Origin: Klebsiella pneumoniae | GTDB lineage: Bacteria; Pseudomonadota; Gammaproteobacteria; Steroidobacterales; Steroidobacteraceae | Assembly (NCBI GenBank): GCA_945860725.1 | Contig: CAMAQZ010000004.1 | Span: forward strand, 1-64,000 | Length of the DNA: 64,000 bases | Direction: 5' to 3' | In this document: piece after piece, positions 1 through 64,000 of the stretch | Numbering within the stretch: position 1 is the stretch's first letter | Layout: every line of letters starts with the position of its first letter | Program-made: the position numbers and the translations under genes | Notes under the pieces: model-generated | Databases searched by the model: none | What the model saw: only the letters and a program-made list of their open reading frames with translations | Told to the model about the DNA's origin: nothing

Positions 1-1014
1 CTCATCCCGCTCTCGGCGGCGATCGGTCTCTGGGCGGGCGGGGCGTGGTCTTGGCTGACGGTCGGCTTAGTCTATGGCGTGGTGCCCCTGCTCGATCAGG
101 CGGTCGGCAGAAGCGCTGCGAACCTTGACGAGACGGCCCAGGCCGCCGCTGCCCGTTCGCGTACCGCCGATGGGGCCCTCTATCTGGCTTTGCCTGTGCA
201 ATGCGGGTTGCTGCTGCTGCTGGCCGTGGTGTGGCAAGGCGAGGCGGCGCTGCTCGAGCGCGTGGGCTGGATCGCATCCGCCGCCCTGAGCTGCGGGGGT
301 CTCGGCATCGTGATCGGCCACGAGCTCGTCCATCGCCGTGACCGGACGCTCTATCGGCTCGGCAAGTGCCTCTTGGGGACGGTGCTATACACGCACTTCG
401 CGGTGGAGCATGTCCGTGGCCACCATGCCCGGGTGGGCACCGACGCGGATCCGGCGAGCGCGCGCCAAGGACAATCCGTGTACGCCTTCATTCCGCGAAG
501 CATCATCCGCCAGTTCCGGTCGGCGTGGGACCTCGAGACCCACCGCCTCGCGCGCGCGGGGCAGGGTGCTTGGACGCTGCGCAACGAGGTGCTGGTCGGC
601 TGGGGGCTACAGGCGGTCTGGCTCGCGGGCATCGCCGCGGTGTTCGGCCTCGAGGTGATGGGAGTGATGATCGCCGTCGCGGCGTTGGCGTTCACGCTGC
701 TCGAGGTCGTCAACTACATCGAACACTACGGACTGCGGCGCTATCCGGGGCCGGATGGACGGCTCGAGCCGGTGCGCGCTCAGCACTCGTGGAACAGCGA
801 CCACCGCGTCAGCCGTAGCTTGCTCTTCGAGCTGCCGCGCCACACGGATCACCACATGAACGGCGGTCGTCCGTACCAGACCTTGCGCAGCGTCGCCGGC
901 GCGCCGCAGCTGCCGGCGGGCTATCCGACGATGGTGCTGCTCGCGTTGCTGCCGCCGCTCTGGTTCCGCGTGATGGATCCACGGGTGGCGGCGGTCTCGG
1001 CCACGGCTGACTGA
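1..1014 (+). CDS. alkB: Alkane 1-monooxygenase, 5' end missing
   Basis: This is the C-terminal 337 residues of a membrane diiron alkane hydroxylase, which oxidises terminal methyl groups of alkanes with electrons from rubredoxin. The frame is open to the left window edge, so the N-terminus lies outside. The histidine boxes of the family are all visible: HELVHR, then EHVRGHH followed by VGTDADPASAR, the NYIEHYGLRR signature, and RHTDHH followed by YQTLR near the C-terminus. Hydrophobic segments separate the boxes as expected for an inner-membrane protein. No rubredoxin gene is visible here. The symbol is shared with the unrelated DNA repair AlkB encoded at 6899-7561. Substrate range cannot be read from sequence. 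Confidence 0.9.
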   Translation, partial: LIPLSAAIGLWAGGAWSWLTVGLVYGVVPLLDQAVGRSAANLDETAQAAAARSRTADGALYLALPVQCGLLLLLAVVWQGEAALLERVGWIASAALSCGGLGIVIGHELVHRRDRTLYRLGKCLLGTVLYTHFAVEHVRGHHARVGTDADPASARQGQSVYAFIPRSIIRQFRSAWDLETHRLARAGQGAWTLRNEVLVGWGLQAVWLAGIAAVFGLEVMGVMIAVAALAFTLLEVVNYIEHYGLRRYPGPDGRLEPVRAQHSWNSDHRVSRSLLFELPRHTDHHMNGGRPYQTLRSVAGAPQLPAGYPTMVLLALLPPLWFRVMDPRVAAVSATAD

Positions 1015-1043
1015 CGCCGCCCCCTCGCGGTACCGCTGCGCCT

Positions 1044-1073
1044 AAAAAAAAGGGGCATGCGGAAGCATGCCCC
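1044..1073 (-). terminator. Intrinsic terminator of the TonB receptor gene at 1120-3684
   Basis: A perfect 9-bp stem (GGGGCATGC / GCATGCCCC) with a GGAA tetraloop is flanked on its left by eight A residues. Read on the minus strand this is a GC-rich hairpin followed by eight U, 47 bases past the stop codon of the receptor gene. There is no T tract for plus-strand transcripts, so it does not obviously serve the upstream alkB gene. Confidence 0.85.
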
Positions 1074-1119
1074 CAGATGGGATCGCGACCACCGCACCGC
1101 AGCGCGGCGTCGCAGGGTG

Positions 1120-3684
1120 TCAGAAGTTCTTGCGGACCGAGACGCCGTAGGTGCGCGGCTGGTTCAGGTAGCCCGACACGCTGAACTGCTGGGCGACCGA
1201 CGGGAACGACTGCACGATGTACTCGTCATCGTTCAGGTTACGACCCCAGACCATCAAGTCCCAACCATCGCGGCTGAACCCGGCGCTGGCGTTGATCGTG
1301 CCGACCTTGCGGTAGGTGTCGAAGGTGTTGGTCGGCGGCACCGCGGCGCAGTTCGTAGTCGCCTGCTCGTGCCGGTTGACGAGCGTGTTGTCCTGGTAGT
1401 CGTAGTCGGCGCGCACGAAACCATCCGTCTCACCCATGGACCAGGCGTAGTTCAGCGCGAGGCTGACGCTGGTGTCGTGGATATTGTTCGGACGCTGACC
1501 CGTAAGGTCGGTGTTGCGGCCCGAGCAGGGGCTCGGCGCACCGACATAGGCGTCGAAGGTCGGGTCGAGGAGCGTGGCGGCGAGATCCACCCGCCAGTTG
1601 TCCGTGACCTGGAACTGCGTCTCGATCTCGAGGCCCTTCGTGGACTGCTTACCCGCATTGCTCAGCACGAAGCCGGTACCGCGGAAAGTGTTGTCCTGGA
1701 AGCCCTTGATGGTCTGGTCGAAGAGTGCGACGTACATCGCGGCGCGCGGCCAACGGCCCTTCAGGCCGATCTCGTAGACCGTCGCATCCTCGGGGTCGGC
1801 CTTGCGGGTGCCGAAGCGCGGGTAGTAGGGGTTGACGGCGCCGCCGAGCGGCGAACGCGGTGGCACCGCAGGCGCCAGCGGCTTGCTGTCGCGCGACAGG
1901 TTCCACGAGGTCGCCTTGTAACCGGTCGACACGCCTGCGTAGGCGTTGAGGTTGTCCGTCACATCGAAGGCGAGGCGCACGGTGTAGGTGAACTCGCTGT
2001 CATCTGACTTGTCCGTGAAAGGCACGACCGGGTGCAGGAACTGCAGCGCGTAGAGGCCGAGCGCAGAGTTGCACGACCCAGGCGCTGCGCCCGGGGGGCA
2101 GGGCGTCACGCTGCGCACATCGGCGAGCGCCGCCTGCGCCGAGAACAACGCGAAGTTCGCGGGGGTCGCCGATTGACCGCCGGTGAACGCGCTGAACAGT
2201 TGCGCGAAGCCGATCTGCACCAAGTCGAGACCTGCGAAGACATCGTTGTTGGTCTGCCGGAAGTCGATGCTCTTCTGCGTGTTGGTGTAGGCGACACCTG
2301 CCGTCAGGGTGGCGCGCTCGCCGAGATCGGCTTCCAACTGGCCGAAGACGGTGTAGGCGTCGCTCTCTTGGCGGGTGAAGATGCTGCTGCCGACATTCGC
2401 GGCGAAGAAAGTGCCCGCGGGCAGTCCCAGCGCGGTCTCAAGGCCGCTCAATGCGGTGAGACTGCCAGTGCCGGCGAACACCAGACCGGTCGCATACCCA
2501 CGCATGTTCGAGCCGAACTGGATGATGTTGTCGTACTTCACAGCTTCGCTGCTCACGTACGCACCGAGCAAGCCGCGCGCCGCGCCGCCGTTGTCGAACG
2601 ACAGGCGGAATTCCTGCGACTTCGTCTCGATATCGCCGATGTTGCGGTTGGTGCGGCCGAGGTCGGCGCTGGTGAAGTCGAAGTCGTAGTCGAAGTCGGT
2701 TTTCTGGCTGCGCATCGCCGTGATCGAGGCGAGCGAGAACGCCTCACCCTGCCAGTCGATGTGCATCGAGACGCCGTCGTTCTCGACTAAATTGATCGGG
2801 TTCTTGTTCAGGTAGACCTTGCGATCGAACGGCAGGCCGGGCGAATTGGCGGTGCCCGGGTAGATCTTGCCGTTGCCGAACCCTGGGCTCTGCACCAGCG
2901 CGCCGGTCGGGCCGTTCAGCAGGTTTGCCACGCCGCAGCAGAGCTCGTCGATCTCGCTCTTGTCGGCGATCAGGCGGACGGTGGTGTTCTCGGAGGCGTT
3001 CCAGAGCAGCTGGGCGCGCAGGTCCCAGCGGTCGCGGTCGTTCAGCAGCGCGTTGTTCGTCAGGTTGACGAAGTAGCCGTCGCGTTGGTTCATCGAGCCG
3101 GTGACGCTGAAGGCGAGGGAGTCGGTGAGGGGGCCGGTGACCTTGCCCTTGAAGACACGCTCGTTCAGGTTGCCGAAGCCGGCTTCGACGAAGCCGCCCC
3201 AGTCGAAGTCGGGCTGCTGGGTGATGACGCTGATCACGCCGGCCGAGGCGTTCTGGCCGAACAGCGTGCTCTGTGGGCCGCGCAGTACTTCGACGCGCTG
3301 CACATCGACGAGGTCGCCGATGGAGCCCGCGGAACGCGAGCGGTAGACGCCGTCGATGAACACACCGACCGAGGGCTCGATGCCCGGGTTGTTGGCGCCG
3401 TTGCCGAAGCCGCGGATGATGAAGTTGGTGTTGGTGGAGGTCTGCAGCTGCGTCACGCGCAGCGACGGCACGAGTGAGGCGAGGTCGGCGACATCGCGCA
3501 CGGCCGCTCGCGTGATCGTCTCGCCGGTGGTCACCGTGACGGCGACCGGAACATCTTGCAGCGTCTGCTCACGCTTGGTGGCCGTGACCACCACTTCCTC
3601 GAGTTGCACGCCGTTTTGCGCGACGGCCTGGGTGGTCAGGAGCGTTATCGCCACCGCCAGCCCGACGATTGAAAATGACTTCAT
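1120..3684 (-). CDS. TonB-dependent outer-membrane receptor
   Basis: An 854-residue TonB-dependent receptor that imports a ligand across the outer membrane using TonB energy. A signal peptide (MKSFSIVGLAVAITLLTTQA, cut near AVAQ) leads into a TonB-box-like EEVVVTATKREQ at about residues 29-40. The plug follows, with LQDVPVAVTV, the IIRGFG motif, GVFIDGVYRSR and VEVLRGPQSTLFGQNASAGV, and then a beta-barrel ending in aromatic Phe (SVRKNF). This plug type is common in the large Sphingomonas/Xanthomonas receptor families whose ligands range from siderophores to plant or lipid compounds, so the substrate is unknown. It is transcribed alone and has a clear terminator downstream. A winged-helix regulator gene lies just upstream on the same strand. 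Confidence 0.93.
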   Translation of the reverse strand: MKSFSIVGLAVAITLLTTQAVAQNGVQLEEVVVTATKREQTLQDVPVAVTVTTGETITRAAVRDVADLASLVPSLRVTQLQTSTNTNFIIRGFGNGANNPGIEPSVGVFIDGVYRSRSAGSIGDLVDVQRVEVLRGPQSTLFGQNASAGVISVITQQPDFDWGGFVEAGFGNLNERVFKGKVTGPLTDSLAFSVTGSMNQRDGYFVNLTNNALLNDRDRWDLRAQLLWNASENTTVRLIADKSEIDELCCGVANLLNGPTGALVQSPGFGNGKIYPGTANSPGLPFDRKVYLNKNPINLVENDGVSMHIDWQGEAFSLASITAMRSQKTDFDYDFDFTSADLGRTNRNIGDIETKSQEFRLSFDNGGAARGLLGAYVSSEAVKYDNIIQFGSNMRGYATGLVFAGTGSLTALSGLETALGLPAGTFFAANVGSSIFTRQESDAYTVFGQLEADLGERATLTAGVAYTNTQKSIDFRQTNNDVFAGLDLVQIGFAQLFSAFTGGQSATPANFALFSAQAALADVRSVTPCPPGAAPGSCNSALGLYALQFLHPVVPFTDKSDDSEFTYTVRLAFDVTDNLNAYAGVSTGYKATSWNLSRDSKPLAPAVPPRSPLGGAVNPYYPRFGTRKADPEDATVYEIGLKGRWPRAAMYVALFDQTIKGFQDNTFRGTGFVLSNAGKQSTKGLEIETQFQVTDNWRVDLAATLLDPTFDAYVGAPSPCSGRNTDLTGQRPNNIHDTSVSLALNYAWSMGETDGFVRADYDYQDNTLVNRHEQATTNCAAVPPTNTFDTYRKVGTINASAGFSRDGWDLMVWGRNLNDDEYIVQSFPSVAQQFSVSGYLNQPRTYGVSVRKNF

Positions 3685-3740
3685 ATTCGAAAGCCCCTTT
3701 GTTGTGATCCTGAGGTCGGCGTAAACCGGCCGTGGCCCGT

Positions 3741-3759
3741 ATTATCGTCTCGAGCTCGA
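3741..3759 (-). promoter_or_regulatory. Possible -10 box and palindrome upstream of the TonB receptor
   Basis: On the minus strand GATAAT (3746-3741) resembles a -10 box and sits about 57 bases before the receptor start codon. A perfect 10-bp palindrome TCGAGCTCGA (3750-3759) lies directly upstream of it and could be a repressor site. No convincing -35 box is seen at the usual distance, so this is tentative. Confidence 0.3.
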
Positions 3760-3801
3760 TTCTAACCACAAAACCCGTGGGAATGGCGCAACAGCTGCAG
3801 A

Positions 3802-4248
3802 TCAGCTCTTTCGTGGGGTGGGGGCGGCGGCCCACCGCTGGGCCACGCCGCGGACCACGGCTTGCACCCGGTTCGCCCCTTCGGCGGTCAATTCGATGTA
3901 TGTACGGCGCCGGTCCTGCGGATCCAAGTTGTAGGTGACGAGACCGTCGGCGAGCAATTGGTCCAAGCGGCGCAGGGCCGAGGTCACCGGACCGCGCGAG
4001 GCCAGGCACAGGCTGGTGACCGAAATCCGTCTGCGGGTGATGCGTGAACGCAACAACTCAGCCAGCATATTCCAAGTGGCGTCGGTTTTGACGATGTCAC
4101 CCAGGGTCTTGCTCCGCTGCTCGTCGATATCCCTCAGCAAATGGAGCACTTGGAGGTCAAGGGACAACTCGCGGCGGGTCGCCCCATCTTTAAAAAGGAG
4201 GCCCCAGCTCGATGGACAACGACTTGTAGCTTTTCTGCATAAGCCCAT
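3802..4248 (-). CDS. Winged-helix (MarR-like) transcriptional regulator
   Basis: A small DNA-binding protein of about 148 residues. Its C-terminal half has a winged-helix pattern: a recognition-helix region SVTSLCLASRGPVTSALRRL, a wing-like DPQDRRRTYIEL stretch and a final helix. This arrangement is seen in MarR-like regulators of Sphingomonas- and Steroidobacter-type bacteria. The frame stays open upstream to 4305. I prefer the ATG at 4248 because a perfect inverted repeat begins at the next base. It lies between two TonB receptor genes, one downstream on the same strand and one divergent, so regulation of either or both is a fair inference. No ligand is predictable. Confidence 0.72.
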   Translation of the reverse strand: MGLCRKATSRCPSSWGLLFKDGATRRELSLDLQVLHLLRDIDEQRSKTLGDIVKTDATWNMLAELLRSRITRRRISVTSLCLASRGPVTSALRRLDQLLADGLVTYNLDPQDRRRTYIELTAEGANRVQAVVRGVAQRWAAAPTPRKS

Positions 4249-4278
4249 ACTCAACCGGCAGATAGGAATCGGTTGAGT
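4249..4278. promoter_or_regulatory. Operator-like inverted repeat
   Basis: ACTCAACCG (4249-4257) and CGGTTGAGT (4270-4278) form a perfect 9-bp inverted repeat with a 12-base spacer. It lies between the regulator's likely start codon (4248) and the divergent TonB receptor. Its right arm overlaps the putative -35 box of that receptor. The layout suits autoregulation plus repression of the divergent gene. Confidence 0.5.
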
Positions 4279-4302
4279 TTCGAGGCTAAAACCGGTTATT
4301 CT
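4273..4302 (+). promoter_or_regulatory. Putative promoter of the second TonB receptor
   Basis: TTGAGT (4273-4278) and TATTCT (4297-4302) are separated by 18 bases and could serve as -35 and -10 boxes. Transcription would start near 4309. The ribosome binding site AGGAG (4331-4335) lies six bases before the ATG at 4342. Confidence 0.4.
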
Positions 4303-4341
4303 CATTGGATCTGATCCCTATCCGCTTTGCAGGAGTTGTAC

Positions 4342-6894
4342 ATGCGCAACAGTATCGTTGTCGTATTCGTGGCCGCCGCGCTTTCTCAGGCTGCTGTCGC
4401 GCAAGAGGCGGCCAAGCCCGCAGCTCAGGAACTCGAGCAGGTCGTGATCACCGGCACCCGCGTCGCCAACCGTTCGGCGCTCGATACCGCAGTACCTGTC
4501 GATGTGGTCTCTGCCTCGGCGCTGCAGAACCTCGGTGTCACTGAGCTCAACCAGGCACTGTCGGTCTCGTTGCCGTCCTTCAACTTCCCGCGCCCCGGTC
4601 TCGCTGACGGCACGGACACTGTGCGCCCCGCCACGCTGCGCGGCTTGGGCCCTGACCAGACGCTGGTGCTCATCAACGGCAAGCGCCGCCACAGCGCCGC
4701 GCTCGTCAACGTCAACGGCACCGTTGGTCGCGGCTCCGCTGCGGTCGACCTCAACACCATTCCGAACACCGCCGTGCGCTCCATCGAAGTGCTGCGCGAC
4801 GGCGCCTCGGCGCAGTACGGTTCGGACGCCATCGCCGGCGTCATCAACCTGCGCCTGCGCGAGGACAGCACGGGTGGCGAACTCGGCGTGAGCTACGGCT
4901 GGCGCGATTCCACCTACCAGACCTTGACCGGCGCGCCGCCGTCCAATCCAACGGCCACCTGGTCCGCGCCCTCCGAGCTGCGCCGCAAGCGCAGCGATGG
5001 CGAGACGCTCACGGTCTCCGGCTGGAAGGGCTTCGCCTTGGGCGACAGCGGCTTCATCACCGTCGCTGCGGAATACAAGGACCAGGAGCGCACCGAGCGC
5101 GGCGGTTGGGATGCCCGTGCGCAGTACGCCCGCCTCCCCAATGGCGCCTACGACCCACGCGAGATCACCTTCGACCGCTTCAGCCAGTGGTACGGCGAGC
5201 CGGAGATGAAGCAGACCACGCTGTTCGTGAACGCCGGCTACGACATCAACGACAACGCCGAGTTCTACGCTTGGGCGAGCTACCAGGACCGCTCGGCCTT
5301 GTCGGCGGGCTTCCAGCGTCTCGCCAACGATCCCTCCGGCCGTAACATCCCCTCGATCTACCCCGACGGCTTCCTGCCGAAGATCGCGCCGGATGTCACC
5401 GACTACGCGGCGACCTTCGGCACGCGTTGGACGCTCGGCAACTGGGACATGGACGCCTCGCTCGGCTATGGCCTGAACGATATGGGATTCACCATCGTCG
5501 ATACCCTGAACCGTTCGCTCGGCCCCACCAGCAAGACCGTGTTCGATGCGGGTGGCTACGATTACGACCAGCTCGTGTTCAACCTTGCAGGTGTACGCGG
5601 CATCGAGGTCTCGGGCCTGGCTTCGCCGCTCAACGTCGCGCTCGGCGTCGAGGCGCGTCGCGAGTCCTACCGCATCACCGCCGGTGAGCCGGACTCCTAC
5701 CGCAACGGCGGTGCGCGTCTGCCGCTCGGCAGCCCGGGCTGCACCAGCCCGACGGCAGCGGATACGGCGGCGGGCGGTTGCCCGACCCCCTCGGGCGCCC
5801 AGGTGTTCCCGGGCTTCCGCCCGGCGAACGTCGTCGATGAGAGCCGCAACGCGCTCGGTGCGTACATCGACCTCGAAGCGAACCTCACCGAGAAGCTGCT
5901 GGCTTCGGCGGCACTGCGCGTCGAGGACTACTCGGACTTCGGCAGCAACGTCTCCGGGAAGCTCTCGGGTCGCTACGACTTCGTAGACGGCTTCGCGCTG
6001 CGTGGTTCGTACTCGACCGGATTCCGCGCCCCGGCGCTGCAGCAGCAGTACTTCGCGACCACCTCGACAAACTTCATCGGTGGCGTGCCGTTCGACATCA
6101 CCACCTTCCCGGCGACGGACCCGGTGGCCGCTGCGCTCGGCGCGAAGCCGCTCGACTCCGAAGACGCCACCAACCTCTCGGTCGGTGCCGTGTTCCAGTT
6201 CGATCGGGCCTCGTTGACGATCGATGCCTACCGCATCGAACTCGACAACCGCATCGTGCTCTCCGAGAACCTCACCTCGGCAGCGGTGCGCAACTTCCTC
6301 ACCTCGCAGGGCTTCATCGGCATCGGTGGCGGCCGCTTCTTCATCAACGGTGTAGACACCGTGACGAAGGGCGTGGATGTGGTGTTCAACTACCCCGTCG
6401 TCACCGACAGCGCGGGTCGTTTCGACATCACCGCCACCGCCAACTTCAACGAGACCACGGTCACCAAGCTGCCGGCGACCTCGCAGCTCTCGGCACTCAA
6501 CCCGGCGCCGATCCTGTTCGATCGCGGCAACCGCCTGACCTTCGAAGAGGGCACGCCGAAGGAGAAGTTCGCGCTGTCGATGAACTGGTCGCTCGGGAAT
6601 TGGGGCCTCACCGCCCGCGCCACGCGCTACGGCGAGGTGCTCTCGCCGCAGAACGCGCCGACGGTCTCCGCGCCCGACTTCCTCATGACGCCGAAGACGC
6701 TGGTCGACCTCGAAGGTCGCTTCGCCTTCGGTGACCATATGAAGTTCGCGGTCGGCGCCGACAACGTGCTCGACAAGTACCCGGATGCGCTGCCGCCGGG
6801 CCTCAACTCGACGGGTGCGACTTCGTTCTCGAACCTCGCGCCCTTCGGCCGTTCGGGTCGCTTCGTCTACGGACGCGTGACCTTCGCGTTCTGA
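4342..6894 (+). CDS. TonB-dependent outer-membrane receptor
   Basis: An 850-residue TonB-dependent receptor. The ATG at 4342 is chosen over an in-frame TTG at 4327 because AGGAG lies six bases upstream and it gives a normal signal peptide (MRNSIVVVFVAAALSQAAVA). The mature N-terminus carries LEQVVITGTRV. The plug shows DTVRPATLRGLGPDQTLVLI, INGKRRH, and VEVL-like IEVLRDGASAQYGSDAIAGV. The barrel ends in Phe (VTFAF). The GKRRH and YGSDAIAGVIN motifs are typical of the large Xanthomonas/Caulobacter receptor group that imports sugars or oligomeric organics; the ligand here is unknown. It differs in sequence from the 1120-3684 receptor, so the two are not a recent duplication. Confidence 0.93.
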   Translation: MRNSIVVVFVAAALSQAAVAQEAAKPAAQELEQVVITGTRVANRSALDTAVPVDVVSASALQNLGVTELNQALSVSLPSFNFPRPGLADGTDTVRPATLRGLGPDQTLVLINGKRRHSAALVNVNGTVGRGSAAVDLNTIPNTAVRSIEVLRDGASAQYGSDAIAGVINLRLREDSTGGELGVSYGWRDSTYQTLTGAPPSNPTATWSAPSELRRKRSDGETLTVSGWKGFALGDSGFITVAAEYKDQERTERGGWDARAQYARLPNGAYDPREITFDRFSQWYGEPEMKQTTLFVNAGYDINDNAEFYAWASYQDRSALSAGFQRLANDPSGRNIPSIYPDGFLPKIAPDVTDYAATFGTRWTLGNWDMDASLGYGLNDMGFTIVDTLNRSLGPTSKTVFDAGGYDYDQLVFNLAGVRGIEVSGLASPLNVALGVEARRESYRITAGEPDSYRNGGARLPLGSPGCTSPTAADTAAGGCPTPSGAQVFPGFRPANVVDESRNALGAYIDLEANLTEKLLASAALRVEDYSDFGSNVSGKLSGRYDFVDGFALRGSYSTGFRAPALQQQYFATTSTNFIGGVPFDITTFPATDPVAAALGAKPLDSEDATNLSVGAVFQFDRASLTIDAYRIELDNRIVLSENLTSAAVRNFLTSQGFIGIGGGRFFINGVDTVTKGVDVVFNYPVVTDSAGRFDITATANFNETTVTKLPATSQLSALNPAPILFDRGNRLTFEEGTPKEKFALSMNWSLGNWGLTARATRYGEVLSPQNAPTVSAPDFLMTPKTLVDLEGRFAFGDHMKFAVGADNVLDKYPDALPPGLNSTGATSFSNLAPFGRSGRFVYGRVTFAF

Positions 6895-6898
6895 CCTG

Positions 6899-7561
6899 GT
6901 GAAGTCCACGCCGGTGGCTCCGGAGGTCGTGCTGCTGCACGGCTTCACGGGGCCCACCGAAGACATCGTCGCGGCGGTCGAGTCCATCTCGGCCGCCGCG
7001 TCGTTTCGGCACCTCAAAACCCCAAGCGGCAAGCCCATGTCCGCCGCCATGACCAACTGTGGTGCGCTCGGTTGGGTGAGCGACGCGCGCGGTTACCGCT
7101 ACGAACCCTGCGATCCGCTGACGGGCAAGCCCTGGCCTGCGATGCCCGCGCTGCTGCGCGATCTGGCGCAGCGTGCGGCCGCTGCGGCAGGCTGGCCCGG
7201 TTTCGATCCCGACGCCTGCCTCGTCAACCGCTATGTCCCCGGCGCGCGTATGGGCGCACACCGTGACGCTGACGAGCGCGACTTCGCGCAGCCCATCGTC
7301 TCCGTGACGCTCGGCGCCGCAGCGATGTTCTTCTGGTATGGCCTGCGCCGCGCCGGTACGCCGCTGAAGCTGCGGTTAGAGCCCGGCGATGTGCTCGTCT
7401 GGGGCGGCGCCGCGCGCCGCGGCTATCACGGCGTGGGGCCGCCGCTCGTCGCGGGCGAGGCCGCACAGGGAGATCTTTGGGGTGTCGCCGCGGGTGCGGT
7501 CGCCGACGCACCCGACGACGGGCCCGTGCGCATCAACCTCACCTTCCGCAAGGCGGGGTGA
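6899..7561 (+). CDS. alkB: AlkB-family 2-oxoglutarate/Fe(II) DNA repair dioxygenase
   Basis: A 220-residue oxidative demethylase that removes alkyl lesions such as 1-methyladenine from nucleic acid using Fe(II) and 2-oxoglutarate. Visible family marks are MSAAMTNCGALGWV, the substrate-side YRYEPCDP, the tripeptide NRYVPGARMGAHRDADERD carrying the iron ligands His and Asp, the second His in YHGVGPP, and the 2-oxoglutarate-binding RINLTFR. The start is a GTG four bases after the receptor stop codon and the length is normal for the family. It converges with the oxidoreductase gene at 7567, five bases away, with no hairpin between. Co-transcription with the TonB receptor is likely positional only. 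Confidence 0.93.
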   Translation: MKSTPVAPEVVLLHGFTGPTEDIVAAVESISAAASFRHLKTPSGKPMSAAMTNCGALGWVSDARGYRYEPCDPLTGKPWPAMPALLRDLAQRAAAAAGWPGFDPDACLVNRYVPGARMGAHRDADERDFAQPIVSVTLGAAAMFFWYGLRRAGTPLKLRLEPGDVLVWGGAARRGYHGVGPPLVAGEAAQGDLWGVAAGAVADAPDDGPVRINLTFRKAG

Positions 7562-7566
7562 GGGCG

Positions 7567-10500
7567 CTACACCAGTACCCGCTCGATGCCGCCGTCGTTG
7601 GCGCGGGCCACATAGTCGCGCATCCAATGCTCGCCGAGCACATGGCGGGCGATCTCGACCACGATGTAGTCGGCGTCCGTCTCGGTCTCATCCCCAAAGC
7701 GTTTGAGGCCTTGCAGGCAGGACGGACAGGAGGTCAGCACCTTCACCGGCCCGGTGAAGCCGTCGGCGCGCACCGCGGCCGCGCCTTTCTGCATCTCCTC
7801 GGCCTTGCGGAAGCGCACCTGCGTGGCGATGTCGGGGCGCGTGACGGCGAAGGTGCCGGACTCGCCGCAGCAACGCTCGTTGTTGACGATCGTGCCGTTG
7901 GCGGCGGAGTTCATGAGGGTGTTCACCACCTTCAGCGGCTCATGCTGCTTCATCGGCGAGTGGCAGGGGTCGTGGTAGACGTAGCGCGTGCCGGTCACGC
8001 CCTCGATCTGCACCCCCTTCTCCATGAGGTATTCGTGGATGTCGACGATCCGGCAGCCGGGGAAGATCTTGTCGAATTCATAGCCCTGCAGCTGGTCGTA
8101 GCAGGTGCCACAGCTCACCACCACCGTCTTGATGTCGAGGTAGTTGAGCGTGTTGGCGACGCGGTGGAACAGCACGCGATTATCGGTGATCAGCTTGTCG
8201 GCCTTGGCAAAGTCGCCCGAACCGCGTTGCGGATAGCCGCAGCAAAGATATCCGGGTGGCAGCACGGTCTGCACCCCTATATTCCACAGCATCGCCTGCG
8301 TGGCGAGACCCACCTGCGAGAAGAGGCGCTCCGAGCCGCAGCCTGGGAAATAGAACACGGCCTCCGCATCGGGCGTGGTCGCCTTCGGATCGCGGATCAC
8401 CGGCACATAGTCCTTGTCCTCGATGTCGAGGAGCGCGCGTGCGGTCTTTTTGGGTACGCCTGAGGGCATGCGGCGGTTCACGAAGTGCACCACCTGCTCG
8501 CGGATCGGCGCCTTGCCGGTGGTGGCGGGTGGTGCCTTGATCTGCGGCTTGGTGAAAGCCTTGAGGACCTGGTGCCCGAGTCGCTGCGCCTTGAAGCCCC
8601 ACGCGATGAGCCCCTTGCGCAGGACCTTGATGGTCTCGGGATTCGTGGCGTTCAGGAACGCCATCGACGCTGCGTTACCGGCATTGAAACGCTTCTTGCC
8701 CATGCGGCGCAGCAGGTCGCGCATCGCCATCGTGACCTCGCCGAAGTCGATGTCGACCGGGCAGGGTTTCTCGCACTTGTGGCACACGGTGCAGTGGTCG
8801 GCGACATCGCCGAACTCTTCCCAATGCCGGATCGACACGCCGCGACGGGTCTGCTCCTCGTAGAGGAAGGCCTCGATCAGCAGCGAAGTCGCGAGGATCT
8901 TGTTGCGTGGGCTGTAGAAGAGGTTGGCGCGTGGTACGTGAGTCGCGCAGACGGGTTTGCACTTGCCGCAGCGCAGGCAGTCCTTGATCGCGCCCGAGAT
9001 CGAGCTGATGTCGGACTGCTGCATGATCAGCGACTCGTGCCCGAGCAGGTTGAAGCTCGGCGTATAGGCGCGGGTGAGATCGCCCCCCGGCAGCAGCTTG
9101 CCCTTGTTGAAGCGGCCCTCGGGGTCGATGCGCGACTTGTAGGCGCGCAGTTCGGCGGTCTCGTCCTCGGTGAGGAACTCGAGCTTGGTGATGCCGATGC
9201 CGTGCTCGCCGGAGATCACGCCGCCGAGCTCGCGGGCGATGCGCATGATGCGCACCACGGCGGCTTTCGCCTCCTGCAGCATCAGGTAGTCGTCGGAGTT
9301 GACCGGGATGTTGGTGTGCACGTTGCCATCGCCCGCATGCATGTGCAGCGCCACCCAGACGCGGCCCTTCAGCACGCGTTGGTGGATGGCGGCGGCTTCG
9401 GCGCGGATCGGCGCAAAGGCGTCGCCGGCGAACAGCGCAGCGAGCGGATCCCGCAGTTCGCGCTTCCAGGACACCCGCAACGAGCGATCTTGCAGGCGCG
9501 CGAAGAGCGCCGGATCGTCGAGCCGGTGCAGCAGATCGGACCAATGGTCGCGCACCGCCGCGACGAGGCGCAGCGCCCTTGCCGGGCGGTCGCCCAGGAT
9601 GTCCTCGCGCGACAGCGCGTCGAGCTCGGCATCTCCGGTCTTGCCGTGCTTGAGCGGACCGCGCAGGAACTCCTCGAGCGCGTCGGCAAGGCGCAGCTTG
9701 TTGGCGATCGAGAGCTCGATGTTGATGCGTTCGATGGCGTCGGTGTAGTCCCCGAGACGCGGCAGCGGGATCACCACGTCTTCGTTAATTTTGAAGGCGT
9801 TGGTGTGTTTGGCGATCGCGGCGGTGCGTGCTCGATCGAACCAGAACTTCCTGCGTGCGTCGGCGCCGACGGCGATGAAGCCCTCACCGCCCCGGGCGTT
9901 GGCGATGCGGACGGTCTCGCTGGTGGCTCGCGCCACGGCGGCGTCATCTTCGCCGACGATGTCGCCGATCAACACCATCTTGGGCAGCGCGCCGCGCTTG
10001 CTCTTGGTGACATAGCCGACCGCCTTGAGGTAGCGCTCATCGAGGTGCTCGAGCCCCGCGAGCTTGACGCCGTCGGCACGGTCCGCGGCGTCGAGACGAG
10101 CGATGATCTCGACGATCGAGGGGATCGCCTCGCGCGCTTCGCCGAAGAATTCGAGACATACCGTGCGCATGTGCCGCGGCATGTGATGCACCACCCAGCG
10201 CGCTGCGGTGATGAGGCCATCGCAGCCTTCTTTCTGCACGCCGGGCAGTCCGCCCAGGAACTTGTCGGTGACATCCTTGCCGAGACCGGCCTTGCGGAAC
10301 GCCGAGCCGGCCATCACCAGCATCTCGGTGCGCAGCACGCGCGCACTCGCCGCCGGGGAACGACCGTCCTTCCAGGTGAGGCGCCAAGTGACCTCCGGCG
10401 CGTCGTGGAGCTTGCCGAGGTTGTGGCCGATGCGCTCGACCTCGAGCCAGTCGCCCTGCGGGTCCACCATGCGCCACCAGGCGAGGTTGTCGACCGCCGT

Positions 10501-11463
10501 GCCCCACAGCACCGCTTTTTTGCCGCCCGCGTTCATGGCGATGTTGCCGCCGATGCAGCAGGCGTCCATGGAGGTGGGGTCGACCGCGAACACGAAGCCT
10601 GCCCGCTCGGCGGCATCGGCCACGCGCTTGGTCACGACGCCCGCCTCCGAGAAGACGGTGGGTACGGCGCGATCGGCGCCGCCCGCGCCGCCCGCGCCGC
10701 CCGGCAGCACGACATGCTCGACCTCGGAGACCCGCTCGAGCTTCTCGGTGTTGATGACCGCCGACAACGGTGTCAGCGGGATCGCGCCGCCCGTGTAGCC
10801 GGTGCCGCCGCCGCGCGGCACGATGCTAAGGCCGAGTTCGATGCAGGCACGCACGATCCCCGGGATCTCATCTTCGGCATCGGGGCTGATGACGACGAAC
10901 GGGTACTCCACACGCCAATCGGTGGCGTCGGTGACATGCGAGACGCGCGCGAAAGCATCGAAGGCGATGGCGTCGCTGCGGGTGTGGCGACGCAACCGGC
11001 GCCGTGCCTGATCGCGCAGGCGACGGGTGCGCTCGAAACCCTCGTCGAAATCGACCACCGCGCGGCGTGCCGCAGCGAGCAGCTCACCGACCTTGCGGTC
11101 GCGCTCGCGCTCGGTCGCGCTGAGGTCGGGGTCGCGGCGCTTGTCGATCTCGCCGAGCCGGTGTCCGAGCGCCTCGATGAGGAGCCGACGGCGTCGCGGG
11201 TTGTCGAGCAGGTCATCCTCGAGGTAGGGGTTGCGCTGCACCGCCCAGATGTCGCCGAGGACTTCATAGAGCATGCGCGCAGAGCGGCCGGTGCGTCGTT
11301 CGCCGCGTAATTCATCGAGCATCGTCCACGCATCGACCCCGAGCAGGCGGATGACGATCTCGCGGTCCGAAAAAGAGGTGTAGTTGTACGGGATCTCGCG
11401 GATGCGCGGCGTAGCGCTTGCCGGCGGGGCGAACAACGGTAGTTCAGAGGCGAGGGCGTTCAT
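7567..11463 (-). CDS. Giant FAD-linked oxidase / iron-sulfur fusion with DUF3683 domain
   Basis: A roughly 1298-residue fused oxidoreductase related to glycolate oxidase GlcD plus GlcF and to D-lactate dehydrogenases. The order is a DUF3683-like N-terminus ([16 protein letters not shown]), a FAD_binding_4 domain with [11 protein letters not shown] near residue 220, and a FAD-oxidase C-terminal domain with [15 protein letters not shown] and ISGEHGIG. Two 4Fe-4S motifs follow ([11 protein letters not shown] and [12 protein letters not shown]), then two CCG cysteine-rich domains ([10 protein letters not shown]...LCCGYP and CHSPMK...RCCGESG). Substrate is not predictable; a 2-hydroxyacid is likely. 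The start is uncertain: ATGs at 11517, 11478 and 11463 are all open. I take 11463 because the conserved region begins soon after it. A Gly-Gly-Ala triple repeat (near 10676-10703) sits in the FAD domain. Confidence 0.9.
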
Positions 11464-11558
11464 ATACGGCGCTGGCATCACAGGTAGATGCCCATTCTCC
11501 CACTGTTCGCCTATCATTTGCGCACCATGACAAGCCCCTGCTCCCCGCCGAGCGGTCC

Positions 11559-12143
11559 ATGACCGCCGAGAAGCCGCTGCGACATGGGCTGACGGCGCAC
11601 CGCAGCCAACCGGTGCCTGCGGGATGGCACATCGAGGTCGTGACGCGATGGTCGCCGGGTGGACTGCTGCTCGAGTACACGATAGGGGTGCCGGCAGGGC
11701 GATTGGTGCTGGCGCCGCGCAGCGAGACCCCCGCCGCGCAGGATCATCTTTGGAAGCGGACCTGTTGCGAGCTCTTCCTTGGGGTGCCTGGCGATCGGTC
11801 CTACCTCGAGTTCAATTTCTCCCCGTCCGGCGATTGGGCGGCCTACGCGTTCGACGGCTACCGGGCAGGCGCCCGCAACCACTGTTGGACCGGGCAGACC
11901 CCCGAGGTGCGGATCCTGCCGGGCGAGGGCACGACCCGCCTGCTCGCCACGGTGCCGCATGCGGCGCTGCGCCCCCTGTGGCGCAAGGACTCGGCGCTCA
12001 CCTGGCAGGCCGGCATCACCGTGGTGCTCGAGACCCACCTCGGGCTCAGCTACTGGTCGCTCGCTCATCCTCGGGCGCAGCCGGAGTTCCACGATCGCGC
12101 CGGCTTCGTCGGCGCGATCAGCGTCCCGGAGGCCCTGTCCTGA
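11559..12143 (+). CDS. DOMON-like domain protein
   Basis: A 194-residue protein resembling the DOMON-like beta-sandwich domain family of bacteria. Conserved-looking stretches are [33 protein letters not shown], and SYWSLAHP near the C-terminus. There is no signal peptide or membrane segment. DOMON domains bind heme or sugars, but no heme ligand is evident, so the role is unknown. The gene ends in a four-base overlap with the DUF1343 muramidase gene, which implies translational coupling and a shared job, perhaps in cell-wall sugar handling. The start is the ATG at 11559; the frame is open further upstream but that would run into the divergent gene. Confidence 0.75.
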
Positions 12144-13369
12144 GGGGCGGGACCCTCTTCGGTATCGATCGGCTGCTCGCCGATCCGGCGTTGCGCGCGC
12201 CGCTCGCTGGACGACGGCTCGGCTTGCTCGCGCACCCGGCGTCTATGACCGCCGACGGGCGTCATTCTTTGGATGCCTTGGCCGCCACGCCGGGACTGCG
12301 GGTGACGGCGGCCTTCGGTCCGCAGCACGGCTTGCGCGGCGACAAGCAGGACAACATGGTCGAGTCCGAGGATTTCCTCGACCCCGCGCTCGGCATCCCC
12401 GTGTTCAGCCTGTACGGGACGGTGCGCCGTCCCACCGATTCGATGTTGGAACATTGCGATGTGCTGCTCATCGATCTGCAGGACCTCGGCTGCCGCATTT
12501 ATACCTTCATCACCACGCTGCGCTATGTTCTCGAGGCCTGCGCCCGCCTCGGCAAGGCGGTGTGGGTGCTCGACCGTCCGAACCCGGCCGGTCGGCAGGT
12601 GGAAGGCCTTGCGCTGCGACCGGGTTGGGAGAGCTTTGTCGGCGCGGGTCCGATGCCGATGCGGCACGGGCTGACGATGGGCGAGATGGCGCGCTGGTTC
12701 GTGCGCGAGTGCCGCATCGAGGTGGAGCTTGTGGTGGTGCCGATGCGGGGCTGGGACCCACACGCCGCCCCAGGCTTTGGTTGGCCGCTCGGCGAGCGTA
12801 GCTGGGTCAACCCCAGCCCAAACGCGCCGAATGTCTACATGGCGCGCGCCTATGCGGGCACGGTGATGCTCGAGGGTACGACCCTCTCTGAGGGTCGCGG
12901 CACGACCCGGCCGCTCGAACTCTTCGGCGCGCCCGACCTCGATGCCAAGGTGCTGCTCGGCGAGATGGCGCGGCTCGCCCCCGAATGGCTGGCAGGTTGC
13001 CGGTTGCGCCCCTGTTGGTTCGAGCCCACCTTCCACAAATACGCGGGCGAGCGCTGCGCGGGTGTGCAGGTGCACACGGACGACCCGGCTTACGACCCGG
13101 CGACGTTCCGCCCTTGGCGCCTGCAGGCGCTGGCCTTCAAGGCCTTGCGACGGCTGCGGCCTGATTATCCACTATGGCGGGATTTCCCCTACGAGTACGA
13201 GACGACGCGTCTCGCGATCGATGTTATCAACGGCAGTACGCTGTTGCGCGAGTGGGTCGACGACCCGGCCGCCGAGCCAGCCGACCTCGACGCGCTCGCG
13301 CGCGCCGATGAGGCGGCGTGGCGGCGGGCGAATGCGGATGTCCTGACGGTGGGAACCCCCGCAGGCTAG
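12140..13369 (+). CDS. DUF1343 protein, NamZ-like exo-beta-N-acetylmuramidase
   Basis: A 409-residue DUF1343 protein. A Bacillus member (YbbC/NamZ) of this family is an exo-N-acetylmuramidase that trims MurNAc from peptidoglycan fragments. Matching features are FGIDRLL...GRRLGLLAHPASMT, FGPQHGLRGDKQDNM, PVFSLYGTVRRPT, DLQDLGCRIYTFI, WVLDRPNPAGR, PMRHGLTMGEMA and EGTTLSEGRGTTRPLELFGAP. No ATG, GTG or TTG lies in frame early enough to include the conserved N-terminus. The best start is CTG at 12140, seven bases after a strong GGAGG (12128-12132) and overlapping the stop of the DOMON gene. No clear signal peptide is seen, which suggests cytoplasmic recycling. Confidence 0.85.
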   Translation: MRGGTLFGIDRLLADPALRAPLAGRRLGLLAHPASMTADGRHSLDALAATPGLRVTAAFGPQHGLRGDKQDNMVESEDFLDPALGIPVFSLYGTVRRPTDSMLEHCDVLLIDLQDLGCRIYTFITTLRYVLEACARLGKAVWVLDRPNPAGRQVEGLALRPGWESFVGAGPMPMRHGLTMGEMARWFVRECRIEVELVVVPMRGWDPHAAPGFGWPLGERSWVNPSPNAPNVYMARAYAGTVMLEGTTLSEGRGTTRPLELFGAPDLDAKVLLGEMARLAPEWLAGCRLRPCWFEPTFHKYAGERCAGVQVHTDDPAYDPATFRPWRLQALAFKALRRLRPDYPLWRDFPYEYETTRLAIDVINGSTLLREWVDDPAAEPADLDALARADEAAWRRANADVLTVGTPAG

Positions 13370-13416
13370 GATGGTCAAAAGATTTTGACGACTCGTCCGT
13401 CGTCACGGAGGACAGC

Positions 13417-13722
13417 ATGCACACCACCCCCGACTCCGACCGTATCCTGGATGACCTGCGACGGGTCGTGGAGGACGCGGAATCCTTGCTGCGTGAGACC
13501 TCCGGTCTGGTCGGCGAGCGTGCGGCCGAGGCGCGTGAGCGTGTCGCGGAGTCCGTACGCGGCGCGCGCGAGCGGCTCTCCGGCCTCGAGCAGGAACTGC
13601 TCGATCGCGCCAAAGACGCGGCCGACGAGGCAGAGAAGTATGTCCGTAGTAATCCCTGGCAGTCGCTCGGCATCGCGGCGGGCGTCGGTTTGATCCTGGG
13701 CGTCTTGCTCAGCCGTCGCTGA
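13417..13722 (+). CDS. yqjD: DUF883 / ElaB-YqjD family membrane-anchored ribosome-associated protein
   Basis: A 101-residue protein with a long charged helical N-terminal part (DDLRRVVEDAESLLRETSGL and heptad-like repeats through residue 75) and one C-terminal membrane segment (SLGIAAGVGLILGVLLSRR). This is the layout of E. coli YqjD and ElaB, which tether stationary-phase ribosomes to the inner membrane. GGAGG lies five bases before the ATG at 13417. The gene starts a yqjD-yqjE-yqjK trio as in enterobacteria, with 22 bases to the next gene. Confidence 0.88.
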   Translation: MHTTPDSDRILDDLRRVVEDAESLLRETSGLVGERAAEARERVAESVRGARERLSGLEQELLDRAKDAADEAEKYVRSNPWQSLGIAAGVGLILGVLLSRR

Positions 13723-13744
13723 GGTCCGTCGTCCCCTGCCGCAC

Positions 13745-14158
13745 ATGTTCGACTCCCTGCGCCAGCTCGTCACCCAGCTGCTCTCGTTGCTGCAAGTGCG
13801 CATCGAGCTGCTCACCACCGAGCTCTCCGGGGAGCTGCGGCGGCTGGCCGTGATTCTCGTCTGGGCGGCCGTCGGTCTGCTGTTCGTGCTCCTCGCGTTG
13901 CTGATGATCGTCGCCACGGTCATCGTCGCGTTCTGGGACACTAATCGATTGCTCGCGGTGGGGCTGGTGGCGCTGCTGTTCGTGGTCTTGGCGGGTCTGG
14001 CGGTCTGGCAGGTCCTGCGCCGTGTGCGCAACGGGCCGCCGCTGCTCGAGGGCACGCTCGCCGAACTGCGTCGCGACCGGGCGGCATTGGACGCTGCGGC
14101 CAGACGCGTCGACCCTGGTGTGCGTCGGGACGATCGTTGGCCGGAGGGACCACCATGA
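13745..14158 (+). CDS. yqjE: YqjE family (phage holin superfamily) membrane protein
   Basis: A 137-residue inner-membrane protein. An amphipathic N-terminal helix (FDSLRQLVTQLLSLLQVRIE) precedes two strong membrane segments (about residues 37-59 and 70-92), then a cytoplasmic tail. This matches YqjE, classed with the phage holin superfamily by shape only; there are no phage genes nearby. It overlaps the next gene by ATGA, showing translational coupling within the yqjDEK group. Confidence 0.85.
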   Translation: MFDSLRQLVTQLLSLLQVRIELLTTELSGELRRLAVILVWAAVGLLFVLLALLMIVATVIVAFWDTNRLLAVGLVALLFVVLAGLAVWQVLRRVRNGPPLLEGTLAELRRDRAALDAAARRVDPGVRRDDRWPEGPP

Positions 14159-14505
14159 CGAAGCGTGAATCAGCGACCGAGCGCCGACGCGCGCAGTTGC
14201 TGGCCCGCAGCGCCCGCTTGCGCGAGGACATCGCCCGCACTAGTGCAGGCGTCACCGGTCGGCTCGGCGGCGCGGAGCGCAGCATCAAGGTCGCCCGGGC
14301 GATCACGAGCACACCCGTGCTGTTGGCGGCGGGCGCAGCGTTATTGGCCTATGCGGCCCCCCCAAAGGCCATCAGCCTCGTCGGGCGAGGACTGGTCGGC
14401 GTGAATCTGCTGCGCAGGGTGCTCTCGGCGCTCGGGACAGTGGGCACAGCACCGGGTGCCGCCCGTGACCCGAGCCGCCGGGAGACCTCCGACGGCGGTC
14501 AGTGA
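14155..14505 (+). CDS. yqjK: YqjK-like protein
   Basis: A 116-residue basic protein with an Arg-rich N-terminal helix (ESATERRRAQLLARSARLR) and a moderately hydrophobic centre (about residues 50-70). Position directly after yqjE and the helical, Arg-rich start match YqjK-like proteins, although the family is poorly conserved. The ATG at 14155 overlaps the yqjE stop and has GGAGGG six bases upstream. The last seven bases overlap the convergent gene at 14499. Confidence 0.7.
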   Translation: MTKRESATERRRAQLLARSARLREDIARTSAGVTGRLGGAERSIKVARAITSTPVLLAAGAALLAYAAPPKAISLVGRGLVGVNLLRRVLSALGTVGTAPGAARDPSRRETSDGGQ

Positions 14506-14768
14506 CCGAGGCGACGGCCCCGGTTCGACTTGGCCAGACGCAACGAAAGGCGCAGCGAGAACGCCTTGAAGGTGACGGCTGCGACCGAGCGGTTGAGCGT
14601 CTTCGCCACCTTTTCGGTCGGCATCTTGCCCGCAAGCTTGCGCAGGTTTTTCTCGTCCGCTGGGGTCCAGGAAGTGAAGTTGCGCGATCCCTTCTTAGGC
14701 TTCCGGGTGACCTTAGGCTTCAGGGTGGCCTTGGGCTTCCGGGTGACGCGTGCAGTTTTCTTGGCCAT
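14499..14768 (-). CDS. Small Lys-rich putative DNA-binding protein, SANT/Myb-like
   Basis: An 89-residue, very basic protein. The first 28 residues hold imperfect TRKPK/LKPK repeats, resembling a histone-H1-like tail. The rest (SWTPADEKNLRKLAGKMPTE and onward through about residue 80) resembles a SANT/Myb-type helix-turn-helix with the leading Trp. Similar short Lys-rich proteins with this motif are scattered in proteobacteria without an assigned function. It has its own promoter with a perfect TATAAT, and AAAGGA lies upstream of the ATG, so it is probably well expressed. A nucleoid-associated role is inference. Confidence 0.75.
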   Translation of the reverse strand: MAKKTARVTRKPKATLKPKVTRKPKKGSRNFTSWTPADEKNLRKLAGKMPTEKVAKTLNRSVAAVTFKAFSLRLSLRLAKSNRGRRLGH

Positions 14769-14826
14769 CAGATCGTCCTTTTGATTGATTGATACTGTCC
14801 GGCGTTCAATATTCCGAAGTGGCGAG

Positions 14827-14857
14827 ATTATAGGGGTTCACGCAGGTCTTTCTACAA
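14827..14857 (-). promoter_or_regulatory. Promoter of the SANT-like gene
   Basis: On the minus strand a perfect TATAAT (14832-14827) lies 19 bases after TTGTAG (14857-14852). Transcription would start near 14820, about 52 bases before the ATG at 14768. The surrounding 150 bases are clearly more AT-rich than the genes on either side. Confidence 0.6.
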
Positions 14858-14923
14858 TATTTGAGTGCAATACTTTACAAAAAGCACGCTATTTCGCTCC
14901 GACGCGGGCGTCGCTGCCTGAGA

Positions 14924-17116
14924 TCAGGGCTTGCGCGCGGGAGTTGAAGGTGACGCCACCGGCTTGGTTGGCGGCAAGAAACCGCGCTTGCGCATCAGCG
15001 CGTCGATGCCCGGGTCGCGGCCGCGGAACGCGCGGTAACCGTCCGTCGGGTCGATGGTGTTGCCCACCGAGAACACATTGTCGCGCAGTCGCAGCGCCAT
15101 ATCACGATCCCATGGGCCTTTGGCCTCGGTGAAGGCCTCCCATGCATCGGCGGTGAGGGTGTCCGACCAAAGATAGCTGTAATAGCCGGCGGAATAGCCG
15201 TCGCCCGAGAAGATATGACCGAACTGCGGGGTGCGATGACGCATCACGATCTCGCGGGGCATGCCGAGCGTGGCCAGGGTCTCGCGCTCGAACTTGTCGG
15301 GGTCGATCCGGGCGTCCGGCTGCGCCGCGAGGTGCAGCTTCATGTCGACCAACGCGCCGGCGAGGTACTCGACGGTGGCGAAGCCCTGGTTGAAGTTCTT
15401 GGCGCGCGCGACCTTGGCGACGAGCTCGGCCGGGATCGGCTCACCGGTCTCGTGGTGGACGGCGTAGCGCTCGAGGATCTTCTGGGTCGGCAACCAATGT
15501 TCGAGGAGCTGCGAGGGGAATTCGACATAGTCCCGCGCCACCGCTGTGCCGGAGACGGACGGGTAGTTGACGTTGGAGGCGAGACCATGCAGCGCGTGAC
15601 CAAACTCGTGGAACAGCGTCACGGCGTCGTCCCAGCTGATGAGCACTGGCTCGCCGGGCTCGCCCTTCACGAAGTTGGAGTTGTTGGAGACGATGGTGGT
15701 GATCTCGCCGTCGAAGCGCTCCTGATCGCGATAGGCGTTCATCCACGCGCCTGATTGCTTGCCGACGCGGGCGTAGGGGTCGAAGTACCAGAGGCCGACA
15801 TGCTGCCCCTTGAGGTCGGTGACCGACCAGACGGCGACATCGGGGTGATAAACGGGCACCGTGCCGGGCGGCAAGGCCTCGAAGCGCAGACCGAACAGTT
15901 CCTGCGCCACGAAGAACATGCCTTCACGGAGCTTGTCGAGCTGCAGGTAGGGTTTGAGCTGGTGGGTGTCGAGGTCGTACTTGGCCTTGCGGACCTTCTC
16001 CGCATAGAACCGGTAGTCCCAGGGCTCGATGGTGACCTTGTCGCCCTCGGCGTCCGCGACACGCTGCATGTCGGCGACCTCTTCACGCACCCGCGCGGCG
16101 GCGGGCTTCCAGACCGCTTCCATCAGTTCCATGGCCCGCTCCGGGGTTCGCGCCATGGTGTTCTCGAGCCGCCAGTGAGCATGCGTAGGATGGCCGAGCA
16201 GGCGCGCCCGCTCGGCGCGGAGCTGCAGGATCTCGCCGATGATCGCATTGTTGTCGCGCGCATCGCCGTTGTCGCCGCGGCCCACGAACTCGCGCCACAC
16301 CTTTTCGCGCAGGTCGCGACGGGTGGAGTCGGTGAGGAAGGGCTCGACGGATGAGCGGGTGTTGGCGATCACCCATCGACCTTTCAGGCCGCGACTCGCG
16401 GCGTCCGTCGCGTAGCCCGCGCGCAGCGACTCGGGCAAGCCCTCGAGGTCGGTCTCAGAGCCGAGCTGCGTGAAGCGCGAGCCCTCGTCGGCGAGGAGGT
16501 TCTGGCTGAAGCGCGTGAACAGCCCGGCCAAAGATTGGTTGATCGCGGCCAGACGGGTCTTCGATGCGGCATCGAGCTGGGCGCCGGCGCGCACGAGATC
16601 GGTATAGGTGAGCCAAGTGAGGCGCTGCTGCTCTGCGGTGAGACCGGCAGTCGTGCGCGTGTCGTAGACCGCAGCGATGCGCGCGAACAGCTTGTCGTTC
16701 TGGGTGATCCGGTCGCGGAACGCGGCGAGCTTGGGTTCGAGATCGCGCTCGACCGCCTGTACGGCCTCGTCGCTGAGCGTGGAGCCGTAGATGCCGTAGA
16801 CCGTATAGGCGCGGCGCAAGGCGCGACCGGAACGCTCCATCGCGGCGATGGTGTTCTCGAAGGTCGCCGGTGCGGGATCGTCGGCGATCGTCTGAAGTTC
16901 GACCAGTTGCCGGGCCATACCGGCTTCCATCGCAGGCGCGAGCCCAGCGGGCGAGGCTTTGTCGAAGGCGGGTACGCCGCCGTACGGACCGATCCACGGT
17001 GCGGCGAGCACGGGCAGCGACGGCGGCGAGGCGGCGTTGGAGGGTGCAGTGGAGATTGCGGTAGAGGCGGCGGCGATGAGGGCGGTGGTCATGGCGATAC
17101 GGAGCGCGTGGCGCAT
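14924..17116 (-). CDS. dcp: M3 family peptidyl-dipeptidase Dcp, exported
   Basis: A 730-residue zinc metallopeptidase of family M3. The catalytic HEFGHALHG lies near residue 500 and supplies two zinc-binding His and the catalytic Glu. An N-terminal signal peptide of about 28 residues (ATALIAAASTA-type core, cut near SNAAS) places it in the periplasm. The N-terminal WIGPYGGVPAFDK and FENTIAAMERSGR blocks and the C-terminal FGHIFSGDGYSAGYYSYLWS are typical of dipeptidyl carboxypeptidase Dcp, which removes C-terminal dipeptides. Forty bases separate it from the cyclase gene upstream, so it may be the last gene of a four-gene unit. Oligopeptidase A is the main alternative name. Confidence 0.9.
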   Translation of the reverse strand: MRHALRIAMTTALIAAASTAISTAPSNAASPPSLPVLAAPWIGPYGGVPAFDKASPAGLAPAMEAGMARQLVELQTIADDPAPATFENTIAAMERSGRALRRAYTVYGIYGSTLSDEAVQAVERDLEPKLAAFRDRITQNDKLFARIAAVYDTRTTAGLTAEQQRLTWLTYTDLVRAGAQLDAASKTRLAAINQSLAGLFTRFSQNLLADEGSRFTQLGSETDLEGLPESLRAGYATDAASRGLKGRWVIANTRSSVEPFLTDSTRRDLREKVWREFVGRGDNGDARDNNAIIGEILQLRAERARLLGHPTHAHWRLENTMARTPERAMELMEAVWKPAAARVREEVADMQRVADAEGDKVTIEPWDYRFYAEKVRKAKYDLDTHQLKPYLQLDKLREGMFFVAQELFGLRFEALPPGTVPVYHPDVAVWSVTDLKGQHVGLWYFDPYARVGKQSGAWMNAYRDQERFDGEITTIVSNNSNFVKGEPGEPVLISWDDAVTLFHEFGHALHGLASNVNYPSVSGTAVARDYVEFPSQLLEHWLPTQKILERYAVHHETGEPIPAELVAKVARAKNFNQGFATVEYLAGALVDMKLHLAAQPDARIDPDKFERETLATLGMPREIVMRHRTPQFGHIFSGDGYSAGYYSYLWSDTLTADAWEAFTEAKGPWDRDMALRLRDNVFSVGNTIDPTDGYRAFRGRDPGIDALMRKRGFLPPTKPVASPSTPARKP

Positions 17117-17156
17117 GGGAGTGGTTTCGGGTGTCTGGGGGCGGGAGGTCAGGATA

Positions 17157-17795
17157 TCAGCGATGGACAGGCGTTGCCGCGACGGCGGTCAGTCCGCACC
17201 CAGATCGAGACGCAGCGTCGCCGGCAGGCAGTGCATCGGCAGCGGCGCGACTGCGGATCTGCAGCGCCGGCAGCTCGAGGATCTCGAGGCCGAGGCCATC
17301 GGGACCGAGTGCCGCGCGCACCGTACCGGAGAACAACACCTCGCCGGCGCGGGCGCGCTGGCAGAGCCGTGCCGCCACGTTCACTGTGTCGCCCACCACG
17401 GTATCGTGTCGGAACGACGGTGGGCCGATCGGTCCGGCGATCACCGGCCCATAGTGGATGCCGATACCGAGGCCGGTGACGACTCCTTGCCGAGCCTGCC
17501 AATCCGCGGCGAAGATCTTCCACGCATCGAGCAGCGCGCGGGCCGCTCGCACCGAGCCACGCGCTGCCTGCACGCCGGTCTCCGACGCGCCAGGGCCAGC
17601 ACCGAAAGCGACCACCACGCCGTCACCGGCCATGTTGCAGGCGCGGCCGCTGTGCTGTCCGACGACCCCTACGAGGAGCTCGAAGTAGCCCTCCAGGAGT
17701 GCCACGACCCCATCGGGTCCGAGGTGCTCCGAGGCACGGGTAAAGCCCCGCATGTCGACGAACATCACCGCGCAGTCGATCGGGCGCTGAGCCAT
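17157..17795 (-). CDS. Class III adenylate/guanylate cyclase
   Basis: A 212-residue protein consisting mainly of a class III nucleotide cyclase catalytic domain. The two metal-binding Asp are in CAVMFVDMRGFT and NMAGDGVVVAFG. The transition-state Asn and Arg are in GDTVNVAARL. The position normally held by the purine-specifying Lys before the second GD is Asn here, as in some other bacterial cyclases, so ATP versus GTP preference is unclear. No sensor or membrane domain is attached. The ATG at 17795 is preferred to an upstream start that would overlap the DUF374 gene, leaving a seven-base gap. Confidence 0.85.
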   Translation of the reverse strand: MAQRPIDCAVMFVDMRGFTRASEHLGPDGVVALLEGYFELLVGVVGQHSGRACNMAGDGVVVAFGAGPGASETGVQAARGSVRAARALLDAWKIFAADWQARQGVVTGLGIGIHYGPVIAGPIGPPSFRHDTVVGDTVNVAARLCQRARAGEVLFSGTVRAALGPDGLGLEILELPALQIRSRAAADALPAGDAASRSGCGLTAVAATPVHR

Positions 17796-17802
17796 GGCCG
17801 GT

Positions 17803-18618
17803 TCAGTCCGCGCGTGGCGCAGACGATGCGCCATGCGCCGCGGTCATCGATGCTGCGTTCGGATCTTTGAGCGGCAGCCGCAACGGTTCGGGGTCTCGGT
17901 AGCCGGTGACGGCGTCGAGGTCGGCATGCATCCCCACCAAAGCGTCTTCGACGCGCCGCCGCAGCGCCTCGAGCTGCGCCGCATCGAGTTTGGCCGGCAC
18001 TTCGATGGGGTCCCCCGCACGCACTGCGACGGTGGCACCCGGCTTCGGGATCACGGTGCGGTCCCACGAGGCATCCCAGCGCCAGCAGCTCGCCGCCGAC
18101 CCGGCTACTGGCAGCAGCACGCTGCCGGTCTTCTGCGCGAGTGTGATGATGCCGAGCTGCGCCACGCCGCGTGGGCCGCGCGAACCATCGATCGCGAGAC
18201 AGGAGTTGAGTCCGGGATCCTCGCGCTGTGCCTTGATCATCTCGACCAGCGCCCGTGCGCCGCCCTTGCCGGAGGAGCCGCGCGCGACCCGGAAGCCGAG
18301 ACCTTCTTCGATGCGCGCCATCGCCTCGCCGTCGCGGCTCTGTGAACACATCAGGCCCCAGCGGCCCTGCTCGGGCAGGCTGAAGAAGTGCATCAGCGCG
18401 AAGGTGCGCGAGTGCAGGAAGGCGCCTACCACGGGCTGTCGTGCGGCGATTAGCCGGTGCAGCGACGTATCGACCTGTTCGGTGCGATAGGTCCAGGAAC
18501 GGCCGAGCGCACGATAGGCGCGCCAGCCGATGGGCGGCAACATCTTGTGCAGCACGAAGCGGCGTATCGGCTTGCGGGGCCGCTGCGTGCGAGCTGGTTT
18601 TTGTGCGGTGTCACCCAT
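17803..18618 (-). CDS. DUF374 lysophospholipid acyltransferase-like protein
   Basis: A 271-residue protein of the DUF374 / lysophospholipid acyltransferase-like superfamily. The HSRTFALMHFFSLPEQ segment stands where acyltransferases carry their catalytic His motif. RGSSGKGGARALVEMIK and CLAIDGSRGPRGVAQLGII match the conserved blocks of DUF374, and GATVAVRAGDPIEVP follows. Related proteins modify lipid A or phospholipids, but the acceptor is unknown. The N-terminus is very basic (KPARTQRPRKPIRR), which suits a peripheral inner-membrane enzyme. It starts six bases after the HMG-CoA reductase stop. Confidence 0.82.
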   Translation of the reverse strand: MGDTAQKPARTQRPRKPIRRFVLHKMLPPIGWRAYRALGRSWTYRTEQVDTSLHRLIAARQPVVGAFLHSRTFALMHFFSLPEQGRWGLMCSQSRDGEAMARIEEGLGFRVARGSSGKGGARALVEMIKAQREDPGLNSCLAIDGSRGPRGVAQLGIITLAQKTGSVLLPVAGSAASCWRWDASWDRTVIPKPGATVAVRAGDPIEVPAKLDAAQLEALRRRVEDALVGMHADLDAVTGYRDPEPLRLPLKDPNAASMTAAHGASSAPRAD

Positions 18619-18624
18619 GGGGTC

Positions 18625-19833
18625 TCAGCTCTCGCTGGTGCCGCGGCCTTTGCGTCCGCCGCTCGCATGCGCCTCGGCGAAGGCACCGCTCGCCATCGCG
18701 CCGACCACGGCGAGCTCGCCGGCAAGCGCGACTACGGCGCAGATCTCCGCGAACTTCGCCGCGGTCCCGGGGCTGGTGCAGCCGAGCAGCGCGAGACATT
18801 CGCGCGCGGTCGGCAGGAAGGTGCCGCCGCCGACCGTGCCGACGATCAGGTTCGGCAGCGTCACCGAGGCGTAGAGATCGCCGGCTGAAGTCGCTTCGAT
18901 GCGCGTCAGGGCGGTGCTCGCTTCGACGACGCAGGCGACATCCTGGCCGCAGGCGATGAACAGTGCGGCGACGGCGTTCGCGACATTGCCCTGCACGCCG
19001 ATCGAGCCGGTCTGCAGCGATCCGAGCGTGCCTTGCTGCCAAGCCCTGACCATGGTCGCGGCCTCGGTGCGCCAATAGCGGGCAAGGTGCCGCCCCGACA
19101 GCAGCACCTCGGCCGAGGCGTTGCGACCGCGCGCACCGAGAAAGGCCTGTGCGGTGGCGCGCTTGTCGCCGGACAGCACGGACTCCACCAGCCAGTTCAC
19201 CGGGGCATGCGGCATCCGCGGCAACAGCGCCGCGCAGACCGCTTGCGTGGCGAGCGTGACCATATTTTGGCCTGCCGCATCACCGGTCGTGTACTCGAGC
19301 ATCAGGTAGACGGTATTGCCGACCACTGAGGTGCGTGCGCCTTGCAGCCGACAGTAGCGCGAGGTGGTGGTGGCGGCTTGCTGCATCGGCAGAAACTGCG
19401 AGGCCAACCATGCGGCCATGGTGGCGGCGGTGGGGAGGTCCGCGAACGCGAAGCAGGGTGCGCGACCGACCAGTTGCCGGGTGCAGGCTGCCGCCGCGCC
19501 GCCGCCGCGGTTGATGGCGTTGAAGGCGTGCTGGTAAGAGGCGACCAGCGTGCCCTCGGTGGTCGCGAGCGGCACGATGAAATCGCCTTGCGCGTACTGG
19601 CCGCGGATGTGCACCGGACCGGCGATGCCGATCGGCACTTGGGCGTAGCCGATGAAGCCTTCGATGCTGCCCGACAGGCTCGCGGGATCAGGTTCATCTG
19701 CTGCGCCGCTGATCGCGGTGACCGTGTGGCCATCGCTCAGGAGACGCGAGCGACGCGCATCGCGCGCCTCGCGCGAGGCATCGGTGGTGGAGGGCAGGCG
19801 GCGCGGGCCGGGGCTGCGGTTGTCGTCGGTCAT
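18625..19833 (-). CDS. Hydroxymethylglutaryl-CoA reductase
   Basis: A 402-residue HMG-CoA reductase, which reduces HMG-CoA to mevalonate. Seen are the substrate-loop block GYAQVPIGIAGPVHIRG, the catalytic Glu in PLATTEGTLVAS, GDAAGQNM, the catalytic Lys in SGDKRATAQ, the catalytic Asp in GQDVACVVEAS, the GTVGGGTFLPTARECLALLG block and a C-terminal His (EAHASGGR, about residue 389). The order looks like a class I enzyme without the eukaryotic membrane domain. The ATG at 19833 gives a normal start. No other mevalonate-pathway gene is in the window, and proteobacteria usually make isoprenoids by the MEP route, so its physiological role is open. Confidence 0.88.
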   Translation of the reverse strand: MTDDNRSPGPRRLPSTTDASREARDARRSRLLSDGHTVTAISGAADEPDPASLSGSIEGFIGYAQVPIGIAGPVHIRGQYAQGDFIVPLATTEGTLVASYQHAFNAINRGGGAAAACTRQLVGRAPCFAFADLPTAATMAAWLASQFLPMQQAATTTSRYCRLQGARTSVVGNTVYLMLEYTTGDAAGQNMVTLATQAVCAALLPRMPHAPVNWLVESVLSGDKRATAQAFLGARGRNASAEVLLSGRHLARYWRTEAATMVRAWQQGTLGSLQTGSIGVQGNVANAVAALFIACGQDVACVVEASTALTRIEATSAGDLYASVTLPNLIVGTVGGGTFLPTARECLALLGCTSPGTAAKFAEICAVVALAGELAVVGAMASGAFAEAHASGGRKGRGTSES

Positions 19834-19874
19834 GGGTTCATTGTGTGCGGCGCATGGCGGGTTCCGCAAGGCGC

Positions 19875-20392
19875 TCAGAACCGCTCGCCGATGACGAGCC
19901 GGAACACCGACAGATCTGCGCCGAAGCGGTAGCCGAGACCGATACGAGGCAACGCCACACCGGCGATGCGCAAGGGTTCCCCAGTGCCGAGCGTGCTGCC
20001 GATCTCGCCCTGTAGGCGGATCACCCCTCCGCTCGGTGCGCTCGCGAGCAACGGTACCGATGGTGCGTCGGGATACCAGCGCAGGGCAGCGTCAGGACCA
20101 GGCCCGCGTGCTCGTCATCACGCTCGCGCAGCCGCCGTTCGAAGGGCAAAGAATAGACCTGCACGGTGCGGCCCGAGATCTCGTAGATATCGGTGCCGAG
20201 CCGGTGGGCGAAGGCGAAGTTCGCCGCCGGCAGCTCGCTCTCGCGCAACGGCGTCGTTGGCGCGGGACCCTCTGCCGGCTGGGCTGCAGCCGGGACGGCA
20301 GCGCGGACGGTGGCGCGGCGGGCGAGGCCGGGGCGCGGACGGCGAGCGAGGGTGGCAAAGATCAGTCGGCTGCGACGATTAGCGCACGGTAA
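19875..20392 (-). pseudogene. Decayed solitary autotransporter-type beta-barrel gene (Omp_AT-like)
   Basis: Two minus-strand frames together read like one outer-membrane protein with its middle missing. The upstream frame (about 20392 to 20021) has a signal-peptide-like AAVPAAAQP and FAHRLGTDIYEISGRTVQVY. The second frame (20114 to 19875) ends in IAGVALPRIGLGYRFGADLS and FRLVIGERF, a typical C-terminal barrel strand ending in Phe. This resembles the solitary outer-membrane autotransporter-type barrel family, which is roughly 120 residues longer between these blocks. There is a frame change between about 20080 and 20114, no good ATG, and an apparent internal deletion. Sequencing error could explain the frameshift but not the missing middle. 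Confidence 0.6.
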
Positions 20393-20397
20393 TCAGT

Positions 20398-20426
20398 TTT
20401 CCAGGGTTCCGATGGAGCGCTATACT
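20398..20426 (+). promoter_or_regulatory. Putative promoter giving a leaderless methyltransferase mRNA
   Basis: TTTCCA (20398-20403) and TATACT (20421-20426) are spaced by 17 bases. The ATG at 20433 begins six bases after the -10 box, so transcription would start at or next to the start codon. No Shine-Dalgarno sequence precedes this ATG. Confidence 0.4.
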
Positions 20427-20432
20427 GACCCC

Positions 20433-21626
20433 ATGACGCATCCCTTTCCTTGGACTGATATTGGGCGACACGACGTCCTTCCTGCGGCCTCGCACGACGA
20501 GATCGCCCGCTTCGATGTCATCGCTCAACTGAACACCCTGCTCGCCGCCCGCTTGGCGCCGGCGGTGCGTGCGTCCTTCGAGGGACGGGTGAGTCCAGCC
20601 TGGGTGTTGCGGCACGGCCATGAACCCCGAGACCGTCAAGAGGTCGCTGAGGCCATGTCCTCGGATCCCGCCTGGCGCAGTTGGAGCCTCATCCGTCGCA
20701 ACACCATGGAGATGCGCCAGCAAGCCGGGCGCAGCTTGGTCGCCCGCCAAGCGACCGCTTTGCGCGATCGGGCGCAGGCGCTGAACGAAGGCGCCGCGAC
20801 GCTGCAGCTCGACCCGTCGCTGCCCGTACCCCGGTATGTGTCAGCGGTGGACACTCACCTGATGCGCGGTGGCTACACCGCCGAGCAGATTGAAGGGGAT
20901 GTCTCGAACCCCGCCAACTACGACGCGGGGTTCTTCGCCACCGTGGGCGGCATGGCAGGCCCTTGGAACGATGCCGCGGGCCGCGCGTTGGCCGCATGGT
21001 TGCAGCGTGAACACCCGGATTTCCAGCCGCAGCGCATCGCGGATCTCGGCTGCGGACTCGGTCACAACACGCTGCCGTTGCGCCATGCGTTCCCGCAGGC
21101 CGAGATCATCGCCGTCGATGTCGCGGCGCCGTTCCTGCGCTATGGCCACGCGCGCGCTCGCTCGCTCGGCATCGATGACATCGAGTTCCGCCAGCAAGAC
21201 GCGAGCGCCACCTCGCTGCCCGACGCCTCCTGCGACCTCGTGTTCACCACCATGGTGCTGCACGAGACTTCCGCCGAGGCACTGCCGCGCATCCTGGCCG
21301 AGTGCAAGCGCCTGCTGCGTCCAGGCGGGCTTGCGATCCATCTCGAGCAGCCGCCTTACCGGAACTTCCCGCCGTTCGAGCAGTTCATGCGCGACTGGGA
21401 CGGTCGTTGGAACAACGAGCCGTTCTGGACTTCCCTCCACGAGATGGATCTGGCCGAGCGGATGGCTCGGGCCGGTTTCATCCCAGGAGAAATCTTCGAG
21501 ACCGAGTGTCGCGCGCCGGCCTTGGGCGCTGCCGATGGCCGTGCCGAGGACTTCGGGCGATCCCCCGTATGGTATGTCGTCGGGGCTTGGCAGACGGCGG
21601 ACGAGACCGCCGGGGCCATCGGCTAG
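20433..21626 (+). CDS. Class I SAM-dependent methyltransferase
   Basis: A 397-residue protein. The first 190 residues are mostly helical with no recognised motif. The rest is a class I methyltransferase domain with motif I RIADLGCGLGHNTLPL near residue 200, the acidic strand-2 end IIAVDVAAP, motif III-like FRQQDASATSLP, and DLVFTTMVLHET followed by LLRPGGLAIHLEQPP. This pattern is typical of methyltransferases acting on small molecules; the substrate is unknown. An alternative ATG at 20412 adds seven residues but would overlap the putative -10 box. The gene stands alone, facing the decayed barrel gene. Confidence 0.85.
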   Translation: MTHPFPWTDIGRHDVLPAASHDEIARFDVIAQLNTLLAARLAPAVRASFEGRVSPAWVLRHGHEPRDRQEVAEAMSSDPAWRSWSLIRRNTMEMRQQAGRSLVARQATALRDRAQALNEGAATLQLDPSLPVPRYVSAVDTHLMRGGYTAEQIEGDVSNPANYDAGFFATVGGMAGPWNDAAGRALAAWLQREHPDFQPQRIADLGCGLGHNTLPLRHAFPQAEIIAVDVAAPFLRYGHARARSLGIDDIEFRQQDASATSLPDASCDLVFTTMVLHETSAEALPRILAECKRLLRPGGLAIHLEQPPYRNFPPFEQFMRDWDGRWNNEPFWTSLHEMDLAERMARAGFIPGEIFETECRAPALGAADGRAEDFGRSPVWYVVGAWQTADETAGAIG

Positions 21627-21649
21627 CCCGAAAGACAGTGACCCGGGAC

Positions 21650-21982
21650 ATGGATAAGCCTTCCCCGCCCCGCGCCGACTCCGATCAGGCTGCGCCCCCC
21701 GCTGCACGCGGCCGTCGCCCCGAATTCACCGACGATCCCATGCTCGATCGCCTTTATTCGGTCACGCTCGCGCTGGTGGCGGAGCTTGCGGTCACCCGCG
21801 CCCGGCTCGACACGGTCGAGCGCCTGCTCGCCCGCCGGTCGGTGGTGGGTGCTGAGGAGATCGATGCCTATCGTCCGGCGGATGCCGAGGAAGTCGAGGC
21901 GCGCAGCCGCCTGCACGCCGAGTACCTCGAGCGGATGTTTCGCGAGTTCACGCCCGTGACGCGGGGCGACACGCCGCGCTGA
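21650..21982 (+). CDS. Hypothetical protein, coiled-coil
   Basis: A 110-residue soluble protein that I do not recognise. After a disordered Pro/Ala-rich N-terminus (about 25 residues) it has a predicted helical stretch with heptad-like spacing (LDRLYSVTLALVAELAVTRA and on to about residue 70), then an acidic segment and a final helix ending in FREFTPVTRG. The gene follows the methyltransferase by 23 bases and is probably co-transcribed with it. The start is the ATG at 21650. Confidence 0.65.
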   Translation: MDKPSPPRADSDQAAPPAARGRRPEFTDDPMLDRLYSVTLALVAELAVTRARLDTVERLLARRSVVGAEEIDAYRPADAEEVEARSRLHAEYLERMFREFTPVTRGDTPR

Positions 21983-22011
21983 AGATTGTGTGTCCGCCCT
22001 CGACGGCGGCC

Positions 22012-22674
22012 TCAGCCCGTCTTCTTCTCCACCGGAACGAGGGTGATCTCGACGCGCCGGTTCTGGGCACGGCCTTCCGACGTGTCATTGGTGTCGACCG
22101 GATGGTCGGGGCCTGCACCCACGGCGATCATGCGCTCGCGTGCGATGCCGCGACCCGAGAGGTAGCTCAGCACCGACCCCGCACGGCGCTCTGAGAGCGT
22201 CATGTTGTAGGCGCGCGCACCGGTCGAGTCCGTGTGGCCAGCGACCTCGATCACCGTCTGGTTGAACTCGCCGAGTGTGGTGGCTACTTGGTCGAGCACG
22301 GTGTAGAAGTTCGTGTTGATGTCGGAGCTGTTGGTGGCGAAGGTGACGCCGCCCGGCATGTCGAGGGTGATGTTGTTGCCCACGCGCTGGACCTCGACGC
22401 CGGTGTTGGCGAGTTGCGCGCGCAGCTTGCGCTCCTGCTGGTCCTGGTAGTTGCCGATCGCTGCGCCGCCGAGGCCGCCGATCGCGGCGCCGATGGCCGC
22501 ATTGTCGAACTTGTCACCTTTGCTCAGCAGGCCGATGACCGCGCCGATGCCGGCGCCGATGGCCGCTCCGCTGCGGGTCTTGGCGGTGTCCGGGTTGCCG
22601 GTGCTCGCGCAGCCGGCAAGCAGCAGCGATCCGAGCGCGAGGGCGGTGATCTGGATGCGGGACGAATGTCTCAT
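22012..22674 (-). CDS. OmpA-family lipoprotein with glycine zipper
   Basis: A 220-residue outer-membrane lipoprotein. The signal peptide ends in the lipobox LLLAGC, with Cys near residue 22 as the lipidation site. A glycine-zipper region follows (GAAIGAGIGAVIGLL, then GAAIGGLGGAAIG). The C-terminal OmpA domain (about residues 105-215) contains the peptidoglycan-binding signature EVAGHTDSTGARAYNMTLSE and GRAQNRRVEI. It resembles YiaD-type proteins, which anchor the outer membrane to peptidoglycan. It is transcribed towards the methyltransferase pair. Confidence 0.92.
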   Translation of the reverse strand: MRHSSRIQITALALGSLLLAGCASTGNPDTAKTRSGAAIGAGIGAVIGLLSKGDKFDNAAIGAAIGGLGGAAIGNYQDQQERKLRAQLANTGVEVQRVGNNITLDMPGGVTFATNSSDINTNFYTVLDQVATTLGEFNQTVIEVAGHTDSTGARAYNMTLSERRAGSVLSYLSGRGIARERMIAVGAGPDHPVDTNDTSEGRAQNRRVEITLVPVEKKTG

Positions 22675-22744
22675 GGTGGAATCTCCGTTCGAGAGTTCAG
22701 GTCGGGCAGGGCAGAGGTCGGGGAGGGCGGTGGGCGCACGTCCC

Positions 22745-23422
22745 TCAGCGCTTGACAGGCGTCGCCGGCAGCGACAGCGAGCCGTCCAGCAGGCTACGCC
22801 GCGCGAAGTCGGGGGCGATAAAGTGGCAGTGCCGTACGCCGCGACCGGCTTCGCTGCCGGTCCAGCTGCGCGAGGTCAGGTGCAGCGTGCCGCGCTTGTC
22901 GATTGTGGCGAGCTCGCCGGGCTCCAGCCATTCAGCCGAGCTCGCAGCGACGGTATCGCGATCGAATGCGACCTTCTTGCCTTGCCCGAAGCGGGCGCTT
23001 GCGTGCTCCGCCGGTGTCAGCGCGGCGAGCACCGAGGTGAAGGTGTTGCGGTTCACCAGCGAGCAGCTCGAATCGCTGCGCGCGGCCTCCGGTCCGTAGG
23101 CGCCACGCAGCGCCTCGGCGGTCACGAGCTTGCAGGAGATCAGGCGCGCGCGACCCTGCGCGTCATCGGCAACGGTGTACTGCTGCGCCTCAAGCGGTTG
23201 CACCGAGGCGGCCGAGTCGCGGAAGCTGTCGTAGCCCTCGTGCAGCACATTGCGCGCCGGCCGGGATGCGAGCATCACATAGCCTTGGGCGCGACCACAG
23301 AATTCGTCGGTCGGCCAGGGGGCGGTGGCCGCTCCTTGCGCCACGCCCGAGGTCGGGACCGTGATCGCGGTCAGCGCCGTGACGGCGAGGACGGCGACGG
23401 TGAAGGATTTGATTGAAGACAT
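22745..23422 (-). CDS. Hypothetical secreted protein with four cysteines
   Basis: A 225-residue exported protein of unknown function. A signal peptide of about 29 residues (FTVAVLAVTALTAITVP core, ending GVAQ) is followed by a globular part with four Cys (EFCGR, LISCKL, DSSCSL, VRHCHF) that could form two disulfides in the periplasm. No catalytic motif is recognised. The start is the ATG at 23422. A terminator-like hairpin lies just upstream on the same strand, so the gene has its own transcription start somewhere in 23423-23478. It is 70 bases upstream of the OmpA lipoprotein gene. Confidence 0.7.
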   Translation of the reverse strand: MSSIKSFTVAVLAVTALTAITVPTSGVAQGAATAPWPTDEFCGRAQGYVMLASRPARNVLHEGYDSFRDSAASVQPLEAQQYTVADDAQGRARLISCKLVTAEALRGAYGPEAARSDSSCSLVNRNTFTSVLAALTPAEHASARFGQGKKVAFDRDTVAASSAEWLEPGELATIDKRGTLHLTSRSWTGSEAGRGVRHCHFIAPDFARRSLLDGSLSLPATPVKR

Positions 23423-23478
23423 GTCAGGCTCCGTTGAGGGAACGATCGTCCGGTTGAGACCGATCCGGGTCAAGACCC

Positions 23479-23513
23479 AAAAAGAAGGCCCGCCAGGCGT
23501 CTGCCTCACGGGC
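23479..23513 (-). terminator. Intrinsic terminator of the candidate small RNA
   Basis: On the minus strand a stem GCCCGTGAGGC / GCCTGGCGGGC (one 2-base internal mismatch) closes an AGAC loop and is followed by TTCTTTTT. It lies upstream of the 22745-23422 gene and downstream of a strong minus-strand promoter, so it ends a separate transcript of about 200 bases. Confidence 0.75.
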
Positions 23514-23678
23514 TCTCAGAGTAACGACGAAACGTTACGGTGTGATGCGCAGGGTCACGAGGCGGTGCTGCGCTTGCCCCGCGGTCGTCGGCTTCGAGGA
23601 TGTTCTTTATCGGTTTGCGCCGTTCTGGATCTTTAGTGATCTTCTGTAGACGTGTCGGCGCATCAAAATAATTGTGCA
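23479..23678 (-). ncRNA. Candidate small RNA, about 200 nt
   Basis: A strong minus-strand promoter (23711-23685) and an intrinsic terminator (23513-23479) bound about 200 bases that hold no convincing gene. The longest ATG frame encodes 18 residues. A 58-codon frame ending in FRRYSESP is open but has no ATG, GTG or TTG start. An independent small RNA is the simplest reading. It does not match 6S RNA, tmRNA or SRP RNA by eye. A structured leader with attenuation for the gene at 22745 is the main alternative. Confidence 0.45.
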
Positions 23679-23684
23679 GAGGTC

Positions 23685-23711
23685 ATTTTAACACGCGCGA
23701 CATCCCGTCAA
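23685..23711 (-). promoter_or_regulatory. Extended -10 promoter of the candidate small RNA
   Basis: TTGACG (23711-23706) matches the -35 consensus in five of six bases, and TGTTAAAAT includes an extended -10 (TG, one base, TAAAAT at 23690-23685). The spacer is 15 bases, short for sigma-70, which the extended -10 could offset. The -35 box contains the stop codon of the DUF192 gene. Confidence 0.55.
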
Positions 23712-24224
23712 CGAAATGCCGGATGGCGTACGCGATCACCGGAGCGGATGCCACGGCGGGCGGACTCGCCGCCGCGCAGTTCAAGCACCGCCCGCACCGG
23801 GGAGTCGACCCCGAGCGGTTCCAGCGACAGGGGTGTGGTGCGTTCGTAGACCTTCACCACCTTGCCCCGCGAGTCGATGAAGAGGATGTCGAGCGGGATA
23901 TAGGTGTTCTTCATCCAGAACGCCGACGGTCTTGGCGCAGGATGGATGAACAACATTCCTTGCTCCGCAGGCAGGTCGCGCACGAACATCAGCCCCTGAC
24001 GTTGGCGCTCCTCGGTGTCGGCGACCCAGACGCGGTAGGTGGACTGGGTCCCGGCAGCGGTCTCGACGGTCACCTGACTCTGCGGAAAGCGAGCGAGATC
24101 CTCGATGGGGGTGTCTGCTGCCGCCCCGATCGGGACGACTGTGGCCAATACCAGCGCCCAAGATGCCAGGCGCCGGGTCGGGCGCCGGAGCCGGGCGGGC
24201 GAGCTTTGGGAGGGGATCCGCACT
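23708..24224 (-). CDS. DUF192 family exported protein
   Basis: A DUF192 protein of about 171 residues. After a basic start and a hydrophobic export segment (LASWALVLATVVPIGAAAD) it has the family blocks VWVADTEERQRQGLMFVRDL, GMLFIHPAPRPSAFWMKNTY, IPLDILFIDSRGKVV and AVLELRGGESARRGIRSGD. The function of the family is not established; it is a small beta-rich domain. The start is uncertain. I use GTG 24224, since a possible promoter (TTGCAT, 18 bases, TATGCT at 24239-24234) lies directly upstream; a TTG at 24280 would add 19 residues. Confidence 0.85.
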
Positions 24225-24374
24225 TGGGGCGGAGCATAGCCTCGGTCAACCAGTGGATGCAAAAGTCTGTGGACAATCAATAGGCAGATGGCGTGCGGTA
24301 CTGTGCAGCGAGTACCTTGTCACGGGCGACGACAGGCCATCTGTCGCCTTAGGTTTGGGTAGAATCGGGGCGTA

Positions 24375-24863
24375 ATGATCGTTTCGAACTTCATCCGCCC
24401 CAGACTGCTCTGCGCAGTCGGCGCACTGGCTGCACTGCTGCTCTCGGCAGGTTGTGCGCGCTTCGGTGCCCGCCTAGAACCGCCGCAGCTGTCGGTGGTC
24501 GGCGTGGAGATCGCCCGCGGCGACCTGTTCGAGCAGCGTTTCAAGGCCCGCATGCGGGTCCAGAACCCGAACGACCGGTCGATCGCCGTCCGCGGCGTCT
24601 CCTACACCCTCCAGATCGGCGGCGAGGAACTGGGTCGCGGTCTGTCGGGATCGTCCTTCACGGTGCCGGCGTTGGGTGAGGCCGAGTTCGACATGCTCGT
24701 CACCATGAACCTTGCCGGCACCCTGATGCGTCTGCTCGAGCGGGCGCGCAGCGACGGGTTACCCGATTCTTTGTCGTACCGTCTGCGCGGAGAGGTGAAA
24801 CTCGCCGAAGGGTTGGTGCGCACCATCCCGTTCGACGAGAAAGGCTCGGTACGGTTGCGATGA
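24375..24863 (+). CDS. LEA14-like (LEA type 2) lipoprotein
   Basis: A 162-residue lipoprotein. The signal peptide ends in LLLSAGC, giving lipidated Cys near residue 27. The rest is a single LEA14/WHy-type immunoglobulin-like domain: LEPPQLSVVGVEIARGDLFE, FKARMRVQNPNDRSIAVRGV, and SGSSFTVPALGEAEFDMLVT. Such domains are found in desiccation-related plant proteins and in many bacterial lipoproteins of unknown role. The stop overlaps the start of a 55-residue gene (ATGA), the first link in a coupled run. A TAGAAT element (24360-24365) nine bases before the ATG may be a -10 box. Confidence 0.88.
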   Translation: MIVSNFIRPRLLCAVGALAALLLSAGCARFGARLEPPQLSVVGVEIARGDLFEQRFKARMRVQNPNDRSIAVRGVSYTLQIGGEELGRGLSGSSFTVPALGEAEFDMLVTMNLAGTLMRLLERARSDGLPDSLSYRLRGEVKLAEGLVRTIPFDEKGSVRLR

Positions 24864-25027
24864 CCGCGCCTGCGCGTCGATCGGTGGCGTTGCGTCGCGC
24901 GCTGCTGGTGGCAGTATCGGTTGCGATGGTGGTCGTCTCGATCGCGGTCGGATGGATCGCTACGCATCGGGGAACGATCCCCGCCCATGAATTCCGCCCC
25001 GATGGGGCTTCGAGGAGTACACCATGA
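24860..25027 (+). CDS. Small single-pass membrane protein (55 residues)
   Basis: A 55-codon gene whose ATG overlaps the stop of the LEA-like lipoprotein gene (ATGA, 24860-24863) and whose own TGA overlaps the ATG of the MAPEG gene (ATGA, 25024-25027). Overlaps of this kind at both ends are strong evidence of coding. The product has a basic N-terminus (MTAPARRSVALRRA), one membrane segment (about residues 15-33, LLVAVSVAMVVVSIAVGWI) and a short polar tail, consistent with an inner-membrane protein with its N-terminus in the cytoplasm. No homologue is recognised. A partner role with the MAPEG protein is inference. Confidence 0.7.
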   Translation: MTAPARRSVALRRALLVAVSVAMVVVSIAVGWIATHRGTIPAHEFRPDGASRSTP

Positions 25028-25416
25028 CCCTTGCCCTTTGGACTTTGCTCGTTGCTGTGATGTTCCCGATCGTCTGTGCCGGCATCTCCAAAGCCGGCCC
25101 CACGCGCTACGACAACCGTAATCCCCGCGCCTGGCTCGCGCAGCTTGCCGGATATCGTGCTCGTGCGTACGCTGCTCAGCAGAATTCTTGGGAGGCGCTC
25201 GCCGTCTACGTGGCCGCGCTGCTCGCGGCGATCGCCGGGGGCGTCCCCGACGCGACGGTCGCGATGGTCGCCGGCATCTTCCTCGCTGCGCGCATCGGGT
25301 ATCTCGTTTGCTATCTCGCCGACCTTGCCACCCTGCGTTCCTTAGTCTGGGCGGCGGGTTTCGGTTCCTGTGTCTGGCTGATCGTGGCCGCGGCGCGTGG
25401 TGCCGGTGCAGGCTGA
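25024..25416 (+). CDS. MAPEG family membrane protein
   Basis: A 130-residue membrane protein with about four transmembrane helices, matching the MAPEG family (membrane-associated proteins in eicosanoid and glutathione metabolism). Marks include [35 protein letters not shown], and [20 protein letters not shown], where Arg and Asn residues would contact glutathione. Bacterial members are rarely characterised and may be glutathione transferases or peroxidases. GAGGAG lies upstream of the ATG. Its 3' end overlaps the ttcA start by 20 bases. Confidence 0.85.
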
Positions 25417-26218
25417 GCTCGGCTGCGATCCGCCGCGTCCCTCCGGCACCTTCCGCAAACTGCAAGCCCAGCTGCGCGGGCAGGTCGGTAAGGCGATCGC
25501 CGACTACGGCATGATCGCTGGGGGCGACAAGGTGATGGTCTGCCTCTCAGGCGGCAAGGATTCCTACACCATGCTCGATATGCTGCGGTCTCTGCAGCGC
25601 AGCGCGCCTGTGGATTTCGAGCTTGTGGCCGTGAACCTCGATCAGAAACAGCCGGACTTCCCGGCTGAAGTGCTGCCCGATTGGCTGAGCGCGCAGGGTG
25701 TGCCGTACCACATCATCGAGCAGGACACCTACTCGGTGGTCAAGCGCGTGATCCCCGAGGGTCGCACGATGTGCGGCCTGTGCTCGCGATTGCGGCGCGG
25801 CGCGCTCTATCGTTGGGCTGCCGAAAACGGGGTCACCAAGATCGCACTCGGCCACCACCGCGATGACATCGTCGAGACGCTGTTCCTCAACTTGTTCCAC
25901 GGCGGGCGGTTGAAGGCGATGGCGCCTAAACTTCGCTCGGACGACGGCCGCAACATCGTCATCCGACCGCTCGCCTACTGCGCCGAGCGCGACATCGCTC
26001 GCTACGCACGGGCCAGGCACTTCCCGATCATCCCATGCAATCTTTGTGGTTCCCAAGAGAACGCGCAGCGGCGTGCCATCAAGCGGATGTTGACGGCTTG
26101 GGAGAGCGAGCACCCCGGTCGTACCGAGTCGATCTTCACGGCTTTGCGCCAAGTCGAGGCGGGGCATCTCGCCGACACGCGGTTGTTCGATTTCGTCGCG
26201 TTGCGGACGGGACCTTGA
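25397..26218 (+). CDS. ttcA: tRNA 2-thiocytidine(32) synthetase TtcA
   Basis: A 273-residue ATP-dependent, iron-sulfur tRNA thiolase that makes 2-thiocytidine at position 32. The PP-loop is [16 protein letters not shown] near residues 48-63. The cluster-binding CxxC pairs appear as [12 protein letters not shown] and [34 protein letters not shown] and [12 protein letters not shown] are further family blocks. The GTG start at 25397 lies inside the MAPEG gene, giving a 20-base overlap. The gene ends in a TTGA overlap with the ADP-ribosylglycohydrolase-like gene. Confidence 0.95.
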
Positions 26219-27114
26219 GCATCGATGTGTCCGACACCGATGCCGAGCGCGATCTGCTCGCGCAGGTGGCACGGTTGCGCAACCGGTTCCATGGTGCGCT
26301 GTTCGGGCTGGCGGTCGGCGAGGCGTTGTCCGCCCCGGCCATTTATGGCCGGCCCGGGGCGTTCGCGCCGGTGCGGGACCTCCTGGGCGGGGGTCCGCTT
26401 GACCTGCCGCGCGGTGCTTGGGCTGCCCACATGTCGCTCGCGCTCGGCGCAGCGCGCAGCCTGCTCGAGATCGGGCGCAGCGATCCCGAGGATCAACGCG
26501 AGCGATGGCGGCGTTGGCAGCGTGAGGGCGAGGGTTCCGCGACCGGCGAATGCCTCGGGATCAGCGCCAGCGTGGCGCGCGCCTTGGTGGACGGGACCCC
26601 CGACCCTTCGCTCGCCGACGCTGCCGACGCCCCGGCCCGTGTCGCGCCGTTTGCCATGCGTTTTCTGGATGACCGCGAAGCGCTGCGATCAGCGGTGCGC
26701 AGCAGCGCCACCGTGACCTGTCACGAGCCGCGGACCCTCGCCGCCACCTGCGTGTTCGCGGATATGGTGCAGGTCGCGTTGCGGGGCGCTGCGCCGATGG
26801 CGGTCCTGGCGGCAGGCGAGGAGCTGCGCAGCGCGGCTTGGGACGGCTCGTCACGCCCATCCGCCGTGCTCGGCGCGGTGGTGGAGGGGTTCTCCGTCGG
26901 CGTCGGGTTCAAGGATACGGTCCTGCGCGCCGTGAACCTCGGTGGTCCCGCCGATGCGGTCGGTGCGCTGAGCGGCCAGTTGGCGGGCTCGCACTACGGC
27001 GTCGAGGCGATCCCGGCGGCGTGGCTGGCTGCGACCGCGCATCGCAGCGCGATCGCAGACCTCGCTGATGCCTTGCTCGCCGAGGCCTTGGTCGATCTGG
27101 TCGACCCGGCGTAA
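26215..27114 (+). CDS. ADP-ribosylglycohydrolase-fold protein lacking metal ligands
   Basis: A 299-residue all-helical protein of the ADP-ribosylglycohydrolase (DraG/ARH) family by its N-terminal [15 protein letters not shown] and C-terminal [20 protein letters not shown]. The catalytic metal sites look destroyed: the TDDT motif is replaced by AAHM ([10 protein letters not shown]), and GGDADT reads GGPADA, so at least three acidic ligands and the Thr are missing. It is probably a non-catalytic member, perhaps binding ADP-ribose-like or nucleotide ligands. The start is TTG at 26215, overlapping the ttcA stop; a GTG at 26227 is the alternative. Confidence 0.75.
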
Positions 27115-27179
27115 AGTGCGGGACTAGGGCACAAGGACTTGATCCGCGGTCAAACGGCGACCCGTTCGAGGAGGCAGGT

Positions 27180-28205
27180 ATGGCGCGCATAAGGCCCGCG
27201 TGGGCTGCTGAGACGGATGCGACCATGTTGCGGATGCGGTTCCGCGACCTGCGTCTGGGTCGTCCCAACCGTGCGGTGCTGCGCCGCGCGATCCGCCGCC
27301 TGCACGCCGAACTCGACGCGCGTGGCATCAAACTGCGGCCACATGTCTGGTTCGCGGAGGAATGGTTCTCGCCCGACGGTATCCCCGGCATCGCCATCCC
27401 CTTCTATCTCGCGCATCCACGCCTCGAGCGTTTGGAGCGCCGGATGAGCGGCGTCGTCGAGGGTGGCAATGCCACCGGCCTCATGCGCATCCTGCGCCAC
27501 GAGGCGGGACACGCCATCGATACCGCCTATCGCCTGCGCCGCCGTCGCGCTTGGCGCGAGATCTTCGGCCCGCCGCTCGCGCCCTACCCCGACGCCTATT
27601 CGGTCGATCCTTTGAGCCGCGGATTCGTCCAGCATCTCGACGGTTGGTATGCGCAGGCGCATCCGGCTGAAGATTTCGCCGAGACCTTCGCGCTCTGGTT
27701 GGCGCCGAGATCTCGTTGGCGCAGCCTTTACGCGGGCTGGCCGGCGCTGCGCAAGCTCGAGTGCATGGACGCGCTGATGGCGGACATCCGTGGTCGCGCC
27801 CCGCCGGTGCGCTCTAAGCACCGCATCGAGACCGTCGCCACCGATGAGCTGACGCTGCGCGAGTACTACCGCCGTGGCGTCGCGCGCCGCGCCCATCGTG
27901 ACTATGCGTTGGTCGACGGGTGTTTTGGCCGGGATTTCGGCCCTCGCCCGCCACGGGCGCGGGCGCGCCGCGCCGCTCCGCTGCTGCGCAGCATCCGCGC
28001 TGAATTGGTGGCCGATGTGGTGGAGCGTCTCGACCTCGGCCCCTATGCCGCCCGTCAATTGGTGGGGGTCGTCATCGACCGTTGCCAAGAGCGTCGGCTG
28101 TGGTTGCGGGGCACGCCGCGCGCAGGTCGCGCCGCCGCCGCCCGCAGCTTGTGTCGGTTGGCGCGCGCTGCGCGCGCGGGTGGACGACTGGGGTTCACGC
28201 TATGA
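27180..28205 (+). CDS. Putative zinc-binding metallopeptidase
   Basis: A 341-residue protein with a zinc-peptidase core: LRHEAGHAIDTAYRL (HExxH near residue 105) and a downstream PAEDFAETFALWL that can supply the third, Glu ligand. This matches a family often annotated as putative zinc-binding metallopeptidase and commonly paired with an ATP-grasp gene, as here. The C-terminal 90 residues are very Arg-rich (RPPRARARRAAPLLRSIRAE), suggesting nucleic acid or membrane contact. It overlaps the ATP-grasp gene by ATGA and follows the ADP-ribosylglycohydrolase-like gene by 65 bases. The substrate is unknown. Confidence 0.82.
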   Translation: MARIRPAWAAETDATMLRMRFRDLRLGRPNRAVLRRAIRRLHAELDARGIKLRPHVWFAEEWFSPDGIPGIAIPFYLAHPRLERLERRMSGVVEGGNATGLMRILRHEAGHAIDTAYRLRRRRAWREIFGPPLAPYPDAYSVDPLSRGFVQHLDGWYAQAHPAEDFAETFALWLAPRSRWRSLYAGWPALRKLECMDALMADIRGRAPPVRSKHRIETVATDELTLREYYRRGVARRAHRDYALVDGCFGRDFGPRPPRARARRAAPLLRSIRAELVADVVERLDLGPYAARQLVGVVIDRCQERRLWLRGTPRAGRAAAARSLCRLARAARAGGRLGFTL

Positions 28206-29236
28206 AGACGCTACGGATCCTGGTCCTCGTCCATCCGTCGTTGGTACCCCCCGAGAGCACGGCGGGCCTCACCGACCAACAGATCGACGACTGGCGCACC
28301 GAGTTCGATGTCATCACGACCCTGCGCACGGTGGGTCATGAGGTGCGCTGCCTCGGCGTGCTCGACAGCCTCACGGAGCTGCGCACCGCCATCACTGAAT
28401 GGCGACCCGATGTCGTCTTCAACCTGCTCGAGGAGTTCAACGGGATCGTCACCTACGACCAGCATGTCGTGGCCTTCCTCGAACTCATGCAGCAGCCCTA
28501 TACCGGTTGCAATCCGCGCGGCCTGCTGCTGTCGCGCGACAAGCCGCTGTGCAAGCAGCTGCTCGCTTACCATCGCATCCCGACGCCGCAGTTCGCGGTG
28601 CTGCGCCGTGGTATCAAGTTCCGAGTGCCGTCCCGGCTGCGTTATCCCCTGTTCGTGAAGTCGGCCACTGAGGACGCGTCGCTTGGCATCGCGCAGGCCT
28701 CCGTCATCCAGGATCCGCAACAGTTGCGCGACCGCGTCGCCTTCATCCACGATCAGGTCGGCACCGACGCCCTGGTCGAGGAGTATGTCGATGGACGCGA
28801 GGTGTATGTCGGCATGCTCGGCAACGAGCGCCTGACGCGGTTGCCGGTGTGGGAGCTGAGCTTCGGTTCTTTGGTGCAAGGGCAAGCCGGCATCGCCACC
28901 CGCAAGGTCAAGTGGGACCGCAAGTACCAACAGCGTCATGGCATCACCCGCGCAGCGGCGATCGATCTCGCCCCTGCGATGGTGGCCCGGCTCGATGCGT
29001 TGTCGCGTCGCATCCACCGCAGCCTCGGCCTTTCAGGCTACGCGCGCATGGACTTCCGCATCCGCACTGATGGGCAGGTGTTCCTGCTCGAAGCCAACGC
29101 CAACCCTTGCCTCGCTCAGGTCGAGGATTTCTCGCAATCGGCGCTGTCAGCCGGCATCGGCTACCAGGATTTGCTGGCGCGCGTCGTCGCGCTCGGGCTG
29201 GCGTACAAGGCGGAGTGGCGGGCTGATTACGCTTGA
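28202..29236 (+). CDS. ATP-grasp ligase, D-Ala-D-Ala ligase-like
   Basis: A 344-residue ATP-grasp enzyme. YPLFVKSATEDASLGIAQAS carries the ATP-binding Lys and glycine-rich loop, LVEEYVDGREVYVGMLGN holds the hinge, and ARMDFRIRTDGQVFLLEANA with NPCLAQVEDFS supplies the metal-binding Glu and Asn. It is related to D-alanine-D-alanine ligase, but the tail motif NANPCL differs from the cell-wall enzyme and the neighbours are not mur genes. A peptide-forming or amino-acid ligase acting with the metallopeptidase is the likely role. It is translationally coupled to the peptidase gene and is the last of the run. Confidence 0.85.
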   Translation: MKTLRILVLVHPSLVPPESTAGLTDQQIDDWRTEFDVITTLRTVGHEVRCLGVLDSLTELRTAITEWRPDVVFNLLEEFNGIVTYDQHVVAFLELMQQPYTGCNPRGLLLSRDKPLCKQLLAYHRIPTPQFAVLRRGIKFRVPSRLRYPLFVKSATEDASLGIAQASVIQDPQQLRDRVAFIHDQVGTDALVEEYVDGREVYVGMLGNERLTRLPVWELSFGSLVQGQAGIATRKVKWDRKYQQRHGITRAAAIDLAPAMVARLDALSRRIHRSLGLSGYARMDFRIRTDGQVFLLEANANPCLAQVEDFSQSALSAGIGYQDLLARVVALGLAYKAEWRADYA

Positions 29237-29261
29237 GGCGCCGCGTGACGCGAACGCCTCA
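29234..29261. terminator. Hairpin between convergent genes, spanning both stop codons
   Basis: TGAGGCG (29234-29240) pairs with CGCCTCA (29255-29261), with an inner CGCG-TGA-CGCG hairpin. The left arm begins with the ATP-grasp stop codon and the right arm ends with the stop codon of the convergent S9 peptidase gene. There is no U tract, so if it ends transcription it does so weakly or bidirectionally. Confidence 0.4.
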
Positions 29262-31358
29262 GCGCACCTCCCCGGTATGCTTGTCGAGCCAACCGATCAC
29301 CTCGGTGTGCCACAGCAGGCTGTTGGCGGGCTTCAGGATCCAGTGGTTCTCGTCCGGGAAGAACACGAACCGGCTCTCGACGCCTTGGCGCTGCAGTGCG
29401 GTGAAGGTCGCGAGGCCTTGCGAGTAAGGCACCCGGTAGTCGAGCGCGCCGTGGATGACGAGCATCGGCGTCTTCCACTTCGTCACATGATCAGCCGGGT
29501 TGAACTTCTCATGCACCTGCGGGTTGGCGTAGTAGGGGCCGCCGTTCTCCCATTCAGCGAACCACAGCTCCTCGGTGGTGTAGTACATCGTGCGCTGGTC
29601 GAAGATGCCGGCGTGGTTGACGATGCACTTGAACCGGTCCGGCCAGTTGCCGGCGATCCAGTTCTGCATGAAGCCGCCATAAGATGCGCCGAGTGAACAA
29701 GCGCGTGTGCCGTCCAGCCAGTCGTATCGCGCGAGTGCGGCATCCAAGCCTTTCTGTAGATCGACGAGCGGTTTGCCGCCCCAATCCTGGCTGATGGAAT
29801 CGGTGAATGCCTGACCGTAGCCGGGCGAACCGTGGAAATCGATGAACACGACGCCGTAGCCCGCCCCGGCATAGACCTGCGGGTTCCAGCGCCATGACCA
29901 ATGATTGGCGAAGCTGACCTGCGGGCCGCCGTGCACGATGAACGCGATGGGGTACTTCTTGCCCGGGATCCAGCCCTGCGGCTTCACGACGTAACCGTGG
30001 ACCTTGGCGCCGTCGGCGCCGGCGAAGGAGAACTGCTCCGAGGCGCCGAGTGTGCGCGCACCGAGCAGGGCGGCGTTGACCGAGGTGAGACGCGCGGGCG
30101 TCTGGCCGCGCACGGCGAGATGCAGGTCGGGCGGCGACCCGAGCGAGGCCCAGGCGATCACGACACCCCCTGCGGCAGGGGCGAAGGCCTGTACCTGTCC
30201 TTCACCGACGAGGCGGCTGCGTACACCCGTCGCGGGATCGATATCGAACAACGCCACTTGGCCGATGTCGTCGGCCGTCGCCAAAAGGCGCTTGCCGTCG
30301 AAGCTTGTGCCGAGATGGGCGACCGAGCGGTCCCAGTCGCCGGTGAGCGGGCGCACCTTGCCGTCACGGGCGCTGCGCAGCATCACCTTGAAACGGTCGG
30401 CCTCGAATCCCGGACGCGCCATGGCGAGCCAGGCGAGATCGCCGTTCGCCAGGAACACCGGCTGCGCATCCCAAGCGGGGTTGTCGGCGGTGAGGTTGCG
30501 CGGCGCATCGCTGCCGTCGGCCGCGACCTCGTAGAGGTCGAAGTTCGTGGACCACGGCTCGCTTCGGCCGGAGAGCCGTGCACTGAACACGATCCGCGCA
30601 CCGTCGCGGCTGAACGCGTAGTCCTCATCGCCACCGAACGGCTTCGAAGGCACATCGGCGTGCACGACGCGTGACACATTGACCGGCTTGCCGGCTTTGC
30701 CATCGGCGGCGATCGGCAGCGTGAAGAGCTGCGAAAGCCGACCATCCTTCCAGGTGTCCCAGTGACGGACGAACAGCTGGTCGTAGATGAGTCCGCTCGC
30801 TTTGTGCTTGTCGCGTGCGGCCAAGCGATCGACGCTGCACTGTAGATCCACGCAATCCGCGAACACTTCCATCGAGACGGCGAGGCGATCGCCGCGCGGG
30901 GAGACCTCGAAGGATCCGACATCGAGGGGCAGTGTGGTCACCTGCTGCGGTTCGCCGCCCGCGAGCGCCAAGTACCAGATCTGTGAGCTGCCACCGCGGC
31001 TTGAGAGGAAATAGAGCCCACGGCCATCCGCTGCCCAACGCGGCGCGCTGTCGGAGGCAGGGTGCTGGGTAAGGCGACGCGGTGTGGCGCCCGTCTTGCC
31101 GGCGGTACCGCTGCCCGCTGCCGCGCCGAGCTCGAGCACCCAAAGGTCGGTGCGGCCGCGGTTGGCCTCGAGGTCGGTCTCGCGCAGCGTGTACGCCACG
31201 CGGCGCCCATCGGGTGAGACTTGCGGATCGGAGACGCGCGCGAGGCGCACCAGGTCGTCGGCGGTCAATCCCTTGGGAGTCGTGGCGTCTGCCGCGGACA
31301 GGGGGGTCGAGGCTGCGGCGAGGGCGGCGAGGGCGACAAGGAAGGATCGTATCAACAT
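29259..31358 (-). CDS. S9 family prolyl oligopeptidase / dipeptidyl aminopeptidase
   Basis: A 699-residue exported serine peptidase of family S9C. A signal peptide (LVALAALAAASTPLSAADA) precedes an N-terminal beta-propeller with WD40-like repeats such as LARVSDPQVSPDGRRVAYTL. The C-terminal alpha/beta hydrolase has the nucleophile in SLGASYGGFMQNW (Ser about residue 559), the Asp in VIHGALDYRVPYSQG and the His in FFPDENHWILKP. Such enzymes cleave dipeptides or acylated residues from peptide N-termini in the periplasm. The ATG at 31358 is chosen because the open frame continues upstream into the divergent HAD gene. Confidence 0.92.
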   Translation of the reverse strand: MLIRSFLVALAALAAASTPLSAADATTPKGLTADDLVRLARVSDPQVSPDGRRVAYTLRETDLEANRGRTDLWVLELGAAAGSGTAGKTGATPRRLTQHPASDSAPRWAADGRGLYFLSSRGGSSQIWYLALAGGEPQQVTTLPLDVGSFEVSPRGDRLAVSMEVFADCVDLQCSVDRLAARDKHKASGLIYDQLFVRHWDTWKDGRLSQLFTLPIAADGKAGKPVNVSRVVHADVPSKPFGGDEDYAFSRDGARIVFSARLSGRSEPWSTNFDLYEVAADGSDAPRNLTADNPAWDAQPVFLANGDLAWLAMARPGFEADRFKVMLRSARDGKVRPLTGDWDRSVAHLGTSFDGKRLLATADDIGQVALFDIDPATGVRSRLVGEGQVQAFAPAAGGVVIAWASLGSPPDLHLAVRGQTPARLTSVNAALLGARTLGASEQFSFAGADGAKVHGYVVKPQGWIPGKKYPIAFIVHGGPQVSFANHWSWRWNPQVYAGAGYGVVFIDFHGSPGYGQAFTDSISQDWGGKPLVDLQKGLDAALARYDWLDGTRACSLGASYGGFMQNWIAGNWPDRFKCIVNHAGIFDQRTMYYTTEELWFAEWENGGPYYANPQVHEKFNPADHVTKWKTPMLVIHGALDYRVPYSQGLATFTALQRQGVESRFVFFPDENHWILKPANSLLWHTEVIGWLDKHTGEVR

Positions 31359-31433
31359 GTTGTGCTCCGCGGTGCGTACCGGTACAAAGCGATACCCTGA
31401 TTGTAGCCCCTCGCCGAGAGCCTGCCGCACCTC

Positions 31434-32126
31434 ATGACCCCACCCATCCGCGCACTCTGTTTCGACCTCGACGACACCTTTTGGGAGGTGAGACCGGTTC
31501 TCGTCCGCGCCGAGGCGCGCGTCGCGGACTTCATCGCCGCGCAGTATCCGGGACTCGTGCCTCACCTGACCCCTGAGACGATCTTCCAGCTGCGCACCAC
31601 CCTCGCAGCGGAACACCCTGCACGCGCCCACGACATGACCTGGCTGCGCACCGAGGCGTTGCGGCGTATCGCCCTGCAGCACGGCCATGATCCGGCCGTG
31701 GGTGAGGCGATCTTCGAGGTGTTCATCGCGGCGCGCAACGAGGTGGAATTGTTTGACGATGTGGTTCCGGCGTTGGTCGCGCTCGGTGCGCGGTATCCGC
31801 TTGCTACCTTCTCGAACGGCAACGCCGATCTGCGGCGCATCGGTCTGCACGAGCACTTCGTCGGCATGCTCAACGCCGAATCGGTGGGCTGCGCCAAGCC
31901 TGAGGCCGGCGCCTTCTTGGCGGCGGCTGTCGTACTCGGCGTCGCGCCGCAGGAGATGCTCTATGTGGGCGACAATCCCTGGCTCGATGTGGTGGCCGCG
32001 CGTGCAGCAGGTTGCCGGGCCGCGTGGGTCAACCGGACGGGCACGCCGTGGCCTGCAGAGCTCAGTCCCGTCCCGGACCTCGAGGTCTCTGACTTACTGG
32101 AGTTGTCCGCTCATCTCGCGGTTTAG
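31434..32126 (+). CDS. HAD-family phosphatase
   Basis: A 230-residue haloacid-dehalogenase phosphatase of subfamily IA. Motif I is ALCFDLDDTFWEV with nucleophile Asp11 and acid Asp13, motif II is ATFSNGNAD, motif III Lys is in GCAKPEAGAF, and motif IV is YVGDNPWLDVVAA. The overall pattern is like YigB, a flavin-pathway phosphatase with broad specificity, but the assignment is only by resemblance. The gene is divergent from the S9 peptidase gene, with a 75-base gap containing the perfect palindrome GTACCGGTAC (31376-31385). Confidence 0.85.
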   Translation: MTPPIRALCFDLDDTFWEVRPVLVRAEARVADFIAAQYPGLVPHLTPETIFQLRTTLAAEHPARAHDMTWLRTEALRRIALQHGHDPAVGEAIFEVFIAARNEVELFDDVVPALVALGARYPLATFSNGNADLRRIGLHEHFVGMLNAESVGCAKPEAGAFLAAAVVLGVAPQEMLYVGDNPWLDVVAARAAGCRAAWVNRTGTPWPAELSPVPDLEVSDLLELSAHLAV

Positions 32127-32168
32127 CCGTTGCGAAGCGTGCGGTCGCGAACGTCGCGCCGAGCACGA

Positions 32169-33164
32169 TCAGCTCTCGCCGATCGTCACCACGACCTTGC
32201 CGGTGGCGTTGCGCGCTGACAAGGCTTCGAGCGCCTCGCCACCGCGCTCCAGAGGATAGCGGGCGGAGATCTCCGGGCGGATGCGGCCCTCGAGGCACAT
32301 CTGCAGCAGGTTCTTCACGTGCTCGCGGTGCCGCGCCGGGTTGCGCTCGACGAAGCTGCCCCAGAACACGCCGCAGATGTCGCAGCCCTTGAGCAGCGCG
32401 AGGTTGAGCGGCGGTTGCGGGATCCCGGCTGGAAAGCCGACCACGAGATAGCGGCCCTCCCAGGCGATGGCACGCAGTGCGGGCTCCGCATAGGGGCCGC
32501 CGACGGGGTCGTAGATGACATCCGCGCCCGATGGCCCGCAGGCATCTTTGAATGCCGCGGTGAGCGCGCGCGGGTCGGTGACGGTGCTCGGGTAGATGAG
32601 CGTCGCGTCGGCTCCGTGCGCCCGTGCGACGGCAGCTTTGCCTTCGCTCGAGACGGCGGCGATCACCCGTGCACCGGCGACCTTGCCGAGTTCAACCGCG
32701 GCGAGGCCGACACCGCCGGCGGCGCCGAGCACCAGCAGCGTCTCGCCGGCGCGCAGGCGGCCGCGATCCTGCAGTGCGTGGATCGAGGTGCCGTAGGTGA
32801 CGAGCAGTGATGCACCAACCTCGAAGGCCATGGCATCGGGCATCGGCACGCAGTGCGCGGCGCGGGCGATGAGCTTTTCGGCGAGACCGCCCACCAGCGT
32901 ATGGGCGATCACGCGGCTGCCGAGCGCGGGAGCCTCGACGCCTGCGCCGAGCGCTTCCACCACGCCTGCGACCTCCATGCCCGGGGCGAACGGTCGGGGC
33001 GGCTTGAACTGATACTTGTCCTCGATCACGAGCGTGTCGGGGAAGTTGATGGCGCAGGCGCGCACCGCGATGCACACCTCGCCGGGGCCGGGCACCGGAT
33101 CGGGCACTTCGCGCAGCTCGAGGCTGCGGGGGCCACCGGGGGCGATGCTCATCAATGCTTTCAT
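32169..33164 (-). CDS. NADPH:quinone oxidoreductase (zinc-free MDR family)
   Basis: A 331-residue medium-chain dehydrogenase/reductase of the quinone reductase type. The N-terminal GroES-like half has INFPDTLVIEDKYQFKPPRP and PGMEVAGVVEALG; the Rossmann half has VLGAAGGVGLAAVELGKVAG for NADPH. The structural zinc cysteines are absent, as expected for this subfamily. The ATG at 33164 overlaps the stop of the NUDIX gene (ATGA), and the two are surely co-translated. The physiological acceptor is unknown. Confidence 0.9.
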   Translation of the reverse strand: MKALMSIAPGGPRSLELREVPDPVPGPGEVCIAVRACAINFPDTLVIEDKYQFKPPRPFAPGMEVAGVVEALGAGVEAPALGSRVIAHTLVGGLAEKLIARAAHCVPMPDAMAFEVGASLLVTYGTSIHALQDRGRLRAGETLLVLGAAGGVGLAAVELGKVAGARVIAAVSSEGKAAVARAHGADATLIYPSTVTDPRALTAAFKDACGPSGADVIYDPVGGPYAEPALRAIAWEGRYLVVGFPAGIPQPPLNLALLKGCDICGVFWGSFVERNPARHREHVKNLLQMCLEGRIRPEISARYPLERGGEALEALSARNATGKVVVTIGES

Positions 33165-33703
33165 GCGGGGCTCCAGGTCAGATCGCGCCCAGTCAGGGTG
33201 GCGGCGCGCAGCACGCCGATGCAGGTCTTGGAATCTTCGATACGGCCGTCGAGGCAGCGTAGCACGGCCTCCTCCAACGGCAGCCAATGCACCTCGAACA
33301 CCTCGGCCGCTTCGCGTGCATCCGGTACCGGTGAGAGGCCCGTGGCGAGGAACAGATGGATGCGCTCGGTGAACACGCCGGGCGAACTGAGCGAGACGCC
33401 GAGCGACCGCCACTGGCGCGCCGAGACGCCGGCTTCCTCGGCGAGCTCGCGGCGCGCCGTCTCCGCAGGTGGTTCATCCGGTTCGAGCCGTCCGGCGGGC
33501 AGCTCCCAGACCCGACCGCCCGCAGCATGTCGGTGCTGGTGCAGCAGGCAGACTTGTCCTGCGTGGTCGATCGCGACGATGGCAGCGCCGCCGGGGTGAT
33601 GCACGATCTCGAGGTCGGTGCGATGGCCGTTGGGTAGCGTCACCGTATCGATGCTCACGCGGATCACGCGTCCGTCGAGCACGGGGCGGCGGGTGTCTTC
33701 CAT
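33161..33703 (-). CDS. NUDIX hydrolase, ADP-ribose pyrophosphatase-like
   Basis: A 180-residue NUDIX hydrolase. The Nudix box GRLEPDEPPAETARRELAEE and AGV fits the consensus exactly, with the metal-binding Glu pair in REL-EE. The preceding VCLLHQHRHAAGGRVWELPA is typical of ADP-ribose or sugar-nucleotide pyrophosphatases, which hydrolyse the diphosphate bond. The gene starts 22 bases after the peroxidase-like gene and is coupled to the quinone reductase gene. Confidence 0.9.
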   Translation of the reverse strand: MEDTRRPVLDGRVIRVSIDTVTLPNGHRTDLEIVHHPGGAAIVAIDHAGQVCLLHQHRHAAGGRVWELPAGRLEPDEPPAETARRELAEEAGVSARQWRSLGVSLSSPGVFTERIHLFLATGLSPVPDAREAAEVFEVHWLPLEEAVLRCLDGRIEDSKTCIGVLRAATLTGRDLTWSPA

Positions 33704-33725
33704 GGGCGTCTGTGCTGCCGGACGG

Positions 33726-34331
33726 TCAACGCGCCGCGGCGAGGTATTTGCTGTTCGGCATCATGTTGCTGGCAGCGGCCACCCGGTTGGTCATGTTGAA
33801 GAACGCCGTCACCGAGATGATGTCCCAGAGGTCGCGGTCGCTGAATCCGGCACGCTTGAGTTTGCGGCGAGCTGCCGCGGCGTCTGCCGCCGGGTCGACC
33901 GTCAGCGCATGCGCGAAATCGAGCATCGCGCGCTGGCGGCGCGGCAGACGCGCCACGCGGTAGTTGAGCGCCAGCATCTCGCCGAGCGAAGGGTCGCCGG
34001 AGAGTTCGCGCACCGCATGGCCGTGGGCGGTGAGGCAGTAGTAGCAGCGGTTCGCGGCCGACACCACCACCGCGATCATCTCCCGCTCGAGCTTCGAGAG
34101 CCGCGACTGACCCAGCATGAGGTCGTTGTACATCGCGATGAACGCACGCAGCTTCGTCTCCTCGAAGCTATAGACGGACAGCACGTTCGGCAGGAAGCCC
34201 AAAGCGTCCTCGCACGCTCCGAAGTACCTTTGCAGGTCTTGCGGCAGCTTGCGCCGCTGGGGGATCGGCAATCGCAGCGCCACCACCGCGCGGGGCTGGG
34301 CGCTGGCCTGACGACGCCGGGTGACAGGCAC
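33726..34331 (-). CDS. Peroxidase-related enzyme, carboxymuconolactone decarboxylase/AhpD-like
   Basis: A 201-residue helical protein of the AhpD-like superfamily. The redox motif is CYYCLTAHGHAVRELSGD, with CxxC and a following His as in alkylhydroperoxidases. DALGFLPNVLSVYSFEETKL and the late DLWDIISVTAFFNMTNRVA are typical of the uncharacterised peroxidase-related subfamily. The start is the ATG at 34331, 11 bases after the RRM gene. A role in peroxide reduction is inferred from the family. Confidence 0.88.
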   Translation of the reverse strand: MPVTRRRQASAQPRAVVALRLPIPQRRKLPQDLQRYFGACEDALGFLPNVLSVYSFEETKLRAFIAMYNDLMLGQSRLSKLEREMIAVVVSAANRCYYCLTAHGHAVRELSGDPSLGEMLALNYRVARLPRRQRAMLDFAHALTVDPAADAAAARRKLKRAGFSDRDLWDIISVTAFFNMTNRVAAASNMMPNSKYLAAAR

Positions 34332-34342
34332 TGCGCGGGCCG

Positions 34343-34621
34343 TCAGCGGCGGTTGTAACCGCCGCCGGGCGGCCGCGGCGCGCGTTCCTGCGCTTCGTTG
34401 ACACGCAGTGCACGCCCGTCCATCTCGTAACCGTTGAGCGCACCGATGGCGGCCTGGGTTTCTGCCGAGGGCATCTCCACGAAGCCGAAGCCGCGTGGAC
34501 GACCGGTCTCGCGGTCGTTGATGAGTTTGACGGAATCGACCTTGCCGTGACGCTCGAAGAGCACCCGGAGGTCGGCTTCATTGGCGGAGAAAGGCAGGTT
34601 ACCTACATAGATCGTGGCCAT
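34343..34621 (-). CDS. RRM-type RNA-binding protein
   Basis: A 92-residue protein made of one RNA recognition motif. RNP2 is IYVGNLPFSA at the start and RNP1 is RGFGFVEM near residue 48, with aromatic residues positioned for RNA stacking. The tail is short, Arg/Gly-rich (APRPPGGGYNRR). Such small RRM proteins are common in proteobacteria, often stress- or cold-responsive, and act as RNA chaperones. It begins a run of four close minus-strand genes and lies 35 bases after the DUF1838 gene. Confidence 0.93.
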   Translation of the reverse strand: MATIYVGNLPFSANEADLRVLFERHGKVDSVKLINDRETGRPRGFGFVEMPSAETQAAIGALNGYEMDGRALRVNEAQERAPRPPGGGYNRR

Positions 34622-34656
34622 TTTCGGTTCCCGTGAAAATATTGACGACCGGGGGG

Positions 34657-35574
34657 CTATTTCACTGCGGGTTGCACCGCGGCCGGCGGTGGGAAGGTCT
34701 TCTTGTAGAGGGTCCAGCTGGTCTCGTTCTCGCGCGCGTCATCACCCGGGGGCGGGGTGCGATACGCGGGATACTCCTGTTCGATCGCCGTGCGCATGAC
34801 CTTGGGCAGCTGCGAATAGTCGTCGATCTTCCGACCGGCGGCGTGCATGTAGATGATGCCTGCGCGTCCGCTCATCTCCATCCAAGGTAGCCAATCGGCC
34901 ATCCGCACCCAACCGACATTGACCGCCGGGTTCGAGTTGCGCGGATCGGTGAGCTCAGCGACCTTGCCAAAGAAATTGAACATCTCCGTGGCGTGGTAGA
35001 AGCCGCCGATCTGCTTCTGGTAAGCGCCTGCGAGTGGGTTGGAATAGAACAGCGGTACCGTGATGGTGTCCCACCAAGTGTCCCCGCTGATGGTTCCGCG
35101 CCAGCCCGTCAAGCGGCTGTCGGCGGTCGCCGGGAACACGGGCTGCTGGTTGACCGGATCGTTGGTGGTCTGCAGCACCTTGACGGTCTGGCCCGTCCAG
35201 GGGTTCTTCCATTCGCGCAGGATCTCGCCCGTAGCAGGGTCGAGGTAGAGCAGCAGTTCGCGCGATACGAGGCGCCAGCCGGTGCCGCGCTGCGGATCGG
35301 TCACGGTGACGCATTGGCGGACGTTCATGCCCTCGACATCGAACAGCTTGCGGTCACGCTCACCGGGTACGCGTGCGAAGGCCTCGCCGTGGAAGGTGTA
35401 GGTGACGGCGACGTTATCGATCGCCGAGCACTGGATCTTGCGCTGCGCCAAAGAAGCCCCAGCGGGCGTAGACAGGTCGAGCGCTGCCGACTTCTTCTGT
35501 TGGGCGTCGGCGAGTGGGACGGCGGCGAGCAGCGCGGCGAGGGCGGCGGCGAGCGCGAAGATCGGACGATTCAT
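34657..35574 (-). CDS. DUF1838-like exported protein
   Basis: A 305-residue exported protein resembling the DUF1838 family. A signal peptide (FALAAALAALLAAVPLADA) leads to blocks such as VTYTFHGEAFARVPGERDRK, LFDVEGMNVRQCVTV, DPATGEILREWKNPWTGQTV and WLPWMEMSGRAGIIYMHAAG. The function of the family is not known; members look like periplasmic lipid- or steroid-associated proteins, which is weak inference. The C-terminus is Pro-rich. It is transcribed ahead of the RRM gene. Confidence 0.75.
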   Translation of the reverse strand: MNRPIFALAAALAALLAAVPLADAQQKKSAALDLSTPAGASLAQRKIQCSAIDNVAVTYTFHGEAFARVPGERDRKLFDVEGMNVRQCVTVTDPQRGTGWRLVSRELLLYLDPATGEILREWKNPWTGQTVKVLQTTNDPVNQQPVFPATADSRLTGWRGTISGDTWWDTITVPLFYSNPLAGAYQKQIGGFYHATEMFNFFGKVAELTDPRNSNPAVNVGWVRMADWLPWMEMSGRAGIIYMHAAGRKIDDYSQLPKVMRTAIEQEYPAYRTPPPGDDARENETSWTLYKKTFPPPAAVQPAVK

Positions 35575-35666
35575 GCGGAGTCCTCTTAGACGGATGGCTT
35601 GCGGTGTCTATCGACGGATCCGATGACCCGCCGTTCGATGATACACCCCGATGAGGCGGACGCCAC

Positions 35667-38447
35667 TCATTCCAGATAGGCGTAGCCGTTGAGCTCGCGC
35701 TCGTAGAAGCGCCGCAATTCCTGGCCCTCCGCCACGGTCATGCGCCCCTCGCGGATCGCGCGTTCGCAGTCGCGGGCGAGCGCCGGTGCGAGTTCGGCGA
35801 CATCGTACTCCATGTATTCGAGCACCTTGTTAGCGGTGTCGCCGGCGACGGTTTCTTCGATGAACCAACCGCCGTCGTCCTCCAGCCTGATGTGCACCAC
35901 ATGGGTGTCCCCGAACAGGTTGTGCAGGTCACCCAGCGTCTCTTGATAAGCGCCTACCAAGAACGCCGCGAGGTAATACTCGTCGCCTTCCTCCATCTCG
36001 TGGACCTCGAGCGTGCGCTTGATCTCGCGGTGGCTGACGAAATGGTCGATCTTGCCGTCTGAGTCGCAGGTGATGTCGGCGAGCACCGCATGGCGTGCAG
36101 GACGCTCATCGAGGCGATGGATCGGCATGATGGGGAACAGCTGGTCGATGGCCCAGGAGTCGGGCAGCGACTGGAAAACCGACATGTTGCAGAAGTAGAG
36201 GTCCGAGAGGATGGTCTCGATATCCTTGAGCTCCTCGGGCACTTCGTCCAGCTGCCGGCACAGGTCGCGGATGCGCGCGCAGGTGGCCCAATAGAGCCGT
36301 TCGGCGAGACCACGCAGTTCGAGGGACAGCAGGCCGAGGTTGAACATCTGCAGGCATTGCTCGCGTGCGGTCAGCGCGTCGTGCCAACACTCGACCAAGC
36401 GTCGTCCGCTCGCTTCGCGGTAGGCGTCGAGCAGATCGAGTATGGGCTGCGGAAAGACTTTGTCCGCGCCTTCGTCCTCGCGCCCGCTGACATCGAATCG
36501 ATCGAGCGCCGAGCGCCCGAGGACGTTGAACACCAGGATGCTGTGGTGCGCGGCGATGGCGCGGCCGGATTCGCTGATGATCATCGGATGCGGGATGCCG
36601 CGGGTCTTGCAGACGCTGCCGATGCGGTGCACGACATCATTCGCGTACTCTTCGACGCTGTAGTTCATCGAGGAGGCATCGTTGCTGGCCGAGCCATCGT
36701 AGTCGATGCCGAGACCACCGCCGACGTCGATGTACTCGAGGCCGGCACCGAGAAGTTTGAGCTCCGCATAGACATGCGCGAGCTCGTTGATGGCGTCTTT
36801 GACGCGCTGGATGTCCTGCAACTGGCTGCCCGGGTGGCAGTGCACGAGCTTCAGGCAGTCGAGCATGCCGTGACGGCGTAGTTCCGCGACCGCTTCCAGG
36901 ATCTCGGTGATGAAGAGGCCGAACTTCGACTTCTCGCCGGCTGAACCGCTCCAGCGTCCCGAGCCTTCGCTTGCGAGTTTGACGCGTATGCCGATCTGCG
37001 GCCGCACGCCGAGCCGTTGCGCGTGCTTAATGATGAGGCCGAGCTCCGAGTAGTTCTCCACCACCGGCACGATCGAGCGGCCGAGCTTGGTGGCCAGCAT
37101 CGCGGTCTCGATGTAGGCGTCGTCCTTGAAGCCGTTGCAGACGATCAGCCGGTCCGGCGAGTTCTCGCTCATCGCCATGACCGCGAGCAGCTCGGGCTTG
37201 CTGCCGGCCTCGAGACCGAAACCGAACTCCGCTCCGCAGCGGAACACCTCCTCGACCACCAGGCGCTGCTGGTTGACCTTGATCGGGAACACCGCCGCGT
37301 AACGGTTGCGGTAATCGTTCTCGGCGATCGCGCGGCTGAAGGCATCGTACAGCTGGCGCATCCGGTGGCCGAGGATCCCGGAGAAGCGCAGCACCAATGG
37401 GGCGGTGAGGTCGCGTGCCTTGAGGCCTTGTACGACATCGTGGAGGTCGATCTCGCGGCCCGGCTGCTGCTCCGGGCGCACCACCACATGACCGCGCTCG
37501 TTGACATCGAAGTAGCCTTGGCCCCAAGCCCGCACATGGTAGAGCTCGCGCGATTGCGCGACGCTCCAGGCCGCAGCCGCGGGTGAGTGCTGCGGCTCTG
37601 GCGCAGCGCTGGTCGCCACTGGCCGGGCCGGATCGCGGATCCACTCGCTCCACGACCCTGGGTAGAGCTTGCCGCCGCCAAGCCCGGCATGCTCGAGCGT
37701 CAACAGGTTGACGCAGGCGCTGACCCCTGAGCCGCACATGGCGATGAGTGTGGGCGGCTTGCGCCCCGCGAGCGTCGCTCGCCAGCGCGCTTGCAGCGTC
37801 GCGACCGGCAGCGCACGGCCACCCTCGAAGTGCTGGGCGTAGGGTTGGTTGACCGCCCCCGGCACATGACCCGCGATCGGATCGACGGTCTCGTTGCGGC
37901 CCGCGAAGCGTTCCGCACCGCGCGCATCGACCAGGCAGATCGCGCCGTCGGCGAGTCCCGACTGCACCGCCGCCGTGTCGGCGGTCATCGTCGGATCGGG
38001 GGTGCCGGTGAAAGTCTGCACGGCTCTCGGATGCACGGTCTGGGAGGTGGGCAGGCCCGCCGCGCTCCACGCCGCCCATCCGCCCTCGAGCACGGCGACC
38101 CGCCGATGGCCGAGCCAGCGCAACAACCACCAGGCGCGCGCAGCGAACACGCCGATGTCCTGGTCGTAGAGGACGACCTGGGTGTCGGGACCGATGCCCC
38201 AAGCGCCCGCCTGACGGGTGAACTGCGCCGGGTCCGGCAGCGGGTGGCGGCCAGTCGTCGGCGTCACCGCCGAGGACAGGTCACGGTCGAGATGCGCGTA
38301 TTGCGCCCCCTCGATGTGGCCTGCAGCGAACGCCGCCTCGCCCCAACCGGGCTGCGCCAACTCGAAACGACAGTCGAGGAGCACCCAGTCCGGGTCATGC
38401 AGATGGGCGGACAGGGTGGCGGTGTCGACGAAAGTGCGATGTTCCAT
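35667..38447 (-). CDS. speA: Fusion of two-domain sulfurtransferase and biosynthetic arginine decarboxylase
   Basis: A 926-residue fusion. Residues 1 to about 280 are a tandem-rhodanese 3-mercaptopyruvate/thiosulfate sulfurtransferase: LLDCRFELAQPGWGEAAFAA, LYDQDIGVFAARAWWLLRWL, and the active-site Cys in IAMCGSGVSACVNLL, ending in GSWSEWIRDPARPVA. A linker of about 15 residues leads to a full SpeA: AWSVAQSRELYHVRAWGQGY, the PLP-Lys in AVFPIKVNQQRLVVEE, VHCHPGSQLQDI, EYIDVGGGLGIDYDG and a complete C-terminus. Arginine is decarboxylated to agmatine. The ATG at 38447 has GGAG nine bases upstream. It is divergent from GST and near homospermidine synthase. Confidence 0.92.
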   Translation of the reverse strand: MEHRTFVDTATLSAHLHDPDWVLLDCRFELAQPGWGEAAFAAGHIEGAQYAHLDRDLSSAVTPTTGRHPLPDPAQFTRQAGAWGIGPDTQVVLYDQDIGVFAARAWWLLRWLGHRRVAVLEGGWAAWSAAGLPTSQTVHPRAVQTFTGTPDPTMTADTAAVQSGLADGAICLVDARGAERFAGRNETVDPIAGHVPGAVNQPYAQHFEGGRALPVATLQARWRATLAGRKPPTLIAMCGSGVSACVNLLTLEHAGLGGGKLYPGSWSEWIRDPARPVATSAAPEPQHSPAAAAWSVAQSRELYHVRAWGQGYFDVNERGHVVVRPEQQPGREIDLHDVVQGLKARDLTAPLVLRFSGILGHRMRQLYDAFSRAIAENDYRNRYAAVFPIKVNQQRLVVEEVFRCGAEFGFGLEAGSKPELLAVMAMSENSPDRLIVCNGFKDDAYIETAMLATKLGRSIVPVVENYSELGLIIKHAQRLGVRPQIGIRVKLASEGSGRWSGSAGEKSKFGLFITEILEAVAELRRHGMLDCLKLVHCHPGSQLQDIQRVKDAINELAHVYAELKLLGAGLEYIDVGGGLGIDYDGSASNDASSMNYSVEEYANDVVHRIGSVCKTRGIPHPMIISESGRAIAAHHSILVFNVLGRSALDRFDVSGREDEGADKVFPQPILDLLDAYREASGRRLVECWHDALTAREQCLQMFNLGLLSLELRGLAERLYWATCARIRDLCRQLDEVPEELKDIETILSDLYFCNMSVFQSLPDSWAIDQLFPIMPIHRLDERPARHAVLADITCDSDGKIDHFVSHREIKRTLEVHEMEEGDEYYLAAFLVGAYQETLGDLHNLFGDTHVVHIRLEDDGGWFIEETVAGDTANKVLEYMEYDVAELAPALARDCERAIREGRMTVAEGQELRRFYERELNGYAYLE

Positions 38448-38477
38448 CTCATAATTCTCCGGCCTGCGCGTTACCGT

Positions 38478-38483
38478 TACAAT
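38478..38483 (+). promoter_or_regulatory. -10 box of the GST gene, leaderless layout
   Basis: TACAAT (38478-38483) lies seven bases before the ATG of the GST gene, and no ribosome binding site is present. A weak -35 (TTCTCC, 38455-38460) is 17 bases upstream. The mRNA would begin at about the start codon. Confidence 0.4.
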
Positions 38484-38490
38484 CCTTTGC

Positions 38491-39174
38491 ATGGCCATCG
38501 ATCTCTGGTGGGGCAGCGGCAGCCCCTACTCTTGGCGGGTGCTGCTCGCCCTCGAGCACAAGCGGCTGCCCTACGACAGTCACCTTCTGCAGATGTCGCT
38601 GCAGGAACAGAAGGCGCCGCAGATGCTGGCGATGAATCCGCGTGGTCGTCTGCCGGTGCTCAAGCACGACGACTACGTGGTCTTCGAGTCGGTGGCGATC
38701 CTGTACTACCTCGACCTCAAGTACCCCGAGCCGCCGATCTTCGGCCGTTCGCCTGAGGAAGCTGCCGTGATCGTGCGGGTCATCGAGGAGTTCCAGGCCT
38801 ATACCGATCCGCACATCATGGGCATCTGCCGCACATTGCTCGGCACCGGCCCGGGACCCGCAGATGAGCCGCCGCTGACGGTCGATGGCCTCACCGACGC
38901 GATGCATGTCGTGGCGCGCGAGGCCCGCACCATCGAGCAGCGCGTGTCGCGGTTCGATTGGATCGTGGGCGATGACTACAGCGCCATCGACATGGTCATC
39001 TTCCCCGCCATCCAATTGCTGCGGCGCGCCCTCGCGCGACCCGGCGCCGGCGATCTCGCCAGCCGGTTCCTGCCCATCGATTCCAACTACCCTGCGCTCG
39101 GGCGCTGGCTCGCCCGCATCGAGGCGCAGCCCGGCTATGCGCGCACCTGCCCGCCGCATTGGCGGAACGATTGA
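38491..39174 (+). CDS. Glutathione S-transferase family protein
   Basis: A 227-residue GST. The N-terminal thioredoxin-like half begins WWGSGSPYSWRVLLALEHKR, where a Ser in GSPYS is the likely glutathione-activating residue, and continues to NPRGRLPVLKHDDYVVFESV with the cis-Pro and the Glu-Ser pair that bind glutathione. The C-terminal half is helical (FDWIVGDDYSAIDMVIFPAI). The substrate is unknown. It is divergent from the SpeA fusion gene and sits 31 bases before homospermidine synthase, probably in one transcript. Confidence 0.9.
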   Translation: MAIDLWWGSGSPYSWRVLLALEHKRLPYDSHLLQMSLQEQKAPQMLAMNPRGRLPVLKHDDYVVFESVAILYYLDLKYPEPPIFGRSPEEAAVIVRVIEEFQAYTDPHIMGICRTLLGTGPGPADEPPLTVDGLTDAMHVVAREARTIEQRVSRFDWIVGDDYSAIDMVIFPAIQLLRRALARPGAGDLASRFLPIDSNYPALGRWLARIEAQPGYARTCPPHWRND

Positions 39175-39205
39175 GTCACTACTCCCACACGAACGAGCGC
39201 ACATC

Positions 39206-40627
39206 ATGACGAACCATAAGATCCACGTGAAGTTCCCGGGCCGTATCGTGTTCATCGGCTTCGGCAGCATCGGTCAGGGCGTGCTGCCGCTCATCTTGCG
39301 CCACATCGGCACCGACGCCAGCCGCATCACCGTGGTCGCGCCGGATGAGCGCGGCTCGCATGTCCTGCAACATTTCGGCGTGAGCTTCATCAAGCAAGCG
39401 ATCAAGCAGGATAACCTCCGCTCGGTGCTCACCCCTGTGGTGGGCGAGGGCGATTTTGTCATCAACGTGTCGGTCGATGTGTCGTCCATCGATCTCGTCC
39501 GCTTCTGCCGCGAGCGCGGCGCGTTGTATCTCGACACCTGCATCGAGCCTTGGCCGGGGGGCTATACCGATCCCAGTCTTCCCGCCGCGCGCCGCACGAA
39601 CTACGCGTTGCGTGAGACCGCGCTCGCGCTGCGCGAGGGCGCCGCCGACGCACCGACCGCGGTGCTCACCCATGGCGCCAATCCGGGCATGGTGTCCCAC
39701 TTTGTGAAGCAAGCGCTGCTCAACATCGCCGCCGACACCGGCGTCGCTGCAGGTGATCCGCACACGCGCGAGGATTGGGCAGGGCTCGCGCACGCGCTCG
39801 GCATCAAGGTCATCCACATCGCCGAGCGCGACACGCAGGTCTCGCCGGTGCGTAAGCGTCCGGGCGAGTTCGTGAATACCTGGTCGGTGGACGGCTTCGT
39901 CAGCGAGGGCTGCCAACCCGCCGAACTCGGTTGGGGCTCCCACGAGCGACATTTTCCTGCTGATGGCAACCGCTACGATTTCGGCCACGGATCCTCTATC
40001 TTCCTCTCGCAGCCGGGTGCTGCGACGCGGGTGCGCACCTGGACGCCTCGCGCTGGGCATTTCCACGGCTTCCTCATCACACATGGTGAGGCGATCTCGA
40101 TCTCCGACCACCTCTCCGTGCGTGATGGCGACCGTGTGGTCTACCGCCCGACCGTGCATTACGCCTATCACCCCTGCGATGACGCGGTGCTGTCGGTGCA
40201 CGAATTCGCTGGCCGCAATTTCGTCATGCAGGACGAGCAGCGCATCCTCATGGACGAGATCAACCCGGGTGGCATCGACGAACTCGGTGTGTTGCTCGCC
40301 GGTCATAGCCGCAACGCTTATTGGTACGGTTCACAGTTGAGCGTCGATGAGGCGCGCGAGCTCTGTCCCTTCAACAATGCCACCAGCCTTCAGGTCACCG
40401 TGGCGGTGCTCGCGGGCGTCGTGTGGGCGATGGAGAACCCGCGCCGGGGCGTGGTCGAACCTGACGAGATGGACTTCCGCCGCGCGCTCGAAGTCTGCAA
40501 ACCCTACCTCGGTCCGGTGGTCGGCGCCTACACCGACTGGAACCCGCTGCAGGATCGTGAGCGGCTCTTCCCCGAGGAGCTCGACCGGGAGGATCCCTGG
40601 CAGTTCCTCAATATCCGCGTCCGCTGA
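39206..40627 (+). CDS. hss: Homospermidine synthase
   Basis: A 473-residue NAD-dependent enzyme making homospermidine from putrescine. The Rossmann start is RIVFIGFGSIGQGVLPLILR. Family blocks include LYLDTCIEPWPGGYTDPSLP, VLTHGANPGMVSHFVKQALL, WGSHERHFPADG, RNFVMQDEQRILMDEINPGG and GHSRNAYWYGSQLSVDEAR. The full length fits the saccharopine-dehydrogenase-like bacterial enzymes. With arginine decarboxylase nearby, the window shows the first and last steps of an arginine-to-homospermidine route; the agmatine-to-putrescine genes are not here. Confidence 0.95.
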   Translation: MTNHKIHVKFPGRIVFIGFGSIGQGVLPLILRHIGTDASRITVVAPDERGSHVLQHFGVSFIKQAIKQDNLRSVLTPVVGEGDFVINVSVDVSSIDLVRFCRERGALYLDTCIEPWPGGYTDPSLPAARRTNYALRETALALREGAADAPTAVLTHGANPGMVSHFVKQALLNIAADTGVAAGDPHTREDWAGLAHALGIKVIHIAERDTQVSPVRKRPGEFVNTWSVDGFVSEGCQPAELGWGSHERHFPADGNRYDFGHGSSIFLSQPGAATRVRTWTPRAGHFHGFLITHGEAISISDHLSVRDGDRVVYRPTVHYAYHPCDDAVLSVHEFAGRNFVMQDEQRILMDEINPGGIDELGVLLAGHSRNAYWYGSQLSVDEARELCPFNNATSLQVTVAVLAGVVWAMENPRRGVVEPDEMDFRRALEVCKPYLGPVVGAYTDWNPLQDRERLFPEELDREDPWQFLNIRVR

Positions 40628-40651
40628 GGGTCGTCGTCCTCCGCAGGGCGG

Positions 40652-41146
40652 TCAGTAATCGATCGCCGTCACCTCGAACGTCCGACCGCCGGCCGGCGTC
40701 TCCACCGTGACCTCATCGTCGAGCCGCTTGCCGAGCAGCGCGCGCGCAAGCGGCGCGTCCATGCTCACATAGCGCGGGTCCATATCGAACTCATCGGGTC
40801 CCACGATCCGGCGGCGGCTCTGCGCGCCCGTGTCATCCTCCAAAGTTACCCAGGCACCGAAGAACACGCGACCGCGGTCGGTGGGCGGCTGGGCGACGAC
40901 GACCATGCCGTCGAGGCGCTTACGCAGGAAGCGCACACGGCTGTCGATCTCGCGCAGGCGCTTCTTGCCGTAGGTGTACTCGGCGTTCTCCGAACGGTCC
41001 CCCTGCGCGGCCGCTTCGCTGACGGTCTGCGTGACGCGCGGGCGCTCCACCTTCCACAACGCCTCGAGCTCCGTCTGCAAGCGTTCGTGGCCCGCAGCGG
41101 TGATGAACCTGGAGCCGGGCGTGGTCGGTGGTCGATAACGCGACAT
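40652..41146 (-). CDS. greB: Transcription elongation factor GreB
   Basis: A 164-residue Gre factor that stimulates cleavage of backtracked RNA by RNA polymerase. The N-terminal coiled coil (ITAAGHERLQTELEALWKVE to about residue 75) contains the acidic tip ENAEYTYGKKRLREID with the Asp/Glu residues that reach the active site. The C-terminal FKBP-like domain has RRIVGPDEFDMDPRYVSMDA and PLARALLGKRLDDEV. The ENAEYTYGKKRLRE form points to GreB rather than GreA. It converges with homospermidine synthase. Confidence 0.93.
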   Translation of the reverse strand: MSRYRPPTTPGSRFITAAGHERLQTELEALWKVERPRVTQTVSEAAAQGDRSENAEYTYGKKRLREIDSRVRFLRKRLDGMVVVAQPPTDRGRVFFGAWVTLEDDTGAQSRRRIVGPDEFDMDPRYVSMDAPLARALLGKRLDDEVTVETPAGGRTFEVTAIDY

Positions 41147-41203
41147 GATGGGCGGCAGGATACCGCTCGGCGAGGGAACATCCACGCGCACCGTCGATCG
41201 TCC

Positions 41204-41237
41204 GCAGGATTGACCCTAAGGCAGGATTGACCCTAAG
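41204..41237. repeat. 17-bp perfect tandem duplication
   Basis: GCAGGATTGACCCTAAG occurs twice without a spacer (41204-41220 and 41221-41237) in the gap between greB and lemA. Each copy contains TTGACC, close to a -35 hexamer. It may be a recent duplication affecting the lemA promoter. Confidence 0.9.
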
Positions 41238-41304
41238 TTGGATGGCGGGTCCGCCCGTGCTGCGGCATGATAGAGATATCCGCTCCATGATTAGGATCCA
41301 TCCC

Positions 41305-41910
41305 ATGCGCTCGATCCGTGCCAGCCTGATCCTCGTCGCCGCCTTGATGCTCGGCGGTTGCGGATACAACACCCTGCAGACCCAGGACGAGGCCACCACG
41401 GCCGCTTGGTCCGAGGTCGTCAACCAGTACCAGCGCCGCGCTGACCTGATCCCGAACCTCGTCAACACCGTGAAGGGTTTCGCGGCTCAAGAAGAGAAGG
41501 TACTCGTCGGTGTGACCGAGGCACGCGCACGCGCGACCTCGATCCAGTTGACCCCGGAGTTGCTCAATGACCCGGAAGCCCTCAAGAAGTACCAGGCGGC
41601 GCAGGGTGACCTGTCGGCTGCGCTCAAGAGCCTTTTGATGGTCACCGAGAACTATCCGCAGCTGAAGTCCGACCAGAACTTCCGCGACCTTCAAGCGCAG
41701 CTCGAAGGCACCGAGAACCGCATCGCGGTCGCCCGCAACCGCTACATCGCGACCGTACAGGACTACAACGGAACGGTACGCCAGTTCCCCTCGAACCTCA
41801 CCGCGATGGTCTTCGGCATGAAGGTCAAGCCGAACTTCACCGTCGAGAACGAGGCCGCGATCTCCGCCGCTCCGACGGTCGACTTCAACGCGCCCACGCC
41901 GGGCGGCTGA
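41305..41910 (+). CDS. lemA: LemA family lipoprotein
   Basis: A 201-residue LemA-family protein. The signal sequence ends in LMLGGC, so it is a lipoprotein (Cys near residue 19). The helical core has the family blocks YNTLQTQDEATTAAWSEVVN, QYQRRADLIPNLVNTVKGFA and ENRIAVARNRYIATVQDYNG. The function is not established; LemA genes usually precede TPM-domain genes, as here. AGGA lies eight bases before the ATG at 41305; an ATG at 41287 is also open. It starts a seven-gene plus-strand run. Confidence 0.93.
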   Translation: MRSIRASLILVAALMLGGCGYNTLQTQDEATTAAWSEVVNQYQRRADLIPNLVNTVKGFAAQEEKVLVGVTEARARATSIQLTPELLNDPEALKKYQAAQGDLSAALKSLLMVTENYPQLKSDQNFRDLQAQLEGTENRIAVARNRYIATVQDYNGTVRQFPSNLTAMVFGMKVKPNFTVENEAAISAAPTVDFNAPTPGG

Positions 41911-41926
41911 GGCGGTCGGCGATTCC

Positions 41927-42733
41927 TTGAAGACCCTGCTCTCCGGGTTGCTGCAGCCTGCGCTGCTGCTCACCGCGCTGGCCTGCGGGCCGGCGGCGCT
42001 GCAGCCGACCGCGGCTCAGGGTGGGCTGCAACCGATCCCGGCCTACGATTCCCCGGTGGTCGATACCGCCGCGTTGCTGCAGCCCGACGAGCGTGCGCGC
42101 CTGGTCGCGCGCCTCATGGACCTGCAGACCCGCAAGGGATCCCAGGTCGCGGTGCTCATCGTGCCGACCACGCAGCCGGAGGAGATCGAGCAGTATTCGA
42201 TCCGCGTCGCCGATGCCTGGAAGACCGGTCGCAAGGGCGTCGATGACGGTGCGATCCTGCTCATCGCACAACAGGATCGGCGGATGCGCATCGAGGTCGG
42301 TCGCGGCCTCGAGGGCGCGCTCACCGACCTCGTCTCGAACCGCGTCATCGACGAGACGATCCGTCCCGCCTTCCGCGCCGGCGAGTTCGGCGCCGGCATC
42401 GAGGCCGGCGTCGATCGCGTGATCGGCGTCATCGACGGCGAAGAGTTGCCGCCGCCCGATCCGCGTTGGAGCGACGGCAAGCGAAAGAGTGGCGGGTTAT
42501 CCGGTGCCCCCTTGGCGCTGGTCGTGGCGCTCGCACTCATCGGCGGCATCCTGCTGCTGATCTTCGCGTCCCTCGGTCGCTTGCCGCAATCTTTGTCGAC
42601 GGGCTCCCATGCCAATCGGGGCAACTACTACTCCCACGGTCCCTGGGGCGGCGGCGGCGGCCTCGGCGGCGGTGGCTTCGGCGGTGGCGGTGGTGGCGGC
42701 TTCGGGGGCGGTGGCGCCTCGGGAGGATGGTGA
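41927..42733 (+). CDS. TPM-domain (YgcG-like) membrane protein
   Basis: A 268-residue exported and membrane-anchored protein. A signal peptide (LLQPALLLTALACGPAAL region) is followed by a TPM domain (about residues 40-165) with SPVVDTAALLQPDERARLVA, GSQVAVLIVPTTQPEEIEQY and GVDDGAILLIAQQDRRMRIE. A membrane helix (ALVVALALIGGILLLIFASL) and a Gly-rich tail (GGGGFGGGGGGGFGG) complete the YgcG layout. TPM domains may act as phosphatases or in membrane protein repair; the role is not established in bacteria. It starts with TTG 16 bases after lemA. Confidence 0.88.
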   Translation: MKTLLSGLLQPALLLTALACGPAALQPTAAQGGLQPIPAYDSPVVDTAALLQPDERARLVARLMDLQTRKGSQVAVLIVPTTQPEEIEQYSIRVADAWKTGRKGVDDGAILLIAQQDRRMRIEVGRGLEGALTDLVSNRVIDETIRPAFRAGEFGAGIEAGVDRVIGVIDGEELPPPDPRWSDGKRKSGGLSGAPLALVVALALIGGILLLIFASLGRLPQSLSTGSHANRGNYYSHGPWGGGGGLGGGGFGGGGGGGFGGGGASGGW

Positions 42734-42734
42734 G

Positions 42735-43232
42735 ATGGATCTGCGACGCCTCTGGCGACACCTAACGACCTGGCCGCTGCACACCCGGCGCGGGTTCCCG
42801 GCGGCGATCCTCAGCGCCATCGAGACCGCGATCGCGTCGGTCGAATCGCGTCATGCGGGCGAGATCCGTTTCGCGGTGGAGACCTCCCTAGACCTGCGCG
42901 CCTTGCGGGTCGGTCTCGAGCCGCGGACGCGGGCTCTCGAAGTCTTCGGGCTGCTGCGGGTCTGGGACACGCAGCGTAACAACGGTGTGCTCATCTATTT
43001 GCTCATGGCGGACCGCGACGTCGAGATCGTCGCCGATCGCGGCATTGCCGCTCGTGTGCCTGCGGCGCAGTGGGAGGCGGTCTGCCGCGAGATGGAGACG
43101 CACTTCCGCGAGGAGCGTTGGCGGGAGGGGGCGTTGGCCGGTGTCGAGGGGGTCGCTGCGTTGCTTGCGGAGCATTTCCCGCACGAGGGTGGCGACGCCA
43201 ACGAGCAGCCGAACCGGCCCGTACTGCTGTAA
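42735..43232 (+). CDS. Second TPM-domain protein, no Gly-rich tail
   Basis: A 165-residue TPM-domain protein without signal peptide. An N-terminal basic stretch (RRLWRHLTTWPLHTRRGFPA) precedes the domain: IESVESRHAGEIRFAV-like ETAIASVESRHAGEIRFAVE, VWDTQRNNGVLIYLLMADRD, VEIVADRGIAARVPAAQWEA and ALAGVEGVAALLAEHFP. It starts one base after the first TPM gene. The lemA-TPM-TPM order is a common gammaproteobacterial arrangement, supporting function as a complex. Confidence 0.87.
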   Translation: MDLRRLWRHLTTWPLHTRRGFPAAILSAIETAIASVESRHAGEIRFAVETSLDLRALRVGLEPRTRALEVFGLLRVWDTQRNNGVLIYLLMADRDVEIVADRGIAARVPAAQWEAVCREMETHFREERWREGALAGVEGVAALLAEHFPHEGGDANEQPNRPVLL

Positions 43233-43243
43233 TCTCGGCGCCC

Positions 43244-44395
43244 ATGTCGGCGCTTCCGTCCCGCATTGTTGTCCTCGACCTGGCGCGGTCCTCGCGCTCG
43301 GCGTGGGTCGTGACGTTCGGTCTTCTGCTGGCGGGGTGCGGCGCGACGCCGGTGAAGCAACCCTCAGCGGCTCCCGCCGCCTCGTTCCGTCCGCTCGTGC
43401 CGCCATCTTCGGCGGTCGACCCGGTCGCGACCAGTGCCCACCGTACCGTGCTCGACCCGTCGCATGGCGATCTCATCGGCGAACTGCAGGTCACGCGCGC
43501 AACACGCGAGGACACCTTCGTCGATCTCGCCAGGCGCTTCAATGTCGGCTACGAGGAACTCGTGCGTGCCAACCCGGGGGTCGATCCATGGTTACCGGGC
43601 GCAGGTCGCGAGATCGTACTGCCGACGCGGCATATCCTCCCGGACGCGCCGCGTGAGGGCATCGTCATCAATCTGGCAGCGATGCGCTTGTTCTATTTCC
43701 CGAAGCGCAAGCCGGGGGAATGGCTGACCGTCTACACCTTCCCGATCGGGATCGGCCGCGTCGGTTGGGCGACGCCGGAGGGCAGCACCAGCGTGGTGCG
43801 GATGAAGAAAGATCCCGCCTGGCGTCCGGGGTCTGGGGTGCGTGCGGAGCACAAGGCCGATGGCGAGGTGCTGCCTGTCGTGGTGCCACCGGGCCCGGAC
43901 AACCCGCTCGGTCACCGTGCGCTCTACCTGGAGTGGCCGAGCTATCTCATCCACGGCACCAACAAGCCCGCCGGTGTCGGGCTGCGATCGAGCCACGGCT
44001 GCATCCGGTTGTTCCCCGAGGACATCGAGCTGCTCTATGACCTCGTCAAGCCGGGCACCCGTGTGACGGTGGTCAACCAGCCCTTCGTGTTCGGGTGGCA
44101 CGAGGGTGAACTGCTGATGCAAGCGCACGAGGTGCTCGAGGATGATCCGCGTGATTGGCAGCGGGCGCAGCGCAAGCTGCTCTCGAAGTCCCTCGCGCAG
44201 CGCATCCAGCGGCGGCTGCGCGAGCAGGGCGATGCCATGGACTGGGAGTCCGTGTCGCGAGTGAGCCATGCGCCGCGCAGCGTCCCGGTGCCGCTCACCC
44301 GCAGCGGCACCAGTCCTGACTCGGTGATCGCCGAGGCGCGCCGTGTGCGGAATATCACACCGCTCGGCGCAAACCTCGTACGGGTGTCGCCATGA
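43244..44395 (+). CDS. L,D-transpeptidase with LysM-like domain, lipoprotein
   Basis: A 383-residue YkuD-type L,D-transpeptidase, which forms 3-3 crosslinks or attaches proteins to peptidoglycan. The N-terminus ends in a lipobox-like LLLAGC (Cys near residue 30). A LysM-like segment (REDTFVDLARRFNVGYEELV) precedes the YkuD domain with IGIGRVGWATPEGST, and the active site HGTNKPAGVGLRSSHGCIRL with catalytic His, Ser-His-Gly-Cys and Arg near residue 255. The C-terminal 100 residues are extra and charged. It belongs to the lemA run and overlaps the rhomboid gene by ATGA. Confidence 0.92.
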   Translation: MSALPSRIVVLDLARSSRSAWVVTFGLLLAGCGATPVKQPSAAPAASFRPLVPPSSAVDPVATSAHRTVLDPSHGDLIGELQVTRATREDTFVDLARRFNVGYEELVRANPGVDPWLPGAGREIVLPTRHILPDAPREGIVINLAAMRLFYFPKRKPGEWLTVYTFPIGIGRVGWATPEGSTSVVRMKKDPAWRPGSGVRAEHKADGEVLPVVVPPGPDNPLGHRALYLEWPSYLIHGTNKPAGVGLRSSHGCIRLFPEDIELLYDLVKPGTRVTVVNQPFVFGWHEGELLMQAHEVLEDDPRDWQRAQRKLLSKSLAQRIQRRLREQGDAMDWESVSRVSHAPRSVPVPLTRSGTSPDSVIAEARRVRNITPLGANLVRVSP

Positions 44396-45084
44396 TCCCG
44401 GTCCACGACGACAACCCGACCCGCATCACGCCTTGGGTCACCTGGACCCTGATCGGCGCTTGTGTGCTGGTTTTTCTTTGGCAGTGGTCGTCCGGTGAGG
44501 CGTGGTTCGGCGCGATCGTCGCGGGATTGGGCGCCACACCCGAAGTGATCTTCGGTTCTGATGGTGCGAGCGATGAGCCGACTTGGGTAGCGCCCTGGGC
44601 GACGGTCTTCACTTCAATGTTCCTGCACGGTTCGTTGGCGCACTTGTTCGGCAACATGCTGTTCCTCTGGGTGTTCGGCAATAACATCGAGGACGCGATG
44701 GGTCATGGTCATTTCATCCTTTTCTACCTCACCTGCGGTGTGATCGCTGTGTTCGCCCAAGCGCTCTACGATCCGTCGAGCGCGGTGCCCATGGTGGGCG
44801 CGAGCGGTGCGATCTCCGGTGTGCTCGGCGCCTATCTGCTGCTCTATCCCAAGGCGCGCGTGCTGCTTGCGTTGCCGCCGCCGCTGATCTTCTTGACGAT
44901 CGGCTGGGTACGGGCCGTCTGGGTGTTGGCCGCATGGTTCATCGGCCAGGTCGCGATGGGTTGGTTCTCGGGTATGAGCGGCGGCGGTGTCGCGCTCGGC
45001 GCGCACATCGGCGGGTTCGTGGCAGGGATGCTGCTGATCCCGTTGTTCAAGGACCGCCATGTGCCGCTCTGGCGCAATCACTGA
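44392..45084 (+). CDS. Rhomboid family intramembrane serine protease
   Basis: A 230-residue membrane protease with about six transmembrane helices. The catalytic Ser is in VGASGAISGVLGAYLLLYPK and the His in LGAHIGGFVAGMLLIPLF. SMFLHGSLAHLFGNMLFLWV supplies the oxyanion-side His/Asn block. Rhomboids cut single-pass membrane proteins; the target is unknown. The ATG overlaps the L,D-transpeptidase stop (ATGA), so both are made together. Confidence 0.93.
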   Translation: MIPVHDDNPTRITPWVTWTLIGACVLVFLWQWSSGEAWFGAIVAGLGATPEVIFGSDGASDEPTWVAPWATVFTSMFLHGSLAHLFGNMLFLWVFGNNIEDAMGHGHFILFYLTCGVIAVFAQALYDPSSAVPMVGASGAISGVLGAYLLLYPKARVLLALPPPLIFLTIGWVRAVWVLAAWFIGQVAMGWFSGMSGGGVALGAHIGGFVAGMLLIPLFKDRHVPLWRNH

Positions 45085-45102
45085 ACGGTGGCGCATCGGC
45101 CC

Positions 45103-45660
45103 ATGAACGAGGATGTCGTCGTGTTCTCCCACGGCAAGGAATCCGGGCCCTGGGGCACGAAGATCATGGCATTGGCCGAGATCGCGCGAGCGTCGGGATG
45201 GCGCGTCGAGTCCGTGGATTACCGAGGTCTCGAGTCCGTCGACGATCGCTTGGAACGCCTGCTCAGCTGTTGCGCCCGGTTGCCGGTGGCGCCGGTGCTC
45301 GTGGGTTCTAGTCTCGGAGGTTGGCTGGCTGCCGCGGTTGCGCTGCGCGCCGGACCCGCAGGTGAGGCAGCGCGTGGTCTCTTCCTCATGGCCCCCGCCT
45401 TCGATATGCCCGGCTTGCCGCCCTTGCCGCCGCAGCCCGCGCCGGCCTCGCTGCCGACAGTGGTGGTGCACGGATGGCAGGATGACATCGTGCCCGTCGT
45501 GAACGGTTGGCGCCATGCGCAGGCCCAGCGCGCCACCACCTACCTTGTCGATGATGACCACCGTCTGATCGCCTCGCTCCCCGCGATCGGCGGCTGGTTG
45601 CGCAGCTTTCTCGCCGGTTTGCCCCCGCGGGCCATGCGCGCCGTGGACCGCGTGCCGTGA
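45103..45660 (+). CDS. Small alpha/beta hydrolase
   Basis: A 185-residue alpha/beta hydrolase of the RBBP9/YqiA size class. VVVFSHGKESGPWGTKIMAL forms the oxyanion region, the nucleophile is in PVLVGSSLGGWLAAAVA, the acid in VVHGWQDDIVPVVNGW and the His in LVDDDHRLIASL. No signal peptide. The substrate, probably a small ester or thioester, is unknown. ATG 45103 is used; GTG 45088 is possible. The stop overlaps plsB (GTGA). Confidence 0.85.
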   Translation: MNEDVVVFSHGKESGPWGTKIMALAEIARASGWRVESVDYRGLESVDDRLERLLSCCARLPVAPVLVGSSLGGWLAAAVALRAGPAGEAARGLFLMAPAFDMPGLPPLPPQPAPASLPTVVVHGWQDDIVPVVNGWRHAQAQRATTYLVDDDHRLIASLPAIGGWLRSFLAGLPPRAMRAVDRVP

Positions 45661-48101
45661 AGTTCCTGTGGCGTGCGCTGATGTCGCTCTGGGTGCGTGC
45701 GGAAGTACGCCCCGACGACGCGTTGCGGCAGATCGTCGCCGCGACCGCTGCACCGGTCTGCTATGTGCTCGAACGTCGCAGCGCCGCTGATGTCGCCTTG
45801 GTGGCGGACATCTGCCGACGTAACGGCTTGCCGCCGCCCGATGGCAGGCTGGTCGGTCGACGTGTCAACGCGGTGCGCGCCACGCTGCCGCTGCTGACGC
45901 AGCGCGGCTTCTTCGATCGCCGCATCGATCGACGCCCTCCGTCCGAGCTTGTGCGTCTCATCGAGGCGCTGCAGGCCGACCGCGGCTTCGATGTCCGGCT
46001 CGTGCCGATGGCGGTGTATTGGGGGCGGGCGCCGCGGAAGGAGGGCTCCTGGCTGCGGCTCTGGCTCACCGAGGGCTGGGTGCTCGGTGGGACGCTGCGC
46101 AAGATCATGCAGGTGTCGTTCAACGGCCGTTTCACCATGCTCGAGGTCGGTGCACCGGTCAGCTTGCGCAGTCTGCTCGCTGACGACGAACCTGCGAAGA
46201 CACAGGCCGCGCGCATCACCCGCGCTTGGCGTGCCACGTTCCGGCGCCAACGCGCCGCGCGCATCGGCCCGGACATGTCCCATCGCCGCACCATCCTCGC
46301 GCGCGTGCTGAACACCCGCGCGGTGCGTGCTGCCGCGGCGTCGGAGGCGCGTTCCAAGGGCTTGCCGCGCCGCAAGGTGCTGCTGCTGGCGCGCGGCTAC
46401 GGCGAGGAGATCGCTGCCCACTACTCCCACGCCTTCGTGACCTTCATGGAGGCTTGCCTGCGACGCCTCTGGAACCGTCTCTACGACGGCGTTGCCTTCA
46501 ATCATGTCGAGACGCTACGCAGCGTCTCCCGCGAACATGAAGTGGTGTTCGTGCCTTGCCACCGCAGCCACATGGACTACCTGTTGCTGTCCTATGCGAT
46601 CTACACGCAGGGTTATGCCGTGCCGCATATCGCCGCCGGCAACAACCTCGACATCCCGGTGGTCGGTCGCTTCCTGCGCAAGGCCGGCGCTTTCTTCATC
46701 CGTCGCAGCATCGCCGGGAATTCGCTCTATACCGTCGTGCTGATGAAGTACCTCGCCACCATCATGGCGCGCGGACACTCTATCGAGTATTTCATAGAGG
46801 GTGGACGCTCGCGCACCGGGCGCCTCTTGCAGCCGAAGACCGGCATGCTCTCGATGACCGTACGCAGCTATGTGCGTGATCCGCGGCGGCCCGTGGTGTT
46901 CCTGCCGGTGTACTTCGGCTATGAACGCATCGTCGAGGGCAACACCTACCTCGGCGAACTCTCGGGCGCAGCGAAGCGCAAGGAAGGCATCGGTGACCTG
47001 CTGCGCGCGACGCGGGTGCTGCGTGAGAAGTTCGGCCGAGTACATGTCAATCTCGGCGAACCGATCCACCTCGACGCGCTGCTCGGGCGCCATGCAGGCG
47101 ACTGGCGCGTGCAAGCGCTCGACGACGAAGCGCGTGCACCTTGGGTCACCCCGCTGGTGGATGAGCTCGCGCAGCGCATCATGTGCAACATCAATGCCGC
47201 CGCAGCGGTCACGCCGGTGAACCTGTTGGCGCTGGTGCTGCTCGCGATGCCCCGCAAGGCCATGGCGGTCGTCGATCTCGAGCGCCAAGTGGATCTCTGT
47301 CTCGGTCTGCTGCGCGAGGCGCCCTATGACCCGCGCATTACGGTGTCCGCGACCAGCGGCGCCGAGGTCATCGCCTACGGCGACGCCATGCGGTTGCTGC
47401 AGCGTCATCCCCACCCGCTCGGCGAGCTCGTGCAGCTACGCGAAGAGGTGGCGGTGCTGACGACCTATTACCGTAATAATGTCCAGCACCTGTTCGCGTT
47501 GCCGTCGTTGGTGGCCTGCGCCTTCATCGCCAATCCAGTGGTGCCCACGGCCGACATCCAGCGCTTGGCTTGGCGCGTCTATCCTTATGTGGCATCGGAA
47601 CTGTTCCTTAAATGGCCGGAGGAGGAGCTCGCCGCGCAGGTTGAGCGTGTGCTGGCGGCCTTGGGGCTGCTCGGGCTGCTCGAGCCGCTGCAGCTGCCCG
47701 ACGGGACGCCCGGCTGGCGTCGACCGCCACCGAGCGCCGCCGCGGCGACGCAGCTTTCGCTGCTCGCACGCGCTTCGGTGCAGACCATCGAACGCTACTA
47801 CCTCGTCATCGCTGCGCTCACGCATTCAGGCTCCGGCACGCAGACGGCGAAAGGGCTCGCCGAGCGCTGCCAGCTGATGGCGCAGCGCATCGACATGCTC
47901 TACGGCTTGAATTCGCCGGAGTTTGCGGATCGGTCGCTGTTCGATCACTTCATCGCTTTGCTGTTGCGCCGCGGCGTGATCCGCAGCGATGACGCCGGTC
48001 GCTTGTTGTACGACGAAGTCCTGCAGCGGGTGGCACGCGATGCCGAGTTCGTGCTGTCGGAGCAGATCCGCCACAGCATCCTGCAGGTGACCGGCAGCTG
48101 A
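45657..48101 (+). CDS. plsB: Glycerol-3-phosphate acyltransferase PlsB
   Basis: An 814-residue acyltransferase that acylates sn-glycerol 3-phosphate, the first step of phospholipid synthesis, at the inner membrane. Motif I is VPCHRSHMDYLLLSYAIY (His/Asp pair), motif II GAFFIRRSIAGNSLY, motif III FIEGGRSRTGRLLQPKTGML, and motif IV VVFLPVYFGYER. The length is close to the E. coli enzyme. The start is GTG overlapping the hydrolase stop. It closes the lemA run and converges with arfB, with an inverted repeat across both stops. Confidence 0.96.
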   Translation: MKFLWRALMSLWVRAEVRPDDALRQIVAATAAPVCYVLERRSAADVALVADICRRNGLPPPDGRLVGRRVNAVRATLPLLTQRGFFDRRIDRRPPSELVRLIEALQADRGFDVRLVPMAVYWGRAPRKEGSWLRLWLTEGWVLGGTLRKIMQVSFNGRFTMLEVGAPVSLRSLLADDEPAKTQAARITRAWRATFRRQRAARIGPDMSHRRTILARVLNTRAVRAAAASEARSKGLPRRKVLLLARGYGEEIAAHYSHAFVTFMEACLRRLWNRLYDGVAFNHVETLRSVSREHEVVFVPCHRSHMDYLLLSYAIYTQGYAVPHIAAGNNLDIPVVGRFLRKAGAFFIRRSIAGNSLYTVVLMKYLATIMARGHSIEYFIEGGRSRTGRLLQPKTGMLSMTVRSYVRDPRRPVVFLPVYFGYERIVEGNTYLGELSGAAKRKEGIGDLLRATRVLREKFGRVHVNLGEPIHLDALLGRHAGDWRVQALDDEARAPWVTPLVDELAQRIMCNINAAAAVTPVNLLALVLLAMPRKAMAVVDLERQVDLCLGLLREAPYDPRITVSATSGAEVIAYGDAMRLLQRHPHPLGELVQLREEVAVLTTYYRNNVQHLFALPSLVACAFIANPVVPTADIQRLAWRVYPYVASELFLKWPEEELAAQVERVLAALGLLGLLEPLQLPDGTPGWRRPPPSAAAATQLSLLARASVQTIERYYLVIAALTHSGSGTQTAKGLAERCQLMAQRIDMLYGLNSPEFADRSLFDHFIALLLRRGVIRSDDAGRLLYDEVLQRVARDAEFVLSEQIRHSILQVTGS

Positions 48102-48145
48102 GCGTGCCGGCGGCGTGTGCGGACTCGTTCCGGATCGCGCTCAGC
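48097..48145. terminator. Inverted repeat spanning stop codons of convergent plsB and arfB
   Basis: GCTGAGCG (48097-48104) and CGCTCAGC (48138-48145) are perfect 8-bp complements, each containing the stop codon of one of the two convergent genes. The 33-base loop is GC-rich. There is no T tract, so any termination would be weak or bidirectional. Confidence 0.35.
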
Positions 48146-48563
48146 CTTCCCCACCGCGCTTGCCGCGCCCCGCCTTCACGGATGAGCGTCGGGACTTGCC
48201 TTCGAGCCGACGCTCCTTCGAGGCGCGCGTAGGGCGGGTCGCGCGACGCAGCTTCGGCTCTACCAAGGCTGCGCGGATGAGGGTGGCCAACCGGTCCTCG
48301 GCGGCACGGCGGTTCTGCTCCTGGCTGCGGTGCTCGCGGGCGATCAGCAGCAACGATCCGTCGTCGATGACCCGCCGGCCAGCAAGCTTCCGTAGCCGTG
48401 ATTTCACCGCGGGTGAGAGTGCCGCGGTGCCGGCGAGGTCGAAGCGCAGTTGTACCGCCGAGGCGACCTTGTTGACGTTCTGTCCACCGGGACCTCCGGC
48501 GCGCACGAAGCTCACCGAGAGGTCCGTATCGGGGATCAGGGCGCTACCGGCGTGGATCGGCAT
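48141..48563 (-). CDS. arfB: Alternative ribosome-rescue factor ArfB
   Basis: A 140-residue peptidyl-tRNA hydrolase that frees stalled ribosomes. The catalytic GGQ is in FVRAGGPGGQNVNKVASAVQ at about residue 30. The C-terminal tail is Lys/Arg-rich (KERRLEGKSRRSSVKAGRGK), which in this family inserts into the mRNA channel of stalled ribosomes. The ATG at 48563 lies inside the 3' end of the mscS-type gene, giving a 20-base overlap. Confidence 0.93.
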   Translation of the reverse strand: MPIHAGSALIPDTDLSVSFVRAGGPGGQNVNKVASAVQLRFDLAGTAALSPAVKSRLRKLAGRRVIDDGSLLLIAREHRSQEQNRRAAEDRLATLIRAALVEPKLRRATRPTRASKERRLEGKSRRSSVKAGRGKRGGEG

Positions 48564-49908
48564 CAGCGGAGCCTGTGAGGTGCGGCGGACGCAGAGCACG
48601 CGCATCAGGCTCGAGCACGCGCACTTCCTGCTGCGCCACCGGGATCTTGACGCCGTGGTCCTTGAAGAGCCGCCAGATGCGGCGGTTGACGTCGGAGCGG
48701 ACGTTGTTGACGCCGTTCATGGGATCGCGGATCCAGAAGCGCGCCTCGAGCTTCATGCCGTAGTTCTCGAAGGAGATCAGACGCGACACCGGCGCCGGGT
48801 CGCGCAGGATCCGCGGATGGCCGTCGGTGGCGCGCAGCAACAGCTCGAGCGCCACTTCCGGATCGTCGTCGTAGGACACCATGACCGGCAGGCGCAGCCG
48901 GACGCGCTGGTCGGAGTAGCTCCAGTTGATGACCGAACTGGTGATCAGGCTCTGGTTCGGCACCAAAGATTCGACACCGTCACGGTCGCGCACCACGACA
49001 TAGCGGCCACGCAGTTCCTGCACCCAGCCGAAGTTGTCGGAGGTGGTGCCGGTGTGCTGGTGGAAGCTGATGACATCGCCCGGCTTGATCGATTTGTCCA
49101 TCAGCAGCACGAAGCCGCTGACGAAATTGGCGGTGATGTCGCGGATGCCGAAGCCGAGACCGAAGACGATCGCGCCGGTGAGCACGGTGAGGGCGGTAAG
49201 ATCGACACCCGCGGAGTTGATGCCGAGCAGGATACCGAGGCCGATCAGCAGGAAATAGGCGGATTTGCTGATGCCGACACGGGTGGCCGGGGCCAGCGAG
49301 TCGATGGCCATTACCCGCCGTTCGATGGCCCGCGCCAGCAACGACATGCCGAGCACGAACAGCGTGATCACCACCAGGCTCTTGATCAACGCCCAAAGAC
49401 TGAACATCGACTTGCCCGGCAGCAGATCCACTTGGTCGAGCGCCGACTCCAGCCAGTCAAAACCGCCGACCAGCTCGATGCCGAGCGCGAGCCAGATGAG
49501 CAGGGTGATGCGGCGCTGCGATCGGTCGACCCAGCTCGAGTCGCCGAGCAGTAGGCTCGCGCCATAGACCAGCAGGCGTACCGTTGCGAGTGCACCGATC
49601 AGTCGTAGCGCGAACACGAACACGGTGTCCGGGATGCCCCAAGCGTCCGCCACCGCCCGTGCAGCGGCGATCAGCAGCATCGCGACCACATAGGGTGCAG
49701 CGATGGCGCCGGCCTCGAGCAATGGGGTCTGCCAAGGCGCACTGCTGCCGTGGTCGGCGGCCTGCAGGCGGACCACGACGCGGCGGACGATGCGTCCGAT
49801 GACCAGTGCGATGGCGATCGCCACCAACACCACGATCGCTTCGTTGAGCCCGTCGGGTGTCAGCAGCTCGCGGCCGAGCCCGGCGAGCGAGATATAGCGT
49901 TGTTCCAT
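48544..49908 (-). CDS. MscS-family mechanosensitive ion channel
   Basis: A 454-residue channel. Five or so membrane helices fill the first 270 residues, the last being the pore helix region (TVLTGAIVFGLGFGIRDITA, NFVSGFVLLMDKSIKPGDVI) with the small-residue pattern of MscS. The cytosolic beta domain (VVVRDRDGVESLVPNQSLI) and an alpha/beta tail follow. It relieves turgor on osmotic downshift. The length suggests a YbdG/MscM-like type rather than MscS itself. The ATG at 49908 has GAGGA seven bases upstream. Confidence 0.92.
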   Translation of the reverse strand: MEQRYISLAGLGRELLTPDGLNEAIVVLVAIAIALVIGRIVRRVVVRLQAADHGSSAPWQTPLLEAGAIAAPYVVAMLLIAAARAVADAWGIPDTVFVFALRLIGALATVRLLVYGASLLLGDSSWVDRSQRRITLLIWLALGIELVGGFDWLESALDQVDLLPGKSMFSLWALIKSLVVITLFVLGMSLLARAIERRVMAIDSLAPATRVGISKSAYFLLIGLGILLGINSAGVDLTALTVLTGAIVFGLGFGIRDITANFVSGFVLLMDKSIKPGDVISFHQHTGTTSDNFGWVQELRGRYVVVRDRDGVESLVPNQSLITSSVINWSYSDQRVRLRLPVMVSYDDDPEVALELLLRATDGHPRILRDPAPVSRLISFENYGMKLEARFWIRDPMNGVNNVRSDVNRRIWRLFKDHGVKIPVAQQEVRVLEPDARALRPPHLTGSADADPRR

Positions 49909-49933
49909 CACGTCTTCCTCGGGCGTCGGCGGA

Positions 49934-50161
49934 TCAGGCGTTGAGGTCCGGGATCATCAGGCTGGCGTGGCGTTCGATCTGGTCCTTGAGCATAAGCTTG
50001 CGCTTCTTGAGGCGTTTGAGCTGTACTTGATCGACTAGGATGTCCATCGACAACCGGGCGATGACCTCGTCGAGGTCGCGGTGTTCGATGCGCAGCTGCC
50101 GCAACTTCTCGATGTTGCGGAACAGCTCGCGGTCGATGTTGTCTTGTTCCTGGTCGGACAT
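49934..50161 (-). CDS. DUF465 / YdcH family small protein
   Basis: A 75-residue helical hairpin protein. It is entirely charged helix: FRNIEKLRQLRIEHRDLDEV, then LKRLKKRKLMLKDQIERHAS, the signature of DUF465 (YdcH, SlyX-like). Its function is unknown. The ATG follows directly on the stop codon of the PHP phosphatase gene with no base between, so re-initiation is likely. Confidence 0.92.
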   Translation of the reverse strand: MSDQEQDNIDRELFRNIEKLRQLRIEHRDLDEVIARLSMDILVDQVQLKRLKKRKLMLKDQIERHASLMIPDLNA

Positions 50162-50998
50162 TCAGAGACAGGCCGCGACGGGTTCGAGATCCGCCGGTAG
50201 CTTAGCGAAGCGGCCCGGCGTATTCCACGGCACCGCAGGGTCATGGAAATCTGAGCCGGTCGACGCCTTCAGCTTGCTGCTGCGCGCCAGTGTCGCGAGG
50301 CGGTCGAGGTCACGGGGGCTCATGCCCGCGACGCTCACCTCCAGACCGTCGCCGCCTGCGGCGCGGAACTCGCCGACCAAGCGGCGCAGCGCGCCGTTCG
50401 ACAAACGATAGCGGTGCGGGTGGGCGAGCACCACGGTCGCACCGGCTGCGCGCAGCGCAGCTACCGCCTCCTCGAGTGCAGGCCACTCCATGGGCACATG
50501 TCCGGGCAGTCCGCGTCCGAGCAGCCGGGTGAAGGCCTCGGCCTCGTTGCGTACCCGACCGGATGCGACCAAGGCACGCGCCAGATGCAGTCGGGTCGGC
50601 ACCTCGGTGGCCGCGCACACGCCAGCGGCGAGTTTGCGCCCAGGCAGTCCGGCACGCTTCTCGAGGCGCTCACCGATCTCGAGGAGACGCGCCCGACGCT
50701 GCGTTCGCAGCCCCTCGAGATGCGCCATCAATAGAGGGGTGTCCGCTGCCACACCGAGGCCGAGGACATGGAGCGATTGACCTTGCCAGCCCGCCGAGAC
50801 CTCGACCCCGGAGACGAACCGGATCCCGGCTTCGGCACAGGCCGCCGCCGCGGCGGCGCAGCCTGCGGTGGTGTCGTGGTCGGTGAGCGCCGCGAGGTGG
50901 ACGCCGCGGGCGGCGACGAGACGCATCAGTGCGGCAGGGTCGAGCACCCCGTCGGAGTGGTGGCTGTGCAGATGCAGGTCGGCGAGAAGAGCCGTCAT
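50162..50998 (-). CDS. rnm: PHP-domain 3',5'-nucleoside bisphosphate phosphatase / RNase AM
   Basis: A 278-residue PHP phosphoesterase like E. coli YciV (RNase AM). The metal-binding motifs are DLHLHSHHSDGVL, ALTDHDTTAG, GVEVSAGW, VVLAHPHRYRLSN and the C-terminal ASTGSDFHDP. The family removes phosphate from 3',5'-nucleotide bisphosphates and trims 5' ends of rRNAs. It is divergent from yrfG, with 17 bases between start codons. Confidence 0.9.
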   Translation of the reverse strand: MTALLADLHLHSHHSDGVLDPAALMRLVAARGVHLAALTDHDTTAGCAAAAAACAEAGIRFVSGVEVSAGWQGQSLHVLGLGVAADTPLLMAHLEGLRTQRRARLLEIGERLEKRAGLPGRKLAAGVCAATEVPTRLHLARALVASGRVRNEAEAFTRLLGRGLPGHVPMEWPALEEAVAALRAAGATVVLAHPHRYRLSNGALRRLVGEFRAAGGDGLEVSVAGMSPRDLDRLATLARSSKLKASTGSDFHDPAVPWNTPGRFAKLPADLEPVAACL

Positions 50999-51015
50999 GC
51001 CGCTATCATAAGGGG

Positions 51016-51723
51016 ATGTCCGACCTCCCGCCGTCCCCTAACGCACCGTTGCCCCAGTCGCTGGCGTCCGCTGCGCCGCCTGATTGGTCCACCGTCGACA
51101 CGGTGCTGCTCGACCTCGACGGTACCTTGCTCGATCTTGCGTTCGACAATTTCGTCTGGATGGCGCGCATCCCCGCGATCTACGCCGAGAATAACGGCCT
51201 GTCGCTCGCCGAGGCGCAAGCTGAACTCATGCCGCGTTTCGTGAGGTTGCAGGGTCGCATGGAGTGGTATTGCATCGACTACTGGAGCTGCGAATTGCGC
51301 ATCGATGTCGCGCAAGTGCATCGAGCCGAGGCGGCGCGGGTCGCCTGGCTGCCCGGTGCGCGCGGCTTCCTCGAGCGCCTGCGGGCGCAAGGCAAGCGGC
51401 TCGTGCTGATGACGAACTCCCATCCGCGCATCGTCGAGATCAAGCACGAGCGTACGGGGGTGCTCGATTGGCTCGACAAGGCCTATTCGTCACACGAGTT
51501 CGGCAGCCCTAAGGAGACCCAGGAGTTCTGGAGCGCTGCGCGTGCAGCGGAGGGGTTTGATCCGGCGCGCGCGGTGTTCGTCGACGACAGCGCGGCGGTG
51601 TTGCGTTCGGCGATCACCGCGGGGATACGGCATGTCTACGCCGTGCGTCGTCCGGACTCCTCACGCGATCCGCATCGTCATGAGGAGTTCGCAGCCATCG
51701 ACGCGGTGTCTGATCTCGCCTGA
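51016..51723 (+). CDS. yrfG: HAD-family GMP/IMP nucleotidase
   Basis: A 235-residue HAD phosphatase resembling YrfG, which dephosphorylates GMP and IMP. Motif I is VLLDLDGTLLDLAFDNFVW, motif II LVLMTNSHPRIVEIK, motif III FGSPKETQEFW and motif IV AVFVDDSAAVLRSAITAGI. NGLSLAEAQAELMPRF and WYCIDYWSCELRIDV are typical of this subfamily. TATCAT (51004-51009) lies six bases before the ATG, so it may be leaderless, although AGGGG also precedes the start. Confidence 0.88.
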   Translation: MSDLPPSPNAPLPQSLASAAPPDWSTVDTVLLDLDGTLLDLAFDNFVWMARIPAIYAENNGLSLAEAQAELMPRFVRLQGRMEWYCIDYWSCELRIDVAQVHRAEAARVAWLPGARGFLERLRAQGKRLVLMTNSHPRIVEIKHERTGVLDWLDKAYSSHEFGSPKETQEFWSAARAAEGFDPARAVFVDDSAAVLRSAITAGIRHVYAVRRPDSSRDPHRHEEFAAIDAVSDLA

Positions 51724-51776
51724 GGCGGTCGGGCCGCGCAGGATCACCGCGCGGCGCTCGACCGAGGGACTCGCCG

Positions 51777-53099
51777 TCAGCGGCGCCCGCCGCTGGGCGG
51801 ACGACGGCTCCCGCCGCCGCTACCACCACCGGGTCGTCCGCCACCCGGCCGACCACCACCACCACCACCACGACGACCACCGCTGCCGCCGCGATCTTCA
51901 TAGGGTCGTCGAGGCGGCCAGATGACCTCCGCCAGCAGTTCCTTGCCGATCGATTCGAAGGGCACTTTCCGGCCTATGAATTTTTCGATGTCGGGTAACC
52001 CGACCGCGTATTCCTCGCAGGCGAAACTGATCGCGTCACCCTCGGCACCGGCGCGCGCCGTCCGGCCAATGCGGTGGACGTAGTCGGCTGCATCCTGCGG
52101 CAGGTCGAAGTTGAAGACATGGCTGACATCGGCGATATGCAGGCCGCGCGAGGCGACATCGGTCGCGATCAGCACCGCAAGCTTGCCTTCGTGAAATTCT
52201 TCCATGTAGCGCAGGCGCTTCTTCTGCGGCACATCGCCCGAAAGCGCCGCCGCGTTGATGCCGTTGGCACGCAGCACATCCTCGAGCCGCTCCGCCATAC
52301 GCTTGGTGTTGACGAACACCATGGTGCGATGCGGAGTCATCTGACGCAGCAGTCCGACGAGCAAGGGGATCTTCTCCTCCATCGCCGGGTAGTACATGAG
52401 CTGACGTACCCGGTCGGCGGTGATTTTCTCGGGCTCGATCCGCACCAGTTCCGGTTCGTTCATGTGCTCATAGGCGAGCTCGAGCACGCGCTGCGAGAGC
52501 GTCGCTGAGAACAGCATGGACTGGCGCCGCTCTGGTGGCGGCAGCCGGCGCAGCATGTAGCGGATATCGGCGATGAAGCCGAGGTCGAACATGCGGTCGG
52601 CTTCGTCGAGCACCACGGCCTGTGCTTCGCGCAGCTCGAAGACATTTTGCTTGTAGTAATCGATGATGCGGCCCGGCGTGCCGATCAGCACATCGACCCC
52701 GTCCTCGAGGTCGCGGCGCTGTTTCTCGTAATCGACACCACCGAAGACCACCGCGAGTTTCAGCCCCGTGTGGCGGGCGAGCACTTCGGCGTCTTTGTGG
52801 ATCTGTACGGCGAGTTCGCGGGTCGGCGCGACGATGAGCGCCCGGATCGCGGTGGCGCTGCGGGTGGGTGGTGGCGGGTTGGAGAGCAGGTTCTGGAAGA
52901 TCGCGACGAGGAACGCAGCGGTCTTGCCGGTGCCGGTCTGCGCTTGTCCTGCGATGTCGCGACCGGTCAGCGCGACCGGCAGGGTCTGCGCTTGGATGGG
53001 TGTGCAGCGTACGAAACCGGCGTCCTCGATACCCTGCATGAGGGGAGGATGGAGTTCGAGGGCTGAGAAGGTGAGGTCAGAAAGATGGGTGTCAGACAT
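51777..53099 (-). CDS. rhlB: DEAD-box RNA helicase RhlB
   Basis: A 440-residue DEAD-box helicase; E. coli RhlB works in the RNA degradosome. [20 protein letters not shown], the Q motif [13 protein letters not shown], motif [19 protein letters not shown] as [18 protein letters not shown], and [12 protein letters not shown] are all present. The C-terminal 45 residues are an Arg/Gly tail ([20 protein letters not shown]). Divergence from trxA-rho is the same order as in E. coli, which supports RhlB over other helicases. The ATG at 53099 is used; the frame runs further upstream. Confidence 0.94.
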
Positions 53100-53280
53100 T
53101 TCATACCAGTGGTGAGAGTGGACGGGACGCTTGCAAAAGGACCGCGGATTGGCTACAACTGCCATCCAGCCGGGCGTTCTGCCCCCGAGTCATCCTCTCA
53201 ATCTGGTAAGCCCAGAGGCACGTAACAACCAATTCTTGCGGCATAATTATAACCGTTTAGCGGCTTCTCCGTAAGGCATT

Positions 53281-53344
53281 CAGCCCGAGTCCCGCAAACC
53301 CGCTCTCTTCTCCCTTTCCGCCTTCTCCCTAAAATCACTCCCAC
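53281..53344 (+). promoter_or_regulatory. C-rich, G-poor leader before trxA-rho: candidate rut site
   Basis: These 64 bases contain 32 C and 6 G, including an almost G-free pyrimidine run (53303-53330). This composition is what Rho binds, and it is unusual in a GC-rich genome with roughly equal C and G elsewhere. It lies just upstream of the trxA ribosome site GGAGG (53346-53350). In E. coli, rho is autoregulated through its leader, so a similar loop here is plausible. Confidence 0.45.
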
Positions 53345-53359
53345 CGGAGGATCCCCCGC

Positions 53360-53689
53360 GTGAGCAACCCTCACATCATCAACACTTCAGATTCCAGTTT
53401 CGCCACCGATGTCCTCAAGTCGGACAAGCCAGTCCTGCTCGACTTTTGGGCCGAGTGGTGCGGTCCGTGCAAGATGATCGGCCCCATCCTCGATGAGCTC
53501 GCCCCGGCGTACGCCGATCGCCTGCGCATCGCCAAGCTCAACATCGACGAAAACCCGGCGACGCCTCCGATGTACAACATCCGTGGCATCCCCACGCTGA
53601 TCCTCTTCAAGAACGGCAAAGTCGAGGCGCAGAAAGTCGGCGCCGTGTCCCGCGCGCAGCTTGCGGCCTTCCTGGACAGCCACCTGTGA
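53360..53689 (+). CDS. trxA: Thioredoxin
   Basis: A 109-residue thioredoxin, the general cytoplasmic disulfide reductase. The active site is [16 protein letters not shown], with the buried Asp in LLDFWAEW and the cis-Pro in [13 protein letters not shown]. The length and sequence match E. coli TrxA. GTG start, with GGAGG nine bases upstream. The stop codon overlaps the rho start (GTGA), as is usual for this conserved pair. Confidence 0.96.
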
Positions 53690-55218
53690 GAGGCGGCTAT
53701 CTCGGTAATAAGGGCGGTGGCGGCGGCGGCGGTGGCGGCGGTGGCGGCGGCGGTGGCGGCGGTGGCGGTGGCGGCGGTGGCGGTGGTCAGCGGATGAATC
53801 GCGGTCCCCGTCATGGACGCGATCCGAACCGCGGTCCGCGTAACGGCAATGTCGGCGGCCCCTTGATGGAAGACGCTCCGTTCGACCACGCCCCGTTCAT
53901 CGAGACGGGCGAGGATGCGGAGATCATCAGCGCTGCCGAGCTCGCTGCGTCGCGCAAGTCGATGAACCTGACGACGCTCAAGTCGATGCCGATCAACAAG
54001 CTGGTCGACCTCGCCGCCACCTATGGCGTCGAGAACATGGCCCGGTCGCGCAAGCAGGACATCATCTTTAGCCTGCTGAAGGCCCATGCCCGTAAGGGCG
54101 AGGACATCTACGGCGATGGCGTGCTCGAGATCCTGCAGGACGGCTTCGGATTCCTGCGCTCGGCCGATGGCTCGTACCTCTCCGGGCCCGATGACATCTA
54201 CATCAGCCCGGCACAGATCCGCCGCTTCAATCTGCGCACCGGCGATAGCATCTCCGGCATCATCCGTCCGCCGAAGGACGGCGAGCGGTACTTTGCGTTG
54301 CTCAAGGTCGGCGAGATCAATTTTGATTCGCCAGGCAATGCGCGCAGCAAGGTGCTGTTCGAGAATCTGACGCCTCTGCACCCGACCAAGCGCCTGAAGC
54401 TCGAGCGCGGTAACGGCTCCACCGAGGATCTCACCGCCCGCGCGATCGACCTCTGCGCGCCGATCGGTAAGGGTCAGCGTGGCCTGATCGTCTCGCCGCC
54501 GAAGGCCGGCAAAACGATGCTGCTGCAGAACATCGCGACCGCCATCACCGCTAACCATCCCGAGGTTCACCTCATCGTGCTGCTCATCGATGAGCGCCCG
54601 GAAGAGGTCACCGAGATGCAGCGTACCGTGAACGGCGAGGTGGTCTCCTCGACTTTCGACGAACCGGCTGCACGGCATGTGCAGGTCGCCGAGATGGTGA
54701 TCGAGAAGGCCAAGCGCCTGGTGGAGCACAAGAAGGATGTCGTGATCCTGCTCGACTCCATCACCCGGCTCGCCCGCGCCTACAACACCGTGGTGCCGAG
54801 CTCCGGCAAGGTGCTCACCGGCGGCGTCGATGCCAACGCCCTGCAGCGTCCGAAGCGGTTCTTTGGCGCCGCGCGCAACATCGAGGAGGGTGGTTCGCTG
54901 ACCATCCTCGCCACGGCGCTCATCGACACCGGCTCGAAGATGGACGATGTCATCTACGAGGAGTTCAAGGGCACCGGCAACTGCGAGATCCACCTCGACC
55001 GCCGCATCGCCGAGAAACGTGTGTTCCCGGCGCTCAACATCAACCGTTCGGGGACCCGCAAGGAAGACTTGATCACCGATCCGGGCGAGCTCGCCAAGGT
55101 CTGGATATTGCGCAAGCTCCTGCACCCGATGGATGAGCTCGCTGCGGTGGAGTTCCTGCTCGACAAGATGAAGGACACCAAGACGAACGCGGATTTCTTC
55201 GAGGCTATGAAGCGCTGA
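53686..55218 (+). CDS. rho: Transcription termination factor Rho with poly-glycine N-terminal extension
   Basis: A 510-residue Rho helicase. The canonical protein begins at [15 protein letters not shown] (residue 93). Before it lie 92 extra residues, including 25 consecutive Gly (residues 10-34) and an Arg/Asn/Gly segment ([19 protein letters not shown]). The RNA-binding fold has [20 protein letters not shown]; Walker A is [13 protein letters not shown] and Walker [17 protein letters not shown]; the Q- and R-loop regions are intact. The GTG overlaps the trxA stop. ATGs at 53794 and 53962 are other possible starts, so the extension should be confirmed. Confidence 0.94.
53713..53787 (+). repeat. 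(GGC/GGT)25 glycine-codon repeat in rho
   Basis: Seventy-five bases are made only of GGC and GGT codons, giving 25 consecutive Gly. Length change by slippage in steps of three would keep the rho frame. The repeat also resembles Shine-Dalgarno sequence and could influence translation of the downstream start codons. Confidence 0.95.
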
Positions 55219-56509
55219 CCTCACGGGCGATGGCGCGATGGCCGATGTCGCGCCGGTACTGGATGCCCGGCCAGCGGATCCGATCGGCGAGCGCGTAGGC
55301 TGCGGCCTGCGCATCGCCGACCGAATCTCCTAAACCGACCGCGCACAGCACGCGGCCGCCGGCGGTGACCACCCGACCCTCCGATAATGCGGAGCCGGCG
55401 TGGAACACCTTCCCCGGCAGTGCTGCGGCGGCGTCGAGGCCATCGATGGGGTCGCCCTTGCGCACCGTCTCCGGATAGCCCTCGGCGGCGAGCACCACGC
55501 CGAGCGCGGCGCGCGGGTCCCAGTCCATGCTGACCTCGTCGAGCCGACCGTCGAGCGCCGCCTCGCAGAGCAGCGTGAGATCCGATCGCAGCCGCGCCAT
55601 GATCGGTTGGGTCTCGGGGTCGCCGAAACGACAGTTGAACTCGAGGACGTTCGGCGTACCGTCGGGCGCGACCATGATCCCAGCGTAGAGGAAGCCCGTG
55701 TAGGGCATGCCGTCCGCGGCAAGGCCACGGATGGTGGGCCAGATGACCTCGCGCATGACGCGCGCGTGCATCGCGGGTGTGACCACGGGCGCGGGTGAGT
55801 AGGCCCCCATGCCGCCGGTGTTCGGGCCGGTGTCGCCATCGCCGATGCGTTTGTGGTCCTGGGAGGTCGCGAACGGCAGCGCGTGCACGCCGTCGGCCAT
55901 CACGATGAAGCTGGCTTCTTCGCCCGGCAGGAACTCCTCGATGACGACCTCGCTGCCGGCATCGCCGAAACTGCCGGCGAACATGGCATGTGCGATGTCG
56001 ATGGCCTCATCCGCGGTCTCGGCAATCACTACGCCTTTGCCGGCGGCGAGGCCGCTCGCCTTGACCACGATCGGGCAGCGTTGCGCGCGCACCCAGGCCG
56101 CATCAAAGGTGTCGCGGGTGAAGGTGGCGTAGGCGGCGGTCGGGATGCCGTGCCGGCGCAGGAATTCTTTGGTGAAGGCCTTGGAGCCCTCGAGCTGTGC
56201 TGCGGCACGGCGTGGCCCAAAGCAGCGCAGACCGGCTGCCTCGAAAGCGTCCACCACCCCCAGCACCAGCGGCGCTTCCGGACCGATGATCGTGAGACCG
56301 ACGCCTTCGCGGCGCGCGAGCTCGACCAAGCCGGCGACGTCCTCGGCGGCAACCGCCACATTGCGCACCCGCGGCTCGGTGGCGGTGCCGGCGTTGCCGG
56401 GCGCGACCAACACTTCGGTGACGCGCGACGACTGTGCGCAATGCCAAGCCAGCGCATGCTCGCGGCCACCGCCGCCGACGATCAGGACTTTCAGGTCGCT
56501 CGCGTCCAC
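55205..56509 (-). CDS. purD: Phosphoribosylamine-glycine ligase
   Basis: A 434-residue ATP-grasp ligase (GAR synthetase) that joins glycine to phosphoribosylamine in purine synthesis. [20 protein letters not shown] starts the N-domain; [20 protein letters not shown] and [20 protein letters not shown] follow. The ATP-grasp region has [20 protein letters not shown] and [17 protein letters not shown], and the metal site [18 protein letters not shown] start. The 3' end overlaps the 3' end of rho by 14 bases, and purH lies 11 bases upstream. Confidence 0.96.
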
Positions 56510-56520
56510 GCGGTGTCTGC

Positions 56521-58086
56521 TCAGTGCCGGAAGTGGCGCAGGCCGGTGAACACCATCGCCATACCGCGCTCGTCGGCTGCGGCGATGACCTCGGCGTCGC
56601 GCAGGCTGCCGCCCGGCTGGATGACGGCGGTGATGCCGTGCTCCGCAGCGACATCGAGTCCGTCGCGGAACGGGAAGAAGGCGTCGGAGGCCATCACCGC
56701 ATCCTTAATCCCGAGCTGCTCATCCGCCGCCTTGATGGCGGCGATGCGGCTCGAGTACACGCGGCTCGTCTGCCCGGCGCCGATGCCGAGGGTGGCGCGG
56801 TCGCGCGCGTAGACGATGGCGTTGGACTTCACGAATTTGCAGACCTGCCACGCGAAGAGCAGGTCGTCGAGTTCGGCATCAGTGGGCGCACGGCGGCTGA
56901 CGACCTTGAGATCGGCGCGCGCGATGCGGCTTTCGTCACGGGTCTGCGCAAGCAGCCCACCGGTGACGCTGCGGTAGTCGTGTTGCGGCCCAGCTTCGCG
57001 CGTCAGCTCACCGAGCTCGAGCACCCGGATGCCAGGTTTAGCAGCGAGCATGGCGCGGGCCTCCGCAGAGACCTGCGGCGCGACCAGCACTTCAAGGAAT
57101 TGCCGTCCGACGATGCGCGCGGCGGTATCGGCGTCGAGCGGGCGGTTGAAGGCGATGATGCCGCCATAGGCGGAGTTCGGATCGGTGCGGTATGCGGCCT
57201 CGTAAGCCGCGCCGATATCGGCTGCGGTCGCCACGCCGCAGGGGTTCGCATGCTTCACGACCACGCAGGCCGGCGTCTCGAACTGGCGCACGCACTCGAT
57301 GGCGGTGTCCGCATCGGCGATGTTGTTGAAGGACAGTTCCTTGCCCTGTAGTGAACGGGCGTTCGCGACCGAGGGGCCGTGCGCCGCCGGGACGCGGTAG
57401 AAGGCCGCCGTCTGGTGGGGATTTTCGCCGTAGCGCAGGTCCTGCACCTTCTCGAAGACCAGCGGCAGAACGCTCGGGAAGTGCTCGCCGGGTACCGTGT
57501 TACGCCTCTGGAGGTAGCTCGCGACCATGGAGTCGTAGCGCGCCGTGTGGGCGAACGCCTTGGCTGCGAGCTGCGCGCGCAGGTCGGGCGAGGTCGCCCC
57601 GCCGTGCGTGTCGAGTGCCGCGAGCACCGCCCGATAGTCGGCAGGATCGACCACGACCGTGACCGCATCGTGGTTCTTGGCGGCGGCGCGCACCATGGCA
57701 GGTCCGCCGATGTCGATGTTCTCGATGGCCTCGGCATAGCTGCAGGCAGGGCGCGCCACGGTCTCGGCGAAGGGATAGAGGTTCACGACCAAGAGGTCGA
57801 TCCGTTCGATCTCATGCAGCGCCATGACGCTCTCATCGACACCTCGCCGGCCGAGCAGCCCGCCGTGGATGCGCGGATGCAGGGTCTTGACGCGTCCGCC
57901 CATGATCTCGGGGAAACCCGTGTGCTGCGAGACTTCGGTGACGGCGATACCGTGTTCGGTGAGCAGGCGCGCGGTCCCGCCCGTGGAGAGGATGGCGACG
58001 CCGCGGCGTTCGAGTTCGCGGGCGAGATCGAGAAGACCGGTCTTGTCGGAGACGGACAGCAGTGCGCGACGCAGCAGGACGGGCAT
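56521..58086 (-). CDS. purH: Bifunctional AICAR transformylase / IMP cyclohydrolase
   Basis: A 521-residue enzyme for the last two steps of IMP synthesis. The N-terminal IMP cyclohydrolase has [20 protein letters not shown] and [20 protein letters not shown]; the transformylase half has [46 protein letters not shown] with the catalytic Lys-His, and a C-terminal [20 protein letters not shown] followed by [13 protein letters not shown]. The ATG at 58086 gives a canonical start, though the frame stays open into the fis region. Confidence 0.96.
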
Positions 58087-58114
58087 GGCGGTGGTGTCGG
58101 GTTCGGATCGAAGG

Positions 58115-58375
58115 TCAGTCTGCGGCGAGACCGAGGTCGCGCAGTTTGCGACGCAGCGTGGCGCGGGTGATGCCGAGGATCTCGGCGGCGCGCGTCTGGT
58201 TGCCCTCGGCATGGCGCAGCACCACGCGCAACAGCGGCTCTTCCACTTCGCGGATCACGCGCTGGTAGAGACCTGGGCTGCGGGTGCCACCCAGGTTGCT
58301 CAAGTAGTCTTCGAAGGCGCGCTCCGCGTGGCCGCGTAGCGGCAGGTCGCCCCCTCTTGCCTCATTGCTCGACAT
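58115..58375 (-). CDS. fis: Nucleoid protein Fis
   Basis: An 86-residue Fis-family DNA-binding protein. The C-terminal helix-turn-helix is [20 protein letters not shown] followed by RRKLRDLGL, close to E. coli Fis. The N-terminal half carries dimerisation helices ([30 protein letters not shown]). It follows dusB on the same strand as in enterobacteria, here with purH-purD next, which is a common order in other gammaproteobacteria. Fis bends DNA and activates rRNA promoters. Confidence 0.93.
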
Positions 58376-58400
58376 CTCTTCCCCCGCATCCCGGTGATTG

Positions 58401-59441
58401 TCAGGCGGCATCGGCCGTCTGCACGCACCAGGCTCCGAACTCCCGATCTGCACACGCGAACTGTGACGCCGTATCCGTGGCCGCCATGAAGCGGGCGCGC
58501 ACTGCGGATGTATCGTCCAACAGTTTGCTGTACCAGCCGAGGTGTTTGCGTGCGATCCGCAGTCCGGAGTCTTCACCATGGAAGGTGTAGATAGACTGAA
58601 GATGCTCTAAAACTATATCACGCTGCGCGGCGCGCGCGAGCGGCTCGGGCACGACGCCTTGCGCCAACAAACCGTTGATATCGCGGAAGATCCACGGTGC
58701 GCCCTGCGCGGCGCGTCCGAGCATTACCCCGGCAGCACCCGTGGAATCAAGCACATCGCGCGCTTTCCGGGCTGAGTCTATATCGCCGTTGGCGATCACC
58801 GGGATCGAGACGGCGGCGCGGATCTCCCGCAGGGTGTCGTACTCGGCCTCGCCCTCGTAGAAGTCGGCGCGCGTGCGTCCATGGATCGCGAGCGCCGCGA
58901 TGCCGGCGGCCTCCGCGATGCGTGCGACCGCTGCCCCGTTGCGGTGTGCCCGATCCCAGCCGGTGCGCGTCTTGAGCGTCACCGGGACGCCGGCCCCTTG
59001 TGCCGCTGCCACCACCGCCTCCAGGATGCGCCCGACCAAGGGCTCGTCCTGCAACAAGGCCGAGCCGCAGAGACGGTTGCAGACCTTCTTCGCCGGGCAG
59101 CCCATGTTGATGTCGATGATCTGCGCACCGAGGTCGATGTTGCGGCGCGCGGCCTCGGCAAGCGCAGCGGGATCGGCGCCCGCCAGCTGCACCACCCGTG
59201 GCTCAGGCTCGCCTTCGTGGTCCATGCGCTGCCGGGATTTGCGCGAATTCCAGAGCCTGGTGTCCGAGGTGATCATCTCGGACGCAGCGAGCGCAGCGCC
59301 GAGACGACGCGCGAGGATGCGGAACGGGCGGTCGGTGACGCCGGCCATGGGGGCGAGCACCGCCGGCGCCGAGATGGGCCAGCGACCGATGCGGAACGCG
59401 GGCGGGCGGGGGGACGGCTCGGTCGTGTCGTAGGCCGTCAT
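58401..59441 (-). CDS. dusB: tRNA-dihydrouridine synthase B
   Basis: A 346-residue FMN-dependent enzyme reducing uridine to dihydrouridine in tRNA. AVLAPMAGVTDRPFRILARR, IIDINMGCPAKKVCNRLCGS with the catalytic Cys, VTLKTRTGWDRAHRNG, ALAIHGRTRADFYEGEAEYD and VIANGDIDSARKARDVLDST are all present, as is the C-terminal RKHLGWY block. It lies 25 bases before fis and overlaps the end of the prmA fusion gene by ATGA. Confidence 0.95.
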   Translation of the reverse strand: MTAYDTTEPSPRPPAFRIGRWPISAPAVLAPMAGVTDRPFRILARRLGAALAASEMITSDTRLWNSRKSRQRMDHEGEPEPRVVQLAGADPAALAEAARRNIDLGAQIIDINMGCPAKKVCNRLCGSALLQDEPLVGRILEAVVAAAQGAGVPVTLKTRTGWDRAHRNGAAVARIAEAAGIAALAIHGRTRADFYEGEAEYDTLREIRAAVSIPVIANGDIDSARKARDVLDSTGAAGVMLGRAAQGAPWIFRDINGLLAQGVVPEPLARAAQRDIVLEHLQSIYTFHGEDSGLRIARKHLGWYSKLLDDTSAVRARFMAATDTASQFACADREFGAWCVQTADAA

Positions 59442-60877
59442 GGGCGTCGTCCTGGATCGTTGGTGCAGACGGGCGCCCGATCGGCACGCGGCAGGCAGGC
59501 GTCGAGCTCGAACCCCACGACTTTTGGTCCCGGGTCGCGGGCCGAGAATTCGGCGGTGAGGCGGGCGCCAGGCGCGATCATCCGACGGGCACCGACCGCG
59601 TATTCCACCGGCAACAGGTCGCGGCGAGCGACCGCTTCGCCCTGCGCATCGAGCAGCACGAGGCGCAGCAGCGGCGCCGGTTGCACGGCGGCGGTGGTGT
59701 TGCGTACCGATGCGCGTACCGTCAGGAATCCGGCCGCGAGATCTTCGCGTGCGCCCTCTTGCACGATGGCGAAAGCGCCGGGATCCCAGTCGGGCTCGAT
59801 CCGCCGACCCAAAGATTCATAGGCGCGCTGGACTGCGGGGCCGACCGTCGGCAGGGCGGCGAGCGCGGCACGGTGATGGTGTGCGGCTTGGCCGGCGAGC
59901 AGCAGACCTAGACCGATCGCGATCAGCCAAAGACCGCGCGGCGCCGGCGCCGGTGCGGTGGGTCGCAGATCCTCGAGGGTGATCGGACTGCTGTGCCCGA
60001 CGAGGCAGGTCCAGCCTTCGAGCGAGCGCCACGCTGTGAGATGCAGCGCAGGCGCATATCCGGCGATCACCTCATCGGCTTGTGCGTCCAAGAGGCCCGC
60101 CAGCACTAATCTGCCGCCAGGCTTGAGCATCGCGACGAGCTGCGGTGCAAGCTCGCACAGCGGTCCCGCCAGGATGTTCGCAAGTACCAGATCGGCGCCG
60201 CCTTGCGTTCGCACGACCTCGGCGAGATCCTCCGCCGAGGCGTGGATCTGCAGCCGATCAGCGACGCGGTTGCAGCCGGCGTTGTCGAACGTCGCCACCA
60301 GTGCCTGCGGGTCGATGTCGAAGGCGAGCGCCTGTCGCGCACCGAGCTTGATTGCGGCGAGTGCGAGCACGCCGGAGCCGCAGCCGTAGTCGACCACGAC
60401 CCCGGCGGGCGGCGCATGTGCATCGAGGTACTCGAGACAGAGCCGCGTGGTCGGATGCGTGCCGGTGCCGAAGGCGAGGCCGGGATCGAGCTCGACGATG
60501 ACGGCGTCCGGCTCGTCGACCCGCATGTGCGAGGGCTGGATCCACAGCCGCTCGCCGAATTGCATCGGTTTGAAGTCGCGCAGCCATTCGCGCTCCCAGA
60601 CCTTTTCCTCTACGGTCCGCAGCTGCAACCGTTCGGCGTCACAGCCGATCTCGGCTGCGAGGAACAGCAGTTGTGCGGGGGGGAACGTCTCGGCCTCGAA
60701 GATCGCTTCGAGGCGCGTGGCAGGCCATAGTCTGATCTCGCCCAGTGCGGGCTCTAGGATCGCGTCGTCGCGTCGATCGGTGTAGGTGATGGCGAGCGCG
60801 CCCGCGGCGAAGCAGGCCGCTTCCACGGCCTCCGGATCGAGGTCATCGAGATCGAGCGAGAGGGCGACCTGCGGCAC
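59438..60877 (-). CDS. prmA: Fusion of ribosomal protein L11 methyltransferase and DUF3426 domain
   Basis: A 479-residue fusion. Residues 1 to about 295 are PrmA, which trimethylates ribosomal protein L11: WLRDFKPMQFGERLWI, FGTGTHPTTRLCLEYLDAH, VVDYGCGSGVLALAAIKLGA and DLVLANILAGPL are diagnostic. After a Pro/Ala linker comes one membrane helix (LWLIAIGLGLLLAGQAA, about 313-330) and a DUF3426 domain with AFAIVQEGAREDLAAGFLTV, RASVRNTTAAVQPAPLLRLV and DPGPKVVGFELDACLP. Normally DUF3426 proteins are separate and begin with a zinc ribbon, missing here. The enzyme would be tethered to the membrane with the DUF3426 part outside. Confidence 0.92.
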   Translation of the reverse strand: MPQVALSLDLDDLDPEAVEAACFAAGALAITYTDRRDDAILEPALGEIRLWPATRLEAIFEAETFPPAQLLFLAAEIGCDAERLQLRTVEEKVWEREWLRDFKPMQFGERLWIQPSHMRVDEPDAVIVELDPGLAFGTGTHPTTRLCLEYLDAHAPPAGVVVDYGCGSGVLALAAIKLGARQALAFDIDPQALVATFDNAGCNRVADRLQIHASAEDLAEVVRTQGGADLVLANILAGPLCELAPQLVAMLKPGGRLVLAGLLDAQADEVIAGYAPALHLTAWRSLEGWTCLVGHSSPITLEDLRPTAPAPAPRGLWLIAIGLGLLLAGQAAHHHRAALAALPTVGPAVQRAYESLGRRIEPDWDPGAFAIVQEGAREDLAAGFLTVRASVRNTTAAVQPAPLLRLVLLDAQGEAVARRDLLPVEYAVGARRMIAPGARLTAEFSARDPGPKVVGFELDACLPRADRAPVCTNDPGRRP

Positions 60878-60889
60878 GGGACGCGCAGC

Positions 60890-62233
60890 CTACTTGAGGC
60901 CGAGACGCCGCTCGAGATAGTGGATGTCGAGGCCACCTTGCTGGAACGCGGCGTGCGCAAGGATCTCCTGATGCAGCGCGGCGTTGGTCTTGATGCCCTC
61001 GACCACCATCTCGGCGAGCGCGTTGCGCATGCGGGCGATCGCTGTATCACGGGTGTCGCCGTACGAGATGAGCTTCCCGATCAGCGAATCGTAGTTGGGT
61101 GGCACGCTGTAGCCCGAATAGAGGTGGCTGTCGACGCGGATGCCGGGTCCGCCAGGCGCGTGCCAGAGGCGCACCGGGCCAGGCGAGGGCATGAAGGTCT
61201 TCGGGTCTTCGGCGTTAATGCGGCACTCGAGCGCATGGCCGCGCAGCACGATGTCCGACTGCGTCCAGGGCAACTTCTCGCCCGCAGCGATCATGAGCTG
61301 CGCCTTCACGAGATCGATGCCGGTGACGAGTTCGGTCACGGGATGTTCGACCTGGATGCGGGTGTTCATCTCGATGAAGTAGAACTCGCCGTCTTCGTAC
61401 AGGAACTCGAGGGTGCCGGCGTTGCAGTAGCCGACCGCACGGCAAGCCTCGACCACACGCTCACCCATGCGGGCGCGCTGCGCCGCCGTGATGCCCGGCG
61501 CAGGGGCTTCTTCGATCACCTTCTGATGGCGCCGCTGCATGGAGCAGTCACGCTCGCCCAGATGGATGACGTTGCCGTGGTGGTCGGCGAGCACCTGGAA
61601 CTCGATATGCCGCGGTTTTTCGAGGAATTTCTCCATGTAGACCTGGTCGTTGCCGAAGGCGGCGAGTGCCTCCGACCGAGTCACATTGACCGAGTGCAGC
61701 AGCGCCGCGGCGTTGTGCACGACGCGCATCCCGCGTCCGCCGCCGCCGCCGGAGGCCTTGATGATGACCGGATAACCGATGTCCTTGGCGATGCGCAGGT
61801 TCTCGTCGCCGTCGAGTCCGAGCGGCTCGCCCGAGCCCGGCACGCAAGGGACGCCGTACGCCTTCATGGTCTTGATGGCCGACACCTTGTCGCCCATCAG
61901 GCGGATCGTCTCGGCCTTCGGACCGATGAAGATGAAGCCGCTCTTTTCCACGCGTTCGGCGAAATCAGCGTTTTCGCTGAGGAAGCCGTAGCCCGGGTGG
62001 ATGGCTGCGGCGTCGGTCAGCTCGGCCGCCGAGATGATCGCCGGCATGTGCAGATAACTTTTGGCCGAGGCCGGCGGGCCGATGCACACCGATTCGTCGG
62101 CGAGCAGCACATGCTTTAGGTTCGCATCGACGGTCGAGTGCACGGCGACGGTCTTGATGCCGAGCTCACGGCAGGCTCGCAGCACGCGCAGCGCGATCTC
62201 GCCGCGATTGGCGATGATGACCTTGTCGAGCAT
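60890..62233 (-). CDS. accC: Acetyl-CoA carboxylase, biotin carboxylase subunit
   Basis: A 447-residue biotin carboxylase, which carboxylates biotin on AccB at the start of fatty acid synthesis. [20 protein letters not shown], the ATP-binding [34 protein letters not shown] with the catalytic residues, and [20 protein letters not shown] with [13 protein letters not shown] are diagnostic. It lies three bases after accB on the same transcript and is followed by the prmA fusion. Confidence 0.97.
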
Positions 62234-62236
62234 GGC

Positions 62237-62698
62237 TCAGGCGATCGAGAACAACGGCTGGCCGAACTCGACCGGATCGCCGTTCTGCACGAGCACCGAG
62301 GTGATGCGACCGGCGCGATCGCTCTCGATCTGGTTCATCATCTTCATGGCTTCGATGATGCAGAGCACTTGGCCGACCTTGACCTCATCGCCCATCTGCA
62401 CGAAGGCCTTGGCGCCGGGGACGGGCGCGGAGTAGTAGGTGCCGACCATCGGTGCCGGCACCAGATGGTCCACGGGCAGCGCCGCGGCGCTCGCAACGAC
62501 GGATGGGTTAACGCCTGCCGTTAGGGCGCCGCCACCGACGCTATGTGCCGGTAGCGGCGGAGCGTAGTAGGCCATCGGTGCAGCGGTGGTCGGGCCGCGG
62601 CTGATGCGCACCGACTCCTCACCTTCCTTGATCTCGATCTCCGAGATGCCGGATTCCTCGAGCAGCTCGATGAGCTTCTTGACCTTACGAATGTCCAC
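62237..62698 (-). CDS. accB: Biotin carboxyl carrier protein
   Basis: A 153-residue carrier. The N-terminal helix (DIRKVKKLIELLEESGISEI) and a Pro/Ala-rich linker precede the biotinyl domain, with the biotinylated Lys in CIIEAMKMMNQIESD at about residue 118. The thumb-containing VGTYYSAPVPGAKAFVQMGD is present. It starts at GTG with GAGGG upstream. The aroQ gene that often precedes accB is absent; a TlpA-like gene lies upstream instead. Confidence 0.95.
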   Translation of the reverse strand: MDIRKVKKLIELLEESGISEIEIKEGEESVRISRGPTTAAPMAYYAPPLPAHSVGGGALTAGVNPSVVASAAALPVDHLVPAPMVGTYYSAPVPGAKAFVQMGDEVKVGQVLCIIEAMKMMNQIESDRAGRITSVLVQNGDPVEFGQPLFSIA

Positions 62699-62809
62699 GG
62701 TGCCCTCAGGATGCAGTCGTCGGGTCGGGGAATGTACCCCAAAATGGCGTCGATATGGGGGTGATTCGCGCCGATTCTGCGCGGAACAGCGCAGATCGTT
62801 CGTTTATCC

Positions 62810-62831
62810 GATCAGGCTGGCGATCAGGCTG
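62810..62831. repeat. 10-bp direct repeat upstream of accB
   Basis: GATCAGGCTG occurs twice, two bases apart (62810-62819 and 62822-62831), at the 3' end of the TlpA-like gene and in the gap before accB. No other function was recognised in the 125-base gap 62699-62823. Confidence 0.7.
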
Positions 62832-63522
62832 ATTTTTCGACCCGCAGGGCGTCGAGGCGCTGCAGTTCGGCGCGGATCAGGGTCTGTACCACCTCGAGCG
62901 TCAGACGGCCGGCGTTCAGCAATTCGATGTGGTCGAGGATGAAGGCGGCCTCGTCGGCGTGCAGTTCGCCGACCTTCACGGCGACGATACGGCGCTTTGC
63001 GTCGGCGAACACCGTGAATGGGAACACGGGATCGATGCCGAAGGCGTCGGCCGCGGCCAGCCCGTCCTCCTCACCGATCAGCAGCGGATAGTCGAGTCCG
63101 ATCTTGGCAGCGTACTTGAGGACATCTTCGCGGAAATCGACGGCGATGCCGAGCACCTCCACGCCGCGCTCGCCGCGCTCGTTGCGCAGTTGGCGCAGCA
63201 ACGGGATCTCGCGGCGGCAGGGGGCGCACCAGGTCGCCCAAAAGTTGACGATGAGCGAGGGGTGCTGGAAGGAGGACAGCTTGCGCAGCGGCCCTTCGAC
63301 CGTCGCCAGCGCGAAGTCGGGCAGCACGGCTGGGATGACCCTCGAGGGTTTGCGACCCGACTGCGCGCCGCCGCTGCCCGTCTCGCCCGTCGCTGGCACG
63401 CCCGGCACGCCCGGCACGCCACCGCCTGTAGCCGGGGCGGCCTCTCGGCTGGACTGATAGAGATAGACCGCCGCGCCGGCGAGGAGCGCCGCGAGCACGA
63501 TGGGCAGGACGAGTCGTTTCAT
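62824..63522 (-). CDS. TlpA-like membrane-anchored thiol-disulfide oxidoreductase
   Basis: A 232-residue protein with an N-terminal membrane anchor or signal (VLPIVLAALLAGAAVYLY), a Gly/Pro-rich linker (GGGVPGVPGVPATGETG) and a thioredoxin-like domain. The active site WATWCAPCRREIPLLRQL near residue 95 and the FPFTVFADAKRRIVAVKVGE block with the cis-Pro fit TlpA/ResA reductases, which act in the periplasm, for example in cytochrome c maturation. The ATG overlaps the dsbD stop (ATGA), implying electron supply by DsbD. Confidence 0.92.
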   Translation of the reverse strand: MKRLVLPIVLAALLAGAAVYLYQSSREAAPATGGGVPGVPGVPATGETGSGGAQSGRKPSRVIPAVLPDFALATVEGPLRKLSSFQHPSLIVNFWATWCAPCRREIPLLRQLRNERGERGVEVLGIAVDFREDVLKYAAKIGLDYPLLIGEEDGLAAADAFGIDPVFPFTVFADAKRRIVAVKVGELHADEAAFILDHIELLNAGRLTLEVVQTLIRAELQRLDALRVEKSA

Positions 63523-64000
63523 GGTGTGCTCCCAGGCGTGCTCCCAGCGGGGTCCGGCTGGCTGCGGGTGGCTTGTGTCGCGATGGCGGCGAACTCGGCG
63601 GCTTTCATGAATCCGACCACGCGGTACTGCGTACGTTCGGTTCCGTCGGTGCTCCAGAACGCGATGGTCGGGGGGCCAAAGATTCCGAAGCGCTGCAACA
63701 GCGCCTGATCGGCTGCGTCATTGGCCGTGACATCGGCCTTCAGCAGCACGGCACCCGCGAGCGATCGCTTCACGGCTTCGTCGGTGAAGGTATCGCGCTC
63801 CATCTCTTTGCAGGAGACGCACCAATCGGCATAGAAATCGAGCATCACCGGACGACCGGCAGCCGCCGCAGCGGCGAGTTCACGGTCGAGCCCTGCCGTG
63901 CCTTTGACGGCACGGAACTCGAGGCCCTGTGCGTCGCGCTCGAGCTGCGGGATCGGCGCCAACGGGTCGCGTCCGCCGAGCGCTGCGCCGACCAGCATCG
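63519..64000 (-). CDS. dsbD: Thiol:disulfide interchange protein DsbD, C-terminal part
   Basis: The C-terminal domain of DsbD, which carries electrons from cytoplasmic thioredoxin across the membrane to periplasmic proteins. The frame stays open to the right window edge, so the membrane domain and N-terminus lie outside. The last domain is thioredoxin-like with the active site MLDFYADWCVSCKEMERDTF and the cis-Pro in FGIFGPPTIAFW. The gene is coupled to the TlpA-like gene by ATGA. The extended C-terminal tail (QPDPAGSTPGSTP) is disordered. Confidence 0.9.
   Translation of the reverse strand, partial: MLVGAALGGRDPLAPIPQLERDAQGLEFRAVKGTAGLDRELAAAAAAGRPVMLDFYADWCVSCKEMERDTFTDEAVKRSLAGAVLLKADVTANDAADQALLQRFGIFGPPTIAFWSTDGTERTQYRVVGFMKAAEFAAIATQATRSQPDPAGSTPGSTP

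Follow-up and report, generated by a model that had tools for sequence, protein, structure and literature searches.

A sulfurtransferase fused in frame to the arginine decarboxylase SpeA in one clade of freshwater bacteria

In the 64,000-nucleotide stretch of DNA analysed here (the window), a single open frame on the minus strand joins a two-domain sulfurtransferase to a biosynthetic arginine decarboxylase, SpeA (35667..38447; 926 codons plus the stop codon TGA), and this true single-frame gene fusion is confirmed in independent relatives of one clade. The translation of 926 amino acids contains no internal stop, as the first-pass annotation of the window had read at the same coordinates without giving the strand. 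The gene is present as a single copy in the source genome (2.15 Mb, 110 contigs, 98.85% complete), in which the other rhodanese matches are single domains and the two other matches to PLP-decarboxylases lie on other contigs, neither of them matching SpeA. An alternative ATG at 38498 would lengthen the open frame by 17 codons, but it overlaps the start of the divergently oriented glutathione S-transferase (GST) gene; the ATG at 38447 is shortly preceded by a GGAG in the source genome (G000) as well as in two fused relatives (G007, G020).

Distribution and reality of the fusion

The fusion occurs in five of the 24 genomes of the genus (G000, G007, G020, G014 and G021), which form a small set of freshwater bacteria. 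Compared with the gene of the source genome, the fusions of G007 and G020 are 97% identical and that of G014 is 83% identical, and in G021 the contig breaks inside speA and is continuous across the junction. Using the sulfurtransferase half for tree reconstruction, the fused genes form one group with a bootstrap value of 100 and an SH-aLRT value of 99, and the same single group is found with the SpeA half (four rows, SH-aLRT 97). The other members of the genus have separate tandem genes (17 genomes), genes located apart from each other (G019) or no usable locus (G016). A clade of conserved fusions, which the first-pass annotation had named as the observation that would support its reading, is hence present, and the case that it had set against this reading, a missed stop codon at the junction, is excluded because the same fusion recurs in four further genomes, including the junction of the fifth, truncated one. 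That two genes were joined artificially during sequencing or assembly is a practically negligible explanation: the source is a draft metagenome-type assembly in 110 contigs, but the fusion recurs in five separate assemblies (97-83% identity) with differing in-frame linkers, and both halves keep the conserved synteny on either side.

When 84,980 species genomes were scanned with a peptide pattern, no independent fusion was detected among the loci retrieved, and there was no further one among the matches listed from 217 family genomes, of which the cases with long open frames were inspected, or among 369 genomes of the class. In seven class genomes with long open frames around speA, and in one class genome with a 66% identical SpeA, the upstream region gave no match to the sulfurtransferase of the fusion. 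Besides, there was no place in plasmid records covering 80% of the fusion query, and no open-access paper was found that describes a fusion or an operon of a sulfurtransferase and an arginine decarboxylase.

Two complete halves and a variable linker

The N-terminal half (37614..38447, minus strand, residues 1-278) contains two stretches matching the Pfam rhodanese domain PF00581 and thus belongs to the two-domain rhodanese superfamily. Its closest solved relatives are the 3-mercaptopyruvate sulfurtransferases (MST, SseA) of E. coli (1urh) and Leishmania (1okg). The active-site loop CGSGVSA (37716..37736, minus strand, residues 238-244) with the catalytic Cys238 is located in the second of the two rhodanese domains and aligns with CGSGVT of both structures, and M237-V242, A244 and C245 are invariant in an alignment of 35 sequences. 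With the two rhodanese domains and the CGSGV[S/T]A loop, this half resembles SseA/MST and also the two-domain thiosulfate sulfurtransferases. The loop agrees with the catalytic pattern CG[S/T]GV[T/S]A of SseA, whereas the score against the SseA equivalog model NF008557 is 127 bits at a cut-off of 250, which limits the assignment to a two-domain sulfurtransferase and implies no substrate. In contrast to SseA/MST, the fusion's sulfurtransferase thus stays below the curated cut-off for this enzyme and carries SpeA at its C-terminus. The AlphaFold2 model reaches a pLDDT of about 90 over most of residues 11-270, and a Foldseek search with this half matched MST and rhodanese structures with a target-normalised TM score of about 0.85.

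The C-terminal half (35670..37568, minus strand, residues 294-926) comprises all domains of a biosynthetic arginine decarboxylase: Pfam detects Orn_Arg_deC_N, Arg_decarb_HB and Arg_decarbox_C, with the helical-bundle and C-terminal domains (PF17810, PF17944) above the cut-off, and the NCBIfam model TIGR01273 (speA) is matched over its full length (1-624 of 624) with 752 bits at a cut-off of 624, in line with NF003763 (853 bits, cut-off 369). The PLP-lysine block PIKVNQQRLV (37257..37286, minus strand, residues 388-397) with K390 is invariant in the alignment and aligns with the SpeA proteins of E. coli (3nzq) and V. vulnificus (3n2o), and the C-terminal active-site motif CDSDG (36054..36068, minus strand, residues 794-798) is identical in these two and in C. 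jejuni SpeA (3nzp). Homology to known SpeA proteins therefore extends over 633 residues, including all domains and both motifs; the differences are the 278-residue sulfurtransferase at the N-terminus and the loss of SpeA's own start codon. From these features, the half is predicted to convert arginine to agmatine. The AlphaFold2 model of this half is partly confident; its Foldseek matches are SpeA structures, but over its full extent it fits 3n2o poorly (rmsd 14), and for these reasons no interface was derived from it. As the input alignment for AlphaFold2 was shallow, the relative placement of the two halves was left uninterpreted. An earlier structure alignment (A1) was dropped for a second one (A2), as it had mis-aligned the sulfurtransferase-only rows onto SpeA; in A2, tandem relatives with both genes in frame were translated across the stop. 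Taken together, both complete enzyme modules of the first-pass annotation, the two-rhodanese sulfurtransferase with its CGSGVSA loop and SpeA with its PLP-lysine block, were recovered by domain models and structural alignment, and the in-frame Ala/Pro junction without a stop codon proved to be a defined linker.

This linker consists of 15 residues (37569..37613, minus strand, residues 279-293), of which residues 281-292 are predicted to be disordered (AlphaFold2, pLDDT about 32). Neither its sequence nor its length is conserved among the fused genomes, with lengths of 45, 66 and 36 nt that are all multiples of three and in frame. Within the linkers of G014 and G021, the SpeA leader (ARRGP[S/P]W) can still be discerned, and no in-frame ATG, GTG or TTG is found in these genomes from residue 250 to at least 10 residues into SpeA. 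As no start codon is left near the junction of these two genomes, their SpeA would be made only as part of the fusion. The three remaining genomes (G000, G007, G020) have a lone in-frame GTG at residue 277 without a Shine-Dalgarno sequence, and neither an ATG nor a Shine-Dalgarno sequence was found in or near the linker.

An ancestral operon at a polyamine locus

Tandem operons of the same family encode the same two proteins in the same order and with the same neighbours as the fusion, but as two proteins with a stop in between, the fused form being derived in one clade. Among 88 unfused loci examined in the family (genus included), a non-random sample since 40 of them had been chosen for long open frames or in-frame stops in the hunt for fusions, 81 are tandem with sseA directly upstream of speA and seven are not. 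Other families of the order keep sseA and speA apart. Two genes are present in all other tandem relatives.

In 10 of 17 unfused relatives within the genus, the speA start lies on the sseA stop in a 4-nt overlap (ATGA, GTGA or TTGA), and such a conserved co-location of stop and start is a signature used for translational coupling (PMC3711429). One of these 10 is G005, to which the fused genes are closest among the unfused relatives on the SpeA tree; it has an ATGA overlap (ACATGACG), and its speA is in a different frame from sseA, which argues for a frame-shifting indel and not for a simple change of the stop codon. Judged from these sequences, the fusion most likely goes back to a small frame-shifting indel, which would have removed the overlapping stop and start of an older, translationally coupled sseA-speA pair once, in the ancestor of the five sampled species. 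The reverse direction, with the fused form being ancestral and the separate genes of the relatives resulting from fissions, is very improbable. In several unfused relatives, sseA and speA do share a frame and are separated by a single stop, but this agreement is enriched by the picking of genomes with long open frames. Furthermore, both trees place the fused form within the genus and the family, which sets one gain against many losses, the other families of the order have the genes apart, and the sampled deep-branching families are without fused genes.

Throughout the family, the surrounding genes keep the order GreB–HSS–GST–(divergent)–sseA–speA. Starting from the ATG of the fusion, a divergent control region of 43 nt (38448..38490) leads to the ATG of the GST-family gene (38491..39174, plus strand; Pfam GST_N/GST_C), a conserved neighbour that is followed by a further one, the gene for homospermidine synthase (HSS; 39203..40627, plus strand; phmmer E 4e-177 to 4plp). 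The first-pass annotation had missed both the adjacent homospermidine synthase and the family-wide operon. All five fused genomes have precisely the same distance of 43 nt between the two divergent starts, within which they share a GATTGTAACGG.AAC block. No match to the sigma-70 consensus was found in these 43 nt, and scanning for promoters and terminators yielded nothing beyond the chance level. The GST and homospermidine synthase genes (38491-40627) make up the divergent half of the polyamine locus. Directly downstream of the fusion on the same strand lies a gene for a DUF1838 protein (34657-35574), a neighbour in most members of the genus.

AguA and AguB are encoded elsewhere in the genome, and neither an agmatinase-family protein nor a spermidine-synthase-family protein (SpeE) was found in the source genome. 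This gene content is consistent with a route in which agmatine, formed from arginine by the SpeA part of the fusion, would be converted by AguA and AguB via N-carbamoylputrescine to putrescine and by the neighbouring homospermidine synthase to homospermidine. To our knowledge, the sulfurtransferase has no known place in this route. In the fused genome G014, there is no match to agmatine deiminase, and an arginase-family gene (L222, 4233-5201) lies beside an ornithine cyclodeaminase-like open frame; this genome may either have a different route to putrescine or be incompletely assembled. A separate observation concerns the SpeA sequences of four genomes (L048, L049, L050, L230), one from a Phycisphaeraceae, two from Gemmatimonadota and one from another family of the same class: with 64-66% identity to SpeA of this family, they far exceed the roughly 45% of other lineages, which suggests that speA was transferred laterally without sseA.

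Independent or coupled halves

We consider it probable that the gene yields one bifunctional protein, in which a short flexible linker connects a two-domain rhodanese-fold sulfurtransferase at the N-terminus to a PLP-dependent arginine decarboxylase at the C-terminus. Both parts would be active, with the sulfurtransferase working independently and without channelling to SpeA, and the main effect of this single fusion event would be the obligate 1:1 production and co-localisation of both enzymes, with the sulfurtransferase domains displayed around the SpeA oligomer. Both halves are maintained by purifying selection, with dN/dS values among the fused genomes of 0.10–0.25 (sulfurtransferase) and 0.02–0.16 (SpeA).

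One pattern is not predicted by such a passive tethering: in the fused clade, the SpeA half (35670-37568; loci L125, L137, L132) has evolved faster than in most unfused relatives, and its neighbours have not. The mean SpeA distance to outgroup genera is 0.267–0.271 for G000, G007 and G020 and 0.242 for G014, compared with 0.196–0.238 for the unfused members, and the distances of GST, HSS and the sulfurtransferase half of the fused genomes are within the range of the other members. Tajima tests on SpeA of the source genome against most unfused members gave p values between about 0.07 and 1e-6, varying with the pair and the outgroup chosen, against G008, G019 and G022 they were mostly not significant, and on the neighbour genes they gave no signal. 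Since these tests were post hoc, many and non-independent, the acceleration is a hint only. Three SpeA positions that are at least 98% conserved in the other family members are changed in all four fused genomes with an intact SpeA (S444A, T588S and Y607H).

This acceleration of SpeA alone, together with the three substitutions, could be taken as a trace of functional coupling: the attached sulfurtransferase would act on SpeA as a modifier or regulator, e.g. by persulfidation of a SpeA cysteine, or would tie cysteine breakdown to polyamine synthesis. The history of the two genes, adjacent throughout the family, overlapping in many members of the genus and finally fused, points in the same direction. 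However, the two enzymes share no metabolite, sseA is present in family genomes without a speA match and speA in genomes without an adjacent sseA, and the linker is predicted to be disordered. Besides, the acceleration is modest, equals that of the unfused G008, G019 and G022 and is explained as well by relaxed constraint. We regard such a coupling as unlikely, and as less likely still its more specific form, in which the sulfurtransferase would tune SpeA, for instance by sulfane-sulfur modification, sulfur status would gate homospermidine synthesis and the accelerated changes would have adapted SpeA. The first-pass annotation had left the choice between such a sulfur-polyamine link and a mere fixation of co-expression: the latter is supported by the tight tandem pairs with their frequent 4-nt overlap, and the former is unsupported apart from the hint given by the SpeA acceleration, with the SseA score being low (127 bits at a cut-off of 250) and each gene occurring without the other. 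Natural cysteine desulfurase-rhodanese chimeras (PMC8931425) likewise combine a rhodanese domain with a PLP enzyme, but in them the partner is the sulfur donor, with an obvious transfer path, whereas the partner here is an amino-acid decarboxylase without sulfur chemistry.

It is also conceivable that the cell contains two ordinary enzymes in practice, either by cleavage of the product at the linker or by additional internal initiation of SpeA, and we regard this as unlikely, slightly more so than the coupling. E. coli SpeA occurs in processed forms, and an Ala/Pro-rich linker with predicted disorder would suit a cleavage, but no conserved site is visible in a linker that varies in sequence and length. 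The GTG at residue 277 could in principle start a separate SpeA in three of the genomes, and to this extent it also speaks against a single bifunctional protein; in turn, a conserved start or Shine-Dalgarno sequence is missing, and G014 and G021 have no start codon near the junction at all.

We found no description of a sulfurtransferase–SpeA domain architecture, whereas both component enzymes are well known. The fusion has been caught near its origin, as close relatives still show the overlapping two-gene ancestor, and it offers a clean natural experiment for following the fusion of translationally coupled operon genes and the later fate of each half. It also draws attention to the sseA–speA–GST–homospermidine synthase locus of the whole family, in which no polyamine role is known for the sulfurtransferase. 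The benefit of the fusion to the cell may be nothing beyond fixed co-production; if a coupling of the two halves were true, it would connect sulfur metabolism to polyamine synthesis in a new way.
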